64,000 nt of DNA from NCBI GenBank assembly GCA_002215645.1, contig NGFI01000004.1, forward strand, positions 62,001 through 126,000, read 5' to 3'. Shown in pieces: positions 1-64,000 of the stretch (position 1 is the first letter of the stretch; every line of letters starts with the position of its first letter). This DNA comes from Gemmatimonadetes bacterium 2013_60CM_65_52. GTDB lineage: Bacteria; Gemmatimonadota; Gemmatimonadetes; Gemmatimonadales; Gemmatimonadaceae. A model generated the notes under the pieces. The model saw only the letters and a program-made list of their open reading frames with translations, was not told the DNA's origin and ran no database searches. The position numbers were made by a program, and so were the translations under genes.

Positions 1-1
1 G

Positions 2-178
2 CTGCGGTACTCACTCGGTATGGATGCGGGAGCGCGCGCGATCGAGCGCGCCGTGCGTGACGCACTCGACGAAGGTGCCCGCACACCGGATGTCGGCGGG
101 TCGGCCACGACCGTCGATGTGGCGGAGTCGGTGCTCGGCCGGCTGCAGCTCGCACCGGAGCCGGCGTCGATCGCCTGA
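2..178 (+). CDS. leuB: 3-isopropylmalate dehydrogenase, C-terminal part (truncated by window edge)
   Basis: Open frame LRYSLGMDAGARAIERAVRDALDEGARTPDVGGSATTVDVAESVLGRLQ... to TGA at 176-178; C-terminal LeuB-like sequence next to ilv genes. Confidence 0.8.
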   Translation: MRYSLGMDAGARAIERAVRDALDEGARTPDVGGSATTVDVAESVLGRLQLAPEPASIA

Positions 179-187
179 TACCTCCGG

Positions 188-1171
188 CTATACGTACGTC
201 AACCACCCACGGTCGTCCGTTCGCTCACCGCGCACGGTGGCGAAGAACGCGCGCTGCAACGTCGTCGTCATCGGGCCGCGTCGTCCCGAGCCGACCACGA
301 GGCCATCGACGGCGCGGACCGGCGTCACCTCCGCGGCCGTGCCAGTGAAAAACACCTCGTCGGCCGCATAGAGGGCCTCGCGCGGAATGCGTTCTTCCCG
401 CGTCGGGATGCCATGGTCGCGCGCCAGAGTGAGCACCGTGTCACGCGTGATGCCGGCCAGGATGGACGACCCACTCGGCGGCGTAAGGAGGACGCCGTCG
501 CGCACCAGGAAGATGTTCTCTCCCGAACCTTCACTCAGCGTGCCCGAGGTATCCAGCGCAATACCTTCCGCGAAACCGAGACGCTCGGCCTCCATGGCGA
601 TGAGCTGGCTCGACACGTAATTGCCTCCCGCCTTTGCGCCGGTCGGAATGGTGTTCGGCGCGGGCCGCGTCCACGAGGAGATTCCCACGTCCACGCCGGT
701 CTCGAGGCTTTCTTCTCCCAGGTAGGCGCCCCAGGGCAGCGCCGCGATCATCATCTCCACAGGGTGGCGCGTCGCGTTGAGCGAGAGGCCGCCCACGCCG
801 CGCCACGCGAGCGGACGCAGATAGGCATCCGTCAACCTGTTGCTTCGCACCACGTCGCGGCACGCCGCGAGGAGTGCTGCATCGTCGAGCGGAAGCTCCA
901 TGCGATACAGCCGCGCCGATTCACGCAGACGACGCAGATGCTCGCGCGCGCGGAACAGTGCCGGTCCGCGCGGCGTCTCGTAGCAGCGCATTCCCTCGAA
1001 CACCGACGAGCCATAGTGCAACGCGTGCGTCATCACGTGCACCGTTGCAGACGCCCATGGCACGAGGCGGCCGTTGAACCAGATGCGCTCCGGCAGCGCC
1101 CCCAGGGGAACGTTCGCTGGAGATGTGGTCGTCTCCAGGCGCGCTTCGCTGAGCGTGCTCGCGGCACTCAC
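188..1171 (-). CDS. ilvE: branched-chain amino acid aminotransferase
   Basis: [60 protein letters not shown] are class IV aminotransferase motifs; GTG start overlaps ilvC stop by 4 bp. Confidence 0.93.
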
Positions 1172-2253
1172 GATGCACCTGCGCCGGCAACTTCCGGCGT
1201 GGCCGATGGGCGCAGTGCCGTGGCGGGTGCCTCGACTGCGTTCTGTCCGGGCAAGACTTCCTTCGCGTCGAGAAACGGCATCATGCGGCGCATCGCACGG
1301 CCCACCGACTCGATCTGGTGCGACGACTCCGCTCGGCGACGTGCGTCGAAGGACTTTCGTCCGGTGCGATTCTCCTCGATCCACCGCCGTGCGAACGAGC
1401 CGTCCTTGACCTCGTCCAGCAGCTTCTGCATCTCGCGCTTCGTCTCCGCGGTCACGATGCGATCGCCGGCGACGTAATCGCCGTACTCCGCCGTGTCCGA
1501 CACGGAGTGCCGCATGTAGTTCAATCCGCCGCGGTACATCAGATCGACGATCAGCTTGAGCTCGTGCAGGCACTCGAAGTACGCGATCTCCGGTTGATAT
1601 CCATTGGCCACGAGCGTCTCGAAGCCGGCCTTCACGAGCGCCGAGGCACCGCCGCAGAGGACCGCCTGCTCGCCAAACAGATCGGTTTCCGTCTCTTCGG
1701 CAAAGGTTGTCTGAAGAACGCCGGCGCGCGTAGAGCCGATTCCTTTTGCGTACGCGAGCGCGTCGCTGAGCGCATGACCGGAGTAGTCATTGTGCACGGC
1801 AACGAGTGCGGGCACACCGGCGCCTTCCGCGAACAGCTCGCGAACGCGGTGACCCGGCGCTTTGGGCGCGACCATGATCACGTCCGTATGCGCGTTCGGT
1901 GTGATCTCGCCGAAGCGGATGTTGAATCCGTGCGCAAAGAGCAGCGTCTTGCCAGGCGTGAGATGCGGTGCGACCGACTCCTCATACACCGCCCGCTGTG
2001 TGTGATCGGGAGTAAGGATCACGATGAAATCCGCCTCGCGCGCGGCCTGCTCCGTGGTCACCGCCCGCAGTCCCTCGGATTCAGCGGCGGCGCGACTGCG
2101 TGAGCCGGCCGCGAGTCCGACGCGCACGTCGACGCCGGAATCGCGCAGGTTGAGCGCATGGGCATGTCCCTGGCTGCCATAGCCAATGATCGCGACGCGG
2201 CGGCGCGTGAGGCGTTGGAGATCGGCGTCGGCGTCGTAATAGAGAGTGGTCAT
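1168..2253 (-). CDS. ilvC: ketol-acid reductoisomerase
   Basis: [56 protein letters not shown]. Confidence 0.97.
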
Positions 2254-2597
2254 CGAGCTGGCTCCTGAGGGTTCGAAGAAGGGGCAAAATGAGGAAAGTC
2301 GAAACGGCGCATGGCGTCGGCCACCTGCTCGAGCCGAGCGTCCTCGTGGGGGATCTCCTGGACGGAGAGGACGTCGATGAGCCGCGAGAGCTGCTGGACG
2401 ATCTGATGGACGTCGGCAGCTTCGACGACCAGCAGCATGCGGCTCGTTCCCGAATCGCCGGTGGCACCGACGACGAGGCTCGAGACGTTGTAATCGCGGC
2501 GCCGAATGAGGCCGATGGCGCGATAGAGCGCGCCGGGCCGGTCATTGAGGTGCACCACGAGCGTGTGCCGCTGCGTGTTCGCAGGAGCGGTCGTCAT
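2250..2597 (-). CDS. ilvN: acetolactate synthase small (regulatory, ACT) subunit
   Basis: [39 protein letters not shown] domain; position between ilvB and ilvC. Confidence 0.92.
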
Positions 2598-4402
2598 GGC
2601 CGCTCGGCGTAAGCGGCAACGACGCTCGGCGTGGTATGCGTGTGCGCGTCCACGAGCATCTCGCCGATGCTTCGTCCTTGCGGGACGATCGGAAAGACAT
2701 TGGCCTCGCGCTCAACGCGGAAGTCGAGCACGACGACGCCAGGATAGTTCCATGCGTCGTCGATCGCCTGCTCGACCTGATCCACGCTGTCCACGGTCAC
2801 GCCGCACACGCCATAGGCTTCGGCCAGCTTCGCGAAGTCGGGCCCGGAGAGTGGCGTGCCGCTGTACCTGCGTCCCTCGAAGAGCTGTTGCCACTGCCGC
2901 ACCATGCCGAGGTAGCCGTTGTTCACGATGGCGATCTTGACGTTCGTCAGGCCTTCCTGCGCCATCGTCGCGATCTCCTGATTCGTCATCTGGAATCCGC
3001 CGTCGCCGACGACCACCCAGATCGTCTCATCAGGCAGTGCGATGGCGGCACCGAGCGCGGCGGGGACGGCGAAGCCCATGGTGCCCGATCCGCCGCTCGT
3101 GATGTGCGAGCGTGGGCGGTGCCAGTCGAGCAGTTGAGCCGTCCACATCTGATGCTGTCCGACGTCCGTGACGACGCGACAGTTGCCGCGCGCTCTGCGT
3201 GCTGCGTTGAGTGCGGCGCAGACGTCGTTCGGTTGGAGCGTTCCGTCATCTGTGCGACGCCGATACGCCTGCCGCGGCTCGAACTTGTCGCGCAGCGCGT
3301 GCACCTCCTCGAGCCAGGCGGACCGATTCTCGAATTCGGCCCCCGTCGCGTCGGCGTTTCGAGTCGGGAGTTCTTCCAGAGCAGATTTCAACGCGCGCAA
3401 TGCGGCGCGTGCATCGCCAACGATTCCAACACGAACCGGAACCAACTTCCCGATCTCCGACGGATCGACGTCCACGTGAATCACTGCCGCATGCGGTGCA
3501 AAGGTGGATGCCTTTCCGGTGACGCGGTCGTCGAAACGGCTGCCGACGTTCAACAGCACGTCACACCGCTGGATGGCGCGATTCACGTGCACCCATCCGT
3601 GCATGCCCGGCATGCCAAGGCTCAGCGGATGGTCCTGCGGAAATGATCCGAGTCCGTGCAGCGTGGTGATGACCGGAATTCCCGTGTACTCGGCGAGTGC
3701 AAGCAGCTCCGCCGATGCACCCGACTGGATCACGCCGTTGCCGACGAGGATGAGCGGACGACTCGAGGACGCCAGCAGGGCGGCCGCCTCGCGAACGGCG
3801 CCCGCGTTCACCTCGCATTGGCGATGGTCGTCGTATCCTGCGAGATCGAGCGTAACGTTCCAGTCCGGGACGATACTCGCTTGCTGCGCGTCCTTGGTCA
3901 CGTCCACAAGCACCGGGCCGGGCCGTCCCGTGGACGCGAGGTAGAACGCCTCCGCGATGACGCGCGGGATCTCGCGCGGATCGCGCACGAGATAGCTGTG
4001 CTTCGTGATGGGGACCGTGATGCCGACGATGTCCGTCTCCTGAAATGCGTCGGTGCCGAGCAGTGCGCTGGAGACCTGTCCCGTGATGGCGACCATGGGT
4101 GAGGAGTCCATCCACGCGTCCGCGATGGGCGTGACGAGGTTCGTGGCGCCAGGTCCGCTCGTCGCCACGCACACGCCGACACGCCCACTCGCGCGCGCGT
4201 AGCCTTCCGCGGCGTGTCCCGCGCCCTGTTCGTGGCGGCAGAGCACGTGATGCAGTTGTTCCGAGTACTCCGGCAGCGCGTGGTAGAATGGCATGATGGC
4301 GCCGCCGGGGATGCCGAAGATCACATCCACGCCCTGGCGCACGAGTGCTTCGCAGAGGATCTGCGCGCCGGTGCGCAGATCCGGATTCGGCGTGGCGCTC
4401 AT
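2594..4402 (-). CDS. ilvB: acetolactate synthase large subunit (TPP enzyme)
   Basis: [76 protein letters not shown] motif; ATGA overlap with ilvD. Confidence 0.96.
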
Positions 4403-6159
4403 TTCGCGACTCCGGCAAATGCGTCGCTCGGCTGCGACGTCCAGCTGGGCACCGTGTCCGCCGCGGGGCGGTGATCGGGCACCGCGAGCACAGCGCCCGT
4501 GTGTGCGCTCGTGACCAATGCCGCATAACGAGCCAGCCAGCCGCGCGTGAACTTTGGCGGTGGTGCGTGCCATTCGCGTCGGCGACGCTCGAGCTCCTGC
4601 TCCGAAAGGTCGACGTCCAATTGACGTGCAGCGAGGTCGATGACGATGACGTCGCCGTCGCGCAGCAGGCCAATCGGGCCGCCCTCAGCGGCTTCGGGAG
4701 AGACGTGGCCGATGCACAGTCCGCGCGTTCCTCCGGAGAAGCGGCCGTCCGTCACCAGTGCGACTGACTCTCCAATTGGCATGCCCTTGAGGAGGCTCGT
4801 GAGCGCGAGCATCTCGCGCATGCCCGGTCCGCCACACGGACCTTCGTTGCGCACGATCACCACGTCGCCGGAGTGAATCTTTCCCGCCATCGCCGCGGAG
4901 GTTGCAGCTTCCTCGCTGTCGAACACGCATGCCGGACCGCGGAACGTCATCTCGTGCTGCGACACCGCGCCGACCTTGATGACTGCGCCGAGTGGCGCGA
5001 GCGATCCGAAGAGCACGGCGAGTGCGCCGCGCCGCGTGTGCGGGTTGTCGATGGGGCGAATGCACTCCGGATTCAGATTGGCGACGTCTGCCACCGATTC
5101 GCCGATCGTCTGCCCGGTGACCGTCAGCGCATCGAGGTGCAGCGTGTCCGGTTTCTTCGCGAGCTCGGCGAGAATTGCGGGAATGCCGCCGGCTCGGTGA
5201 ACGTCCTGCATGTGCCATTGGCGCGTACCGTCCCACGCCGGCGAGACCTTGGCGAGATGCGGCGTCCGCTCGGCCACCTCGTTGAAGCGCGACAGCGGGT
5301 AGTCCACTTCGGCTTCGCGTGCGAGGGCGAGGACGTGGAGCACCGTGTTTGTGGAGCCGCCCATCGCCACGTCGAGGGCAACCGCGTTGTCGATTGCATC
5401 CGGCGTCACGATGTCGCGGAACGTGACCCCATCGCGGACGAGCTGCATGAGCGCCTGTGCCGCTCGGCGCGCGAGCGCGTGCCGTTCAGGCGACGTCGCG
5501 AGGATCGACCCATTGCCCGGCAGCGCCAAGCCGATCGCCTCGCAGAGGCAGTTCATCGAGTTCGCCGTGAACATGCCGCTACAGCTTCCGCACGTCGGAC
5601 ACGCGAGTCGCTCGAGCTCGAGCAATCGTGCGTCGTCGATCGTTCCTGCGGCGCGTTGTCCCACAGCTTCGAACACCGAGATGAGGTCCACCTTCGTCCC
5701 AGAGGAGTCCACGCCCGCTTCCATCGGTCCGCCCGAGACGAACACCGTGGGGACGTTCGCTCTCGCCGCGCCCATGAGCATGCCGGGCACGATCTTGTCG
5801 CAGTTCGGGATGCAGATCACCGCGTCGAAGCAGTGCGCGCGGACCATCGTCTCGACCGAGTCCGCAATGATCTCGCGCGACGGGAGGGAGTAGTGCATGC
5901 CCTCGTGGCCCATGACGATGCCGTCGTCGACGCCGATGGTGTTGAACTCGAACGGGATGCCGCCGGCTTCGCGGATGGCCTCTTTGACGACTTTGCCGAA
6001 GGCCTGGAGGTGGACGTGTCCGGGCACGATGTCCACGTACGAGTTGCACACCGCGACGAACGGGCGGTCCCATTCGCCGTCCTTCACCTGGCCTGTTGCG
6101 CGCAACAGGCTGCGGTGGGGTGCTCGCTCCATGCCACGTTTGATCGTGTCCGATCGCAT
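4399..6159 (-). CDS. ilvD: dihydroxy-acid dehydratase
   Basis: [61 protein letters not shown]. Confidence 0.97.
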
Positions 6160-6185
6160 GCCGACCTCGAGAGGGGGTAAATGCG

Positions 6186-6219
6186 ACCGCGGCCCGTCCT
6201 GGTTGGGACGGGCCGCGGT
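6186..6219 (-). terminator. candidate attenuator terminator hairpin upstream of ilvD
   Basis: Perfect 14-bp GC-rich inverted repeat accgcggcccgtcc-tggttg-ggacgggccgcggt, between leader ORF and ilvD start; no strong U-tract. Confidence 0.65.
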
Positions 6220-6275
6220 GACTCGAGATCCGCGCTGCCCCTCCCGTCTGGAGAGGGGCTGCGGTCGTTGTGCTG

Positions 6276-6368
6276 CTACGCCGCTGGACCCTCTCGCACG
6301 CCAATTACCTCCGTAAGCGATACGGAGGCTACGACGATAATCGAGAGGAGACTGCGCGAGGCGAGCAT
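6276..6368 (-). CDS. ilv operon leader peptide (30 aa), attenuator-type
   Basis: [36 protein letters not shown] control-codon run, followed by hairpins and the ilvD-B-N-C-E genes. Confidence 0.75.
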
Positions 6369-6403
6369 TATCCGGGCTGTACGGAGTTTCGTGCGGCTTT
6401 CAT

Positions 6404-6433
6404 ATGATAGGGCGATGCGGGCGGGGAGCACAA
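6404..6433 (-). promoter_or_regulatory. candidate sigma70-type promoter of ilv operon
   Basis: Minus strand TTGTGC (6433-6428) - 18 nt - TATCAT (6409-6404), about 35 nt upstream of the leader ATG. Confidence 0.45.
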
Positions 6434-6532
6434 GGGGAGCTGCCCGCTTTCGCAACAGCGCCCTACAGCAGAAGGGACGATCGGCGGGATTCGGCCGCAA
6501 CGGGACCAGGGCTCAATCCCCGGCCGCCGCCG

Positions 6533-6979
6533 TCAGACGTCCGGCCAGGGTGCGACGAAGTCGAAACGCTCGGCCTGTCGGATACGCTCGAAGTCGCGCA
6601 CATTCGCGGTGACGAGCGTCAGGCCAGCGCTACGGCAAGAAACGGCCAGCAGCACGTCGTTGAGAAACGAGCGGCCGAAACCGCCCGGGCTGATGGTTTT
6701 CTCGCGCACGAGCTGCGCGACGATCTCCCCGCTGCGAGCCCAGTTCGCAAACGTCGGCGTGACAATCCGTCCGCGCGACTCAAAGGGGCGGACATACGCG
6801 TTGCGAATCGACACGCCGCGTCTGGCATCAACCGCGCCAAGCAAGAGTTCTTGAACCACTACGGCGTGAAGGTAAGTCGCAGGGAGACGTGCGGCGTAGA
6901 ATGCCGCGAGCTCCTCGGCTTTCGCTCCATCCCGATCGGCCGCGATATAGATGTTGGTGTCGAGGACGAAGCGTTTCAC
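6533..6979 (-). CDS. vapC: PIN-domain toxin, VapC family
   Basis: MKRFVLDTNIYIAADRDG...VVVQELLLGAVD...FLNDVLLAVSCRSAGLTLVTANVRDFERI: PIN acidic residues conserved. Confidence 0.85.
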   Translation of the reverse strand: MKRFVLDTNIYIAADRDGAKAEELAAFYAARLPATYLHAVVVQELLLGAVDARRGVSIRNAYVRPFESRGRIVTPTFANWARSGEIVAQLVREKTISPGGFGRSFLNDVLLAVSCRSAGLTLVTANVRDFERIRQAERFDFVAPWPDV

Positions 6980-6985
6980 CTCTGT

Positions 6986-7201
6986 TCACTTCGCAGGAAG
7001 ATCTCGGAAGACGTCGCGGAGGCTTCGCGTCCCGGCGACACGGCGGACGCCATCGATCACCTCTTGGCGAAACGCGACGAGATCGAGCGCCTGCTCGACC
7101 GTGTCGGTCTCCGTCTCCGTTCCGAGGATGCGCTGCGCGCGAAGCAGCTTGGCCTGCGTCAGGCGCAGGTTCTTGCGGACCTTTCCAGCCGTCCTGGGCA
7201 T
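6986..7201 (-). CDS. vapB: cognate antitoxin (VapB-like)
   Basis: 71 aa small protein 6 bp upstream of the PIN toxin; QRILGTETETDTVEQALDLVAFRQEV. Confidence 0.75.
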   Translation of the reverse strand: MPRTAGKVRKNLRLTQAKLLRAQRILGTETETDTVEQALDLVAFRQEVIDGVRRVAGTRSLRDVFRDLPAK

Positions 7202-7219
7202 GATCAGCCACCGGAGAGA

Positions 7220-7250
7220 ATGTACAGACGCAATGTAGATACTGTACAGT
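7220..7250. promoter_or_regulatory. candidate VapBC autoregulatory operator
   Basis: Repeated TGTACAG units: aTGTACAG at 7220-7227 and palindromic ACTGTACAGT at 7241-7250, just upstream of antitoxin start. Confidence 0.4.
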
Positions 7251-7287
7251 CACGGCGAAAGACGCGACGGCAGGCCGGCTGTGTTGG

Positions 7288-9282
7288 TCATGTTCGGACA
7301 ACGTGCCGGTCCAACCGTCCCAATGCAGAGGTTCGCCAATCCAGCGGCCCAGCGATTTCCGCCGCGTCGGTCATTGCCGCGGCCTCGTTCACGAAACTAC
7401 TCGCTGCAAGCGTTTCGGCGCCGCCACTAAGCGAGTGTTGGGCGCGGACAGGGTCGCCCGCCTCGAGCCAGTGCGCTGCGATGGCCAGATGTCTGCGATG
7501 ATCGTAGGGGCCCTGCGTCGCCGTGACGTGTTGCAGCCATTCGGCGGCATACTGATGCAACAGTCGTTGCGTCGAAGTAGGTGCTCTCTGCACTACCGCG
7601 TCCGCCCACAGCGCGCGCGCTGAGATCGTGCTCTCACTGAAGCACGCGATCCCCGTCGTCTCCAATTCGCGTGTTGCCGCGAGAATGCTCGTGCGGTCGA
7701 GCAGACTGACCCACTCCACTGCTCGAAGATCCGCATCGGGTCCGAGGACAGCGATTGTCTCGAGCACTCCATAGGCACTTGGCGACAGCCTGTCGAGACG
7801 AGCGGAGACCAGCCGCGACACAAGCGGAGGGAGGGCCGCCACGTCGTCGAGCTCGAGCCAACGATCCACGAGCGCCTCGGCGACGAGCGGAATACCGCCC
7901 GCTCGCCTAGCAAGAGTGTCCAGAATCGTTGATGGCACAGCACGCGGCTCAGCGCGCGCAATGCATAACATGCGAATCTCTTCTTCCGAAAGCGGCGATA
8001 ACCACAGTGTATCGACACCCATCTCGGATATCGCGTTATCGGTTGGAAAGGCCTGGCGGTATACCTTGGCCGCATCCTCTTCCGTATCAGCATGCAGGGC
8101 GATGACACAGACGCCCGCCGCCACGGGAAGCGCGGCGAAAAGATGCGCGAGCATCGACCAGGATGCCGACTCTGCCCATTGCCCGTCGTCGATCGCGATC
8201 ACGATCGGACCGTCTTCGCTAATGGCTGCAACGACGTCACTCAAGGCGGCGATCACGGCTCCGCGGTGTTCCGCATCTGTCAGCGCCGCCAGTCTCGCTT
8301 TGGCGTTGCCAAGAAAGCGCTGGAGAACGGCGACGGAATCCGGATCGGCGCCGAGCGCTCCTCGTAGGCGCGTCAGCGTGTGGGCGAGGTTGGCAACCAG
8401 AGAGAGTGGTCGGAGGAAATCCCCTCTGTTGCAACGTTCGTGGGCGACCTGCGCACCCTGTGCGCGTGCGCGCCTGAAGAACTCGTCCAGTATTCGACTC
8501 TTTCCGATACCGGCGGGGCCCGCAATACCAATTCGGTGTCCGGTGGGATTGGGAGTGAGACCAGTGAGTAGATGAGAAAGGGTGTCGCTTCGCCCAACGA
8601 GCGACGATTGTGTAACACCAGAAACGGACGCGTGTGGTCCGGAGCTTCGCATTGGCGCGTGAGTTGAGCCACCTCCCCGATGAGCATTCTGACTTACTCC
8701 ATGCCATTCGGTGCGAGCCACGGAGTCCAAAAGATCCTTCAGTGCAGGTGCATGCGAAGGATCGAGCTGAAGAATCCTTCGCGCGACGGCGGCCAGGCCA
8801 GTGAGGTCGGAGTTCCGCCGACTGGCAGCCGACCACTCTTCGAGCGCACTCACGACGACGGCGCGCTGCGAGGTTCTTGCGTCCTCCAGCCATCGCGAAA
8901 AGCCGTCCGATATTTGCGGAGCATAGCCATCGAGGACATCGCCCTGCGCGATTGCGACTGCGGTCGCGGCCGACTCGGCTGACAAGAGCTCGTCGACGTC
9001 AAAGTGCACGTCGAGTCTGTCCAATCCGAGGTCGGCAGTTCGAAGCGGCGGAGCGACGCCGTGCCGTCTCAGTCGCGAAAGAAGCCAGCGGAGACGCTCT
9101 CCGCGAACGCGGTCGTCAGCATCCGGCCACAAGAGTGTGGACAGTTGCGAGCGGTGCACTGTCGCGCCGCGCCGCAGTCCGAGATAGAGCGCAGCCCCAA
9201 AGACATGCGGCTTGCTCGGTGACAAGTCACCGAGTGGCGTTCGGAGGCGCGGAGGGCCAATGAGTTGAATGCGATAATTCAC
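7288..9282 (-). CDS. BTAD/SARP-like transcriptional regulator with AAA ATPase domain
   Basis: N-terminal IQLIGPPRLRTPLGDLSPSKP..LLWPDADDRVRGERLRWLLSRLRR (wHTH-BTAD style); Walker A GIAGPAGIGKSRIL; Walker B IVIAIDDGQWAE. Confidence 0.8.
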   Translation of the reverse strand: MNYRIQLIGPPRLRTPLGDLSPSKPHVFGAALYLGLRRGATVHRSQLSTLLWPDADDRVRGERLRWLLSRLRRHGVAPPLRTADLGLDRLDVHFDVDELLSAESAATAVAIAQGDVLDGYAPQISDGFSRWLEDARTSQRAVVVSALEEWSAASRRNSDLTGLAAVARRILQLDPSHAPALKDLLDSVARTEWHGVSQNAHRGGGSTHAPMRSSGPHASVSGVTQSSLVGRSDTLSHLLTGLTPNPTGHRIGIAGPAGIGKSRILDEFFRRARAQGAQVAHERCNRGDFLRPLSLVANLAHTLTRLRGALGADPDSVAVLQRFLGNAKARLAALTDAEHRGAVIAALSDVVAAISEDGPIVIAIDDGQWAESASWSMLAHLFAALPVAAGVCVIALHADTEEDAAKVYRQAFPTDNAISEMGVDTLWLSPLSEEEIRMLCIARAEPRAVPSTILDTLARRAGGIPLVAEALVDRWLELDDVAALPPLVSRLVSARLDRLSPSAYGVLETIAVLGPDADLRAVEWVSLLDRTSILAATRELETTGIACFSESTISARALWADAVVQRAPTSTQRLLHQYAAEWLQHVTATQGPYDHRRHLAIAAHWLEAGDPVRAQHSLSGGAETLAASSFVNEAAAMTDAAEIAGPLDWRTSALGRLDRHVVRT

Positions 9283-9658
9283 GTCGGTGAATTCGAGGGG
9301 CAGGGCGTGCCAGTACGTGGGTCATGGGGCGAGTCAGTCGAGTGGTGGGGGCTCGCACGTCAGGCGATTGCTGGGCATCGTGCCGTTCATGGCTTAGAAA
9401 ATTCTCAGTGAGGCCGGTATTGGATTGAGTGGTGGGCGGACATGGTGATGGGCCGGCGCCACCGCTGTCAAACACCAAGCGGCAGCAAGTGGTCACATGC
9501 TGGCACTGTAGCGCGACATCGATTCGCGCCGAAAACACAGTAGCAATGCAGCGTCATTTAGGCGTCACATCTGGGCGCCATCCGCATAACTCGTTGCCCT
9601 TGCGCGACCTAAAGGCCAACGCGTTAATGGCCTCGCTCGTGCAAAGGGCGATGGTCAA

Positions 9659-11137
9659 ATGCGACCAGAATCGCTCGAGTCGGTGCCACTGTCGCTCGCT
9701 GCTGGGTTGACGCGCGAGTATCTCATCCATCATCGACTCTGTCCCAAGGCAATCGCCGCCGAGGGTCACCTCGTGGTCGCGACCGCGCCCGAAGCAATCC
9801 TGGATGGCCTGGATGACGTGGCCTTCGCATATGGTCTACCCGCCATAGCCGAGCCGACCAGCGAGGACGAGGTCCTTCGGTATATCGAGCGGTTGACCAC
9901 GCGTGCCGAGCGAACCGTTGAACTGGAGCGGGCCGATGCCGGCGACGAGGAGATGGCGACAGACGTGCGCAACCTCGTCAATCAGCCACCGGTCATTCGG
10001 TATGTGAATCTCCTCGTCCGCGATGCGTACGACGCCGGGGCGAGCGACATTCATCTCGAGGCATCGCGCAACGGACTGACGGCCCGATTTCGGCTCGACG
10101 GCGTCCTCGCGCCAGCACCGGAGCCCCCGAGTCAGCTCCAGCACGCCGTCGTTTCGAGAATCAAGCTGCTGGCGGAGCTCGACATTGCGGAGCGACGACG
10201 CCCGCAAGACGGCCGCATTCGCGTTCGGCTGGAATCACGTGAACTCGACCTGCGTGTGTCCACCGTGCCGACGCTCCATGGCGAGAGCGTCGTACTGAGG
10301 CTGCTCGATCGCGGCGGTCGGCCAGTAGGACTCGCGGAGCTCGGGATGTCTCCGGTGGTGCTCGATGGGGTCATGCACCTGGCGCGCAGACCGCACGGAA
10401 TGCTGCTCGTCACCGGGCCAACCGGAAGCGGCAAGACGACGACGCTATATGGCGCCCTTCAGACGCGCACGGCCGACGCTGAGAAGATCATCACGGTCGA
10501 GGATCCCATCGAGTACCAGCTCGCGCGTATCACACAGGTGCCAGTTCACCGACAAGCCGGAGTGACGTTCGCGACCGCGCTGCGCGCAATCCTGCGACAG
10601 GATCCTGATGTGATCATGGTCGGTGAGATGCGCGACAAAGAGACCGCCGAAGTGGCCGTGCAGGCCGCCATGACGGGGCACTTGGTCTTCTCGACGCTGC
10701 ACACAAACGATGCGGTCGGAGCGATACCCAGGCTGCTAGACCTGGGTATTCCGGACTATCTGGTGGCGGCGACTGTCGAGGGAGTACTGGCGCAACGTCT
10801 AGTGCGCCGGGTGTGTGGCGCGTGCCGCGTCGAATATCAGCCATCGCCGGAGAGCATTGCGCTGCTCGCGCATGGGGACACCCCAGATCAGCCGTTCACG
10901 CGCGGAGCCGGATGCCCGGCGTGTCGAGGAACTGGATATCAGGGACGGCTCGGCGTCTACGAACTTCTACTCGTCACGGAGCGCGTAAAGGACGCTATTG
11001 CCCGCAACCTGTCACGAGGCGAATTACGGGCCATTGCCCTTGATGACGGACTCGTGCCGCTGCGCACAAACGGTTGGCAGCAGGCGAAGGCGGGTCTCAC
11101 CACCATCGAAGAGGTGCTACGTGTCATCCAGGACTGA
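9659..11137 (+). CDS. gspE: type II secretion ATPase GspE/PilB family
   Basis: GPTGSGKTTTLYGAL Walker A, RQDPDVIMVGEMRDKETAEVAVQAAMTGHLVFSTLHTNDA, CGAC..CPAC zinc motif. Confidence 0.95.
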   Translation: MRPESLESVPLSLAAGLTREYLIHHRLCPKAIAAEGHLVVATAPEAILDGLDDVAFAYGLPAIAEPTSEDEVLRYIERLTTRAERTVELERADAGDEEMATDVRNLVNQPPVIRYVNLLVRDAYDAGASDIHLEASRNGLTARFRLDGVLAPAPEPPSQLQHAVVSRIKLLAELDIAERRRPQDGRIRVRLESRELDLRVSTVPTLHGESVVLRLLDRGGRPVGLAELGMSPVVLDGVMHLARRPHGMLLVTGPTGSGKTTTLYGALQTRTADAEKIITVEDPIEYQLARITQVPVHRQAGVTFATALRAILRQDPDVIMVGEMRDKETAEVAVQAAMTGHLVFSTLHTNDAVGAIPRLLDLGIPDYLVAATVEGVLAQRLVRRVCGACRVEYQPSPESIALLAHGDTPDQPFTRGAGCPACRGTGYQGRLGVYELLLVTERVKDAIARNLSRGELRAIALDDGLVPLRTNGWQQAKAGLTTIEEVLRVIQD

Positions 11138-11144
11138 GCAGTCA

Positions 11145-11591
11145 ATGAATGGCCGCCCACGAGCTGGCTTCACGCTGATCGAGCTCCTTGTCGTCATTGC
11201 AATCATCGCAACGCTCGCTGCGGTTGTGGCCCCGTCTCTCTTTGGTAACGTCGGAGAGGCGCGCAGGAGCACAGCGAAGAGCCAGATCGAGATTCTCTCG
11301 CTCGCACTGGATGCATACAGAGTCGACAACGACGGCTATCCAACGAGCGAACAAGGTCTGGACGCACTCAGAACCATGCCGCTCGGCGGCGATCCTCCAC
11401 GCAACTGGAAGGGCCCATACCTGAAGCAGATGGTGCCCGCCGATCCCTGGCGGCGGCCTTACGTGTACGTGTATCCGGGCGTGTCTAATCCTCAAGGTTA
11501 CGATCTCTACACATTCGGCAAAGACGGCAAGTCCGGCGGAGATGGTGAGGACGCCGACATCACCTCTTGGGGGGGCGCTGTACGTCAGTGA
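11145..11591 (+). CDS. gspG: major pseudopilin
   Basis: MNGRPRAGFTLIELLVVIAIIATLAAVVAPSLFG prepilin motif; GspG C-terminal DPWRRPYVYVYPG...YDLYTFGKDGKSGGDGEDADI. Confidence 0.95.
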   Translation: MNGRPRAGFTLIELLVVIAIIATLAAVVAPSLFGNVGEARRSTAKSQIEILSLALDAYRVDNDGYPTSEQGLDALRTMPLGGDPPRNWKGPYLKQMVPADPWRRPYVYVYPGVSNPQGYDLYTFGKDGKSGGDGEDADITSWGGAVRQ

Positions 11592-11612
11592 GTCTGCCAC
11601 GAGGAGTTGTGC

Positions 11613-12830
11613 ATGAGCACTGAATTGGCGCCGCTTGCCGGAAACCTGTCCTTCTCGTTTGAGGCCATGACTGCGGGTGGCGTCATGGAGCAGGGCAGCA
11701 TCCATGCTCCGTCGCTTCTCGATGCACGGCGGGCGGTGATCAATCGCGGATTGCTCTTGCTTACAATTCGTCAGACTGAAGTCCACGTGCGGCGGACGCA
11801 GCTGCGAGTTGCGGATCTCGGTCTTGGTCTGCGTATCCTGGCGGATCTGCTCGATGCCGGCCTCTCCGCGGGCCGGGCACTGAAGGCCCTCGAGGATCTC
11901 GCGCCACCCGCGTGGCGAAGTGCGATACCCGCGCTCCAGCAGTCCATTCGCGAGGGAAATGGACTTGCAGCAGCCCTGGCATCTGGTCCGATCGAGATAC
12001 CGGCGGTCGTAATTGGAATAGCGCAGGCAGGAGAGGCCGGCCAGGGGTTGGGGCCCGCCATACGGCAAGCGGCCGAGATGATGGAAGCGTCGGCGGCAAC
12101 CCGAGCTGCGGTTCGCTCCGCTCTCGCGTATCCACTGGTGCTCGCGAGTGCGGGAGCACTCGCCATTGCGTTGCTCATCGGCGTGGTGTTGCCACGCTTC
12201 GCAATCATTCTCGCGGATCTCGGCGAATCACTGCCGCCGGCAACTCGATTCGTAATGATGAGCGCGACCGTGGTGAAAGCTGGTGCCCTCCCCGCCGCGG
12301 TGGGCGCGGCAAGCATCTTCGGCGTGTGGCGTGCTTGGCTCACTACGCCAGCAGGGCGCCAGCGGTGGTGTGAGTGGCTGCTCATGACACCGTTCTTCGG
12401 CGTCGTTCGCTTTTCCGCCGCAAGCGCTCGAGCATGCTACACTCTTGCCACACTGCTGGACACCGGCGTCCCAATTGCATCTGCGGTAAAGTACGCAGCA
12501 CAAGCGTCTGGCGACGCGGCCGTTGAATCCCGCATGATGCTTGCGCGCGAGCGCGTGGGCGCGGGCGCGCCGTTGTCACGCGCGACCGCTGAGTTCGCGG
12601 CGCTCACGCCTATCTCGGTGCGACTGCTCAGAAGCGGCGAAGAAAGCGGCAAGCTCACGTCAATGCTGCTGCATGCCGCTCGGTTAGAGCAGCAGCGCAG
12701 CGACAGGATGGTGCAGACGTCGGTCAAGCTACTGGAGCCAGTTCTCGTATTTGTCTTTGCCGCGGTCGTGGCGATCATTGCTGCGGCCCTGCTCCAAGCC
12801 GTCTACAGCGTGCGACCCGTGGTCACATGA
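11613..12830 (+). CDS. gspF: type II secretion inner-membrane protein GspF
   Basis: LRILADLLDAGLSAGRALKALEDL, TLATLLDTGVPIASAVKYAA; GspF repeats and TM segments. Confidence 0.9.
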   Translation: MSTELAPLAGNLSFSFEAMTAGGVMEQGSIHAPSLLDARRAVINRGLLLLTIRQTEVHVRRTQLRVADLGLGLRILADLLDAGLSAGRALKALEDLAPPAWRSAIPALQQSIREGNGLAAALASGPIEIPAVVIGIAQAGEAGQGLGPAIRQAAEMMEASAATRAAVRSALAYPLVLASAGALAIALLIGVVLPRFAIILADLGESLPPATRFVMMSATVVKAGALPAAVGAASIFGVWRAWLTTPAGRQRWCEWLLMTPFFGVVRFSAASARACYTLATLLDTGVPIASAVKYAAQASGDAAVESRMMLARERVGAGAPLSRATAEFAALTPISVRLLRSGEESGKLTSMLLHAARLEQQRSDRMVQTSVKLLEPVLVFVFAAVVAIIAAALLQAVYSVRPVVT

Positions 12831-13153
12831 TTGTCTCACCGCGCGATTGTGGCATCCGAGAACGCCAGGGAACGACTCTGCTCGAGGTCGTCATCGTGGT
12901 CCTGATTCTCGGTGTCCTTGCGACTGTCGCATCCCTGGCCATTCCCGGTGCGACGACACCAGCGCAAACGCTCGCCGCGACAGTGGGACGTGCGCGACGG
13001 GAGGCCGCGGAGCACGGCCACACCGTGAAAACAACCTACAGGGATAGCCTGCATGTCATTGACATCGTTGCGTTCGTTGACGGCAGGGTGCTGATCGACT
13101 CGACGGGCGTGGTCAATCCGTTGACCGGCCGCGCCGAGGGCAACGATCCGTGA
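12827..13153 (+). CDS. minor pseudopilin, GspH-like
   Basis: RQGTTLLEVVIVVLILGVLATVASLAIPG prepilin motif; position in cluster. Confidence 0.75.
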   Translation: MIVSPRDCGIRERQGTTLLEVVIVVLILGVLATVASLAIPGATTPAQTLAATVGRARREAAEHGHTVKTTYRDSLHVIDIVAFVDGRVLIDSTGVVNPLTGRAEGNDP

Positions 13154-13530
13154 CCTCTAACAAGTGCTGTGGCCGAGCGCGTCGTGGATATGCACTGCTG
13201 GACGCGCTCATCGCTCTCGCGATTCTCAGTCTCGTTACGGCGGGCATGATCGCGCTCCTTCGTCAAACGGTCTTCTCTCTCGAGGAGATGCATCGACGAG
13301 ACCGCGTAATGCGGGAGGCCACGACCGCCATGGCGTCGCTCATAGTGCGTGATGGCTCATGGCTGGACGAGCACCTCGGCGACAGCCGCTATGAAGCCTG
13401 GGATCTTCATGTCGAGCGGCAATCAGCGCAAGTCTATGACCTGACCCTGAAGGATACCGTGCACGAGAGCGTTCTCCTCGAAACAGCGACGTATCTGGGC
13501 GCTACCGAGCAAAGACATGCAGACCATTAA
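13150..13530 (+). CDS. minor pseudopilin, GspI-like
   Basis: RRGYALLDALIALAILSLVTAGMIALLRQ prepilin-like N-terminus (Asp at +5); position. Confidence 0.65.
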   Translation: MTSNKCCGRARRGYALLDALIALAILSLVTAGMIALLRQTVFSLEEMHRRDRVMREATTAMASLIVRDGSWLDEHLGDSRYEAWDLHVERQSAQVYDLTLKDTVHESVLLETATYLGATEQRHADH

Positions 13531-14056
13531 CCGCGCGGCCTTCACCCTCGTCGAGATTATGTTGGCGGTCGGCCTCGCCGCCGCCGCCGTCGTGATGAGC
13601 GCAATGCTCGTCCGCCAGCTGTTAACGTCGCATACCGTCCTTATGCGAGTAGGTGCTCGGGCCGACGCGGAGGCGAATGGTAGCCGTGAGCTCCGTGAAT
13701 TGTTCGGGCGAGCCGAATTGGGAACGGACACGACGCGGCAGTTTGTCGGTGACCAGCGAAGTGTGGCGTTTCCGACATGGTGCGATCGCGCGACCGGCTG
13801 GCTCGAGCACTGCATCGTACGCGTCTATCTCGACCACCGCGTGGACAGCACGAGCATCGAAGCTCATTTCGACGATGGCTCCGACCTCCGACTGCAGACA
13901 CTGACGGGATTGCTCGAGTTTCGCTACTACGGGCGCGTTGGTGAGGCGTTGGTCTGGAATGAGAAATGGAACAAGGGCCTGATTCCACCGGCCGGTGTGG
14001 GTCTCGTGCGTACTGGTGGAGATACCACCGTCCTGTATATCGGAGAGCGCGGGTGA
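13517..14056 (+). CDS. minor pseudopilin, GspJ-like
   Basis: MQTINRAAFTLVEIMLAVGLAAAAVVMSAM prepilin motif; position. Confidence 0.7.
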   Translation: MQTINRAAFTLVEIMLAVGLAAAAVVMSAMLVRQLLTSHTVLMRVGARADAEANGSRELRELFGRAELGTDTTRQFVGDQRSVAFPTWCDRATGWLEHCIVRVYLDHRVDSTSIEAHFDDGSDLRLQTLTGLLEFRYYGRVGEALVWNEKWNKGLIPPAGVGLVRTGGDTTVLYIGERG

Positions 14057-14979
14057 CGAAAATTCGCGACAGGCGCGGGTACGCGACGCTGCTGGTGCTC
14101 TGGCTGCTCGTCATCGCCTCCAGTGTCGGGCTCTCAGCCGTGCTGACTGGGCGCGACGAATACCACTTCGCTCGCAACAGATTCGAGGCAGAACGCGCGC
14201 AGTGGCGGGCACACGGCTGTGCAAGCGAGGCGGAAGCGTCGGTCGACGAAATCCTCGAAGCCGCCTCGTCCAACGGAGAGCGAACGCGTAGATGGCGGCA
14301 CCTCGATACGCTCATCACGGTGCCCAATGCGGAGCGCTGGCGCTGCGTCGTTGTCGTGCGCGCTGCTGGCTCCCGGCTGAACATCAATGAGGCCACCGAG
14401 GAACAGCTGGCTCGCGCCCTAGCGCAAATCGCCGATACGCGCGGAAGCGCTGCACTGATTGACGCCATACTTGATTGGCGCGGAGCCCGTGATGATGCGC
14501 GTAACGGAATGGTTGATACCGCACGGTATCGAGGAGCCCATGGCCATGAGCCGCGAAAGGGGCCGTTTGCGTCCACCGCCGAACTGCATCGTGTCCGCGG
14601 CCTCGATTCAATTCAACGACTCGACGCACTGTTCGATGTCGAATCCGGTCGGGTGTCGCTTCCCAATGCTTCAGGCGAGGTACTCCTCTCGCTTCCCGGA
14701 CTCGCATGCGAGACGGTCGACCGACTCCTCGAACTTCGCGCCGATGGCCACGACGTCGAGGATCTCATGTCGCTGACGGGCCGCATTTCAGCCACAGCTG
14801 CGGAATCTCTCATGACGCGATATGCGGAGCTCTCACTGGCGACGACTCTCGAGCCCGACGCGTGGATCGCGACTGTAACTGCATCGAGTGGCCGGCCGGA
14901 GATATCGGTAGTCATCGAGCTCCGCCTCATTCGCAGAGGCAACAGCAGCGCCGTGGTTCGGAGGAGAACATGGTCGTGA
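14053..14979 (+). CDS. gspK: GspK-like minor pseudopilin
   Basis: RRGYATLLVLWLLVIASSVGLSAVL lacks Glu5 as typical for GspK; LNINEATEEQLARAL helix-hairpin; GTG start in 4-bp overlap. Confidence 0.75.
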   Translation: MTKIRDRRGYATLLVLWLLVIASSVGLSAVLTGRDEYHFARNRFEAERAQWRAHGCASEAEASVDEILEAASSNGERTRRWRHLDTLITVPNAERWRCVVVVRAAGSRLNINEATEEQLARALAQIADTRGSAALIDAILDWRGARDDARNGMVDTARYRGAHGHEPRKGPFASTAELHRVRGLDSIQRLDALFDVESGRVSLPNASGEVLLSLPGLACETVDRLLELRADGHDVEDLMSLTGRISATAAESLMTRYAELSLATTLEPDAWIATVTASSGRPEISVVIELRLIRRGNSSAVVRRRTWS

Positions 14980-16214
14980 GCCGCCGGCGCTATGGAGTCA
15001 CGATTCATCGGTCGGAAGTCCGCATAGTCGGCGTTGTGCGTGGGCGGAGTGCCTGGACATGGCGCGGCGAGATCACGGACGGAGACACGGCGGGAGCTCT
15101 CAAGAACGCGCTGCTTCAGATGCCGCGGCCGTCGATTGGACGTCCGCTCGTGCGCGTTGGCGTTGGGGCGAGCGCCGCACAGCTGCGCACGATTAGCGGC
15201 CTTGCCGCTGAAGTCGAATCGACGCGCCGAACTGCGGCGGTCGCTAGCAACCCCGAACGATTCTTTCTTCGTTGGACGGGAGCAACGACCGTGTCGCCGG
15301 TCTTCCAGACCCCAGGCGGCGAGTACGTCGCCGCGGCCTTTGACGGAGCCGTCATCAACGCGTTGCGCGCCGCTCTTGCTGGCGCTCCCGTTCGAATCGA
15401 GGGCATGATCAACGTGGCGTCTGCGGTACCGTGGGGCGTCGGCGTGAACGCCAAAGACAACTCCATGCTCTGGTCCAGCATCGATGGTGAACTCAGGCTT
15501 CGTCTCTCGGCGGGAACGGTGACAGCGGCGCACCCGGTCGTGGGCGCGCTTGTCGACTCGATTGATGGCAACCCTCCGTCAACATCAACTTCCGGTGGAA
15601 ATACCGACTGGACAGAAGCGTTCTCCGTCGCGACGTGCAATCTCGAGGAACTGCCATATCTGCCAGGCGGAGCGCTGAGAGGGACATCGAATGCCGGCGC
15701 CCGTGCAACTCGTCTGGGAGTGAGTCTGGCCATGGCAGCGGCGATGGTAGCATGGCTCTTCGCGCCCGCCATGCTCGCGATGAGAAGCGCGGAACGTGCG
15801 GAAGCGCGAATGGTGGCGCTGACACGGACGCGTAGCCACGCGGCGCGACTCGCGGCCGATGCTCGCGATCTCGAACAAGCCGCGCGCCACGTCGATCAGT
15901 TTCGCGCAGGCAGACTCTCGATGACGTATCTGCTAGGTGCGATTTCTAGCGCCTTACCGGAATCAACCGCCGTCACGAGCCTCCGCATCGACTCCCTCGG
16001 CGGAACTGCGATTCTCCTCGCTCCGCGCGTCCTACCGGCCTTGCCGAAGCTCCTTTCGCTCCAACCGCTGGATGGTATGCAGGCGACTGGTCCCATTACT
16101 CGTGAAGCGTTCTCCGGGCGTGAGCTCGAGCGACTCTCCATCCGCTTTCGACTGCGGCGTCTCGGGACTGGCAGTATGCGTCCTTCAAAGCGGTACGGTG
16201 GAGCGCTCAATTGA
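14970..16214 (+). CDS. GspL/PilM-PilN-like type II secretion protein
   Basis: Actin-like N-terminal segment, single TM AMAAAMVAWLFAPAMLAM near residue 250; position. Confidence 0.6.
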   Translation: MVVSRRRYGVTIHRSEVRIVGVVRGRSAWTWRGEITDGDTAGALKNALLQMPRPSIGRPLVRVGVGASAAQLRTISGLAAEVESTRRTAAVASNPERFFLRWTGATTVSPVFQTPGGEYVAAAFDGAVINALRAALAGAPVRIEGMINVASAVPWGVGVNAKDNSMLWSSIDGELRLRLSAGTVTAAHPVVGALVDSIDGNPPSTSTSGGNTDWTEAFSVATCNLEELPYLPGGALRGTSNAGARATRLGVSLAMAAAMVAWLFAPAMLAMRSAERAEARMVALTRTRSHAARLAADARDLEQAARHVDQFRAGRLSMTYLLGAISSALPESTAVTSLRIDSLGGTAILLAPRVLPALPKLLSLQPLDGMQATGPITREAFSGRELERLSIRFRLRRLGTGSMRPSKRYGGALN

Positions 16215-16816
16215 TGCACTGGACATCGCAAAAGGATCGTCGAGTCCTCGCTCTTGGCGGCACGTTGATCGCCCTCATCTTGATTCTCGGTCGCGGCATG
16301 CCGCTGTGGAGAGTGTGGGAAGTCGATAAGCGCGCGTCGGCTACCGGAATACTGAGGAGGGCCGCTGAATTCGATCGGACAACGAAAGAGTATCTCGCCA
16401 CTGCGGCGAATGCGGCCGAGTCACAGCGGCGCTACGGCAGCTCCTTGAGTGGCGTTCTACGTGCGATGTCACCAGTTGCTGCCGCGGCGACTCTTGCCAG
16501 TCTCACCGAGGACGTAGCGGAGAAGGCAGGAGCGAAGCTGACAAGCATCCAGCTTCGGCCGGACTCCGCCTTCCATGATCACTTTGCGCGCGTCGGCGTG
16601 CGATTCTCGGCATCAGCTGACGTAGAGGGTCTGACCGCACTGTTGGAAGGCCTGGAGACCAATGCAACGCTGCTTGCGATACGCGAACTATCGGTGACAC
16701 CGGCTGAGGTGGCTGGTTCTGATGCAAAGCCAGAGGTGCTGCGTTTCCAGGTCTTGGTGGAGGCGTTGGCCTTCGATGGAACATACGCTAGACCGGCCGC
16801 CGGTCATACCAAGTGA
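16214..16816 (+). CDS. GspM-like type II secretion protein
   Basis: N-terminal TM RRVLALGGTLIALILILGRGMPLW, periplasmic remainder; start overlaps upstream stop. Confidence 0.6.
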   Translation: MHWTSQKDRRVLALGGTLIALILILGRGMPLWRVWEVDKRASATGILRRAAEFDRTTKEYLATAANAAESQRRYGSSLSGVLRAMSPVAAAATLASLTEDVAEKAGAKLTSIQLRPDSAFHDHFARVGVRFSASADVEGLTALLEGLETNATLLAIRELSVTPAEVAGSDAKPEVLRFQVLVEALAFDGTYARPAAGHTK

Positions 16817-17310
16817 GCAAGTCTCTCGTCGACATGGCGATGAGTGCGATAGCCGTTGCGATGCTGACAAGCACAGCGATTCGAGCGAGAGATGCGCAGA
16901 GCGTGGCTCCGTCCCGAGTCGATATCAAGGAGAAACGGAACAAACTGGAGCCAACCACGTTCCTCGCGCACGTGGATCCGCCTATGGATACGCTTCTTAC
17001 ATCCCGCATCGTCAAGAACGACATGTTCCGCCTGGCGAACGCTCCAACGGCCGTTCGCTATGCTCTCGCGGTCGAGGGCGCCGGCGCTTCACTTCCCGCA
17101 GTCCCACGACCGCGACTTGCGGTGAAGGCCATCATCGGCGGTCCACCCTGGCAAGCAATGATCGAGGGCTTTCCCGGCCAATCGGTTGCCATTGTGCGTG
17201 CGGGACAGCTGGTAGGAGCGTTCACCGTTCGCACCGTGGGACGCGACTCCGTTGTCATTCTGGGCGCGGACACATCATGGACGCTGTCCCTCCACGGAGC
17301 TCGCCAATGA
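16813..17310 (+). CDS. GspC/PilP-like periplasmic protein
   Basis: N-terminal signal segment, PRPRLAVKAIIGGPPWQAMIEGFPGQSVAIVRAGQLVGAFTVRTVGRDSVVI resembles HR/PilP beta domain; position before secretin. Confidence 0.55.
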   Translation: MSKSLVDMAMSAIAVAMLTSTAIRARDAQSVAPSRVDIKEKRNKLEPTTFLAHVDPPMDTLLTSRIVKNDMFRLANAPTAVRYALAVEGAGASLPAVPRPRLAVKAIIGGPPWQAMIEGFPGQSVAIVRAGQLVGAFTVRTVGRDSVVILGADTSWTLSLHGARQ

Positions 17311-18842
17311 GGGATCATCTCATGGCTAGTTGGGTGGTAACGCTGTTTGTTGCTACGGCCGTGAGCGCGCCGTGCAACGCGCAGAAGACGACACAGAAGG
17401 TCGGCGCCAAGGACAGTGTGACCATCCGTGTGGTCAATACGGAACTTCGATCCGCTGTCCAGTTCATCGGTCAGTATCTCGATTGGCCTGTGATCTACAG
17501 CGGACCTGTCGGGGCGCAGGTGACACTGGAGACTCCTCATCCCGTGGCTCGCTCAACTGTGCCGACTCTGCTGCGCGGCTTGCTGGAGAGCCAGAGTTAC
17601 GAATTGATTCCCGATACGGCGGCGCAGCTTTTTCGCGCGCGCCCGCACGAGACTCCGAAGCCGCCGGTTGTCTCTCCAGGGGATGCGGGCTCTCGCCAGG
17701 CGACGCCCCCAGCGCAACCCGCGAGCAGCACGGAGCTGTTCGTCATTGGACTGAAGCACGCACGTGCCGCCGACGTTGCCGCTACCGTCAACGCGCTCTA
17801 CGGTCGGGGCACGTCCGACGGGAGCAGCGTGCGTCGATCGACGCTGAGTGACGAACTGCGGGCCAATCAAGTGCCTCCCGTGGGTGCACCTCCATCGCCG
17901 CCGATCACTATTACCCAGGGCGCGCAGCGCGGTTCGGCCTTCACGGGAGAAGTGATCATCGTGCCAGATCCTCGAGGCAACACGCTGCTGGTTCGTGCAA
18001 ACCGTACCGACTACACGCTCATCGAGCAGGTCGTCGGGAAGCTCGATGTCCGCCCATTACAGGTCTTGATAGAAGTGCTGATCGCCGAGGTGCGACGCGA
18101 CAGAAGTCTGACGTTCGGAGTGACTCTGAAACTGCCGAAGACAAACATTGCCGGCACAGAAAACACGACGATCGCTGGTAGTATCGATGGCCTTGGCAGC
18201 GGTGGAACCGGAGCCGGTGGCCTCGGCGAATTCGCGCTATCCGTCATGGGGATCGGCGGACTCGACTTGGAAGCAACGATCAAGGCTGCGGCCGGTCGTG
18301 GCGACGTATCGATTCTCAGCAGGCCAATCGTACTGACGGCGAACAATCAGGAAGCAGAGATCAACGTCGGGAGTCAGCGTCCCTTCGTTCAGGTGTCGCG
18401 GTCCTTACCCACGGACGCCGCAGTCCGCGATCAAGTCGTTCAATACAAGGATGTGGGAACCAAGCTTGCCGTGCGCCCCACCATCAGCGTGGACGGATCT
18501 GTTCAGTTGGAAGTGAAGCAGGAGGTCAGCAGTGCCACGACTGAGACAGCATTCAATGCGCCCGTGATTTCAACGCGCTCAGTGACGACGCAACTCCTCA
18601 TCCTTGACGGCCAAACGGTCGTTCTCGGTGGCCTTACGGACCGGCAGAGGGACGTTTCCCAGAGCGGCATACCCCTCCTTTCGAGCATTCCATTCATTGG
18701 CGGCCTCTTTGGAAGCGCCTCCCGGCGCACGACGGAGACCGAGCTCTTCATCTTCCTCACACCTCATGTCATTCGCTCCGACGACGACGCTGCCCAGCTC
18801 TCCGCTCCGCTGCGAGAGCGGGCAACTCGCTCACGCCCCTAG
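17307..18842 (+). CDS. gspD: type II secretion secretin GspD
   Basis: VIIVPDPRGNTLLVRANRTDYTLIEQVVGKLDVRPLQVLIEVLIAEV, VILDGQTVVLGGL-type LLILDGQTVVLGGLTDRQRDVSQSGIPLLSSIPFIGGLFG secretin signature. Confidence 0.95.
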   Translation: MRDHLMASWVVTLFVATAVSAPCNAQKTTQKVGAKDSVTIRVVNTELRSAVQFIGQYLDWPVIYSGPVGAQVTLETPHPVARSTVPTLLRGLLESQSYELIPDTAAQLFRARPHETPKPPVVSPGDAGSRQATPPAQPASSTELFVIGLKHARAADVAATVNALYGRGTSDGSSVRRSTLSDELRANQVPPVGAPPSPPITITQGAQRGSAFTGEVIIVPDPRGNTLLVRANRTDYTLIEQVVGKLDVRPLQVLIEVLIAEVRRDRSLTFGVTLKLPKTNIAGTENTTIAGSIDGLGSGGTGAGGLGEFALSVMGIGGLDLEATIKAAAGRGDVSILSRPIVLTANNQEAEINVGSQRPFVQVSRSLPTDAAVRDQVVQYKDVGTKLAVRPTISVDGSVQLEVKQEVSSATTETAFNAPVISTRSVTTQLLILDGQTVVLGGLTDRQRDVSQSGIPLLSSIPFIGGLFGSASRRTTETELFIFLTPHVIRSDDDAAQLSAPLRERATRSRP

Positions 18843-19803
18843 AGACTGCGCATCCATAGTGGACATGCTCGTCGGAACGTCGCCGCCGATGGCGCGAATT
18901 CGAGCCATTATCCACATGGTGGCACCCACAATATTGCCTGTTCTCGTTCAAGGCCCAACCGGTGCTGGCAAAGAGGTCGTTGCGGCGGCGCTACACGCGC
19001 TGAGCGGCCGCTCTGGACCTTTCGTCGCATTCAACGTCTGCGCAATCGGAGACGCGGTGTTTGAAGACGCGCTCTTCGGACACGTGCGAGGTGCGTTCAC
19101 GGGGGCAGTCGCGGAGTCGCCCGGATTACTCCGTGAGGCGAACGGTGGAACGCTCTTCCTGGACGAGATTGGCGGTCTGCAACTCGCATCACAGGCCAAG
19201 CTGCTCCGAGCGATCGAGACCAAGCGATTCCGACCCCTTGGAGCACGCATGGACGCAGCCAGTGACTTTCGCGTGATTGCCGCGACCAACGATCGCGTGA
19301 GCGACCTCGTAGCGACGGGTCGCTTTCGTGAGGACCTCGCGCATCGACTGGGAGCCGTTGTCATCGACGTACCGTCACTGCGCGAGCGAGCGTCAGACAT
19401 AGGTCTGCTCAGCGAACATTTTCTCTCACGCCTTCGCCCAGGATTGGGACTCGACGACCACGCACGAATCCTCCTCGAGGAATGCCAGTGGCCAGGCAAT
19501 GTGCGCGAGCTCCGACAGGTGTTGGAGAGTGCCTCTATGTGGTCCGGCAGCGTTATCACACGCGAGGCTTTGTTGGCGGCGCTGGCGTCCCGATTCGGCT
19601 CGCTCGCGCCTCCGAACACGTTCGTGCACGAAAGGGACACACTGAAGCAGGCGCTCGAGCGGAACAATTGGGACACGCGTGTAACCGCTCAGGAGTTCGG
19701 TGTTCATCGAACGACAGTGTATCGACTAATGCGACGATACGCACTATCGCCGCGTCAACGCGGCCGTCTGCTCAACGTCACGATCAGTTCATCATCAACA
19801 TGA
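18766..19803 (+). CDS. sigma-54-interacting transcriptional activator (no receiver domain), Fis-type HTH; start may be 18859
   Basis: QGPTGAGKEVVAAALH, GHVRGAFTGAV (GAFTGA loop), GGTLFLDEIGG, C-terminal VTAQEFGVHRTTVYRLMRRY HTH. Confidence 0.88.
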   Translation: MSFAPTTTLPSSPLRCESGQLAHAPRDCASIVDMLVGTSPPMARIRAIIHMVAPTILPVLVQGPTGAGKEVVAAALHALSGRSGPFVAFNVCAIGDAVFEDALFGHVRGAFTGAVAESPGLLREANGGTLFLDEIGGLQLASQAKLLRAIETKRFRPLGARMDAASDFRVIAATNDRVSDLVATGRFREDLAHRLGAVVIDVPSLRERASDIGLLSEHFLSRLRPGLGLDDHARILLEECQWPGNVRELRQVLESASMWSGSVITREALLAALASRFGSLAPPNTFVHERDTLKQALERNNWDTRVTAQEFGVHRTTVYRLMRRYALSPRQRGRLLNVTISSSST

Positions 19804-19822
19804 CTCGAACCCGAGATCTCGA

Positions 19823-20431
19823 ATGCCGCATATCTCACAAGTAGTTAGCAGTCTTATGCGAGGCCTTGCCCTTGCAAGTCTGCTGCTTGGCTGCGCACGC
19901 CAATCATCGAGCGACGACCTGTTTCCACTGCTGTTGCCGAGAGCGAAGCCGCAGGCACCGGAGGTGCCGTTGGAGAGCCTAACCGTGCGAGATGGCAAGG
20001 ACGGAGCGAGAGCACCAGAGGCACCCGACAGCGCCGTCATGGCCGCAACATTGGCGTTGCTCCGGGATGGGCGCGCGAAGCCTCTCACCCAGGCGCAACG
20101 AGCCGATACGATCGCGGTCGTGGCGGCGTTCAGCTTGGTATCCAGCGCGGCACGCGCCGATTCGGTCGACTCCGAGTTCATCATGGAAGTCGTTGGCTAC
20201 CTAATCTATGGCCGCCCCTCAGGTCAGCCGCGGTTGGGGCGGTTCGTCAGCGAGCTGCGCACAGAGCGCCGCGTGTATGTCGCCTACCGAAGTGTGGACG
20301 CATGGCAGGTAGCAGCGAATCAGTCGCGGCCCTTCAAGTTCCCGGTGGCGATACTCGCGGAATCAGCGTCGTTTGCGTTGTCCTCCAACGACCAGGATGC
20401 CATTAGGCGTCTCGTCCGCACCGACAGGTAG
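19823..20431 (+). CDS. hypothetical lipoprotein
   Basis: N-terminal signal with lipobox LLLGC; no recognised domain. Confidence 0.6.
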   Translation: MPHISQVVSSLMRGLALASLLLGCARQSSSDDLFPLLLPRAKPQAPEVPLESLTVRDGKDGARAPEAPDSAVMAATLALLRDGRAKPLTQAQRADTIAVVAAFSLVSSAARADSVDSEFIMEVVGYLIYGRPSGQPRLGRFVSELRTERRVYVAYRSVDAWQVAANQSRPFKFPVAILAESASFALSSNDQDAIRRLVRTDR

Positions 20432-20508
20432 TCGCAGCCGGTTGCGCCACATGTGCAGGGCTTCATGCGAATAGCGCAAACGCAAGCCACGATGCGCTAC
20501 GCAATGCG

Positions 20509-23500
20509 TTGTCCCACAACGACTTTCGGAAAGCCACCACAGGCATAACGCGTGCTTTCGCTGCGATCCGGGTATCCCGCCACCAATCTCCGCCCGGACC
20601 GATGCCATCGTCAACTCTCCACGGTAGTGCGCGCACTGTAGGCGTCCGCCACGCGGTCCGCGCCAGATCGCATCACGCAAGCGCCGCGATCATGCTGGGA
20701 CTCTTGCTCGCCGGAATCGGATCCGCGAGCGCACAGTCGGCAACGTTCATCACGCCGAGCGGTACTCATTTTTCAACCGGTCAGCAGAACATCAGCGTGC
20801 GCCTGTGCGCATCGGCGACCCCGGAAGACGTTTCGATTCAGGTGAATAGCAGCGTTTACACCGCGAGCCAATCGGCCACGACCGGGTGTTCGACGGCTTA
20901 TACTAGCCTTGCGTCGGTTACAGCGATCTATCTCAAGCGGGGAGCCAACGCGATTTCATTTCGCTCATCCAACTCTGCGATCGGCGAGTACATTACCGCA
21001 ACGGCGACCTACTACAACGACAATCCGCCCACGCCAGCGCCGTCCGTATCAGTACTTCCAAAGGCGATCGTGCAGAATGGGAGCGATACCGTCCTTTTCA
21101 GTGTGACGAACAATTCGGCTAATGCCCTGAGCTATACATTCTCTGCGAGTTGCGCCGGCGTCACATGCGGTCAGTATCCCTGGGCCAGTAACATCGCGGG
21201 AAACGCAATGTTTGTGGTGAAGGTGCCCGTTTCGGTAGGAATGACGGGCGGTACCATTACGCTCAGCTCGCACAGCATGGAGGCGCAGAACGACAATAGT
21301 CCGACGACGAGCGCGACGAGCACTATCAGTACAACGCTGCCACCATTCTACTTTAAGGTTGCTGCGCTAGACAGCGTCTGGTACCAGGGGCAAGCAGCGC
21401 AGGGCAGCGCCACCTTCACACTCAGGAACAACGGGAACACGACAGCTGACGTTCATTGGAGTGTCTCATGTCCTCCCGGAAGCGCCTCGTATACCTTCTC
21501 ATTTTGCGGCGCCAGTGGTTGGAGCGCGGACTACGGCATGAGTGGCTATCTCACATCAGTGACTCCGGGCGCAGGCTATACCGGATACGTAAGCGCTAAG
21601 TCGGGCCCCAATGTGGGCGATCGTGTTCGAGCGGCGGCTTATCTCTACGATGTGAACGGGACAATACGGGATAGCGCGTATGCATACGTCGTGTCGCTCG
21701 CAGCTCACGGCGTGGCTGTATCTCCGCACGATACCACCCATACCGCCCTCGTTAATCGCACGGTCTCCGACACATTTACCGTCAGATCAACCGGGGCAGC
21801 CACAGCAGGGAACGTCATCGCGTTGCAAGCCTCCTGTGGTACGTTCACACAGTGTCGCGTGTCGAGTGACACGTTGCGTCTGGCGCCGGGCCGATCGACG
21901 ACCATGACCGTCAGCTATCAGACCGGAGCGACGCGCAACGTGCAGAACGTCATCCGGCTGATCGCAACTGAGCAGCGACAGCTCTGGGACGATTGGTGTG
22001 GCTGCTACTACACCGTGTGGTACGCGGCGGACTCCGGTAAGCACCGTGTGACGGTGGGAGAGTTCAAGGCACCCACCATCGCGGTCGTGCCGAGACAGGA
22101 CAGCCTGCTCCGCACGCGCCTGTTCAACGCCATCGTGACGGTGTGCGACTCCGATGGTACCGTGCAGGGCATTCAGGCACAGTTCAACGGTGTGCAGCTG
22201 CCCCCGGTCTTCTCCAACACAACGGTCTCGGGATGCTACACGGCCAAGGAAGGCAGGTTCGCGCTCCTGGCACAAGCGGAGACGAACATATTCAACATCA
22301 CGGCCAGCGACGGCTACAACACGACGACGGTCGCGCCGACGTTCATCTATGATCCGGCGTGGGAACACACGCCTGGTGTCACCGCCGATCTTCCCAGTGT
22401 ACGCACGCCTGGCTTGCAAGCGCGTGCCGACACGTTTCGCGTGAGAAACACGGGGAGTTACGCCGAGACGTACAGCGTATTAGCGGATTGCACAGCGCTC
22501 GGCGTGGCATGCGCGGTACCAGCGAGCATCAATGTGCCGGCCGGGTCAACCGAACGCGTCATTGTCGCGTATACGCCACCAGCATCCGGAACGGCGATGC
22601 CCCTCAAGCTGCACGCGATCTACAACGGAAGCCACACCGTGCGACGAGATTCCGCAACGTCGCTGATCACGATCGGAGGTGGGCAGCCACCACAGATAGC
22701 GCTGACGCCGATCGACGGAAGCAGTACGACGTCCAGTGCCGTCGCGGTCAGTGTCAGTTGGTGTGATCCTGACGATGTGCTGGCGAGCCATCAAGTACTC
22801 GTGAACGGTCGCCCGATTGCCGATACGTTCGCGACGCAAACGCAGGCGGGCTGTGTCGAGGCGGCCACATCGACCGCGACCGCGACGCTGTTGCCGGGCC
22901 AGAATCTCATCGTGGCGCAGGCCAGCGATGCAGCCGGCCACATGGTGAGCATCACCAACGCAATCACGTACACGGCGCTATTGTCCGCGCTCGCTCCGGC
23001 CGTAACGCCTCGCAACACGACCATGTATGCGAAGCGCGGTGCGACGAACTCGACGCTGTACACCGTCACCAACGCCGGCTCGTACGCGACCACTTACGCA
23101 TATGCCTCGGCATGTGGAACGTACGCTGACTGCACGATCTCCAAGCCGCTCGCGTCACTTCAGCCGGGAGCTCAGGACACGGTTCGCGTGTGGTATACGG
23201 CTCCCATCACCTTCGGGACGACTACCCAGGCCAGCTTGACGGCGAGCACGGCCTCGTGGGTGGGTCCGCTTGCGGCGGATACCGCGCGGATTACACTGGC
23301 AACGAGAACGTCGGCGGCCAGCTACCAGGCCCAACTCGCACCCAATACGGGCGCTTATTGGAACTATCCTGGGTGGAATAGCGGCGGGTTCTTTACCAAT
23401 GTGACCAACCTCGGAGCGGATACCGCGAACTATCGGTATACCATCACGTCGCCGAGTTCGCAGGTGATTCCGCCGTACTCCCAGGACATGCACCAGCTGG

Positions 23501-26500
23501 ACGTCGTGCCACCTGGGCAAGCGAGACGGTTTTGGATCAACTTCTGGGGCGATTGCAACAATTGCACTGATCCCGTTTACGTGAACATCGCTGCAGGAGA
23601 CAACGGCGATTCCGTCCGTACGGCCGGTACCTATTACATCTCTGGGTATGCGCCCACATTCGGCATTGCGCTCATAAAGCCGCCGCCGAAGATCGATTCA
23701 CTCGCCGGCACGATTCACGAGATCGTCTACCGAGTCACGAACAAGGGCGGGAACTACGGCGACACCATCCGCGTGCACTTCACTTGTGACGGGTACGTCA
23801 CCAACTGTCGTGGTGATCAATCCGGCACGGCAGATCAATGGCACATGGTCGCCTCCGGCGATACGGCCACAGCCAAGGTGCTGTACGATCTCACCGCAGG
23901 GACGACCACGGGCTACGTCTACATTGCGGCTCGTTCCTCGAAGGACGCTTTGCAGAGGGACTCGGCCGCCGTGATGGTGACGACGAACGCGAACCAGGCG
24001 ATCGTGGCGCTCACGCCGACATCGATTCAGATCACGCCGCCCCCGGGGGTGAGCATGGTGCAGAAGTTCACCATCACGAACAAGGGCATCGGCGACAACC
24101 CGTCAGATGCGTTCACATACTCGATCGCCTGCAATGGGCCGATTACGAACTGCACGGCAAAGAGCGGACAGACCAACCAGCTGGCACGTGACAGCTCGTA
24201 CGTCATCCTCGTTCCCTACACGACTCCGATCACCCTCGGGGATGTTGGAAGCATCTCGATCTCAATCAAAAGTGTGAAGGATGGCAGGGTGACGGCATCG
24301 TCTACTATTTCAGTAGCAGCAGGGAGTAGTTCGCTGCTTACGGTTGCCGCATCAAACGTGAATCCAGGCACGCAGGTGGAGCGGAGCGCCTGCCTGACCG
24401 TGGCCACGGGATCCAACGCGGCGTACGAGTGTGGCGGCCTGCGGATAGCACATCCTCTGCCGGCGGTCACCACGATGAGCAAGACGCGAGCTCCGACACT
24501 GACCTTTGTCAGCAGTCATGCGGATCCTGTTGCATTGATCGCCGCGAACATCACGACACGGATCGGCGCGTCTCCCGTTGGAGGCATCAACGCCACGGTC
24601 ATCGTGATGAACATGGTGGACACCACCACCCGCGGGTCTGTGACGAGGCACTTCACGTGGAGATCAGACTGGCCGGATAGCACGCCGAGGAGAATCGTTA
24701 TTCCCGTCCGCGAGGACGATGTTCACCTGCTGGGAGGTTCCAGCCAGGACGCCGGAGCGTTTCGCTACCGACTGGAAGTGAAGGACAGCGCGAACACCTA
24801 TCCAGTGGCGAGCGATACCGGCTCGTTCGTCATGATCGATCGACGAAAGAGTCCGTTCGGGAGCGGCTGGTCCCTGGATGGTCTCGAGGAAATTGTGATG
24901 GTTAGTGCCACCAAGAGGCTGTGGGTCGGTGGCGATGGCACCACGCGGTCGTACACATTCAGTGCCACGAATTCTCTTGGCGACGTCTATATCGCCACGC
25001 CGCGCCTGGACCGTGCCGACACGCTCGTCGTGTTGCCGGGCGGACAGGGATACGTCCGTCGACTTCCCAACGGCGCTGCCGTTCGATTTGATGGATACGG
25101 CCTGCATGCGTCGACGACCAGCCGGCAGGGACACGTCACATCCTTCTTCTATACTCCGGGGACACGAAACTTAACTGACATCTACCTGCCGATTCCCGGT
25201 GGCAAACGCTCATATACGTTCAGTTACGGGACCGACGGGAAACTACAAACCGTGACCGTGCCGTACACAGGGGCGACAACACGCTCGGTCACCGTGGCTC
25301 AGACGAATGGATGGGTGACGAGCTTCGTCGGCCCCGATACCACCCACGTGGATTTCGGCTACGACGGTGCCCTGACCAGCGGTGCCACGGCGCGGCATCT
25401 TGCCTGGCGCACCAACCGCCTTCGCGATGCGACCTTCTTTACCTACGATCCCGCGAGCCTACTGCTGACCGCCGAGCTGGATATGAGGCGAACGGACGGT
25501 CTCTTCGCGCCACGAATCGTCCATCGATTTTGTCCGGCGGAATCACGGAGCATCTCAGACTGTGGCGGCCAGCCCGATGCGACGCCGCAGTTGCTCTCCA
25601 AGGTCTATACCCTCTATGACGGTCCGCGCGACAACGTCGCGGATGTGGCGGACACGACGGTGTTCTATCAGGGGCGCTACGCGACCGTCGATACCATCGT
25701 GAATGCGCTTGGGTATCGAACACAAATCCTCAGGAACGGCGCATTTCCCCTACTGCCCGGGTCGCTCATCGAGGCGAACGGCCACCGAGTGGATCTGTAC
25801 TACAACAGCCGAGGCCTCGACAGTTTGCGTGTGGATCGGAATCCTCTTGGCGACGGACAGAACGCCACTACCTCGTACTCGTGGCACCCCAAATGGAATC
25901 AGCCCACGACTATTGTAGGGCCGACCGGCGAGCGGGTGGATTTCGCGTACGATACCGGCGCGCCGAATCGGCTCTGGACGCAGGATGGCCGCGGTGACAG
26001 CACGCGCGTGAATTTCCAGTATAACGGCGCCAACCAAGTCAGGTACATCCTGCCTCCAGGAGGCAGCGAGCGATTCGACTACGACGGATTGGGAAATCTT
26101 CTGCGTGAAACGACGGCAAACGGTTTCGTAACGACCTATCACACGGACTCGATCGGGCGCGTCGACAGCGTGTACACGCCGATCGATGGGACGCGCCGTC
26201 GGGTGACTGCGACGACGTACGATGTGATGGATCGCGTGCGAGGCACGACTGACTTTGGTCCATCGCTACCCGTGAGCGTCGGCGTCTTCTCTGCGACCGA
26301 CTCCCTCGTCTTGGCCGTTGTCAACGACTACGACCTGGAAGGGCGAATGACGTACAACAAGCGTACGTCCACTCCAGACCTATCCGGTCAGCTGCTCACG
26401 ATGTCTTGGGGGTATGACGCGGCCGGTCGGCGCCGGAGCGCCGTTGGTGTCGCCGGCGTGTCGGAGAGCTGGCTGTACGATCCTGCGGGCAATCCCGTCG

Positions 26501-28890
26501 TGTGGACCACGAAGCGCAACAAGTCGGTGTCGATGTCCTACGACGCCCTGAACAGGCTCGCAACGAGAACGACGCAGGCCGACACCGTGCGCTCGATCTC
26601 CGGGTTCCCGCTCCTGTTTCCGCACTATGCTACCGGCTTTGCCGCCGATCTTGTCGTTGCTCCACACGCGATACCACCTGCCTACATCACTCCCACCGAA
26701 ACGGCGTCGTTCACGTATGACACGCTAGGCAACATTGCCACCGCGCTCAACTATGCCGCTCGCGTTGCAAGGGCTTATTCCCCGAATGGGGCGCTGAAGG
26801 TGGACTCGATGCAGGTCGCCGTCGTGGATACGATCGAGACGCCGACCAACCGATACGGATACCACTTGTATCGGTTGACCTACGCGTACGATCTGAGCGG
26901 ACGTCGGATATCGCGGACAGACAACATCCCGGGGTGCTCCACGGCCTGCGTGCAGCGGTATCACTACATGCAATTGAGTGGCGTGCTGGATTCGACCTAC
27001 GATGGCAATGTCGATTTCGGCGGCGTCAAGGCGCTCGGCTTCGCCTATGATGCCGCTGGTCGCGCAATCACGAGGTCCTGGGACGGTGGGCGCTCGGTCT
27101 ACTCATTCGGCTACGATCCTGACAGCCGGCTGACCTCGCGAACGGTCTCGGAACAGACGTCCTTGCCTACCGTCCTTAGTGACGTTCTGACTTACGATCA
27201 GGCCGGTCGTGTGATCGATGCAAGCATATCGTCGCAAATTCTTCCAGCCGACCATCGAGTGCAGGCCTACAATGGACTCGGCGCGCTGTTCGCGATGCAG
27301 AGCTATACGGGTGGTGGCGGCGTGCTCGATGAGTACCAGTCGGACGCCATGGGGAACACCGTCAAGCACTATCGAAACATCGGCAACGGTCGTGACACGA
27401 CGACCAGCAACTACATAAGTGAGCGCTTGACGTTCACGAGACAGCGAGGCGGAGGTGAGGGAGGTGTCGCACCGTCGATCACGACACGCGACTCCACCAT
27501 GAACTCCTATGACCAATCGGGCAGCCTAACAGACGCGTTCACTGGCCTGCAGAAATGGAATGGCGCGGCCTGGGACTACTACAACACTGGCACGACCTGG
27601 ATCAAGAATGTGTACGACGTTGGCGAGAGGCTTCGCGTCGCGCAACGGACCTACATGGAGGACGTCGCACATCCTCGAACCGCATTCGTGGAATACCGCT
27701 ACGACGCGCTCGGACGTCGCGTGCTCACACGCACGCGATGGGACCAGTTCTGCACACCGTCGGCTATCGATGGCAAGTGCTTTCCCACCATCGACCGTAC
27801 CATCTGGGACGGCGATCAAATTCTCGCAGAGCTACGCAGCATTGTGTATCGAGCAACCATCGACTCGATACCCTATGTTTGCGGGCCCGACGATGCATGG
27901 GAGAGTCAAGTGTGCCGCGCACAACGACAGGCCCCAACGCGATTCACGCAGCAGGGACTTGGCAGTGCGCTCGAATCGGAATACACGAATGGTCTCAACT
28001 TTGGCGGCTCCGTTCGGTATACGCACGCGGGGGGCATTGACGAGCCGGTCGCGCTCTGGAAGAGCGGGATCTCCGTCAGTGTTGTGCCGCACAAGAGCTG
28101 GCGTGGTGTCTACGAAGCCGGGTCATTCCTGGGGTCGTCCAACACCGGAATCAACTGGGTGGGACGGACACTGGATGCGTTTCACGCGCCGGATGCACGG
28201 GCTACGCCGATCCAACAATCGCACTGGTTGGGGAGCGTCATTGATGGCGGGGCGAATGCATCCGGGCTAGTGTATCAGCGAAACCGCTACTACGATCCCA
28301 GCACCGGACGGTTCACGCAGGAAGATCCCATCGGGCTAGATGGGGGAATGAATATGTACGGGTTTGCGTCTGGCGACCCGGTGAACTTCAGCGACCCGTT
28401 TGGCTTGAAAGTCTGCTATCAAGGATCAGGGGCCGAAATCGCAGACTTGAAGAAAACGACCGAGGCCGCGACGAACAGTTCATTTACGCTTGATAAGAGC
28501 AATTGCGTGAACGCCAGCAGCGTAAGGTCTGGAGGAGACAAGAGCTTCGATGGCCTACGGGCTGGGTTTCGGGAGCTGATTGACTCGGATGTGACGTTTG
28601 GTATCGCGTTCGGCGCTGAATACGAATCGCCGCAACGTAGCGCCTACAAGATCAGCATTTTTGTCGACGCGGACGCCTTGGCTTATTCGACGGGTTCGTG
28701 GGGTAAGTGCGATGGTGGACGCGCCGCCTTCAGCTTTCCTCAAGTGATGGCGCATGAGCTCACTCATCACTTCCCGGTTGCTCGTGGCGGAAGAATGACG
28801 AGTGGGACGGTTGGCGAGAAGAATGCAGTGAAGGGCGGAGACAACATCTTCAACGCAGCGAGCGGGAGACCTTTGCGATGCCGATACTGA
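20509..28890 (+). CDS. giant secreted RHS/YD-repeat polymorphic toxin with HExxH metallopeptidase-like tip; true start may be a downstream ATG (e.g. MPSSTLHGS)
   Basis: Signal-like IMLGLLLAGIGSASAQS; Cys-paired Ig-like modules; YD repeats; RNRYYDPSTGRFTQEDPIGLDGGMNMYGFASGDPVNFSDPFGL RHS core end; tip contains VMAHELTHHF. Confidence 0.93.
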   Translation: MSHNDFRKATTGITRAFAAIRVSRHQSPPGPMPSSTLHGSARTVGVRHAVRARSHHASAAIMLGLLLAGIGSASAQSATFITPSGTHFSTGQQNISVRLCASATPEDVSIQVNSSVYTASQSATTGCSTAYTSLASVTAIYLKRGANAISFRSSNSAIGEYITATATYYNDNPPTPAPSVSVLPKAIVQNGSDTVLFSVTNNSANALSYTFSASCAGVTCGQYPWASNIAGNAMFVVKVPVSVGMTGGTITLSSHSMEAQNDNSPTTSATSTISTTLPPFYFKVAALDSVWYQGQAAQGSATFTLRNNGNTTADVHWSVSCPPGSASYTFSFCGASGWSADYGMSGYLTSVTPGAGYTGYVSAKSGPNVGDRVRAAAYLYDVNGTIRDSAYAYVVSLAAHGVAVSPHDTTHTALVNRTVSDTFTVRSTGAATAGNVIALQASCGTFTQCRVSSDTLRLAPGRSTTMTVSYQTGATRNVQNVIRLIATEQRQLWDDWCGCYYTVWYAADSGKHRVTVGEFKAPTIAVVPRQDSLLRTRLFNAIVTVCDSDGTVQGIQAQFNGVQLPPVFSNTTVSGCYTAKEGRFALLAQAETNIFNITASDGYNTTTVAPTFIYDPAWEHTPGVTADLPSVRTPGLQARADTFRVRNTGSYAETYSVLADCTALGVACAVPASINVPAGSTERVIVAYTPPASGTAMPLKLHAIYNGSHTVRRDSATSLITIGGGQPPQIALTPIDGSSTTSSAVAVSVSWCDPDDVLASHQVLVNGRPIADTFATQTQAGCVEAATSTATATLLPGQNLIVAQASDAAGHMVSITNAITYTALLSALAPAVTPRNTTMYAKRGATNSTLYTVTNAGSYATTYAYASACGTYADCTISKPLASLQPGAQDTVRVWYTAPITFGTTTQASLTASTASWVGPLAADTARITLATRTSAASYQAQLAPNTGAYWNYPGWNSGGFFTNVTNLGADTANYRYTITSPSSQVIPPYSQDMHQLDVVPPGQARRFWINFWGDCNNCTDPVYVNIAAGDNGDSVRTAGTYYISGYAPTFGIALIKPPPKIDSLAGTIHEIVYRVTNKGGNYGDTIRVHFTCDGYVTNCRGDQSGTADQWHMVASGDTATAKVLYDLTAGTTTGYVYIAARSSKDALQRDSAAVMVTTNANQAIVALTPTSIQITPPPGVSMVQKFTITNKGIGDNPSDAFTYSIACNGPITNCTAKSGQTNQLARDSSYVILVPYTTPITLGDVGSISISIKSVKDGRVTASSTISVAAGSSSLLTVAASNVNPGTQVERSACLTVATGSNAAYECGGLRIAHPLPAVTTMSKTRAPTLTFVSSHADPVALIAANITTRIGASPVGGINATVIVMNMVDTTTRGSVTRHFTWRSDWPDSTPRRIVIPVREDDVHLLGGSSQDAGAFRYRLEVKDSANTYPVASDTGSFVMIDRRKSPFGSGWSLDGLEEIVMVSATKRLWVGGDGTTRSYTFSATNSLGDVYIATPRLDRADTLVVLPGGQGYVRRLPNGAAVRFDGYGLHASTTSRQGHVTSFFYTPGTRNLTDIYLPIPGGKRSYTFSYGTDGKLQTVTVPYTGATTRSVTVAQTNGWVTSFVGPDTTHVDFGYDGALTSGATARHLAWRTNRLRDATFFTYDPASLLLTAELDMRRTDGLFAPRIVHRFCPAESRSISDCGGQPDATPQLLSKVYTLYDGPRDNVADVADTTVFYQGRYATVDTIVNALGYRTQILRNGAFPLLPGSLIEANGHRVDLYYNSRGLDSLRVDRNPLGDGQNATTSYSWHPKWNQPTTIVGPTGERVDFAYDTGAPNRLWTQDGRGDSTRVNFQYNGANQVRYILPPGGSERFDYDGLGNLLRETTANGFVTTYHTDSIGRVDSVYTPIDGTRRRVTATTYDVMDRVRGTTDFGPSLPVSVGVFSATDSLVLAVVNDYDLEGRMTYNKRTSTPDLSGQLLTMSWGYDAAGRRRSAVGVAGVSESWLYDPAGNPVVWTTKRNKSVSMSYDALNRLATRTTQADTVRSISGFPLLFPHYATGFAADLVVAPHAIPPAYITPTETASFTYDTLGNIATALNYAARVARAYSPNGALKVDSMQVAVVDTIETPTNRYGYHLYRLTYAYDLSGRRISRTDNIPGCSTACVQRYHYMQLSGVLDSTYDGNVDFGGVKALGFAYDAAGRAITRSWDGGRSVYSFGYDPDSRLTSRTVSEQTSLPTVLSDVLTYDQAGRVIDASISSQILPADHRVQAYNGLGALFAMQSYTGGGGVLDEYQSDAMGNTVKHYRNIGNGRDTTTSNYISERLTFTRQRGGGEGGVAPSITTRDSTMNSYDQSGSLTDAFTGLQKWNGAAWDYYNTGTTWIKNVYDVGERLRVAQRTYMEDVAHPRTAFVEYRYDALGRRVLTRTRWDQFCTPSAIDGKCFPTIDRTIWDGDQILAELRSIVYRATIDSIPYVCGPDDAWESQVCRAQRQAPTRFTQQGLGSALESEYTNGLNFGGSVRYTHAGGIDEPVALWKSGISVSVVPHKSWRGVYEAGSFLGSSNTGINWVGRTLDAFHAPDARATPIQQSHWLGSVIDGGANASGLVYQRNRYYDPSTGRFTQEDPIGLDGGMNMYGFASGDPVNFSDPFGLKVCYQGSGAEIADLKKTTEAATNSSFTLDKSNCVNASSVRSGGDKSFDGLRAGFRELIDSDVTFGIAFGAEYESPQRSAYKISIFVDADALAYSTGSWGKCDGGRAAFSFPQVMAHELTHHFPVARGGRMTSGTVGEKNAVKGGDNIFNAASGRPLRCRY

Positions 28891-29453
28891 TGGTGTTGAG
28901 CCGGGGGGAAGGGAAAGCTCATCGCCGCGTGAGCATTGTTGCGGTGTCAGTTCTTCTCTACGGCGGTGAAGTCTTGAGCCTGGGTTGCTCAAAGTCCGAC
29001 ACTCGGAATCCTGATACAGCGCGTATCGCTACGCCAGGAATCTCTAGCTGCCCGACCTTCGCTGGTTCGACTTCGGGGTGGAGAAGAAGTCAAACCAGCG
29101 ACGGTCGGGCGAGTCTGTTGATGCCTAGTACGTACGTCCCGGTCCGTATTGATTCGGGGCAAATGTGGGCCAGCGACGTGGCTAGCGTTGGCTACAGGGT
29201 CGGCGAACCGAGAGTTAGAGATACCATGCCAGTGAGTTCTCCCGAGAATCAGCTCTGTACGGAGAGGACTGGCGACACGGGGCGCCTGAGCTACTACCAT
29301 GCACAGGCTGCAACGGGCGAGGGACACTATCTCCAAGCGCTCTTTTCAATGGCCGATGGAACGACCATTCGCCTTATTGGTTTCGTGCGAGATCCTGCTG
29401 ACGGCACCGAACTTCTTGCAATTGCACGTGGCGTTAGGCTTGCAGAGAAGTGA
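28878..29453 (+). CDS. putative lipoprotein, candidate immunity protein for the RHS tip
   Basis: Start overlaps last 13 bp of the RHS gene; signal plus LSLGC lipobox. Confidence 0.55.
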   Translation: MPILMVLSRGEGKAHRRVSIVAVSVLLYGGEVLSLGCSKSDTRNPDTARIATPGISSCPTFAGSTSGWRRSQTSDGRASLLMPSTYVPVRIDSGQMWASDVASVGYRVGEPRVRDTMPVSSPENQLCTERTGDTGRLSYYHAQAATGEGHYLQALFSMADGTTIRLIGFVRDPADGTELLAIARGVRLAEK

Positions 29454-29579
29454 CGCGCAAACGCTAGCACGTCATTGGGCCGCGAAGCACTGCCGAGTGT
29501 TTCTCGGCGGCTAGTGGTCCTGGCTACTAGTCGTATGCGCTCTCAGTTCGCTTTGCGGTTGGCGCGCGGCGGTAGCGCG

Positions 29580-30238
29580 GAGCGTCGTGGCGAACAGTTG
29601 GTCGTGGACGAAATCCATGCTCCAGCGCTGATGCCGACCCGTCGGTACCGGCGCCGGGCCGCGATGTAACGCCATGTGCTTCCGCCGCCGCACACGCATC
29701 CGGACCTGAAGCCCCTCCAGCCGGTACAGACGGCGGACCCGCTTCTTGTTGATGCGCCAGCCTTCGCGCCGCAGGAGCGTGTGAATGCGATTGTAGCCGA
29801 ACCGCGGCCGCGCCATCGCGAGCTCGCGGATCCGCATTCGTAGCGCGCTCTGATCCCGCGTCGCGCTCGGCTTGTACCACGCCGTTCGAGAGAAACCGGC
29901 GTCACCGGTTTTCGGATGGTCTCCGTGAGAATGCGTTTACCGAGCGTCAGATCGGCGACCAGGCGCTTCAGCCGACTGTTCTCGTCCTCGAGCTGGCGGA
30001 GCCGTCGGAGCTCACTCACGCCCAGACGCGCGTACTTCTTCTTCCAGACGTAGAAGGTCGCCTCACTCACCCCGACCTGCCGACAGACGTCGGCCACGGC
30101 TGTCCCGCTGTCGATCTGCCGGAGCACGTCTCGCTGAATTTCGACCGCTTCATTGGCCTCTCTCCTCTGTCCGTGGAGCGGACCGCGAAGTGAACCTACT
30201 CCAGTTCTAACCTGCCCGCCTTTTCTGGACCAACGTCA
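29580..30238 (-). mobile_element. IS3-family insertion sequence remnant (orfA frameshifted, orfB truncated)
   Basis: orfA VLRQIDSGTAVADVCRQVGVSEATFYVWKKKYARLGVSELRRLRQLEDENSRLKRLVADL; orfB RPRFGYNRIHTLLRREGWRINKKRVRRLYRLEGL...RWSMDFVHDQLF then loss of homology; end tgacgttggtccag is a possible IR. Confidence 0.85.
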
Positions 30239-30369
30239 CCTCATCAGAGATATCGGGTAGGGCCGCCAAGTCATTTTTACGCGATCGCAGTCACCGCACT
30301 GGCAGCATGGGCACTGAGTCACTTACGCGGACTGCGAACCCTTCTCTGACAGCCCTCTCCACTGATACT

Positions 30370-31450
30370 TTGCCCTTACGCCACGTCTTGCGTCCCACTG
30401 TGCGGAGTAGGCGGTTGCATCGAGTCCGTAACACGAACGGTGTGGGACGGTAGCGCCATCGCGCACGAGGACAGGCGTCCCTACCAGGACGGAGCGATCA
30501 CTACGCCAAATTTCAACAGCGTAGACTACGTACATGGAGTCGAGAAGGATCGGCCTTTCGCGACCCTGGATGCGAGCCTGGCCGCAACATCGTCATCAAC
30601 CACTCGCGCAGTGAGCTGGACGCTGCGCGGCATGGCGGAGGCGAGCACGTTGGCGGATGGATCAGCTGGCGACTGCAGTCTCGGGATTGGTGCGTGCACG
30701 TACATCGCATGGATAGATGGGAAGGCGATCTATAGCCGCCCGACTCCAGCGAATACGGCAACTGGCGGCTACTCGTATCTCTGGTCGGGAAGCCTGCTAC
30801 AGGATCAACAAGACAAAAGCGGGCAGCTCTTTCGGCGAAACCGGTATTACGATGCGCAGAGTGGGAGGTTCACGCAGGAAGACCCCATCGGCCTCGCCGG
30901 CGGCATGAACCTCTATGGCTTCGCGGGTGGAGACCCAGTCAATTTCTCAGACCCACTCGGGCTCACGAGCTGTCCGCCAATGTGCGGAATCGGCAGTTTC
31001 AACCTGGCGGCTGATATGTGGGATCGCGGCGTCGAAGCGGTTAAGCAGGCAGCCAAGAGCGTCGTGATATACGCGAAGGGGAATCTTGGAGCGGCTTCTG
31101 GAGAGGTCGAGGGAGATTTGGCTGGTGGCGCGTCCGCTCATTTTGGTGGAGAGGCCAGCAGCGAGGCTCTGGGTATTGAAGCCGGCGTGCGAATTGATGT
31201 TGCCCGCCCAGCAGCCGGCGGTCATCCGGTCAGCTTCAACAGCCCTGGTCTGCGAGTTGCGCCCGGCGTAAGAGCATCAGTAACTGCGACAGTGTCGGGG
31301 GATGCTCAAGGTGGGCTCAAGGTCAACTCCTTTGGAATCGCGATAGGAGCCAGTGAGGGCCGCTTTGGCCCTGGCAACGTGGGAGGGGTAAGCACCCCAG
31401 TTAACTCTCTCCCGTCAGCGTGTACCGCGAGCGATTGTGCGCGGCCATAG
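30370..31450 (+). pseudogene. displaced 3' end of a second RHS gene (orphan toxin-tip cassette)
   Basis: TRTVWDGSAI ... FRRNRYYDAQSGRFTQEDPIGLAGGMNLYGFAGGDPVNFSDPLGL parallels the main RHS gene, followed by a different Gly-rich tip; no N-terminal RHS core. Confidence 0.8.
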
Positions 31451-31525
31451 CTGCCGGCGCAGCAACGCCTCCTTGTCACCTCTCGTTGCTCAGCGGCGAC
31501 GGGCCAAAGCAATCACTCAGGCAAG

Positions 31526-31762
31526 ATGTATTGGCTATTTGTAGGAGTGGTCGTCCTGTACTACGGTATTGGCTACCGCCTCACAAACATCGCGTTTCGC
31601 TATCTTCGCTCCGATGTGCGCGATGTCTCATTCCTGGCGATCTATGATCCTTCGAATTTTCGACCCGAAGGCGAAGAGGCGCGAAGGCGAGCCCTACATT
31701 TTTGGTGGATTGGTTTTGCTGTCGTGGTTGCGGTTGTCATTACTTTGGTCGCCGCGTCGTGA
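31526..31762 (+). CDS. small two-TM membrane protein, candidate immunity protein of the orphan RHS tip
   Basis: MYWLFVGVVVLYYGIGYRL...HFWWIGFAVVVAVVITLVAAS; directly downstream of RHS tip. Confidence 0.5.
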   Translation: MYWLFVGVVVLYYGIGYRLTNIAFRYLRSDVRDVSFLAIYDPSNFRPEGEEARRRALHFWWIGFAVVVAVVITLVAAS

Positions 31763-31811
31763 CGCGTTCCCAGGTGACCAAGATCACAGGTTCTTAAGCG
31801 TGCGTATATAC

Positions 31812-32306
31812 ATGCTGGCTGCCTTATTGGCCGTGCACACCCTGGCCGCGTGCGAACATACGCCACCGAGTATCTCGGAAAGGCGTCCTGAGCATGCCAT
31901 CGGGAGCGCATTCGAGAGTGGAACAGTTGGTGAGGCAGCGAGTAAGTACGTGCTCACGATGACGGCGGTGCGCGTGTGGTATGCTATCGTGGGCCAATTG
32001 CGCAGTGAAGCCGAACGCACTGGCACCAGCATTTCTCTCGACTTTCCCCTTGAGGGCGGCATTGACGCACAAGCGCGGCAGGTTGAAGCCATGCCCCTAC
32101 TTCGGACCGTGCTGCTTAGGCGAGGTATGACACCTAGACAATTTGTGATCGTCACTACAGCAGTTGGTGCCGTGCGGTTATCGCTCACGCTCGTCGATTC
32201 GCTGGGACCTGCAGGTCGACCGACCAATATCGGGCAAAGCGTCTCCGACTTTGCGCGGCTTCATCGGCGCGAAATCGACAGCCTTGATGCATCCCTCAGG
32301 CCATAG
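31812..32306 (+). CDS. hypothetical lipoprotein
   Basis: MLAALLAVHTLAACEHTPPS lipobox; in-frame to stop at 32306. Confidence 0.5.
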   Translation: MLAALLAVHTLAACEHTPPSISERRPEHAIGSAFESGTVGEAASKYVLTMTAVRVWYAIVGQLRSEAERTGTSISLDFPLEGGIDAQARQVEAMPLLRTVLLRRGMTPRQFVIVTTAVGAVRLSLTLVDSLGPAGRPTNIGQSVSDFARLHRREIDSLDASLRP

Positions 32307-32408
32307 GCGGCAAGCTCGCTCGTGACACTTAATGCGACATCGAAGCGCGCACGCCTGGCACGCACGTCTCGATCAATCCGTAATCAAGGAGCAGGAGCCA
32401 TGATCGTT

Positions 32409-32485
32409 CGGATAAGCTCCCTTACAAGGTTTATAGGTCCGTGAGAGTCTCCGTTCGACTCTTCACCTGCTAGGGGAGCTTACCG
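32409..32485. other. structured inverted repeat / possible bidirectional terminator
   Basis: TAAGCTCCC (32413-32421) with GGGAGCTTA (32474-32482), enclosing TGAGAGTC-TCCGTTC-GACTCTTCA hairpin (32442-32465); between convergent genes. Confidence 0.5.
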
Positions 32486-32512
32486 ACCGAAATGACGACT
32501 CGCGGGTATCGG

Positions 32513-33553
32513 TCACGCTGACTGCGAGCCTTTTCCCGGCAAGCCTCGGCGCTGATGCCGATGCACTGTCGTTCGCGCCACCCCGAGCATCCTCGCCGCC
32601 CCCGACACCGAGCCCGTCCTCTCAATCGCATCCGAAATCCGCTCCAGAGTCAATTCACACCCCTTCGCGGTCAGCTCCCGCAGATACCGCAGTTCCGCCC
32701 GGCAGTGCTCAATCGACACCACCGACTCACCATCCGCCTCCAGCATCAGCCGATGAACTGTCGAATCAAGCTCGCGAAGGTTGTACATCCACGGCGCCCG
32801 CTCCAACGCCTCCAGTAGCTCGGGGTGCACCGCTGGAGTCACGGAATACCCACACGCTTCGGCATGCCGCCTCAACGCGGTACCCACCAACACCGGAATA
32901 TCCGCCCGCCGCTCCCGTAGTGGCGGCAACCGCGTCCGAAACGCCGATATCCGCGCATAGAGATCCGGCAGGAACGACCCGTCAGCCACCTTCTCCTCCA
33001 ACGGGACATTCGTCGCCACGATGAGCCGAACGTCGATCCGAACGTTGCGATCTGAGCCCACCGGCCGCAGCTCCCCATACTCGATCGCATGCAACAACTT
33101 CTGCTGGACATTCAGCGACGCCTTGCCGATCTCGTCGAGGAACAGCGTCCCCCCGTGCGCCGCGGTGAATAAGCCCGCCCGCGCACTCTTCGCATCCGTG
33201 TAGGCACCGGACACGTGCCCAAATAGGTCCGACGCCGCCAACGCATCATCCATCGCCGACAGCACCGCGTGCTGAAACGGATACCGGCTCCGCGCCGAAT
33301 TGGCGTGGAGCCATCTGGCAATCGAAGTCTTCCCCGTACCCGACTCCCCCTCTAGCAGCAGGGTGGTCGAGTCATCGCGGTTGAATCGTCGCAACTGCTG
33401 AAGCGTGCGTGCGAAGCTGGCGCTTCGAAAGCGGCTGAAGTTGCTGGCGAGCGCTTCGAAGACGTCGCCGTCGGAACTGGTCTGTCTCACCGCAGCGAGG
33501 ATCGGACGGAAATGGCGCTGCGCCGCCTCCCTCGTCGAAGACGGCCTCACAGC
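32513..33553 (-). CDS. sigma-54-type AAA+ regulator with degenerate GAFTGA loop; ORF open to 33805, start uncertain
   Basis: LEGESGTGKTSIARWLH, GHVSGAYTDAKSARAGLFTAAHGGTLFLDEIGKA, C-terminal SGAARMLGVARTTVHRHQRRG HTH. Confidence 0.82.
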   Translation of the reverse strand, partial: AVRPSSTREAAQRHFRPILAAVRQTSSDGDVFEALASNFSRFRSASFARTLQQLRRFNRDDSTTLLLEGESGTGKTSIARWLHANSARSRYPFQHAVLSAMDDALAASDLFGHVSGAYTDAKSARAGLFTAAHGGTLFLDEIGKASLNVQQKLLHAIEYGELRPVGSDRNVRIDVRLIVATNVPLEEKVADGSFLPDLYARISAFRTRLPPLRERRADIPVLVGTALRRHAEACGYSVTPAVHPELLEALERAPWMYNLRELDSTVHRLMLEADGESVVSIEHCRAELRYLRELTAKGCELTLERISDAIERTGSVSGAARMLGVARTTVHRHQRRGLPGKGSQSA

Positions 33554-33573
33554 GCCGCCACTATACACACGCA

Positions 33574-33613
33574 CCGTGAGTAGAACGTGAGCGCAACGTG
33601 AGCGGAACGTGAG
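33574..33613. promoter_or_regulatory. four direct heptamers with 11-bp period (regulator-binding iterons)
   Basis: accGTGA-gtag-AACGTGA-gcgc-AACGTGA-gcgg-AACGTGA; minus strand TCACGTT N4 TCACGTT N4 TCACGTT N4 TCACggt. Confidence 0.6.
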
Positions 33614-33699
33614 CGACGCCCGTCCGGCCTCCGGACCGCCCTTGCGCCGAGCCGAAGCTCGGGTTCCGCCGGCCACTTCCACTGTCCGCGCATGCCAGA

Positions 33700-34236
33700 T
33701 TGTTTTCCGACGTGACCAATCCCCAACCGCCGTTGCCGCCCACGATACCGAATCCGGCCGATTCTGACCCGGACTCGCTCCTGTCGCCCCACGCCGTGGC
33801 CGCAAGCAGCCTTACCGCCGCCGCAGTCCTCGGCATGCTCCTCGGCTTAGGGCACCGGCACTACACCGTGTGGGAGCCGCTAAATGCCGCGGCCCACCCG
33901 CTCATCGGCGAACGCGCCGACAACGTGCTCGGATTCCAAGCGAATGTGACGCTACCGGGGGTTGCCGTGGTGTTAGTAGTGAGCATCGTGGCAGGCTTCA
34001 TCGCCACCGCGCTCACATCGTCACGCCGCACGTTGCACTGCGCGATGACGGCGTTCGGCGTGGCGCTCGCCGGCTATGTCGTCCACCTCCACATCGTCGC
34101 ACGAACACCGGGTGGGCTCGCCGCACTCCTGCAGACTGGGGAGCTGCGCGCGGTCTACGCCGCCGGGGCAATCGCGCTCTTTGCTGGTATGCGATATGCC
34201 TTTTCCTTCGACGTCACGTCGTCGCCGACAGTCTGA
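33700..34236 (+). CDS. hypothetical multi-pass membrane protein
   Basis: Several hydrophobic segments (AAAVLGMLLGLG, GVAVVLVVSIVAGFIATAL, AMTAFGVALAGYVVHL, AVYAAGAIALFAGM). Confidence 0.6.
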   Translation: MFSDVTNPQPPLPPTIPNPADSDPDSLLSPHAVAASSLTAAAVLGMLLGLGHRHYTVWEPLNAAAHPLIGERADNVLGFQANVTLPGVAVVLVVSIVAGFIATALTSSRRTLHCAMTAFGVALAGYVVHLHIVARTPGGLAALLQTGELRAVYAAGAIALFAGMRYAFSFDVTSSPTV

Positions 34237-34437
34237 CGCGACGCGGCGCTCCGTTCCACAATGGGGACGGTCGCGTCACTCACTCGTGACGCGCACGCGG
34301 GAACTTTGGCGAGACGATCGTGTTCGATTGGTTGGTGACCCACGGTACTCTACCGTGGCCAGCCGAAACCTTAGTTCGATCCCGCTCGTCGTTGGAGTGT
34401 AGCATGGGTCAGGCGGGTCTTTCATCAGGAGGGGTTA

Positions 34438-34982
34438 TGGACGTCCTCGTAATGCTCGAGGAAAGTCCCGACCACTCGCCGGTTCTCGCACACGTGAATT
34501 CCGTTCCGTCGTCGGCCTCGTCCGACCGGCCCGCGCGGGACGTAGTCACGCTGTACGGAGAGCCGAGCGCAGAGCGAGTCGCACTGGCGCTCGCCGCGGC
34601 GGTGGAGTCGCACCGCACGGGTTGGGGGCACGACAATCTCGAGGCCATTCGCCACCTCGGCGTCTGGGCGGAGCGGGGCGCGGTCGGTGACGCCGCGTGG
34701 CGCGATGGCATGACGGGGCAGCTCGTCACGCACGACCTCGAGATCCCGCTGGACATTCTCAACACCACGGCGTCCGAACTGCTGGGCGAGTGCGGCCAGC
34801 TCATTCGGCGTCTCGTGGCGGGCCTGTCCATGCCGGACTGGCCGGAAGGCGCACGACGCGCGATCACGGTGTCGCTCAGCCCGGTAATGGGGCTGGCCGC
34901 GCCGGTGTTCGCTCCCCTGGAATCCTTGCTGGACCGGCTCCGCGAAGCGGACGGGCTCACCTTCGAGTACGAGGGAGACTAG
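34438..34982 (+). CDS. hypothetical protein
   Basis: MDVLVMLEESPDHSPVLAHVN... coding ORF ending just before a terminator hairpin. Confidence 0.6.
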
Positions 34983-35019
34983 AACGAATCGTTCAACGTC
35001 AGAGATCGGAGTTCCGGGC

Positions 35020-35051
35020 GGCCCACACAGTTGTGTGGGCCGTTCGCTTTT
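35020..35051 (+). terminator. rho-independent terminator
   Basis: GGCCCACAC-agtt-GTGTGGGCC perfect 9-bp stem followed by gttcgcttttg. Confidence 0.75.
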
Positions 35052-35084
35052 GAGGTGGATGCACTCACTTATAGAAGGGACCCC

Positions 35085-35241
35085 GGAACCCCAGTATCCG
35101 GAGGGAACCGCAGTACCCGGTATCCGGCACCCTGTACAGGAGTATTCCGTACACGGCGGTCTTTGTCTGTGGTCCATACCGGGTACGTTGTTCTTCCGAG
35201 TGCCGGGGTACCGGATACCGGTCTTCCATACTGGTTTCCAC
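35085..35241. repeat. palindromic dispersed repeat copy A (related to 49829-49950)
   Basis: ggaac-cccagtat...catactggtttcc and ggtatccggcaccc...gagtgccggggtaccggatacc arms; shares gtaccggatac / cagtatccgg / gagtgccg with copy B. Confidence 0.55.
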
Positions 35242-35312
35242 GGAAGCTTGACACTCCTTCCTCCCGGCGTCATTCCTTTTCCTGACATATAGAAGAGGTG
35301 GGGCAGCAAACC

Positions 35313-35573
35313 ATGCCGAAGTCCACGACCCGCCGCGCGCCGACCAGGCCATCCGGGGGCGAGCGTGTGTTCACGGACGACACAGGGCGCCTCTGGAGCG
35401 CCGCGCTCGAACAGCGCGACGACCCCGGCGACGCCCTGGTGTTTCGCTGCATCAGCGACGGGCGCCAATCCGTGCGCGCCCTGGTCGTGGACCCACCCGC
35501 CTTCCGCGAGGCCCTCGACGACGTCCTCCGAGTCTGGCTCGACAGCGCCCCCCGCATTGGTATGCTCTCCTAG
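35313..35573 (+). CDS. hypothetical protein
   Basis: MPKSTTRRAPTRPSGGERVFTDDTGRLWSAAL; ends just before the EF-G-like gene. Confidence 0.55.
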   Translation: MPKSTTRRAPTRPSGGERVFTDDTGRLWSAALEQRDDPGDALVFRCISDGRQSVRALVVDPPAFREALDDVLRVWLDSAPRIGMLS

Positions 35574-35588
35574 CAGCGAGGTGCGCGC

Positions 35589-37697
35589 ATGCGTGAGTAC
35601 CAGGGGTCGGAGATCCGCAACATCGCGGTAGTCGGACACGGAGGCAGCGGCAAAACCAGTCTGGTCGACGCCCTCGCCTTCGTGTCCGGATCCAGTAAAC
35701 GACACGGAACGGTCGGCGACGGCACGAGCCTCACCGACACAGCCCCGGAGGAAATCGAACGGGGCTACTCCATCAACCTGGGCTGCGCATTCGCCGAGTG
35801 GATGGACACCAAGATCAACCTCCTCGACACACCGGGCTTTCTCGACTTCCAGGGCGACGCCATCGCGGGACTCGCCGCGGCGGACGGCGCCCTCTGCGTC
35901 GTCGGCGCCACGGCGGGCGTGGAAGTCGGAACGGAGCGCATGTTCCGCGAAGCAGTCCTGCGCGGCGACCCGGTGCTCTTCGTCGTCACCATGATGGACA
36001 AGGAGCACGCGGACTTCGACGGGATCTACCAGCAGATCAAGACGCGGCTCTCCAACAAGGTCATTCCCATTGAGGTGCCGGTGGGCCAGGGGGCCGACTT
36101 CCACGGCATCGTCAACCTCTTCGACCGCCGGGCACACGTCTATACGCGGGCGGTAAAGACGGGGGCATACGAGGAGACGGACGTCCCCGCCGAGGTGCAG
36201 GGACAGTTCGACAAATACTACAACGAGCTGATCGAGACGGTCGCGGCCACGGACGACAACCTGCTCGAGCGCTACCTCAACGGCGAGCAGATCTCACGGG
36301 ATGAGGCTATCGCGGCCATGAAGGCGGCCATGAAGCGCATGGAGCTCTTCCCGCTCTTCTGCGTGTCATCGACGCATAACTACGGCACGCGCGCGGTGCT
36401 CACGCACATCGTCGAGCTGATGCCGAGCGCGTACGAGATGGAGGAGATCCACGCGTTCAAGGGGGCGGAAGGAGACCACACGGTGGAGATCCACGCCAAC
36501 GACGTGGACCCCTTTGCGGCCATCGTCTTCAAGACGCAGAGCGAGCCGCACGTCGGGGACGTCAGCATCTTCCGGATCCTGTCCGGTTCCGTCCGCACGG
36601 GCGACGAGCTGTACAACGCCACGCGCGACGGCGCGGAAAAGCTGAACCATCTCGCCGTCTCGCAGGGCAAGGACCGGATCGAGGTCCAGCGGCTGCGCGC
36701 GGGCGACATCGGCTGCGTCGCCAAGCTGCGCAACACGCACACGAACGACACGCTGTCCACGCGCGCACATCCGGTCCGGCTGCCGCAGATAGTGTTCCCG
36801 GATCCGCTGGTGCAGATGGCCATTCATCCGGTGAACCGGGCGGATGAAGAGAAAGTGCAGCAGGGCCTTCACCGTTTGCACGACGAGGATCCGGCGTTCG
36901 AGACACAGTGGAACGCCGAGACGCACGAGACGCTGATCTCCGGACTCGGCGAGCGGCATCTCGAGGTGGCGCTCTCGAAGCTCAAGCGAAAGTTCGGCGT
37001 TCAGGCGGAGCTCTCGAAGCCGAAGATTGCGTACCGGGAGACGATTCGCGCGCGAGCCGAAGGGCAGGGGCGCCACAAGAAGCAGTCGGGAGGACGCGGG
37101 CAGTTCGGCGATTGCTGGGTGCGGTTCGCGCCGACGCAGCGTGGCGACGGCATCCGCTTCGAGGACCGCATCGTCGGCGGCTCCATCCCCAGCAAGTTCA
37201 TCCCTGCGGTAGAGAAGGGCATTCACGAAGCCGCGGAGCGGGGCGTCATCGCGGGCTATCCGCTGGTGGACTTTCAGGTGGAGCTGTACGACGGCTCGTA
37301 CCACACGGTGGACTCCAACGAGATGTCGTTCAAGATGGCGGGCATCCAGGCGTTCAAGGCGGTGGCGCCGAAATGCCGGCCGGTGTTGCTGGAGCCACTG
37401 GACGAAGTCGAGATCACGACGCCCGACGCGTCACTCGGCGACGTCCTCGGCGATCTATCGTCGCGCCGCGGGCAGATTCTGGGCACGGACGTGCTGGCCG
37501 ACGTCGCAGGGACGCGCGTCCGAGCGCTGGTGCCGCAGTCGGAGCTGCATCTCTACGCCAGCGCACTCCAGTCGATGACGCATGGGCGCGCAACGTTTCG
37601 CCGGCACTTTCGAGGGTACGAGGAGATGCCGAGCGACGCCGCACAGCGGGTGGTGGAGGAGTCGCAGAAGACGCATACCGCCGAAGCGGCTCACTGA
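35589..37697 (+). CDS. elongation factor G-like translational GTPase
   Basis: IRNIAVVGHGGSGKTSLVDAL (G1), NLLDTPGFLDF (G3), EF-G domains II-V to C-terminus; G1 differs from canonical HIDAGKTT. Confidence 0.9.
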   Translation: MREYQGSEIRNIAVVGHGGSGKTSLVDALAFVSGSSKRHGTVGDGTSLTDTAPEEIERGYSINLGCAFAEWMDTKINLLDTPGFLDFQGDAIAGLAAADGALCVVGATAGVEVGTERMFREAVLRGDPVLFVVTMMDKEHADFDGIYQQIKTRLSNKVIPIEVPVGQGADFHGIVNLFDRRAHVYTRAVKTGAYEETDVPAEVQGQFDKYYNELIETVAATDDNLLERYLNGEQISRDEAIAAMKAAMKRMELFPLFCVSSTHNYGTRAVLTHIVELMPSAYEMEEIHAFKGAEGDHTVEIHANDVDPFAAIVFKTQSEPHVGDVSIFRILSGSVRTGDELYNATRDGAEKLNHLAVSQGKDRIEVQRLRAGDIGCVAKLRNTHTNDTLSTRAHPVRLPQIVFPDPLVQMAIHPVNRADEEKVQQGLHRLHDEDPAFETQWNAETHETLISGLGERHLEVALSKLKRKFGVQAELSKPKIAYRETIRARAEGQGRHKKQSGGRGQFGDCWVRFAPTQRGDGIRFEDRIVGGSIPSKFIPAVEKGIHEAAERGVIAGYPLVDFQVELYDGSYHTVDSNEMSFKMAGIQAFKAVAPKCRPVLLEPLDEVEITTPDASLGDVLGDLSSRRGQILGTDVLADVAGTRVRALVPQSELHLYASALQSMTHGRATFRRHFRGYEEMPSDAAQRVVEESQKTHTAEAAH

Positions 37698-37777
37698 ACG
37701 TTCCTATGTGCGCACAGCGAGGGCGTCGCACCACGCGGCGCCCTCGTGGCGTATCCGCGCCGGGCTATATTCTCGTG

Positions 37778-38533
37778 ATGACCCCAGGGGACGCGCAGCT
37801 CACCGATCCACTCGAAGGCTGGTGTGACGTCGTCGGCCCCGGTCGGATGGGACAGGCGCTGGTGGACGCGCTGAGCGCCGCGGGTGTCGCCGTTCGTGGG
37901 CCATTCGGCCGGGGCGCGAATGGCGACGGCGCCTCGGTCGTGGTGCTCTGTGTACCGGATCGCGAGATCGCTACCGCCGCCGCGGCCATCGCCACCGGTC
38001 CGATCGTGGGACACGTCAGCGCGTCCGCGCCGATGGACCTCCTCGAGCCGCACGAGCGGTTCGTCATGCATCCGCTGCTCAGCGTGGTCGGCGCAGGAAC
38101 CACCTTCGCTGGCGCCACCTGTGCGATCGACGGCAGCTCGCCGCACGCCCTCGCCGTCGTGACCGCGATCGCGGAACGGTTGGGCATGCACGCGCGCGTG
38201 ATCGAAGCGCCTCTGCGCGCGCTCTATCACGCGTCGGCGTCCGCGGCATCCAACCACGTGACGACGGTACTCGGACTCGCGGAATCACTCGGCAGCAAGG
38301 TGGGTCTCGACCGCGCCGCGCTGCTTCCCCTCGTGCAGGCCACCGTTCAGCACTGGGCAGCCCTCGGCGCGCGCGACGCACTGACGGGACCAATCGCGCG
38401 CGGCGATGAAGGGACGGTCACACGGCAGCGCGACGCCGTCGCAGCAGGCGCTGCGGAGCAGTTGCCCCTCTGGGATGCGCTCACTCAAGCGACTCGCGAG
38501 CTGGCTGCGAAGCCGACAGGGACGCCGAAGTGA
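37778..38533 (+). CDS. Rossmann-like/DUF2520 NAD(P)-binding protein
   Basis: CDVVGPGRMGQALVDALSAAGVAVRGPFGRG; FVMHPLLSVVGAGTTFAGATCAIDG; upstream of panC. Confidence 0.75.
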   Translation: MTPGDAQLTDPLEGWCDVVGPGRMGQALVDALSAAGVAVRGPFGRGANGDGASVVVLCVPDREIATAAAAIATGPIVGHVSASAPMDLLEPHERFVMHPLLSVVGAGTTFAGATCAIDGSSPHALAVVTAIAERLGMHARVIEAPLRALYHASASAASNHVTTVLGLAESLGSKVGLDRAALLPLVQATVQHWAALGARDALTGPIARGDEGTVTRQRDAVAAGAAEQLPLWDALTQATRELAAKPTGTPK

Positions 38534-39390
38534 TTCTCGTTCGGACCGTGGCGGCCGTGCGCGACGTGGTGCGGAGCGCGCGAGCCGAGGGGCGTCGCGT
38601 TGGCCTTGTCCCGACGATGGGGGCCTTTCATCGGGGACACGTGTCGCTCATGTCGCGCGCACGCGAGGAATGCGGATTCGTGGTGGTGTCACTCTTCGTC
38701 AACCCGGCGCAGTTCAACGAGGCGGCGGATCTCGCGCGATATCCCCGTGACGAGGGCGGCGACGCCGCTCTTGCTGGGAATGCGGGCGTCGACGTGCTGT
38801 TTGCACCCGACGCGAGCGAGGTCTATCCGGCGGGCTTCGCGACCACAGTGGAAGTCACGGGCATCACCGAGCCACTCGAGGGCGCGGTCCGCGGAACGGC
38901 GCACTTTCGCGGCGTGGCGACCGTGGTGGCGAAGTTGTTCAACATGGTGCAGCCCGACGCGGCATACTTCGGTCAGAAGGACGCGCAGCAGGCGCTGATG
39001 ATTCGACGGATGGCGAAGGATCTCGATTTTCCCATCGAGGTCGTGGTGTGTCCGACCGTGCGCGAAGACGACGGCCTCGCGATGTCGAGCCGCAACGCGC
39101 TGCTCGATGCCGACTCGCGCCGGCGCGCGACAGCATTGTCCCGCGCCCTGCGTGCCGTCGAGCGCACCGTGGCCGCGGGCGAGCGCGAAGCGGCCAGCGC
39201 GCTCGCCAGCGGGCGTGCGGAGCTGGCTGCCGAGGGAATCGAGGCAGAATATTTCGCCGCCGTTTCCGTGGACACGCTTCAGCCAGTGGACCGCATCGAG
39301 AGCGAGACACTCATCGCGCTCGCCGCCCGGCTCGGCGCCGCGCGCCTCATCGACAATGTGATCGTCCGTCCCCCAGGAGCAACCAGATGA
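38530..39390 (+). CDS. panC: pantoate--beta-alanine ligase
   Basis: GLVPTMGAFHRGHVSLM, FVNPAQFNEAADLARYPRD, YFGQKDAQQALMIRRM; GTG start in 4-bp overlap. Confidence 0.95.
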   Translation: MILVRTVAAVRDVVRSARAEGRRVGLVPTMGAFHRGHVSLMSRAREECGFVVVSLFVNPAQFNEAADLARYPRDEGGDAALAGNAGVDVLFAPDASEVYPAGFATTVEVTGITEPLEGAVRGTAHFRGVATVVAKLFNMVQPDAAYFGQKDAQQALMIRRMAKDLDFPIEVVVCPTVREDDGLAMSSRNALLDADSRRRATALSRALRAVERTVAAGEREAASALASGRAELAAEGIEAEYFAAVSVDTLQPVDRIESETLIALAARLGAARLIDNVIVRPPGATR

Positions 39391-40232
39391 CGAATGCGAA
39401 GCTCGACCGGCTGGACGAGCTGTACCGGCGCGGCGAGCCGATCGTGATGATCACCGCCTACGACTATCCGTCGGGGCGCATCGTCGCCGCAGCAGGGGTG
39501 GACGTCATTCTCGTAGGCGATTCCGCCGCGATGACGGTCCTGGGCTACGGTTCCACGCGCGACATATCGATTGACGAGCTTCTGGTGCTCACGCGTGCCG
39601 TTCGCCGGGCGGTCCCCGACCTTCCCGTCATCGGTGACCTCACCTTTGGCAGCTACGAAGACAGCAACGAGCTGGCGGTGCGGTCAGCGCGGCGTTTCGT
39701 GGACGAGGGCGGCGTGGACGCCGTGAAGCTCGAGGGGGCCGGTGCGATGCTCCCTCGTGTTCGTGCAATTCTCGAAGCCGGTATTCCCGTCTACGGCCAC
39801 GTGGGGCTGTTGCCGCAGTCAGTACGGACACGCGAGGGGTATCGCGCACGGGGACGAGAACCGAGCCAGGCGATCAGTATCGTGAAGGACGCTGACGACC
39901 TCGCAGCGGCAGGAGTATCCGCGCTCATCATCGAGGCCGTGCCCACGCCGGTGACGAAGATGATCACCGATCGCTTGCGCATTCCCGTGATCGGAATCGG
40001 CGCGGGCCTCGAGGCCGGCGGACAGGTGCTCGTCTACCACGACGTCCTCGGCTTCGGCGAAGGACGGCTGCCCAGATTCGTGAAGCAGTACGCGTCGGCG
40101 CGGACCGATCTTGTGTCAGCGGTAGAGCGGTGGGCCGCCGACGTGCGGGCGCGGACGTATCCTGCGCTGGAACACACCTACCCGATCACTGCCGAGGCAT
40201 TCGCGGAAGTGCAGCGGCAGGTTGGAAGGTGA
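39387..40232 (+). CDS. panB: 3-methyl-2-oxobutanoate hydroxymethyltransferase
   Basis: ITAYDYPSGRIVAAAGVDVILVGDSAAMTVLGYGST; VYGHVGLLPQSV; ATG overlaps panC stop. Confidence 0.95.
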   Translation: MTNAKLDRLDELYRRGEPIVMITAYDYPSGRIVAAAGVDVILVGDSAAMTVLGYGSTRDISIDELLVLTRAVRRAVPDLPVIGDLTFGSYEDSNELAVRSARRFVDEGGVDAVKLEGAGAMLPRVRAILEAGIPVYGHVGLLPQSVRTREGYRARGREPSQAISIVKDADDLAAAGVSALIIEAVPTPVTKMITDRLRIPVIGIGAGLEAGGQVLVYHDVLGFGEGRLPRFVKQYASARTDLVSAVERWAADVRARTYPALEHTYPITAEAFAEVQRQVGR

Positions 40233-40283
40233 GCGAAATAGTCACTCGCGCCAGATAGAAAAGCGACGGCAGAAGCTAATGAA

Positions 40284-40350
40284 CCACAGAGGCACAGAGA
40301 TGTAGAGAACTGCAAGAGCCGTAGTTCTCTACATCTCTGTGCCTCTGTGG
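40284..40350. repeat. long perfect palindrome between convergent genes
   Basis: 28-bp arm ccacagaggcacagagatgtagagaact, 11-nt loop, perfect reverse complement agttctctacatctctgtgcctctgtgg. Confidence 0.9.
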
Positions 40351-40365
40351 CGTCAGTTTATGAAG

Positions 40366-41559
40366 TTAGCCGTTCGCTGACTTGCGCCGCCGAGCCGCCC
40401 GCTTCTTCTTCGCCGCCTTGCCCACCTCGATCGGCACGACACCCTGCTGGGCGGCAATTCCGGGCACCGTAACGGGGATGGGCTGCTTCGGCTGCTTGTA
40501 CGTGAAGCGCTTGCCCTCGTAGTTGCGGAAGACCACCTCTTCGTCGTTGATCTCTTCGACGTACTCGGGAAGCAACGGCACCTTGCCGCCGCCTCCGGGC
40601 GAGTCGATGACGAACTGCGGCACCGCGAGTCCGGACGTCCAGCCGCGCAGCGCCTGAATGATCTCGAGTCCTTTCTGCACGGTCGTGCGGAAGTGCTCGC
40701 CGCCGGCGACCTGATCGGCCATGTAGATGTAGTAGGGCCGCACGCGCGCCTTCAGCAGCTCATGCATCAGCTTCATCATGACGCGCGGATCGTCGTTCAC
40801 ACCCTTGAGCAGCACCGTCTGGCATCCGAGCGAGATGCCGGCCTTGCTCAACCGATCCAGGGAGGCCACCGCGGCGGGCGTGAGCTCGTCCGGGTGGTTG
40901 AAGTGCGTGTTCATGAAGATCGGATGGTATTTCTGCACCATCTCGCAGAACTCGGGCGTGACGCGCTCGGGCAGATGCGACGTGATGCGGCTGCCCAGCC
41001 GGATGATCTCGATGTGCGGGATGGCGCGCAGCCGCTGGAAGATGTACTCCAGCCGCTGGTCGCTCAGCATCATCGGGTCGCCGCCGGAGAGGATGACGTC
41101 GCGGATCTCGGTGTGTGCGGCGAGATACTGGAATGCCGACTCGTATTCCTTGAGCGAGATCTTCTCCGGATCGCCGACCTTGCGGCGGCGCGTGCAGAAG
41201 CGGCAGTAGCTCGCGCAGACGGGGCTCACGAGAAAGAGCGCGCGGTCGGGATACCGGTGCGTGATGTTCGGAACGGGAGAATCGCCGTCCTCGTCGAGCG
41301 AGTCGATGACGCCGTCAACGACTTCCAGCTCCTGGACTGATGGAATGAACTGATTCCAGTTGGCGTCGCCCACTTCCCTGATCTGCGAGAGCGACTCCCG
41401 CGTGATGCGCATCTGGAAGTTGTCGAATGCAGGGCCCAGGGCCTGGACGTCGATCTCCCGCTCCGCCACGTCCGTTCCGAATCGCTCGGCAACGTACCCG
41501 TGAAGCTGCTCGAGGGTGGAGATGCTCTCGTCGCGCAATGTCTTCTGCCAGTCACTCAT
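40366..41559 (-). CDS. kamA: KamA-family radical SAM enzyme (lysine 2,3-aminomutase-like)
   Basis: CASYCRFCTRRRKVGDPE radical SAM CxxxCxxC; VILSGGDPMMLSDQRLEYIFQRLRAIPHIEIIRLGSR; QFVIDSPGGGGKVPLLPEYV. Confidence 0.93.
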   Translation of the reverse strand: MSDWQKTLRDESISTLEQLHGYVAERFGTDVAEREIDVQALGPAFDNFQMRITRESLSQIREVGDANWNQFIPSVQELEVVDGVIDSLDEDGDSPVPNITHRYPDRALFLVSPVCASYCRFCTRRRKVGDPEKISLKEYESAFQYLAAHTEIRDVILSGGDPMMLSDQRLEYIFQRLRAIPHIEIIRLGSRITSHLPERVTPEFCEMVQKYHPIFMNTHFNHPDELTPAAVASLDRLSKAGISLGCQTVLLKGVNDDPRVMMKLMHELLKARVRPYYIYMADQVAGGEHFRTTVQKGLEIIQALRGWTSGLAVPQFVIDSPGGGGKVPLLPEYVEEINDEEVVFRNYEGKRFTYKQPKQPIPVTVPGIAAQQGVVPIEVGKAAKKKRAARRRKSANG

Positions 41560-42062
41560 GCGGTAGCTACTCCGCGCTCGCGTGTGGTAAGGCGTGTGGT
41601 GAGGATGAGGCGGTCGTCCGCCGGTGCATAGAAATCGCGCACGCGCGCGGCCTCCTCATAGCCGCGGCGCGAGTAGAACTCCCGCGTCGGCGCATAGTCG
41701 GCGCGCGACGAGGTCTCCACGACGAGGAGCCGTGCTCCTCGACGACCAAGCTCCTGCTCTACCCATCGTACGAGCGCGCGTCCACAGCCGCGCCCCTGCG
41801 CGGCCGGATGAACGGCGAGCCAGTACAGATCGAAGGAGCCTTCTGTGGCGGGCGTCGGGCCGAAGCACGCGTAGCCGGCCAGCGCAGCGCCTTCGTCGAA
41901 CGCGCCGACGAGCTCGTAGTCGCTGCTGCCCGCAATCACCTCATCGAACAGCTCGAGCGCCACGGACACCTCCTCGTCGGAGAACGCATCCGTCGCCGAG
42001 AGAATTCCGGCGACCTCGGACCGATGCTGGCGGTCGAGCGGGCCAACGCGAACGGCGGTCAC
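41556..42062 (-). CDS. GNAT-family N-acetyltransferase
   Basis: FDLYWLAVHPAAQGRGCGRALVRWVEQELGRRGARLLVVETSSRADYAPTREFYSRRGYEEAARVRDFY. Confidence 0.9.
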   Translation of the reverse strand: MTAVRVGPLDRQHRSEVAGILSATDAFSDEEVSVALELFDEVIAGSSDYELVGAFDEGAALAGYACFGPTPATEGSFDLYWLAVHPAAQGRGCGRALVRWVEQELGRRGARLLVVETSSRADYAPTREFYSRRGYEEAARVRDFYAPADDRLILTTRLTTRERGVATA

Positions 42063-43123
42063 TAGACCTCCCCCGCGGGAAAGAGCTGTAGCTCGTCGTC
42101 GGTGACGGCCACTCCGGAGAGCTCCTTGGCGAGCGCCCAGCGCTCCTGCGTCATGACGGTCAGGCGAGCACGCTGTAGCGCCAGCTCGCAGATGCGGCGG
42201 ACGAGCGGTCCGTATTCGATGCCGGCGACGCGCGCCATCCGCGCGAGGCCTGCGTCGGGAGAGATGTCGGGATTCGCGTTGACCTCGAGGATCCACGGGC
42301 GGCCGCGCTCGTCGATGCGGATGTCTACGCGGCCATATCCCTGCCCACCGACGATGCGCCACGCCGCGACCGCCATCTTCCGGATCTGCGACGCGACGCT
42401 TGCAGGCAGGCGCGCAGGGCATTGCGGCTTGGAGCCGAGATCTTCGTCCGATCCCTCTTCCCACTTGGACCGGTAGGTGACGATTCGCCACATGCCCTTT
42501 GGCATGTTCCCGAAGTCGATCTCGGCAATCGGGAGAACTGCGTCGCCAAGAATGCCGACGTTGACTTCGCGGCCGTCCACGTAACGCTGGACGAGGACCT
42601 CGTCCCACCGCTCCAGCATGACCCCGATCCGCTCGTTCAGCGCGCGCGACGTGCGAACTACCGAGCGTTGCTCGATGCCGATGGACGCGTCCTCGGCGGC
42701 CGGCTTGCAGATGGCCGGGAAGCCGACGTTCGGGATGGCGCTGCCCTGACGGACGGCGGCGAACTTGGGGACGGGCAGGCCGGCCCGCTCGAGCGCGCCG
42801 TTGACGACGTGCTTGCGGAGCGTCAACGACGTCGTCCAGCTGGAGCTTCCAGTATATGGTATGCCGAGGAGCTCCAGAACGGCGATTACCGGGGGCTCGA
42901 GGGCAGCGACGCCATCGATGGCCTCGCAGAGATTGAAGACCAGGTCCACCCGGGCGCGGCGCAGCTTGTCGATCCACTTGGTGTCGCCGTGCACGGCGAC
43001 GAGCGCCACCTGATTTCCTTCGCTCGCGAGGCAGGCTTCGACCGTGTGTACGGTGCTGAGGATGGCGCCGTCGGCGGCCAGTCCGGTAGCGCTGTCGCCG
43101 TCGTACAGAATGCCGATTCTCAC
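42062..43123 (-). CDS. ATP-grasp ligase (D-Ala-D-Ala ligase-like)
   Basis: VRIGILYDGDS start; FPAICKPAAEDASIGIEQRSVV; YGRVDIRIDERGRPWILEVNANPDISPDAG. Confidence 0.88.
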   Translation of the reverse strand: MRIGILYDGDSATGLAADGAILSTVHTVEACLASEGNQVALVAVHGDTKWIDKLRRARVDLVFNLCEAIDGVAALEPPVIAVLELLGIPYTGSSSWTTSLTLRKHVVNGALERAGLPVPKFAAVRQGSAIPNVGFPAICKPAAEDASIGIEQRSVVRTSRALNERIGVMLERWDEVLVQRYVDGREVNVGILGDAVLPIAEIDFGNMPKGMWRIVTYRSKWEEGSDEDLGSKPQCPARLPASVASQIRKMAVAAWRIVGGQGYGRVDIRIDERGRPWILEVNANPDISPDAGLARMARVAGIEYGPLVRRICELALQRARLTVMTQERWALAKELSGVAVTDDELQLFPAGEV

Positions 43124-44241
43124 GCCTGACCTCCCGCCAGCTGAATGCCTTGCCGGTCGGCGGCTGCGCGGAGGCAGGCGCCGATGAGTGCGTCGTAGTC
43201 GAGACCCGCTGCGCGCGCGGCCTTCGGCAAGCACGAGTTGTCCGCCGGATCCGGCAGGATGCCCGGCAGAGGATTCACCTCGATGACGTTGGCTCGTCCC
43301 TCGGCGTCGAGTCGGACGTCGATGCGCGCCCAGTCGCGGCATCCGAGGACGTCGAATGCGCGCAGCACGACGCTTTCGATCTCGGCACGCATTGCGGAGC
43401 TGACGGGCGCGGGACACTCGAAGATTGCGAGCGGCTCTTCCGGGCGATCCCAGAGCCACTTGGCCTCGAAGCCGTAAATGGGAAGCGCTCCGGCGGGCAG
43501 AGCGTCGAAGTTCAGTCCGACGATCGGCAGCACCCGCGCCGCCGAGCCGTTGCCCAGCACGCCGCATGTAAACTCGGCGCCGGGAAGGAACGACTCGAGG
43601 AGCACCGGCTGCTCGTACCGCTCGAGCAGCTCGAGCACCACAGGCTTGAGCGCGCGCGGGGAATCGATGTAGTTGCGGACGGTGATCCCCTTCGACGAGC
43701 CCTCGTGCAGCGGCTTGGCGAAGAGCGGCAGGCGCGGGCGATTCCTGGCGAGGGCGTTAAGCTCCGCGGGCGTGCGCACGAGCCACCAGTCGGCGGTCGG
43801 AACGCCGCGCGCGCGGAGGATCTCCTTGGTCCGCGCCTTGTCGAGGCAGAGTGCCAGCGTGAACGGGTCGCTGCCGGAATACGGAATGCCGTAGAACTCG
43901 CAGATGGCAGGGACGTGCGCCTCGCGGTTCGGACCGCGAAGTCCTTCGGCGATGTTGAAGACGATGTCGGCGCGGGACTTGCGAAGACGCTGCGGAAAGT
44001 CGTCGGTGGCCTCGAGGCGGACGACGCGGCCGAGCCGCCCGAGTGCCGCGGCGACGGCGTCGATGGTCGACGGTGCGTCCCACTCGGCGAACTCGTCGTC
44101 CGCGACGGCAGCGGGGGCGACCATGGTCGCTGCCCCCGCTCCGTTACTAGGCGGCTCGTCTTCCGCCCGTGCGAGCTCGATGGAGCTCCCCACGCCGGCG
44201 GCGTCTGGCTTCTGATTGTACGCGAACCCGATGCGCGTCAT
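43120..44241 (-). CDS. second ATP-grasp ligase (D-Ala-D-Ala ligase-like)
   Basis: GIPYSGSDPFTLALCLDKARTKEILRARGVPTADWWLV; LPLFAKPLHEGSSKGI; ARIDVRLDAEGRANVIEVNPLPGILPD. Confidence 0.9.
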   Translation of the reverse strand: MTRIGFAYNQKPDAAGVGSSIELARAEDEPPSNGAGAATMVAPAAVADDEFAEWDAPSTIDAVAAALGRLGRVVRLEATDDFPQRLRKSRADIVFNIAEGLRGPNREAHVPAICEFYGIPYSGSDPFTLALCLDKARTKEILRARGVPTADWWLVRTPAELNALARNRPRLPLFAKPLHEGSSKGITVRNYIDSPRALKPVVLELLERYEQPVLLESFLPGAEFTCGVLGNGSAARVLPIVGLNFDALPAGALPIYGFEAKWLWDRPEEPLAIFECPAPVSSAMRAEIESVVLRAFDVLGCRDWARIDVRLDAEGRANVIEVNPLPGILPDPADNSCLPKAARAAGLDYDALIGACLRAAADRQGIQLAGGQA

Positions 44242-44373
44242 CCAATCCCGGAACTGGTATGCTGCACTGCGTCGCGAGCGATCTTCTTATCCGAGCACCG
44301 CCGCGTGAGCGACGGCGCCCGTTGCATGACGACGCGGGCAACTCACGCGCCACATGTGATGCCGCCGAAGATA

Positions 44374-44396
44374 TGTATTTGATTTTTTTCGCGCAA
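44374..44396 (-). promoter_or_regulatory. candidate promoter of the ATP-grasp/GNAT/kamA operon
   Basis: Minus strand TTGCGC-N17-TATCTT within an unusually AT-rich patch containing ATTTTTTTC-N7-GAAAAAAAT. Confidence 0.35.
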
Positions 44397-44420
44397 TGAA
44401 AAAAATTGGCCGAGATCGAC

Positions 44421-45203
44421 TCAGACCTTGTGGTACGACACGCGCGCGGCCTCGCGCCGATCGTCCGCCTCGTAAATCTCGAAGTCGGAAAAGAAGCCCG
44501 GAGCCTCGGTCGTCAGCACGCGAAGCACTGCGACAGCGAGCCGGCGAATCTCGAGCTCAGCGCCCTCGCTCGACCGGAGTTCCAGCATCGTGCGCCACGC
44601 GCGGGCATTGCCCGTCACCACGATTTTTGTCTCGGTGGAGTTCGGGAGCACGGCGCGCGCCGCCTCTCGCGACATCTTCCGGCGATGCACCTTGTCGGCG
44701 ACCCAGCCGTACCGCTCCATGAGCTGCGCCACGAGAGTGACGTAGGCCTTTTGCGCGCTCTCGACCTGGGCGCGCCACGCGTTCTCGAGCTGGTCGTCGC
44801 CGGCGATGGCGGGGGGCACGACGAAGCTCGCGACGCTCTCGTCCACATAGCGCTGGGAGAGCTGTGAGTACGCAAAGCCCGCGCGGTGCCGCACCAGCTC
44901 GTGCGTGAGCGAGCGGCTCACCCCCTCGAGGAGCAACGAGTAGTTCGCATGCTCGAGTACGCTGCCGTGCCCCTGCTTCTTGATGTTCTCCAGGTATTCG
45001 CGCGTTGACCGCCGCGCGGGATTGTGCTGGCTCATGTAGCAGAGCCGCCCCGCGAACTCCGCCAGCCGCTCGCCGCCGCTGCTGTCGCCCTGCCACTCGA
45101 CCGGCAGGTGCTCGGGTTCGGAGAAATCGGGGCGCGAGAGCACGGTGACCTTCGGCTCGAAATAGAGACGCTGGTCGGCAGGAGAGACGAGAGCTGCGGT
45201 CAT
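44421..45203 (-). CDS. thyX: flavin-dependent thymidylate synthase
   Basis: LTHELVRHRAGFAYSQLSQRYVDES (ThyX motif); HGSVLEHANYSLLLEGVSRS. Confidence 0.93.
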   Translation of the reverse strand: MTAALVSPADQRLYFEPKVTVLSRPDFSEPEHLPVEWQGDSSGGERLAEFAGRLCYMSQHNPARRSTREYLENIKKQGHGSVLEHANYSLLLEGVSRSLTHELVRHRAGFAYSQLSQRYVDESVASFVVPPAIAGDDQLENAWRAQVESAQKAYVTLVAQLMERYGWVADKVHRRKMSREAARAVLPNSTETKIVVTGNARAWRTMLELRSSEGAELEIRRLAVAVLRVLTTEAPGFFSDFEIYEADDRREAARVSYHKV

Positions 45204-45243
45204 GAGTGGGAGCGGCTGGGAATTGATGAATCGGAAACTAAGG

Positions 45244-46899
45244 TCACCGCCGCCGCTTCGCGCCATCCAATTCGATGTCGGCGAGCAGATCGAGACGAAG
45301 CCGGCCGTATGCGCGCTCGCGTTCGACACGGTCGAGCGCGGCCCGTGCCGCGGCGGGGAGCGGTGTGGCGAGCGGATCGTACTTCACATGTCCGATGGCG
45401 CTCGCGCCGGGCGCCGACAGCTTCGCATCGGGATTGAGTTGTCCCTCGGGATCGAAGGCCCGTTTGACGGACGCGAACCGCTCGATGACGTCCGCGGGCC
45501 AGACGAAAGGCAGCAGCGGCGCCCGGAGGCGGCCGTCGCCATGCTCGCCGCTGAGCGTGCCGCCGAGGGTCGCTGTAAGGCGCGTCACGTCCGCGAGCAA
45601 CGCCTCCACCCGAACGCGCCAATCGGGCGCCGCGACGTCCACGAGCGGATTCACGTGGACGTGCGCGTCACCCGCGTGACCGAAGATCACCCCTCGAATA
45701 CCCTGCGCACCGAGGGCCGCACGAACTCCATTCACGTACTCGGCAAGGCGATCCGGAGGAACGCAGCCATCCTCGATGAACTGCATGGACTTGAGGGAAG
45801 GATCCAGGCGGCTCAGTGCCGGACTCGCCGCGTGTCGCAGCTCCCACATCTCGCGCTCGGTGTCGGGATCGAGCGCAACCGCAACGGACACGGCCGACGC
45901 GGCCGTGAACCGCGACGCGAGATCGCGCGCCGCGGCCTCGCACTCGACGCGCGAGACGCCTTCCACCTCTGCCAGGAGCACGGCTTCGGTGTCGCCAGCC
46001 ACGGGCACATTCACGCCACCACGCCGCGCGACATCCAGGAAGGTACGGTCGAGCAACTCACAACAGCTCGCGTTTGCGGCGCGCGCCTCGCCTGCTCCGG
46101 CCACCGCGTCATTCAATGATGCGAACGCGCCGAGTATGCTGGCAGTGAACGGGAGTACAGGAGCGAGTCGGAGCTCGAGGCCCACGATGATCGCGAGCGT
46201 CCCCTCGCTCCCCACAAGCAGGTCGACGAGCTCTCCACTTTCCGCAAAGTCGGCAAGGGCGTAGCCGGACGACTCCTTTCGCACGTGGTGTCTCGAGGGC
46301 GACGCTCGCTCCCCCTCGATGAGCGCAGGCGCCACAGCCATGAAGCGCCGCACGGCGGCGAGGTCGGGAACAGGTGTCCCACGGCGGATCTCGGCCCGGC
46401 TTCCATCCGCGAACACGCAGTCGAGCGCCTCCACCCATGGGCGCGTCGAACCGTAGCGCATGGTGTGCGCGCCGGCCGCATTGGTCGCCGCCATTCCTCC
46501 GATTGTACAGAACGCGCCGCTCGACGGGTCCACGGGAAAGCACAGTCCCACCGCGCGCGCTGCCGCGTCCACTTCATCGCGAAGCACACCCGGCCCGCAA
46601 CGGATCGTTCTCGTCCGCACATCGACGACGCCGAGAGTACGAAGCCGGCTGAGATCCACGATCATGCCGTCGCCGATTGCGCCACCGGCCATGCTGCTGC
46701 CCGAGCCGCGGGGGACGAGCGGCATCCGGTGCTCCACCGCCCATTTCACGAGGGCCGCGACGTCATCGGCGTCGCCCGGAACGGCGACGGCGCGCGGAAG
46801 GATCTGTCCGATGCCCGCGGCCTCGCTGTAGACTGCGAGGGCCGCCGCGTCGTTCCGCAGGAGGCCGCGAAATCCATCAACGGCGGGTATCTTCTGCAT
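45244..46899 (-). CDS. FAD-linked oxidase (GlcD/D-lactate dehydrogenase-like)
   Basis: MPLVPRGSGSSMAGGAIGDGMIVDLSRL FAD_binding_4; GVIFGHAGDAHVHVNPLVD; GEHGDGRLR. Confidence 0.9.
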   Translation of the reverse strand: MQKIPAVDGFRGLLRNDAAALAVYSEAAGIGQILPRAVAVPGDADDVAALVKWAVEHRMPLVPRGSGSSMAGGAIGDGMIVDLSRLRTLGVVDVRTRTIRCGPGVLRDEVDAAARAVGLCFPVDPSSGAFCTIGGMAATNAAGAHTMRYGSTRPWVEALDCVFADGSRAEIRRGTPVPDLAAVRRFMAVAPALIEGERASPSRHHVRKESSGYALADFAESGELVDLLVGSEGTLAIIVGLELRLAPVLPFTASILGAFASLNDAVAGAGEARAANASCCELLDRTFLDVARRGGVNVPVAGDTEAVLLAEVEGVSRVECEAAARDLASRFTAASAVSVAVALDPDTEREMWELRHAASPALSRLDPSLKSMQFIEDGCVPPDRLAEYVNGVRAALGAQGIRGVIFGHAGDAHVHVNPLVDVAAPDWRVRVEALLADVTRLTATLGGTLSGEHGDGRLRAPLLPFVWPADVIERFASVKRAFDPEGQLNPDAKLSAPGASAIGHVKYDPLATPLPAAARAALDRVERERAYGRLRLDLLADIELDGAKRRR

Positions 46900-47982
46900 G
46901 TGAGCAGTAGTCTAACGTCTCCCGCCACCGAACGAATCCAGTCGCCGAGCGAACGGCTTGCGACTGCGGAGCGATTTGCCAGGGACATCCTGCCGTCGGT
47001 GTCGAGGACGTTCGCGCTCTCCATCCGCGTGCTGCCGGGTGCGCTTGGCCGAGCGGTCCTCACGGCGTACTTGCTCTGCCGCATTGCCGACACGCTCGAG
47101 GACGAGCCCGAGCTACCCGCCGCGACGAAGGCAGCGTTGCTCGAGGAGCTGGCGCGCTGCTTCGACGATGCGGGTGAGGCCGATGCGTTTCCAGCCCGCG
47201 TCGCCGGCATCGAGGGGGACGTCGCCCACGTGCGCCTCACGCGCAACGCCGACCTGATCTTCGTGCTCTATCGATCGTTGCCGCCGGGAACGCAGATGCA
47301 CGTGCGGCGCTGGGTGAGCGAGATGATTGCGGGCATGCGAAAGTTCGTGCTGCTGTATCCGCACGGCATTCGCATCCAGAGCCTCGATGAGTATCGCGAG
47401 TACTGCTACTACGTTGCCGGTACGGTGGGATACATGCTCACCGATCTCTGGCACGAGCACGCCCCGAGCATCGGCGAGCGGCAGTACGCGGTGCTGCGGG
47501 AGCGCTGCCGTTCGTTCGCCGAAGCGTTGCAAACGGTGAACATTCTCAAGGACGTCGCCGCCGACGCCGAGACCGAGAATTCCATCTACATCCCCGAGGA
47601 GCTCCTCCAGCGCCACGGCAGCAGCCATGCGACCATACTCGCGCCCGACCGTCTGCGCGGCACCCGCGACGCACTCGCAACGCTTGTCCAACTGGCCTGG
47701 CACGATCTCGAAACGGCGCGAAGCTACCTGCTTCTCATTCCGCGGCGGGCGGTCACCATCAGACTGTTCTGTCTGCTGCCGCTGCTCTTTGCCTACGCAA
47801 CACTTCGCGATCTGACGCGCACCCCTCACGCGCTTGCGCAACGTGAGGTGGTCAAGATTTCGCGGCGCGAGGTGAAGTCGCTGACGCTGTTCGGTGTGCT
47901 CGTCATTCTGAGCAACCGCGGAATGCGGTGGCTCGCAGACCGTGCGAGCCGGCGCCCCTTCGTCGTCGCCGGGGTTCGCTAG
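46900..47982 (+). CDS. squalene/phytoene synthase family protein
   Basis: SRTFALSIRVLPGALGRAVLTAYLLCRIADTLEDEP; YCYYVAGTVGYMLTDLW; QTVNILKDVAAD. Confidence 0.88.
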   Translation: MSSSLTSPATERIQSPSERLATAERFARDILPSVSRTFALSIRVLPGALGRAVLTAYLLCRIADTLEDEPELPAATKAALLEELARCFDDAGEADAFPARVAGIEGDVAHVRLTRNADLIFVLYRSLPPGTQMHVRRWVSEMIAGMRKFVLLYPHGIRIQSLDEYREYCYYVAGTVGYMLTDLWHEHAPSIGERQYAVLRERCRSFAEALQTVNILKDVAADAETENSIYIPEELLQRHGSSHATILAPDRLRGTRDALATLVQLAWHDLETARSYLLLIPRRAVTIRLFCLLPLLFAYATLRDLTRTPHALAQREVVKISRREVKSLTLFGVLVILSNRGMRWLADRASRRPFVVAGVR

Positions 47983-48800
47983 CGTCCCGTGCGTCGTCCG
48001 CCGCCCACGGCGGCGGCGAGCATGCTGATGAGCGAGGGCGGCCGGCCGGCGTCTCCTCGCTCGAGTCGATCCAGCACCTGCTCCAGGACGAGCTGTGCCC
48101 GCGACGCGGCATCGATGTGCGCGCTGCGGGCGACGAAATAGCTGAGCGGAGCAACAAGTACCACCGGCGCGGCGACCGCCATCGCCGAGAAGCTGAGCAC
48201 TGCCAGGATGCCGCCGCCCACCATGCTCGCGCCGGTGAGAGCGGCCTGTTGCTGAGCCATCAATCGCCGGAAACCGCCGAGGTGCGCATCGATCCGCACG
48301 AGCGTGCGCTGCGGGTCCACGGGGACCACCGTCGCCCCGACGGCGGTTGCGCGCCGCAGAGCGTGCCCACGGCCGCTGACGGCGCGGCGCACCAGGCCGA
48401 CGACGTCGCGCCGTGCTTCCCAAACGATGCGATCGCCGAACTGCCGCTGCACGATGAGCGATTCCTGGCGCTGCATCCAGTCGTCGAGTGCACCGAGCAC
48501 CTGGGCTGGAGTCCCACTGACGGTGCGCTGCGCACTGACGGTGGCGGCGCCATAAAGGCTCGCCAACATCCCTCGCTCCACAGGCAACGAGACTCGAGAC
48601 CGCTCCTCCGCCATCGCCTGGCGGAGATTGATGGGATCGAGGCCCACCTCCTTCGCCAATGCCTCGATCTGCGCCTCCGTGAGACTGCCCTCCGCGTCCG
48701 GAGCCGCGCCAGCCTGAAGCTCCGTTGCGCGCGCCAGCACACGCTCGACCGCCGCGCGATCGAGAGAGTTTGGCACGGGCGTCCCGGGAGAGTCGCTCAT
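47979..48800 (-). CDS. hypothetical membrane protein
   Basis: LTEAQIEALAKEVGLDPINLRQAMAEE plus central TM pair GASMVGGGILAVLSFSAMAVAAPVVLVAPL. Confidence 0.65.
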   Translation of the reverse strand: MSDSPGTPVPNSLDRAAVERVLARATELQAGAAPDAEGSLTEAQIEALAKEVGLDPINLRQAMAEERSRVSLPVERGMLASLYGAATVSAQRTVSGTPAQVLGALDDWMQRQESLIVQRQFGDRIVWEARRDVVGLVRRAVSGRGHALRRATAVGATVVPVDPQRTLVRIDAHLGGFRRLMAQQQAALTGASMVGGGILAVLSFSAMAVAAPVVLVAPLSYFVARSAHIDAASRAQLVLEQVLDRLERGDAGRPPSLISMLAAAVGGGRRTGR

Positions 48801-48866
48801 CGGATGAATGATAACGCGCCAGGGCGGTCATTGTGGACGCGCCGACCGCCGCATTAGCCTCCCAGC

Positions 48867-49820
48867 ATGACGACTCTCGACGACATTCGCGCCGCGCACG
48901 ATCGCATCCGTTCACGCGTCCACCGCACGCCGCTTCTCAGCAGCGCCACGCTGGCCACCAGCGCCGGTGTTGCTCGCGTTGCGCTCAAGTGTGAGAACCT
49001 TCAGAAGACCGGATCCTTCAAGGCACGCGGCGCGCTGAACGCGCTGTCGCAGCTCGACGCCGGCGCACAGGCGCGCGGCGTCGTGTCCTTCTCCGCCGGA
49101 AATCATGCGCAGGCGCTGGCCTGGGGCGCGCGTACGGCGGGCGTGAAGTGTACGGTCGTCATGCCGGCCACCGCGTCGCAGACCAAAGTCGCGGCGACGC
49201 GCGGCTACGGCGCCGAGGTCATCCTCCACGGAACGGGGACGGAAGCGCTCGCGAAGGCCCACGAGATGTCCGAGCAGCAGGGGCTCACGTTGGTCCATCC
49301 GTTCGACGACGACCGGATCATCGCCGGAACCGGGACCGTCGCCCTGGAGATCCTGGACGAATGGAAGGGCGCGCCCGACGTGGTCGTCGTCCCCATTGGC
49401 GGAGGAGGGCTCATCTCCGGCATTGCGCTGGCCATCAAGGAGCTGGCGCCGGCAACGCGCGTCATCGGTGTCGAGCCAACCGGCGCCGCCGTCATGCGCC
49501 AGAGCCTCGACGCCGGGCACCCGACATCCATGAAATCCACCAACACGATCGCCGACGGACTCGCGGCGCCGATGGCCGGCGTGCGTAACTTCGAGATCGT
49601 GAAGCGCTACGTGGACGACGTGGTGCTGGTCTCGGACGACGAGATCGCGGAGGCCATGCGCATGCTCCTGCTGCGCGGAAAACTCCTTGCAGAGCCTGCG
49701 GGCGCGGCCGCAGCAGCGGCGCTTGTTACCGGGAAATTTCCCACGCGGAGCTCGGAGTCGGTGGTCCTCCTGGTGAGCGGAGGCAACGTAGATACGGAAA
49801 GGATCAAGTCGCTCATCTGA
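48867..49820 (+). CDS. ilvA: threonine ammonia-lyase (biosynthetic-type, PLP)
   Basis: VALKCENLQKTGSFKARGALNAL PLP lysine motif; VVVPIGGGGLISGIALAIKEL; short form without ACT domain. Confidence 0.9.
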   Translation: MTTLDDIRAAHDRIRSRVHRTPLLSSATLATSAGVARVALKCENLQKTGSFKARGALNALSQLDAGAQARGVVSFSAGNHAQALAWGARTAGVKCTVVMPATASQTKVAATRGYGAEVILHGTGTEALAKAHEMSEQQGLTLVHPFDDDRIIAGTGTVALEILDEWKGAPDVVVVPIGGGGLISGIALAIKELAPATRVIGVEPTGAAVMRQSLDAGHPTSMKSTNTIADGLAAPMAGVRNFEIVKRYVDDVVLVSDDEIAEAMRMLLLRGKLLAEPAGAAAAAALVTGKFPTRSSESVVLLVSGGNVDTERIKSLI

Positions 49821-49828
49821 CCCAAATT

Positions 49829-49950
49829 CAGTACTGAAGTAGGAACTCCAGTATCCGGAACTCGGCACTCGGTATGGAGACGGCAGTAAACGGCGTCGTT
49901 GGTTTGTACCGGATACGACGTTGTACCGAGTGCCGGATACAGAGTACTGT
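49829..49950. repeat. palindromic dispersed repeat copy B (related to 35085-35241)
   Basis: CAGTACT...CAGTATCCGGaaCTCGGCACTCGGTA ... TACCGAGTGCCGGATACagAGTACTG. Confidence 0.65.
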
Positions 49951-49982
49951 TGGTCACTACTGCTGTTGTTGTTGCTCCGGCA

Positions 49983-51110
49983 TCAGATTCCTCCAAGCAC
50001 GACATCGAGCTGCCTTGCGATCGCCTCCCTGACCGCATCGGGAATCGCGAAGGCCGCGGTGAATGCCCCCCTCGGATCATTCGGCGAAGGACGGCCGGCC
50101 TGCTGGAGGTAATAGCGCATATAGCCCATGACCATCGCGGGCAACGTGCGCTCGAGCAACAGAGCGCCCGCGCGAACGGCTGCGGCCTGCTCGTACCTCG
50201 ACGTCGCGCCGGACCGCTGTTCGGCGGGCGTCGTGTTGTCGGCAATGGCGGCGCTTGCGATGCTTCCCGTGACCTCGTGCGCGAACACGTACAGCACGTG
50301 CTCCGATTCCGCGTCGCTCTCCGGCACCGGCCCGGCCACGACATTCTCGCCCTTGGCGAAATGAATGGTGCGTCCCTCACCTCCAAGGGGCAGCGATAGA
50401 TAGAGCTCTCCGTTGCCCTGCTGCGTGTTGTTGAGGAAGCGTTGCAGTGCCGGCCGCCAGACGCGCTGCCATAGCGAGTCGGTGTGGGCCACGGCGCGCG
50501 CACGTGCGCGTGTTTCCCCGTTCCAGTAGTCCGTGTAGAAACGATGCCCCTCGTCGTCCGCCGACACGGTGAACAGACGCAGCCACTCGCGATCGGCGGC
50601 GGAAGGGAACGCGCCATTGAGCACCCCGAAGAGCAGGCGCGTGGTTGGATCGGCGTTTCCACTCGCGCCCGTGCCCAGCGCGAAGCGGTCGATGACCTGC
50701 CGCATCTGCTCCCACGACTCGAAGTACAGCGGAACGAACTGGCCGCTCGTGGCAATCGACGGGTTGCTGATGAGCCGCGCGAGGAGACGCTGCCGGTTCG
50801 CATCCAGTTGCGAGCTGACGCTGCGCTGGCGGCGAATGCCGACCATCCGATCCCGATAGCCTCGGGTGAAATAGGGAATCAGCGTGGTGTCGGAGGTGAG
50901 CATCGCATACGAGTGCAGCCAGAGGTCGACGTGCTCCTTCGTGCGCGCCGGCCATGTGGTCTGCACCATGGGCGCGGGTCCCGCGGGCGGACGCGAGCTT
51001 GTCGACGGTGACGGCGACGGTGACGGCGATGGCGTCACCCCACCGCACGCCAGGACGCCGGCGAACGTGATGATCACAGCGCAATGCGAAGAAAGGCGCA
51101 GACCGCTCAT
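49983..51110 (-). CDS. hypothetical lipoprotein
   Basis: MSGLRLSSHCAVIITFAGVLACGGVTPSPSPSPSPS lipobox and SP linker; VLYVFAHEVTGSIASAAIADN. Confidence 0.7.
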   Translation of the reverse strand: MSGLRLSSHCAVIITFAGVLACGGVTPSPSPSPSPSTSSRPPAGPAPMVQTTWPARTKEHVDLWLHSYAMLTSDTTLIPYFTRGYRDRMVGIRRQRSVSSQLDANRQRLLARLISNPSIATSGQFVPLYFESWEQMRQVIDRFALGTGASGNADPTTRLLFGVLNGAFPSAADREWLRLFTVSADDEGHRFYTDYWNGETRARARAVAHTDSLWQRVWRPALQRFLNNTQQGNGELYLSLPLGGEGRTIHFAKGENVVAGPVPESDAESEHVLYVFAHEVTGSIASAAIADNTTPAEQRSGATSRYEQAAAVRAGALLLERTLPAMVMGYMRYYLQQAGRPSPNDPRGAFTAAFAIPDAVREAIARQLDVVLGGI

Positions 51111-51126
51111 GGCCAAAAAACTCCCC

Positions 51127-51792
51127 CTAGGAAACTCCTCGTCCGCACATGACGCAGAAACTCCAGTCGCGCTCCAGCTCGCTGCCACACGCCGGGCAGC
51201 GTACGACCGTGAGATCCTGGCCGCAGTGTGGGCAAAAACTGATCTCGCGTCCGGGCGGAAGGGCTCCCTTGCAGTACGGGCAGTCTTCACCCTCCTCACG
51301 AATCATCACGGATTTCACCGGACGGCGCCTCGAATCCGGTGGAGGAATGACGCGGTTCGGGTCGGACGGCGTTGTGGGAAGGGGTGGTACGCTGCTCCGC
51401 ATCGCCGCCGCCGCCGCGCGCGATACGGTGACGCTTGGCGCCGGCGTGCTGGAGCCGTCCAGGCGCCGCAACGCATCCGCCGCGAGAGAAACGTGTGTCG
51501 TGGCGAAATCCCGAATGCGCTGCGTGTCCGGCACGGACGACGCCCGCTCCATGGCGATCATGTCACGTAGACGGTCGTCCACGATGAGATAATCTCTGTC
51601 GTTCGCCAGCAGCTCGAGCAGCGTGTGCTCGTAGTCCTGGTTCGTCTCCAGGCCGAGCTCGCGACGATGGAGACGGTAGGGAAGGATCGTCTGATACAGC
51701 TCGCCGATCTCGAAGGGGTGCGACTCGTACTGCGGAAAGCTCGCGCGAATGGTGCGCACGAGGTGCCGGTACATCCGCTCGACGTCGTCCAT
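51127..51792 (-). CDS. zinc-ribbon protein
   Basis: Three CxxC-type pairs: CPYCKG, CPHCGQ, CPACGSELERDWSFCVMCG. Confidence 0.7.
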   Translation of the reverse strand: MDDVERMYRHLVRTIRASFPQYESHPFEIGELYQTILPYRLHRRELGLETNQDYEHTLLELLANDRDYLIVDDRLRDMIAMERASSVPDTQRIRDFATTHVSLAADALRRLDGSSTPAPSVTVSRAAAAAMRSSVPPLPTTPSDPNRVIPPPDSRRRPVKSVMIREEGEDCPYCKGALPPGREISFCPHCGQDLTVVRCPACGSELERDWSFCVMCGRGVS

Positions 51793-51821
51793 CGAAGACG
51801 CTCCCGAAGAACTCGGTGAGA

Positions 51822-52478
51822 CTACTTGTCCACGGCCGATGATGCACGTCCCGTACGCGGCAGCGCCCGGGCCGCCACGAACTGCGCTCCGGCGGGAAAG
51901 GGCATGGGCTCCACGGTAACGCGCTTCCTTGCGCGCTGCGCCTCGAACCATTCGTCGAAGTGCGAGGGCTGCGCCCCGTCAGAGCTGGTCTGCCCGCGCG
52001 CGGCCGCGACCGCAAGATCGTTGGCATACTCGTTCTGCGGATGTCCCGCATGCCCGCGCACCCAATTCCACTGCACGCGATGCGGCGCGGCGTCGTCCAC
52101 GAGCTGCTGCCACAGCTCGAGATTCTCGATGGCGCCTTCCCGCCGCCTCCAGCCGCGTCCCGCCCAACCGTGCACCCACTCCGTCATGCCCTTGACCAGA
52201 TACTGCGAGTCGCTGGTGAAGAGGACGCGAAAGTGCCGGCTCTTCCGTCCGAGAACGCGAAACGCCTCGATGGCACTGCGCAGCGCCATGCGATTGTTGG
52301 TCGTGGCGCGCTCGGAGATCCAGTAGTCCCAGCGGCCGAGCTGCCCGGTTGCCGGCACCACATACTCGATCACGCCCGCCGCGCCACCGGGATTCTCTCC
52401 CTCACGCCCGTTGCCGAGGCACGATTCGTCGGCGTAGATGGCCACCAGTGGCAGCTCGACGGAGGATTCCGCGCTCAC
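51822..52478 (-). CDS. ribonuclease HI family protein
   Basis: VAIYADESCLGNGREGENPGGAAGVIEY, TTNNRMALRSAIEAF, VLFTSDSQYLVKGM, VRGHAGHPQNEYANDLA. Confidence 0.88.
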   Translation of the reverse strand: MSAESSVELPLVAIYADESCLGNGREGENPGGAAGVIEYVVPATGQLGRWDYWISERATTNNRMALRSAIEAFRVLGRKSRHFRVLFTSDSQYLVKGMTEWVHGWAGRGWRRREGAIENLELWQQLVDDAAPHRVQWNWVRGHAGHPQNEYANDLAVAAARGQTSSDGAQPSHFDEWFEAQRARKRVTVEPMPFPAGAQFVAARALPRTGRASSAVDK

Positions 52479-52708
52479 GATACGACCTCGATTCCCTCGA
52501 GCTCGTCGACGAACAGTGTGAGCGAATCGCCCGTCGTGGGGTGATGGGCCTCGAGCGTCTCACGGCCACCCACGACGCGCAACCGATCCACCACGATCAT
52601 GAGCTCCGTTCCCCGCCGCCAGACGGCAAGCCGACGCCGGTCCGCGATCGCGCGCTCGAGTGCGTCGTACTGTGCCGTTGTGAGCTGAGTGTATCTGGGT
52701 CGAGCCAT
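52475..52708 (-). CDS. small hypothetical protein
   Basis: MARPRYTQLTTAQYDALERAIADRRRLAVWRRG; 4-bp overlap with the RNase H gene. Confidence 0.6.
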   Translation of the reverse strand: MARPRYTQLTTAQYDALERAIADRRRLAVWRRGTELMIVVDRLRVVGGRETLEAHHPTTGDSLTLFVDELEGIEVVS

Positions 52709-52724
52709 TGCGTTGCGAATCGAA

Positions 52725-53879
52725 TCACCGGCACCAGCCGAGCGCGAGCGCCGCGAGCACGTCCGTGGCGCGGGCGATCTCGTCGAGCGGAATGTACTCC
52801 TCCGCCGCGTGCGCGAGGGAGATGTCACCAGGCCCGAAGCAGACCGCGGGAATACCGGCGGCGTTGAGCAGAGCGGCATCCGTCCAGGCGGACATTCCCT
52901 CGATGGCCACTGGCAGCCCGAGACTGGTGAGAGCGGCGTCGAGCGCACGGACCACCGGCGCATCCACTGCCACGTCACTCGGCGCCTGCGCGAGCAGCAG
53001 CTGCGAGCTCGCAACGAACGTCGGATGGACGCGTTTCACCGCCTTGCAGACTTCCTCTATCTGCGCGAGCACCGTGGACGGCTGCTCACCGGGCAGCGTA
53101 CGTCGCTCGAGCTTGATGACGCATCGATCGGGATATGTGGACATTCCGGTGCCACCCTCGATGAACGACGCGTGGATGGATGCACGGCCGAGCAGCGGGT
53201 GAGTTTGCCGTGGCAGCACGTCAGCATCGAACCCATGCAGCTCGGCGAGCAGGAGTCCCGCATGTCGGATGGCGTCGACACCGAGCTCGTACCGGCTGCC
53301 GTGCGCCGCGCGCCCCGTCACCTCCACTTCGATCCACACGAACCCCCGATGCGCAGGCATGATGGCGAGCCTCGTGGGCTCGGTGACCACGGCGGCGTCG
53401 GCCCGTACGCCGCGCGCAAGCAGCGCTCGTGTGCCGATGCTCTCGTATTCCTCGTCGGCCACGGCGGCGACCATGATCTCTCCGTTCAGGCCATTCTGCG
53501 CGGCACGCCATGCGGCCGCGCACATCGCCGCGACACCGCCCTTCATGTCCGCCGCACCACGGCCGTAGAGCCGTCCATCCTGGACCGCGGCATCGAACGG
53601 CGCGTGCGTCATGCCATCCACGCCGACCACGTCGAGATGTCCGTTGAACATCACGGTGCGCCCGAACTCGGCGCGTCCGATGCGCGCAAGCACGTTCGGA
53701 CGACCCGGTGCTGCGTCGAACACTTCGACGCGAAAGCCCCATTCGGTGAGAATGCCTTCCAACGCGCGCGCACACTCGAGCTCACCGGGGCCGCCCGGCA
53801 CCAGCGTTGGATTTCGCGAGTCGATGGCGACCAGCGTCCGTGCAAGCGCGCCCGCGTCGCCAGGGTCAATCGTCGTCAT
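52725..53879 (-). CDS. M20-family metallopeptidase (ArgE/DapE-like)
   Basis: TVMFNGHLDVVG, GRGAADMKGGVAAM, VAAVADEEYESIGTRAL, AHGSRYELGVDAI. Confidence 0.9.
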   Translation of the reverse strand: MTTIDPGDAGALARTLVAIDSRNPTLVPGGPGELECARALEGILTEWGFRVEVFDAAPGRPNVLARIGRAEFGRTVMFNGHLDVVGVDGMTHAPFDAAVQDGRLYGRGAADMKGGVAAMCAAAWRAAQNGLNGEIMVAAVADEEYESIGTRALLARGVRADAAVVTEPTRLAIMPAHRGFVWIEVEVTGRAAHGSRYELGVDAIRHAGLLLAELHGFDADVLPRQTHPLLGRASIHASFIEGGTGMSTYPDRCVIKLERRTLPGEQPSTVLAQIEEVCKAVKRVHPTFVASSQLLLAQAPSDVAVDAPVVRALDAALTSLGLPVAIEGMSAWTDAALLNAAGIPAVCFGPGDISLAHAAEEYIPLDEIARATDVLAALALGWCR

Positions 53880-54849
53880 GCGGAGTCGCGCTGTCCGTAA
53901 GCGAGGCAATGACGTCAAAGCCCGCGACGTCGACGTCCCAGGTCATGCGATCGCCATATGGTGAGAGCGCGCGCGCCAGCTCGTCCTCGCGGCCATCGCG
54001 CGCGATCGCGAGCACGCATCCGCCTCCCGAAGCACCGAGCGCCTTGACGCCGAGCGCGCCCGCTGGTCCGGCGACGTCCACGATGGCGTCGATACGCGGC
54101 GTCGTGATGGACGGATGCAACGCGCGCTGATGAACCCACTGCTCGCCAAGGAGCGAGCCCAGCACATCGATGTCGGCGGCGCGCAGCGCGTTCGCCATCT
54201 CCACCGCGAGCTCACGCGTCCGCGCGAGCGCCTTCACGACCCTGGGCACGCCCGCGAGGTAGTCATCTCGTACCGCGGTGATCGTGGAGCCGGAGAGACG
54301 CGACTCGCCGGTGTAGAGAAGCACGCCTCTGCGCGCGATGTCGGCGCGGAGCTCGACGGACAGCGGAATGCGTTCGACGTCGACCGTGTCCGTGATGCGA
54401 AGGAGGAGCGCGCCACCGAATGCCGCGGCGAAGTGATCCTGCACGCCGCCGGGGACGCGCAGCTCCTCGACCTCGGTCGCTCGGCTGCGCAGGGCCAACG
54501 CATGCGGCTCGAGTGCTGCGCCGCCGAGTACGGCGAGTGCGCCGGCGAGGGCGACGCCGGCCGCGGATGAGCCGCCAAGTCCGGCACCGATGGGAAAGTC
54601 GCTGGCAACGTGCGCGTCCACACCGGAAAGCAACGACCGCCGAATGGCCGCCTGCACGAGCGCGTCGTCATCGAATGCCGGCGAGGGGGTGCCAGCGTGA
54701 GCGCCCTGGGAAACCGTCGCGGTGGCATACCGCGTAATCGCGATGTTGCAGACCGCGCCGCCCTCGCGCTCGCAGTACGGCGGCACGTCCGTCCAGCCGC
54801 CGGCAAAGTCGAGGCGAGTTGGCGCCCTGGCGACGAGCGCGCGCGTCAC
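53866..54849 (-). CDS. GHMP kinase (sugar kinase-like)
   Basis: RAPTRLDFAGGWTDVPPYCEREGGAVCNIAI; FPIGAGLGGSSAAGVALAGAL; GALGVKALGASGGGCVLAI. Confidence 0.9.
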   Translation of the reverse strand: MTRALVARAPTRLDFAGGWTDVPPYCEREGGAVCNIAITRYATATVSQGAHAGTPSPAFDDDALVQAAIRRSLLSGVDAHVASDFPIGAGLGGSSAAGVALAGALAVLGGAALEPHALALRSRATEVEELRVPGGVQDHFAAAFGGALLLRITDTVDVERIPLSVELRADIARRGVLLYTGESRLSGSTITAVRDDYLAGVPRVVKALARTRELAVEMANALRAADIDVLGSLLGEQWVHQRALHPSITTPRIDAIVDVAGPAGALGVKALGASGGGCVLAIARDGREDELARALSPYGDRMTWDVDVAGFDVIASLTDSATPHDDD

Positions 54850-54867
54850 CTCGATTCGCGGCCGAGG

Positions 54868-55536
54868 TTATTTCTTTTTCTTTGCCGGCTTGGCGCTCTT
54901 CGCTGCCGGCTTCGGCTTCGACGCGGGCTTTGCCGCGGGCTTGCTGGTCTTCGCGGGCGCCTTTGCCGGTGCCTTCGCGGCAGGCTTGGCCGGCTTGGGA
55001 GCCGGTTTGGCCGCGGCTTTCACCGGAGGAGGCGGCGGTGGTGGCGCAGGAGGCTTGACCACGGGACGCGGGCCTCCCGTGCGGAGCGAGAATGAGCCAG
55101 GACGCTGCGGCGGCGCGTTGAGCAACGCCGCGGCGTTCGCGGCGTCACGGGCGGCCTTGTCGACGGCAGCTTTATCGGCGGCGATCTTTGACGCGGTCGG
55201 CCGCCCCTTTTCGCTGGCGGGCTTCTTGGCGAAGGACTCCTCCGCCTCGCGAATGAGCTTGTCGGCTTCCTCCTGTGTCATCTGGCCGCGGCGCACCATG
55301 TACTGCACGAGGTCGCGGGCGCTCTCGATGGCGAAGCCGGCGAGTCCGGCGGCGGCGCTGATGACGTCCTTCATGGCGGAGGCTACCTTGCTTCCCGCCT
55401 CCTGGCTGATCAGCTGCGCACGCTCGGCCATTTCGGCCATCGTGTCTCGCATGTCAGCGCCGCGGTGACCTGGACCGCGTCGTGGCGCTGGAGGTGTTGC
55501 GGGCGCCTTCTCCTCCTCAGTGTCCTTATCCACCAT
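54868..55536 (-). CDS. phasin-like protein with Ala/Lys/Pro-rich (histone H1/PhaF-like) C-terminal tail
   Basis: SARDLVQYMVRRGQMTQEEADKLIREAEES helical domain, KAAAKPAPKPAKPAAKAPAKAPAKTSKPAAKPAS tail. Confidence 0.7.
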   Translation of the reverse strand: MVDKDTEEEKAPATPPAPRRGPGHRGADMRDTMAEMAERAQLISQEAGSKVASAMKDVISAAAGLAGFAIESARDLVQYMVRRGQMTQEEADKLIREAEESFAKKPASEKGRPTASKIAADKAAVDKAARDAANAAALLNAPPQRPGSFSLRTGGPRPVVKPPAPPPPPPPVKAAAKPAPKPAKPAAKAPAKAPAKTSKPAAKPASKPKPAAKSAKPAKKKK

Positions 55537-55796
55537 GGTGCCGGCCTGTTGTCTTTTCGCAGGGGAAACTGATCCCCGTTTCATTAGGAAGGCAGCCTGG
55601 CGACGCGCGAGGGCGCGGCGGTCGCCTGGGCGCCCGGAATTGTGGCGGCAAGTATATGATTTTTCGACAGCTACGCAAGGTTTAATGATGCGCAGCGCGA
55701 ACCTCGCACGAGGGCAAATCCGCGCGTTTTCGCAGTGTGGAAGGCCAAGTCGGCTGCTATTTACGCGCCTATATAACGGCACTATAGCGACAGAAT

Positions 55797-56882
55797 ATGC
55801 TCACTAGCGTCAAAGTGCTGGACCTCACGCGAGTGCTCGCCGGACCGCTCTGCACCATGATGCTCGGCGACATGGGCGCAGATGTCCTCAAGATCGAGCG
55901 TCCCGGCGAGGGCGACGAAACGCGCACCTGGGGCCCACCCTTCGACGCCCGGGGCGAAAGCGCCTACTATCTGAGCATCAATCGGAACAAGCTGAGTGCC
56001 GCGCTGGACCTCGATCTTCCCGGAGATCGGGCGGTTCTCGAGGGGCTGTTCGACGAAGCAGACGTCGTGGTGGAAAACTTCCGCCCCGGCACCCTGGAGC
56101 GGCGCGGTCTCGGCGCGGAACAGCTCCGAAGCCGGCATCCCCGACTCGTGTGGTGCACCATTGCCGGCTTCGCAGATGACAGCGGCCGGCCCGGATACGA
56201 CTTCGTCATTCAGGCCGAATGCGGCTGGATGTCCATCACGGGCGAACCGGATGGCGCGCCGATGAAGCATGGCGTCGCACTGGCGGACGTCATGGCCGGC
56301 AAGGACGCCGCGATCGCGGTCCTCGGTGCGCTCGTCGAGCGAGCGAGGACAGGAGCCGGCCGGTTCGTGCGTGTGTCACTCCAGGAGACCGCTGAAGCCG
56401 CACTCGTGAACGTGGCGCAGAATGCGCTCGTGTCGGACAAGCCGCCGCGCCGATGGGGCAATGCGCACGCGAACCTCGTCCCCTATCAGTTGTTCGAGGC
56501 GTCGGATCGCGCGTTCATCATCGCGGCGGGAAATGACGCGCAGTGGTTGGCGTGCGTGCGCGCACTCGGACTGTTGGATCTCGCGCATGACGAGTCGTTG
56601 CGCAGCAACGCCGGTCGCCTCGCGCACCGCGAGCGCGTGGTCACCGTAATTGCCGCGCGCGTGCGAGAGCGCTCCGCCGCCGAGTGGCGCGAAGCGCTCG
56701 ATGCGGCAGGCGTGCCGAATGGTGTCGTCCGCACGGTGCCCGAAGTGCTCGCCGAGCGGCCGGCGTCGATGTCGACGGGCATGCCGCCGAGCGTGCCGGG
56801 ACGCGTGCGTTACGCGCCGCCGACGCTGGGACAGCACACGCAGCTCGTGCGCGACCGCGGGTGGAAGGCCTTCAACGGATAG
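55797..56882 (+). CDS. CaiB/BaiF family CoA transferase
   Basis: VKVLDLTRVLAGPLCTMMLGDMGADVLKIERPGEGDETRTWGPPF; YYLSINRNKLSAALDL. Confidence 0.93.
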   Translation: MLTSVKVLDLTRVLAGPLCTMMLGDMGADVLKIERPGEGDETRTWGPPFDARGESAYYLSINRNKLSAALDLDLPGDRAVLEGLFDEADVVVENFRPGTLERRGLGAEQLRSRHPRLVWCTIAGFADDSGRPGYDFVIQAECGWMSITGEPDGAPMKHGVALADVMAGKDAAIAVLGALVERARTGAGRFVRVSLQETAEAALVNVAQNALVSDKPPRRWGNAHANLVPYQLFEASDRAFIIAAGNDAQWLACVRALGLLDLAHDESLRSNAGRLAHRERVVTVIAARVRERSAAEWREALDAAGVPNGVVRTVPEVLAERPASMSTGMPPSVPGRVRYAPPTLGQHTQLVRDRGWKAFNG

Positions 56883-57005
56883 TCCGTGACGCGGGTGTTA
56901 CGGCCGGTTCGGGCGACTCGTCTCATGAACGTGGCGACCCGATACGCGGCAAACGGCGGGACGGCGACCCTGTCCCGAGCGCGGAAAGTGCGTTACTCTA
57001 TCGTC

Positions 57006-57572
57006 GTGAGGACGACGGAGCCGGAACTGCTCGTTGATCAGGACGACTCTGATCAGCGCATCATTCAGCGCGTGCTGGCTGGTGAGCGCGACGAATTCAC
57101 CGTGCTGATCACCCGGTACAGCGATCCGCTGTATCGCCATGCGCTGTGCATGACGGGGAGCCCGGATGTCGCGGAAGACATCCTGCAACTGTCCTTCATC
57201 AAGGCATATCAGCATCTCGCGGAAGTGCGCGGCCGGTTCGACGCGTGGGTATTCAGGATCGTGGCGAACGGGTGCAAGGACTGGCTGAAGAACATCCGGC
57301 GCTCGCATCTCAGTTACGACGAGGACGATCAGCCTTCGGCGTATGCGACACCCGATGAGGACCTGGACCGTACAGAGCTCAGAACGGATCTCGACATCGC
57401 GTTGGCGTCCCTGCCGGCATCGCTGCGGGAAGCGTTCATCATGAAGCATGTCGAGGGGCGGTCGTACGAGGAGATGGCGGACTTGCTGGGAACCACGGTC
57501 GGTGCGTTGAAGATGCGTGTCCATCGCGCCCGCGAAGCGCTGCAGGCCTTACTCGAGGAGAAATACGCCTAA
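57006..57572 (+). CDS. ECF-type RNA polymerase sigma factor
   Basis: DEFTVLITRYSDPLYRHALCMTGSPDVAEDILQLSFIKAYQHL; SLPASLREAFIMKHVEGRSYEEMADLLGTTVGALKMRVHRAREAL. Confidence 0.93.
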   Translation: MRTTEPELLVDQDDSDQRIIQRVLAGERDEFTVLITRYSDPLYRHALCMTGSPDVAEDILQLSFIKAYQHLAEVRGRFDAWVFRIVANGCKDWLKNIRRSHLSYDEDDQPSAYATPDEDLDRTELRTDLDIALASLPASLREAFIMKHVEGRSYEEMADLLGTTVGALKMRVHRAREALQALLEEKYA

Positions 57573-57573
57573 C

Positions 57574-57993
57574 ATGTTCGACGAACTTCACTCTGACGGC
57601 ACGGGAGACGGTCGGAAGCGCGAGCGCCAGGTTCCTGAGCGCCCGCTGGCCGATCGCGAGGTGCCGCTCGGACCTCCGAGTGCCACGATCGCAGAGGCCG
57701 TGCATGCGTGGCTGGACGGTGAGACGCCGGAGCGCGACGCGCGCCGCGGCGACTGGTCGCGCGACGTGGAGTTCTGGAAGCGTCTCGATGACGATCTCGC
57801 GCGCCGCCGCCGGTTGCGCACGCCGGTCGGTCTGCAGGCGCGGATCATGGAGGCCATTCCGCAGCACACGCCGGTCCTGATCACGCCCTGGTGGCGGCGG
57901 GAGTTCGTCGTCACGCCGTCGAGCGCGCTGATCGCGGCGGCGACGCTGATGGCGGGAACGGCTGCGGTCACCTCGTTGGTGATGCGCTTCTAG
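57574..57993 (+). CDS. hypothetical membrane protein, possible anti-sigma factor
   Basis: Immediately follows the ECF gene; one C-terminal TM SSALIAAATLMAGTAAVTSLVM. Confidence 0.6.
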   Translation: MFDELHSDGTGDGRKRERQVPERPLADREVPLGPPSATIAEAVHAWLDGETPERDARRGDWSRDVEFWKRLDDDLARRRRLRTPVGLQARIMEAIPQHTPVLITPWWRREFVVTPSSALIAAATLMAGTAAVTSLVMRF

Positions 57994-58016
57994 TCACACA
58001 TCGCTGTCATGCTCGT

Positions 58017-58045
58017 GGCCGGCGCTTGATGCGCCGGCCTTTTTT
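58017..58045 (+). terminator. rho-independent terminator
   Basis: GGCCGGCGC-ttgat-GCGCCGGCC followed by TTTTTT. Confidence 0.92.
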
Positions 58046-58304
58046 GTGCCCATCATCAGTCTTCCTCTCGGAAGATGTCGTGCCACCCCTTAACGGAGTA
58101 CGATACCCCCGGAGCGCAAATAGCAGAGGTCGCTATAAGTGTGGGCTTAATAGAACTTGTATCGCCACGACGTGCGGGTCTCGAACAACGAGGAGAGCGA
58201 ATCGTCATGATCGTGGGAGCGCAAGCTCCACACTTCGGGCAGTTGGAGCTCCTACCACGCGGTCGCGTTTGAAGTCTCTTAATGGTTCTCTAAAAACTCG
58301 TCGG

Positions 58305-58333
58305 TTGACTTAAGCATGATTACAGCCTAAACT
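58305..58333 (+). promoter_or_regulatory. sigma70-type promoter for the lipase-like gene
   Basis: TTGACT-N17-TAAACT in an AT-richer intergenic stretch upstream of 58505. Confidence 0.55.
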
Positions 58334-58504
58334 GCGTAACCTGCGAGATGCGAACAAACCCTCTGGCCAGATGAGAGGGACGTTTTCATCCCACGTCGAT
58401 GCGGATGTGGCGGCACATGCCCGGTGGTTCCGTGGTGCACGGCATGCCGCTGTCCGAGACCCGCATCCACGATCGCACTCGATGAGTGCCAAGGATTCAA
58501 CGAC

Positions 58505-60787
58505 ATGTGTTCGTTTCCCTCCCGCCTGCGCCGGTGGCAATTGCCCGTGGCGAGAACAGCCATCTGCGCCCTCATGCTTGTCGCGTGTCGTGAACCGACT
58601 GCGATAATGATCCCCGATGACGCGGTTCCCGTACCCTCGGAGCCACGACTCGTCTATGAGTGCGTCGACCCGAGCCTCGGTTGCGTGAACCCCTATGACA
58701 CCCAGGTTAGCGCAGACATCACATTCAGCGTGCTGTACACGGCCACGCTCAGTACCTCCTTTCTGGATCCGGTGAGCGGGCAATACACCAATGTGCTCAC
58801 TGTCAATCCGCCCGACTTACATGTCCATGTCGACGCGGGATACATGACAAACGGCTCGGCAAAGATTACGACGTCATATTCCGATGGCGCTGATCAATCC
58901 ACAACGCTGCTGCCCCAAGTCATTCGTCAGGACCTGACTGGTAACCGGCTGACCGATATCAATCCGTTGGGGTATGCGCTGACGAATACCTCTCCCGATA
59001 GTATGAGTGCTACGCCCGTCATGAGTCTCGTAGGCTCGACCACCAACGGGAGTATCACGGCTGGCATTCTCGTGGACCTGACCGACACCGTGACCGTGAG
59101 TGGCTCCCTTGCCCCGGCGTTGCCGCCACAGGTCAAGGGGCGGCTCATACCGCAAGCGGCCGCTGTCGTCGTTCCAACGATGCGACCTGCAGCCGCGTTC
59201 GCCGCTGCAGATCAGGGAACGCCAACTGTCGCCGTCTTCAATGGCGCGAGTGTCCGGATACGCAAAATGTCTTCCGGCGTTCTGTCCGTTGCCGACGTCA
59301 ATGCAACGACCGCGAACAACGCGGGGACCGGGGGTACTAACCCATCGTCAGGCCAGCAGCATGTTCGCACGTTTCACAGGTCCGGAACTGCGTGGGTGAT
59401 CGACGAGGATCGCAGCGTCAGCGATGAGAGCACAGCCGACGGGCACCGGCACACCGAGCATGTGCTGTCGTATTCGAATGTCCATTGGAAACGCAATCGG
59501 TCGCAGGACTCGCTGAGACTTGCTGCCAGGCCGTCTCGCGATTGGATGCCCCTCCCACCTGAGTCCGCCACCGGCACCGGAGCGTTCGCATCCGTTGCTC
59601 ATGGTCCGTTTTCAGCACCAAAGGGACCGAGCGCTTTGATTGCATGTGACGATCAATGCGTCGGCGGCAGCGTACCGACGGGTCCCTCTCCGCTCGGCAG
59701 CGGCGCGCCATGTATCAACGATGTTGCCTGGACGATTAACAGCTCGAACGCTACGGTCAATCTCCTCTATCAGCACGGGTTTGCGAGCGCGGCGACGACG
59801 TGGTGTCAGATGAGCGACTACGTGCGCGCAAAATTTGTGGTCGGGTATGAACTCCGTCACTCGTTGACATGGCGCAATTCCTATGAGGATCAGGCGGCTG
59901 ATCTTGCAGGCCGGCTTCAAGCCGACGTTGCCGGCACGCAGACCGGTGTTCCGCGCACGGGGCCATATGTGCTTGTGGGACATAGCAATGGCGGTATAGT
60001 CAACCGCTACATGGCGCAAAATCTGAGCGATCCATCCACGATTCTTGGTGTGGTGTCGGTCAGCAGCCCGCACGCCGGGGCGTATCTTGCCAATATCGGT
60101 CAAGGAGTTCTCACAGGGGCTCTTGCGGTGCCCCTAGCGTCCGCCGAGTTCGGTTGCAGTGTGGCAGGGGCATATGTTTGCAGTCGGAGTGGCACGCTTA
60201 CGGCATCACTCCTCGCCGCGATCGCACCGATTCTGGCGGACAACACGGTGCCCGTGCTTCAGGAGATGGGGACCAATGCCCCGTTTCATAACACGATCAA
60301 CGCGCGCGGCGACGCGACCTACCGGGTCGCGGGCGTCCAGAATCAAATCTGGAACCGCTGGACGTTGTGGCGGGTCCTTGGCGACTATCAGCAATGCGTA
60401 CCACAGCCCTACATACCCTGCGACGACTACAGTCGCCGGTATGTGAACGCGGTCGATAAGACCTATCATCAATACATCGATTGCTCGGTTATCACAGGCC
60501 TCTTCGGATTTATCTGGGCGCCGTCGTGGTCTGCCTCGATCGGATGCGCGAAAAACGCTGGCACACTCGTGGCCATCGACTATGCCTACCGACATCTCTC
60601 GGTCGGCAGTGGATCGGGAGACGGAGTCGTTCCGCTCTCGTCGCAGTACTTTCCGGGAGCTCCGGCGACCAGTCAGTACCTTGTTCCTGACTCCGACTCT
60701 CACCTTGGGGAGACGAAGTCCCAGCTTACGGCGGGTGGAATCGTGCGTGCGCTTAACCAGACAATGAACGTCCCTATTGCCCAATGA
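58505..60787 (+). CDS. secreted alpha/beta-hydrolase (lipase-like) lipoprotein
   Basis: Signal with lipobox ALMLVAC; VNLLYQHGFASAATTWCQMSDYV; YVLVGHSNGGIVNRYMAQ nucleophile elbow. Confidence 0.8.
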   Translation: MCSFPSRLRRWQLPVARTAICALMLVACREPTAIMIPDDAVPVPSEPRLVYECVDPSLGCVNPYDTQVSADITFSVLYTATLSTSFLDPVSGQYTNVLTVNPPDLHVHVDAGYMTNGSAKITTSYSDGADQSTTLLPQVIRQDLTGNRLTDINPLGYALTNTSPDSMSATPVMSLVGSTTNGSITAGILVDLTDTVTVSGSLAPALPPQVKGRLIPQAAAVVVPTMRPAAAFAAADQGTPTVAVFNGASVRIRKMSSGVLSVADVNATTANNAGTGGTNPSSGQQHVRTFHRSGTAWVIDEDRSVSDESTADGHRHTEHVLSYSNVHWKRNRSQDSLRLAARPSRDWMPLPPESATGTGAFASVAHGPFSAPKGPSALIACDDQCVGGSVPTGPSPLGSGAPCINDVAWTINSSNATVNLLYQHGFASAATTWCQMSDYVRAKFVVGYELRHSLTWRNSYEDQAADLAGRLQADVAGTQTGVPRTGPYVLVGHSNGGIVNRYMAQNLSDPSTILGVVSVSSPHAGAYLANIGQGVLTGALAVPLASAEFGCSVAGAYVCSRSGTLTASLLAAIAPILADNTVPVLQEMGTNAPFHNTINARGDATYRVAGVQNQIWNRWTLWRVLGDYQQCVPQPYIPCDDYSRRYVNAVDKTYHQYIDCSVITGLFGFIWAPSWSASIGCAKNAGTLVAIDYAYRHLSVGSGSGDGVVPLSSQYFPGAPATSQYLVPDSDSHLGETKSQLTAGGIVRALNQTMNVPIAQ

Positions 60788-60823
60788 ACGAGACTCGTCT
60801 CGAGGTTCGAACGGCTTTCAAAG

Positions 60824-61996
60824 ATGACGAGTAACGCAAGAGTGTCGGCGACACGGAACGCGCCGTGTCGCCGCCGACCGGTGTTGGCTGGTCTCGGCTG
60901 TCTGGTGCTCTGTGCGCCGTTACTCGCCTCCGCGTGCAAGAGCGATGGGGCGCTCGGGCCAGATGGCACGGGCGGATTCGTCCCCATTTGGAGCAGCCCA
61001 CCGACCATGGCGGGCGGCGATTGGATCGGCGGCACGCCCGCCGTCGATGGGGGGCGGGTCTTCGTCCAGGAGGCGTACAATCTCGTGGGCCTGGATGCGG
61101 CGACCGGTCGCCGGCTCTGGTCACGACGCATTCGGATCGCGCCGTCCCCAGGGCCCACGACGTTGCTGGCGGCGAGCGGTCGGGTGTTTGTGTCGGAAAC
61201 GGACTCCATCATGGCCGTGGACGCGGCGACCGGCGCGACGATCTGGAACGTGCATCCGGATTCCCAGACGGTGATCGCCCCGGCGCTGGATGACGCGAGC
61301 TTCTACACCGGGCAGCGCGGGATCCCGGTCGTATATGCCGTGGCGCGCGACAATGGTGCCATCCGGTGGAAGGTGAATGTCGGCGTCGGGTACACGTTTC
61401 CGGCGCATGTGCATGGTGTGGGGGTGTCTGGTGACACGGTCTATGCGGCGCTCGAGCGATACCTGAACATCAATGGCGCTGTGGTCAGCGGCGTCCTGGT
61501 GGCGCTCGATCGGCGGGATGGCCACGAATTGTGGCGCTATGAAACGCCGGGTACCCATGATTTTCTCAGAGGCGCCCCCGTGCCCATTGGCCGTGTTGTG
61601 CTCGTAAGTGATTTCTACAGCGGCGACGTTGTCGCCGTGGACGTCGTCACGCACAGAGAGGCGTGGCGTACACCCGCCGGCGGTCCAGATGGCACTTATG
61701 TCGTCGGGCAGACCGTGTTCGTCGCCGGAGTGGACCACCAGGCGCGAGCGCTTGATCTGGCTACCGGGTCCGTCAAATGGACCGCGGATACCGAAGGGTC
61801 CGACCTTGGGTATGGCTCCTGTGGCGCGAACTTCATGGTGAGTGCGTTTGTCCTACGTCGATTCGACGGCGCGACGGGCAAGATAACTGGGCGGTCCGGG
61901 CTCGGCGGAGCGGGTGGATTCGTGTCGTACATTGCGACGGATGGAACACGCGGGTACGTCACGGGCACCAACGGCGTCTTTGCATTTCCCTGCTGA
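60824..61996 (+). CDS. PQQ-binding-like beta-propeller lipoprotein
   Basis: Lipobox LLASACKSD; repeated LVGLDAATGRRLWSRR, IMAVDAATGATIWNV, LVALDRRDGHELWRYE, ALDLATGSVKWTA. Confidence 0.85.
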   Translation: MTSNARVSATRNAPCRRRPVLAGLGCLVLCAPLLASACKSDGALGPDGTGGFVPIWSSPPTMAGGDWIGGTPAVDGGRVFVQEAYNLVGLDAATGRRLWSRRIRIAPSPGPTTLLAASGRVFVSETDSIMAVDAATGATIWNVHPDSQTVIAPALDDASFYTGQRGIPVVYAVARDNGAIRWKVNVGVGYTFPAHVHGVGVSGDTVYAALERYLNINGAVVSGVLVALDRRDGHELWRYETPGTHDFLRGAPVPIGRVVLVSDFYSGDVVAVDVVTHREAWRTPAGGPDGTYVVGQTVFVAGVDHQARALDLATGSVKWTADTEGSDLGYGSCGANFMVSAFVLRRFDGATGKITGRSGLGGAGGFVSYIATDGTRGYVTGTNGVFAFPC

Positions 61997-62061
61997 GATC
62001 TGAGGCAGGGCGCCTGTCGGTGGTGCTCCTCCAGCCCCGATACTGCGGCGGATGGCGGCAT

Positions 62062-63537
62062 TTACATAATGTACCGATTCTTGATCCGGACGTCCTGACC
62101 CGACATCGGACTCTCGCCGAATCGATGGAATACCACGGTCGGCCGAAGCGCCGGCCGGATCATCTTCACTGATTCACGAAAGTCCTGATTCACGGCCGCC
62201 AGCTCCCGCAAGAGATCTGTCGTCGCCGCGTCACGATCCGCTGGCAGTGACACACCGCTATCCATTTCCAGCCATAACTCCAGCCGTTTGTTCGCGTCGG
62301 CATCCTCGTATGGGTGGAGCGCGAAGTTGGCAACGGTTCCTATCGTGTGTGCCAGATGAACCAACGCGTGCTGGACGTCCTCCGGCGTGACCTTGCATCC
62401 GTAGAAGGCGACGGATGAATCCTGACGGCCCCAATGGAACATCACCGGCAACGCCGTCGTGAGCCCCATCTGTTGCGCGTTCAGGCCGTGATCGAGCAGG
62501 ATCGGCTCCAACTCGGCGATCGTGCGGACTATGCCACGATCATGGAGGTTGTATCGAATCCGGGGGCTCACGTTCTCCAGCCGATTGATCGTGAACAGGA
62601 GACTGCGCTCGGCGTCGCTTTCGACGAACGTGTTCAGCGGATCGTACTGGAAAACCATCGGCAAGCCTTCGCTGCCATAGATATCGCCGCCAAGCCGTTG
62701 GTCCGACATGATCGACTCACGCAATGCCACGGTGAACGGCGTCTCGACGGCGAGGTTGATCTCCAGGTCCGACGCACCGAAGCACGAGATCGTCTTCCGG
62801 AAGCGCTTGTTCAAAGCCGCTCGCAGTGGTTCCGACATCCCTTCGCCGCCCACGACGGCCGAAACATCGTACGGCGACCAATCGAAGTCGGCCGTATCGA
62901 CCATCGACTTGAGAAACGGTGGATAGCCGGCGATCACGTACTTGTACTTCGGACCGAACAACTTGAGCGTGGCCAGTGCCTTGCCGGCATCTGGTCCGAC
63001 GGACTTGACGATGCATCGGTCGACCAACGACATCGACACGTTCATCCCCGTTGCCCACGGCCCCAGCGCGAAGCAGTTGAGCAGGATGAATCCCTCGTCA
63101 CCGAGTGTGGCGCGCGTGGAATACTGGATCAAGCGCCGCGTCGCCGCGCGCTCCGTCGCCCCGCGCACCCAGTTTGTCGCCGTCCCGCTCGAGCCGGACG
63201 ACTCGTCGATTACCGCGTCCCGCATCGGCAGGCGGCCGCCCTGGCACAGCATCTCAATTGGCCACTGGGCGATGTAGTTGTGCTTGTCCATGGGCGGGAT
63301 CTCCTCCAGGCGACGCGGGTCGGTGGCGCCGTGCCTCGCGAGAAATTCCTGATACGCTGGCACCGTCCGACGCGCGTGGTAGAAGGCAGCCGATGCGCGA
63401 CGGCGGCTGATCCATCCGCGCGTTGTACCGATCAGGCCGGGCGCGAAGAGCAGCCGGTAGCCGAACCACGATGCATTCGTCACATCACCGATCTTGCTCG
63501 CCGCGAAGCCAAAGGCCCTGTCGAAGAGCGGATTCAT
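62062..63537 (-). CDS. PaaK/CapK-like adenylate-forming enzyme
   Basis: DESSGSSGTATNWVRG ATP motif; CFGASDLEINLAVETPFTVALRE; MVFQYDPLNTFVES. Confidence 0.75.
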   Translation of the reverse strand: MNPLFDRAFGFAASKIGDVTNASWFGYRLLFAPGLIGTTRGWISRRRASAAFYHARRTVPAYQEFLARHGATDPRRLEEIPPMDKHNYIAQWPIEMLCQGGRLPMRDAVIDESSGSSGTATNWVRGATERAATRRLIQYSTRATLGDEGFILLNCFALGPWATGMNVSMSLVDRCIVKSVGPDAGKALATLKLFGPKYKYVIAGYPPFLKSMVDTADFDWSPYDVSAVVGGEGMSEPLRAALNKRFRKTISCFGASDLEINLAVETPFTVALRESIMSDQRLGGDIYGSEGLPMVFQYDPLNTFVESDAERSLLFTINRLENVSPRIRYNLHDRGIVRTIAELEPILLDHGLNAQQMGLTTALPVMFHWGRQDSSVAFYGCKVTPEDVQHALVHLAHTIGTVANFALHPYEDADANKRLELWLEMDSGVSLPADRDAATTDLLRELAAVNQDFRESVKMIRPALRPTVVFHRFGESPMSGQDVRIKNRYIM

Positions 63538-64000
63538 AGCAGAATGGACTCCAGTCGGGGCGCCCTCGGCGGAAGGTCGCTGTACCCCGCTCGCATCACG
63601 AGCCAGCAGTCCGTCACCCCGAAGCGTTGCGCGATTCTGGCCGCATAGGCGGGATTCGTGAGCATCGAGCCCATGGGTTGCATGTAGACCCCATACCGAG
63701 CCATCTCGATCCAGATGTCAAACAGCGCTCGACCCGCCTCGACGAGCTCCAGCCACGTCGCGAACGCACCGCAGAGCAGCACAATGTGACGGGTGCCGTG
63801 CTGTGTGTTGAGGTACCGGTGCGCCGCGAGTTGCCGGATGATCGGCAGGTGGAAGAGGCCGGGAGAACCGAATGCGGCTCGTATCTCGAACGCGCTCTGG
63901 TTCAGCGGTCGTTCCCAGAGACCGTCCCCGAATTGCGGCGTCGGACCCGTACGGTACCAGTGTCTGATTTCCTCGCGCTCCCGGTCGAGCCCGAGATTAT
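63534..64000 (-). CDS. nitroreductase-like protein, 3' part (start beyond window)
   Basis: Frame open to window edge: EIRHWYRTGPTPQFGDGLWERPLNQSAF...DIWIEMARYGVYMQPMGSMLTNPAYAARIAQRFG; 4-bp overlap with the PaaK-like gene. Confidence 0.6.
   Translation of the reverse strand, partial: NLGLDREREEIRHWYRTGPTPQFGDGLWERPLNQSAFEIRAAFGSPGLFHLPIIRQLAAHRYLNTQHGTRHIVLLCGAFATWLELVEAGRALFDIWIEMARYGVYMQPMGSMLTNPAYAARIAQRFGVTDCWLVMRAGYSDLPPRAPRLESILL

Follow-up and report, generated by a model that had tools for sequence, protein, structure and literature searches.

The enterobacterial his attenuator comprises six alternating RNA segments, which pair as 1:2, 3:4 and 5:6 in the OFF state and as 2:3 and 4:5 in the ON state. 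Segment 1 contains the codons for the amino acid that is sensed, and RNA that is not translated defaults to OFF (PMC4046918, PMC10989985). In the lettering used for the his segments, B:C together with D:E is the read-through form, and the untranslated RNA adopts the attenuated form (PMC4046918). A candidate element of the same six-segment organisation, with the same default and the same placement of the sensed codons, lies upstream of ilvD in a 64,000-nucleotide stretch of DNA from Gemmatimonadetes bacterium 2013_60CM_65_52 (the window). The enterobacterial device senses His (PMC4046918, PMC10989985), whereas the window element would sense Leu, Ile and Val. Furthermore, its leader ORF has 30 codons, compared with 16, and is itself a long rod; it has an extra candidate stem at the ribosome-binding site and no U-tract.

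Among attenuators of branched-chain amino acid genes, Listeria Rli60 and the Staphylococcus aureus ilvD attenuator are likewise ribosome-mediated, with a branched-chain-rich leader directly before an ilvD-first operon. However, they come from another phylum, their leader sequences have no detectable relation to that of the window and their published folds differ; the Listeria leader has 13 codons, and Staphylococcus has a U-tract terminator (PMC5864092, PMC5794164). The Corynebacterium ilvBNC attenuator and the ilvB-II motif also combine a branched-chain-rich uORF with mutually exclusive terminator, antiterminator and anti-antiterminator structures. Unlike the window element, they follow a three-hairpin model before ilvB in which terminator and antiterminator overlap, and no six-segment relay is described for them (PMC11857589, PMC10272879). 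Further structured RNAs upstream of ilv genes are the ilvB-OMG, Leptospira ilvB and Veillonella ilvD motifs. Of these, ilvB-OMG and the Leptospira motif have branched-chain-rich uORFs and sit before ilvB, unlike the window element; reports of the ilvD motif are confined to Veillonella (PMC10272879, PMC8632094).

It is proposed that a ribosome-mediated attenuator with his-operon topology controls ilvD-B-N-C-E in the window, a reading that is judged highly probable. Control of this kind is known in other bacteria, and its proposed extension to Gemmatimonadota is well supported and, as far as the literature searched goes, new. The search on Gemmatimonadota and transcription attenuation found no report; subscription papers fell mostly outside its scope, including a 2010 comparative attenuation survey (cited in PMC4833913), so that an earlier prediction is possible. 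The complete ON and OFF structures are testable, and would extend ribosome-mediated attenuation to this phylum.

Leader region and operon

The leader region is followed directly on its 3′ side by a five-gene minus-strand operon, ilvD-B-N-C-E, assigned from Pfam domains (Table 1). As judged from Pfam, tblastn and the position before ilvD-B-N-C-E, the genes that would be under control are those of the pathway of the leader-encoded amino acids. A PIN-domain gene (Pfam; 6533–6979) lies just upstream of the attenuator. The initial annotation of this DNA, made from the sequence alone, had described a promoter-like site, a 30-codon leader ORF, a hairpin overlapping that ORF, a second hairpin and a perfect GC hairpin before ilvD, as well as complementarity between GACGGG in hairpin 2 and CCCGTC. 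All of these are present in the minus strand.

Table 1. Features of the proposed ilv attenuator region and of the operon, in window coordinates.
Feature	Position	Strand	Evidence
Promoter-like site TTGTGC-N18-TATCAT	6404..6433 (TTGTGC 6433-6428, TATCAT 6409-6404)	(-)	Similar sites in relatives
Leader peptide ORF, 30 codons, Leu/Ile/Val-rich	6276..6368	(-)	Conserved in relatives
Segment 1, CTCCTCTCG, Leu-Leu-Ser codons, OFF-state partner of segment A	6342..6350	(-)	
Apical hairpin of leader rod, inside ORF, GCCTCCGTA/TACGGAGGT	6307..6329	(-)	
Segment A, GCGAGAGGGTCC, near ORF end, pairs with segment 1 (OFF) or B (ON)	6286..6297	(-)	
Segment B, 5′ arm of hairpin 2	6250..6262	(-)	B:C covariation
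Segment C, 3′ arm of hairpin 2, ON-state partner of D	6237..6248	(-)	
Hairpin 2, GCCCCTCTC/GGGAGGGGC, just past leader stop	6259-6237	(-)	
Segment X, GATCTCGAG, candidate anti-Shine-Dalgarno	6222..6230	(-)	
Hairpin D:E, terminator-type, perfect GC stem	6187..6218, 27 nt before ilvD ATG	(-)	
Tail after hairpin D:E, UCGCAUUUACC, poor U-tract	6176..6186	(-)	
Segment Y, CTCGAGGTC, includes ilvD Shine-Dalgarno-like GAGGT, pairs with X	6163..6171	(-)	
ilvD, first gene of operon	4399..6159	(-)	Pfam ILVD_EDD_N + ILV_EDD_C
ilvB, acetolactate synthase large subunit	2594..4405, start approximate	(-)	Pfam TPP_enzyme N/M/C in ORF 2594-4573
ilvN, acetolactate synthase small subunit	2250..2597	(-)	Pfam ACT_AHAS_ss
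ilvC, ketol-acid reductoisomerase	1168..2253	(-)	Pfam KARI_N + KARI_C
ilvE, branched-chain aminotransferase	188..1200, start approximate	(-)	Pfam Aminotran_4 in ORF 188-1573

A consensus scan of positions 5800–7000 returned no sigma-70 promoter, the promoter-like site falling below its threshold. The site is assigned because a similar one, TTGCGC-N17/18-TATCAT or TATCCT, sits at the same place in the close relatives L003, L028, L031 and L133 (relatives are given by locus number). More distant relatives (L032–L035 and L040–L043) carry a TTGACA-type site at the matching place. Between the promoter-like site and the first structural gene lies the short ORF, rich in codons for the products of the pathway; its ATG (6368) has no clear Shine-Dalgarno sequence in the window, nor in most relatives.

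At E ≤ 1e-200, 27 of the 179 genomes of the family have an IlvD of the window's type. Upstream DNA was readable at 28 loci of this ilvD type, including one in a neighbouring family of the order, and the leader is present at 25, which answers the check on conservation that the initial annotation had proposed. Leader peptides differ in sequence among relatives, with runs of L, I and V kept, and indels among close relatives are multiples of three. The best 14-residue window of the small ORFs holds a mean of 10.3 I/L/V residues across 24 leader loci; the mean is 4.4 for dinucleotide-shuffled sequence and 4.3 for the opposite strand. The same I/L/V criterion also picks the Staphylococcus rostri leader (L084), a natural positive control. 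Leader codon use favours rare CUU and AUU: in the leaders, CTT accounts for 76 of 182 Leu codons and ATT for 44 of 79 Ile codons, compared with 6 of 121 and 10 of 70, respectively, in three ilv genes of the window.

The leader goes with ilvD-B-N-C, an order kept in the seven leader-bearing loci tested (ilvN was undetected in L143); three solitary ilvD genes (L009, L039 and L044) lack it. No ilvB, ilvN or ilvC was found within several kilobases of these three; in two of their genomes ilvB has no match anywhere, and in the third only a 31%-identical one. Other genera have an ilvD type of 48% identity (L012–L021, L049–L052), upstream of which no comparable leader was seen by eye. A search of the window's genome with model R1 found no copies besides this element and its own reverse strand.

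Alternative pairings and ribosome position

Two folds were derived for the leader RNA. In the OFF fold, segment 1 pairs with A to form the rod 1:2, accompanied by B:C and D:E; the ON fold consists of A:B and C:D. A rod formed by the leader ORF RNA folding on itself is found at nearly all loci, and the stability of this RNA exceeds that of its synonymous recodings (24 loci, mean z −2.0). Slippage of the alternative helices left RNAalifold with a poor consensus on a MAFFT alignment of all loci, and the method was replaced by helix-anchored counts and by partner-swap tests between subclades. Own partners paired better than swapped ones for A:B (p=0.001), C:D (p=0.027), B:C and D:E (each p=0.00005), and the B:C covariation score, 0.323 vs 0.179, exceeded all 500 shuffles (0/500) and all slid controls; as the loci are related by descent, the swap and shuffle tests overstate independence. 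In D:E, 252 of 279 cells are paired and double changes occur at 11 of 13 positions. Compensatory stem changes, which the initial annotation had suggested looking for, are found in both hairpins.

These data bear on two other explanations of the region. The hairpins might serve as a processing site or a constitutive terminator, with the leader ORF encoding a small membrane protein that has no regulatory role; the peptide is indeed hydrophobic, and hairpins by themselves are common. Such a role is very unlikely, as L, I and V, in rare codons, make up nearly all of the hydrophobic residues, the complementarity between ORF and hairpins is preserved while the sequences change, and the leader is linked to the ilv operon. 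In other bacteria, ilv genes are under the control of ligand- or tRNA-binding riboswitches (T-box, ppGpp type or ilvB-OMG type; PMC10272879, PMC8632094), and one might stand here in place of a leader-peptide device. This is extremely improbable: neither the window nor any of 14 relatives matched an Rfam family at gathering score, and conservation resides in codons and complementarity, not in an aptamer-like core. Rfam scanning at the gathering cut-off, and also at E ≤ 10, gave only chance matches, and no ilv, T-box or leader family reached the cut-off; many annotation pipelines would miss such leaders.

The proposed attenuator would depend on ribosome position, and computation establishes its elements, their conservation, their alternative pairings and the dependence of these on the site of stalling. 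The transcript was folded up to the end of D, minus the part covered by a ribosome stalled at each codon, as equilibrium folding with no kinetics. For the window, this masking calculation predicts B:C (OFF) with no ribosome, A:B plus C:D (ON) with the ribosome stalled on any branched-chain codon in the stretch L7–V21, and B:C (OFF) with the ribosome at R25 to the stop codon. The window's switch score is 0.90, and 0 of 60 synonymous recodings did as well.

Scores above 0.6 were obtained at nine of 22 loci (the window, L028, L005, L031, L036, L037, L041, L040 and L010). Little or no switching is calculated for L134, L035, L008 and L043; in the L032 group, there is no return to OFF at the stop codon. 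In L133, which was kept out of model building, the changed A and B segments still pair and the ON/OFF profile matches that of the window. Computationally, mutually exclusive RNA structures are chosen by ribosome position, and the his-type topology (1:2, 3:4 and 5:6 vs 2:3 and 4:5, with an untranslated default of OFF) holds for the window; L042, L136 and part of the L032 group do not default to OFF.

The initial annotation had likened the layout to classical ilv/leu attenuation. Leader-peptide attenuation is supported, but the topology resembles that of the his operon, with six alternating segments and a leader RNA that forms a rod, rather than the simplest trp/leu form. A simple switch made of GACGGG/CCCGTC alone was set aside as incomplete; it leaves unexplained how a stalled ribosome frees C.

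We infer that transcription starts just after 6404, that the leader peptide is translated during synthesis of the RNA and that D:E is the output, possibly helped by X:Y. When charged tRNA is ample, the ribosome would reach the stop codon and cover segment A; B:C would then pair, leaving D free for E, and expression would stop. When Leu-, Ile- or Val-tRNA is scarce, the ribosome would stall at the early codons and open rod 1:2. Segment A would thereby be released to form A:B, followed by C:D, so that the D:E hairpin could not form in time and the operon would be expressed. Because the rod holds A when the leader is untranslated, the default state would be OFF. The device would thus sense a shortage of Leu, Ile or Val via a ribosome on a tiny peptide, and switch the genes on.

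The output step

The last hairpin had been called a terminator in the initial annotation; the hairpin is there, but a U-tract is missing from its tail, UCGCAUUUACC. Correspondingly, the consensus scan of 5800–7000 found no U-tract terminator and did not recognise D:E as one. A GC hairpin with a clear U-tract is present in relatives such as L040, and a U-tract terminator also occurs in the hisG leader of the window's genome. As the window's hairpin has no U-tract, transcription termination as its output is judged from the relatives, by analogy with which it is likely.

The X:Y stem encloses the D:E hairpin and covers the ilvD Shine-Dalgarno sequence in the window, and ribosome-binding-site control is a live alternative, as a rival or an addition to termination. 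In its full form, the leader would still sense amino acids, but the output in this subclade would be translational: X:Y would hide the Shine-Dalgarno sequence, formation of C:D would free it and termination would be minor. The U-tract is weak in L001, L003, L028, L133, L005 and L031, most of which have a strong X:Y. Pairs of X:Y could not be counted on the MAFFT columns because Y is misaligned; in the swap test, own X:Y partners were better than swapped ones (p=0.0012), and own was best of 13 in L001 (the window's own locus), L005, L031, L032, L041 and L010. Outside the sample, L133 carries X:Y as TCTCGAT/ATCGAGA, and the Shine-Dalgarno region is more open in the ON fold for L001, L005 and L031. 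However, accessibility is unchanged in L003 and L028, where CTCGAG is self-complementary, and the L032 group carries X:Y and a U-run together. In addition, C:D and X:Y could coexist as a pseudoknot, and relatives with identical upstream logic have clear terminators. A mainly translational output is possible but doubtful.

Tentatively, the output may have drifted between relatives in this Gemmatimonadota family: a terminator with a U-tract would have given way to a clamp on the ribosome-binding site, built around a hairpin without U residues, with no change in the ribosome-sensing relay upstream. If true, this drift would mean that a ribosome-sensing RNA had exchanged its expression platform. 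The relatives vary in the strength of the U-tract and in the presence of the ribosome-binding-site stem, and provide a system for testing how attenuator output evolves.

Distribution of the operon and further leaders

The ilvD-B-N-C operon is patchily distributed across the 179 genomes of the family (f1). Near-complete genomes such as G020 and G031 give no ilvD match and no ilvB match, which suggests branched-chain auxotrophy or another route.

Upstream of hisG in the window's own genome (L178; G000:C14:61291), a His-rich leader, MSGLRHRHLHHHYGPSGRGDARVDE, and a U-tract terminator lie about 180 nt from the gene and constitute a candidate his attenuator by sequence. The findings suggest that Gemmatimonadota use the attenuation strategy for more than one amino acid. 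In a relative (L161; G398:C40), too, hisG is preceded by a His-rich leader, MHRSVSQHHQHHHGRRPTGVRVWCVA, and a terminator. In L157 (G103:C1, minus strand), a Leu/Ile/Val-rich leader, MTASRTAVSRLICLIPADVTILVTSVLVVRTREKGLVVAAM, and two hairpins are followed only by a 55-aa ORF; from its sequence, this is a putative orphan attenuator.

Leu/Ile/Val-rich small ORFs also precede ilvD in metagenome-assembled genomes (MAGs) of several other phyla (L055, L059, L065, L067, L068, L074, L076, L077, L109, L117, L128, L129 and L131), including Calditrichia, Anaerolineae, Bacteroidetes, Neomarinimicrobiota and Desulfobacteraceae. Two of these, L074 and L076, have a long-range stem near the ilvD start.
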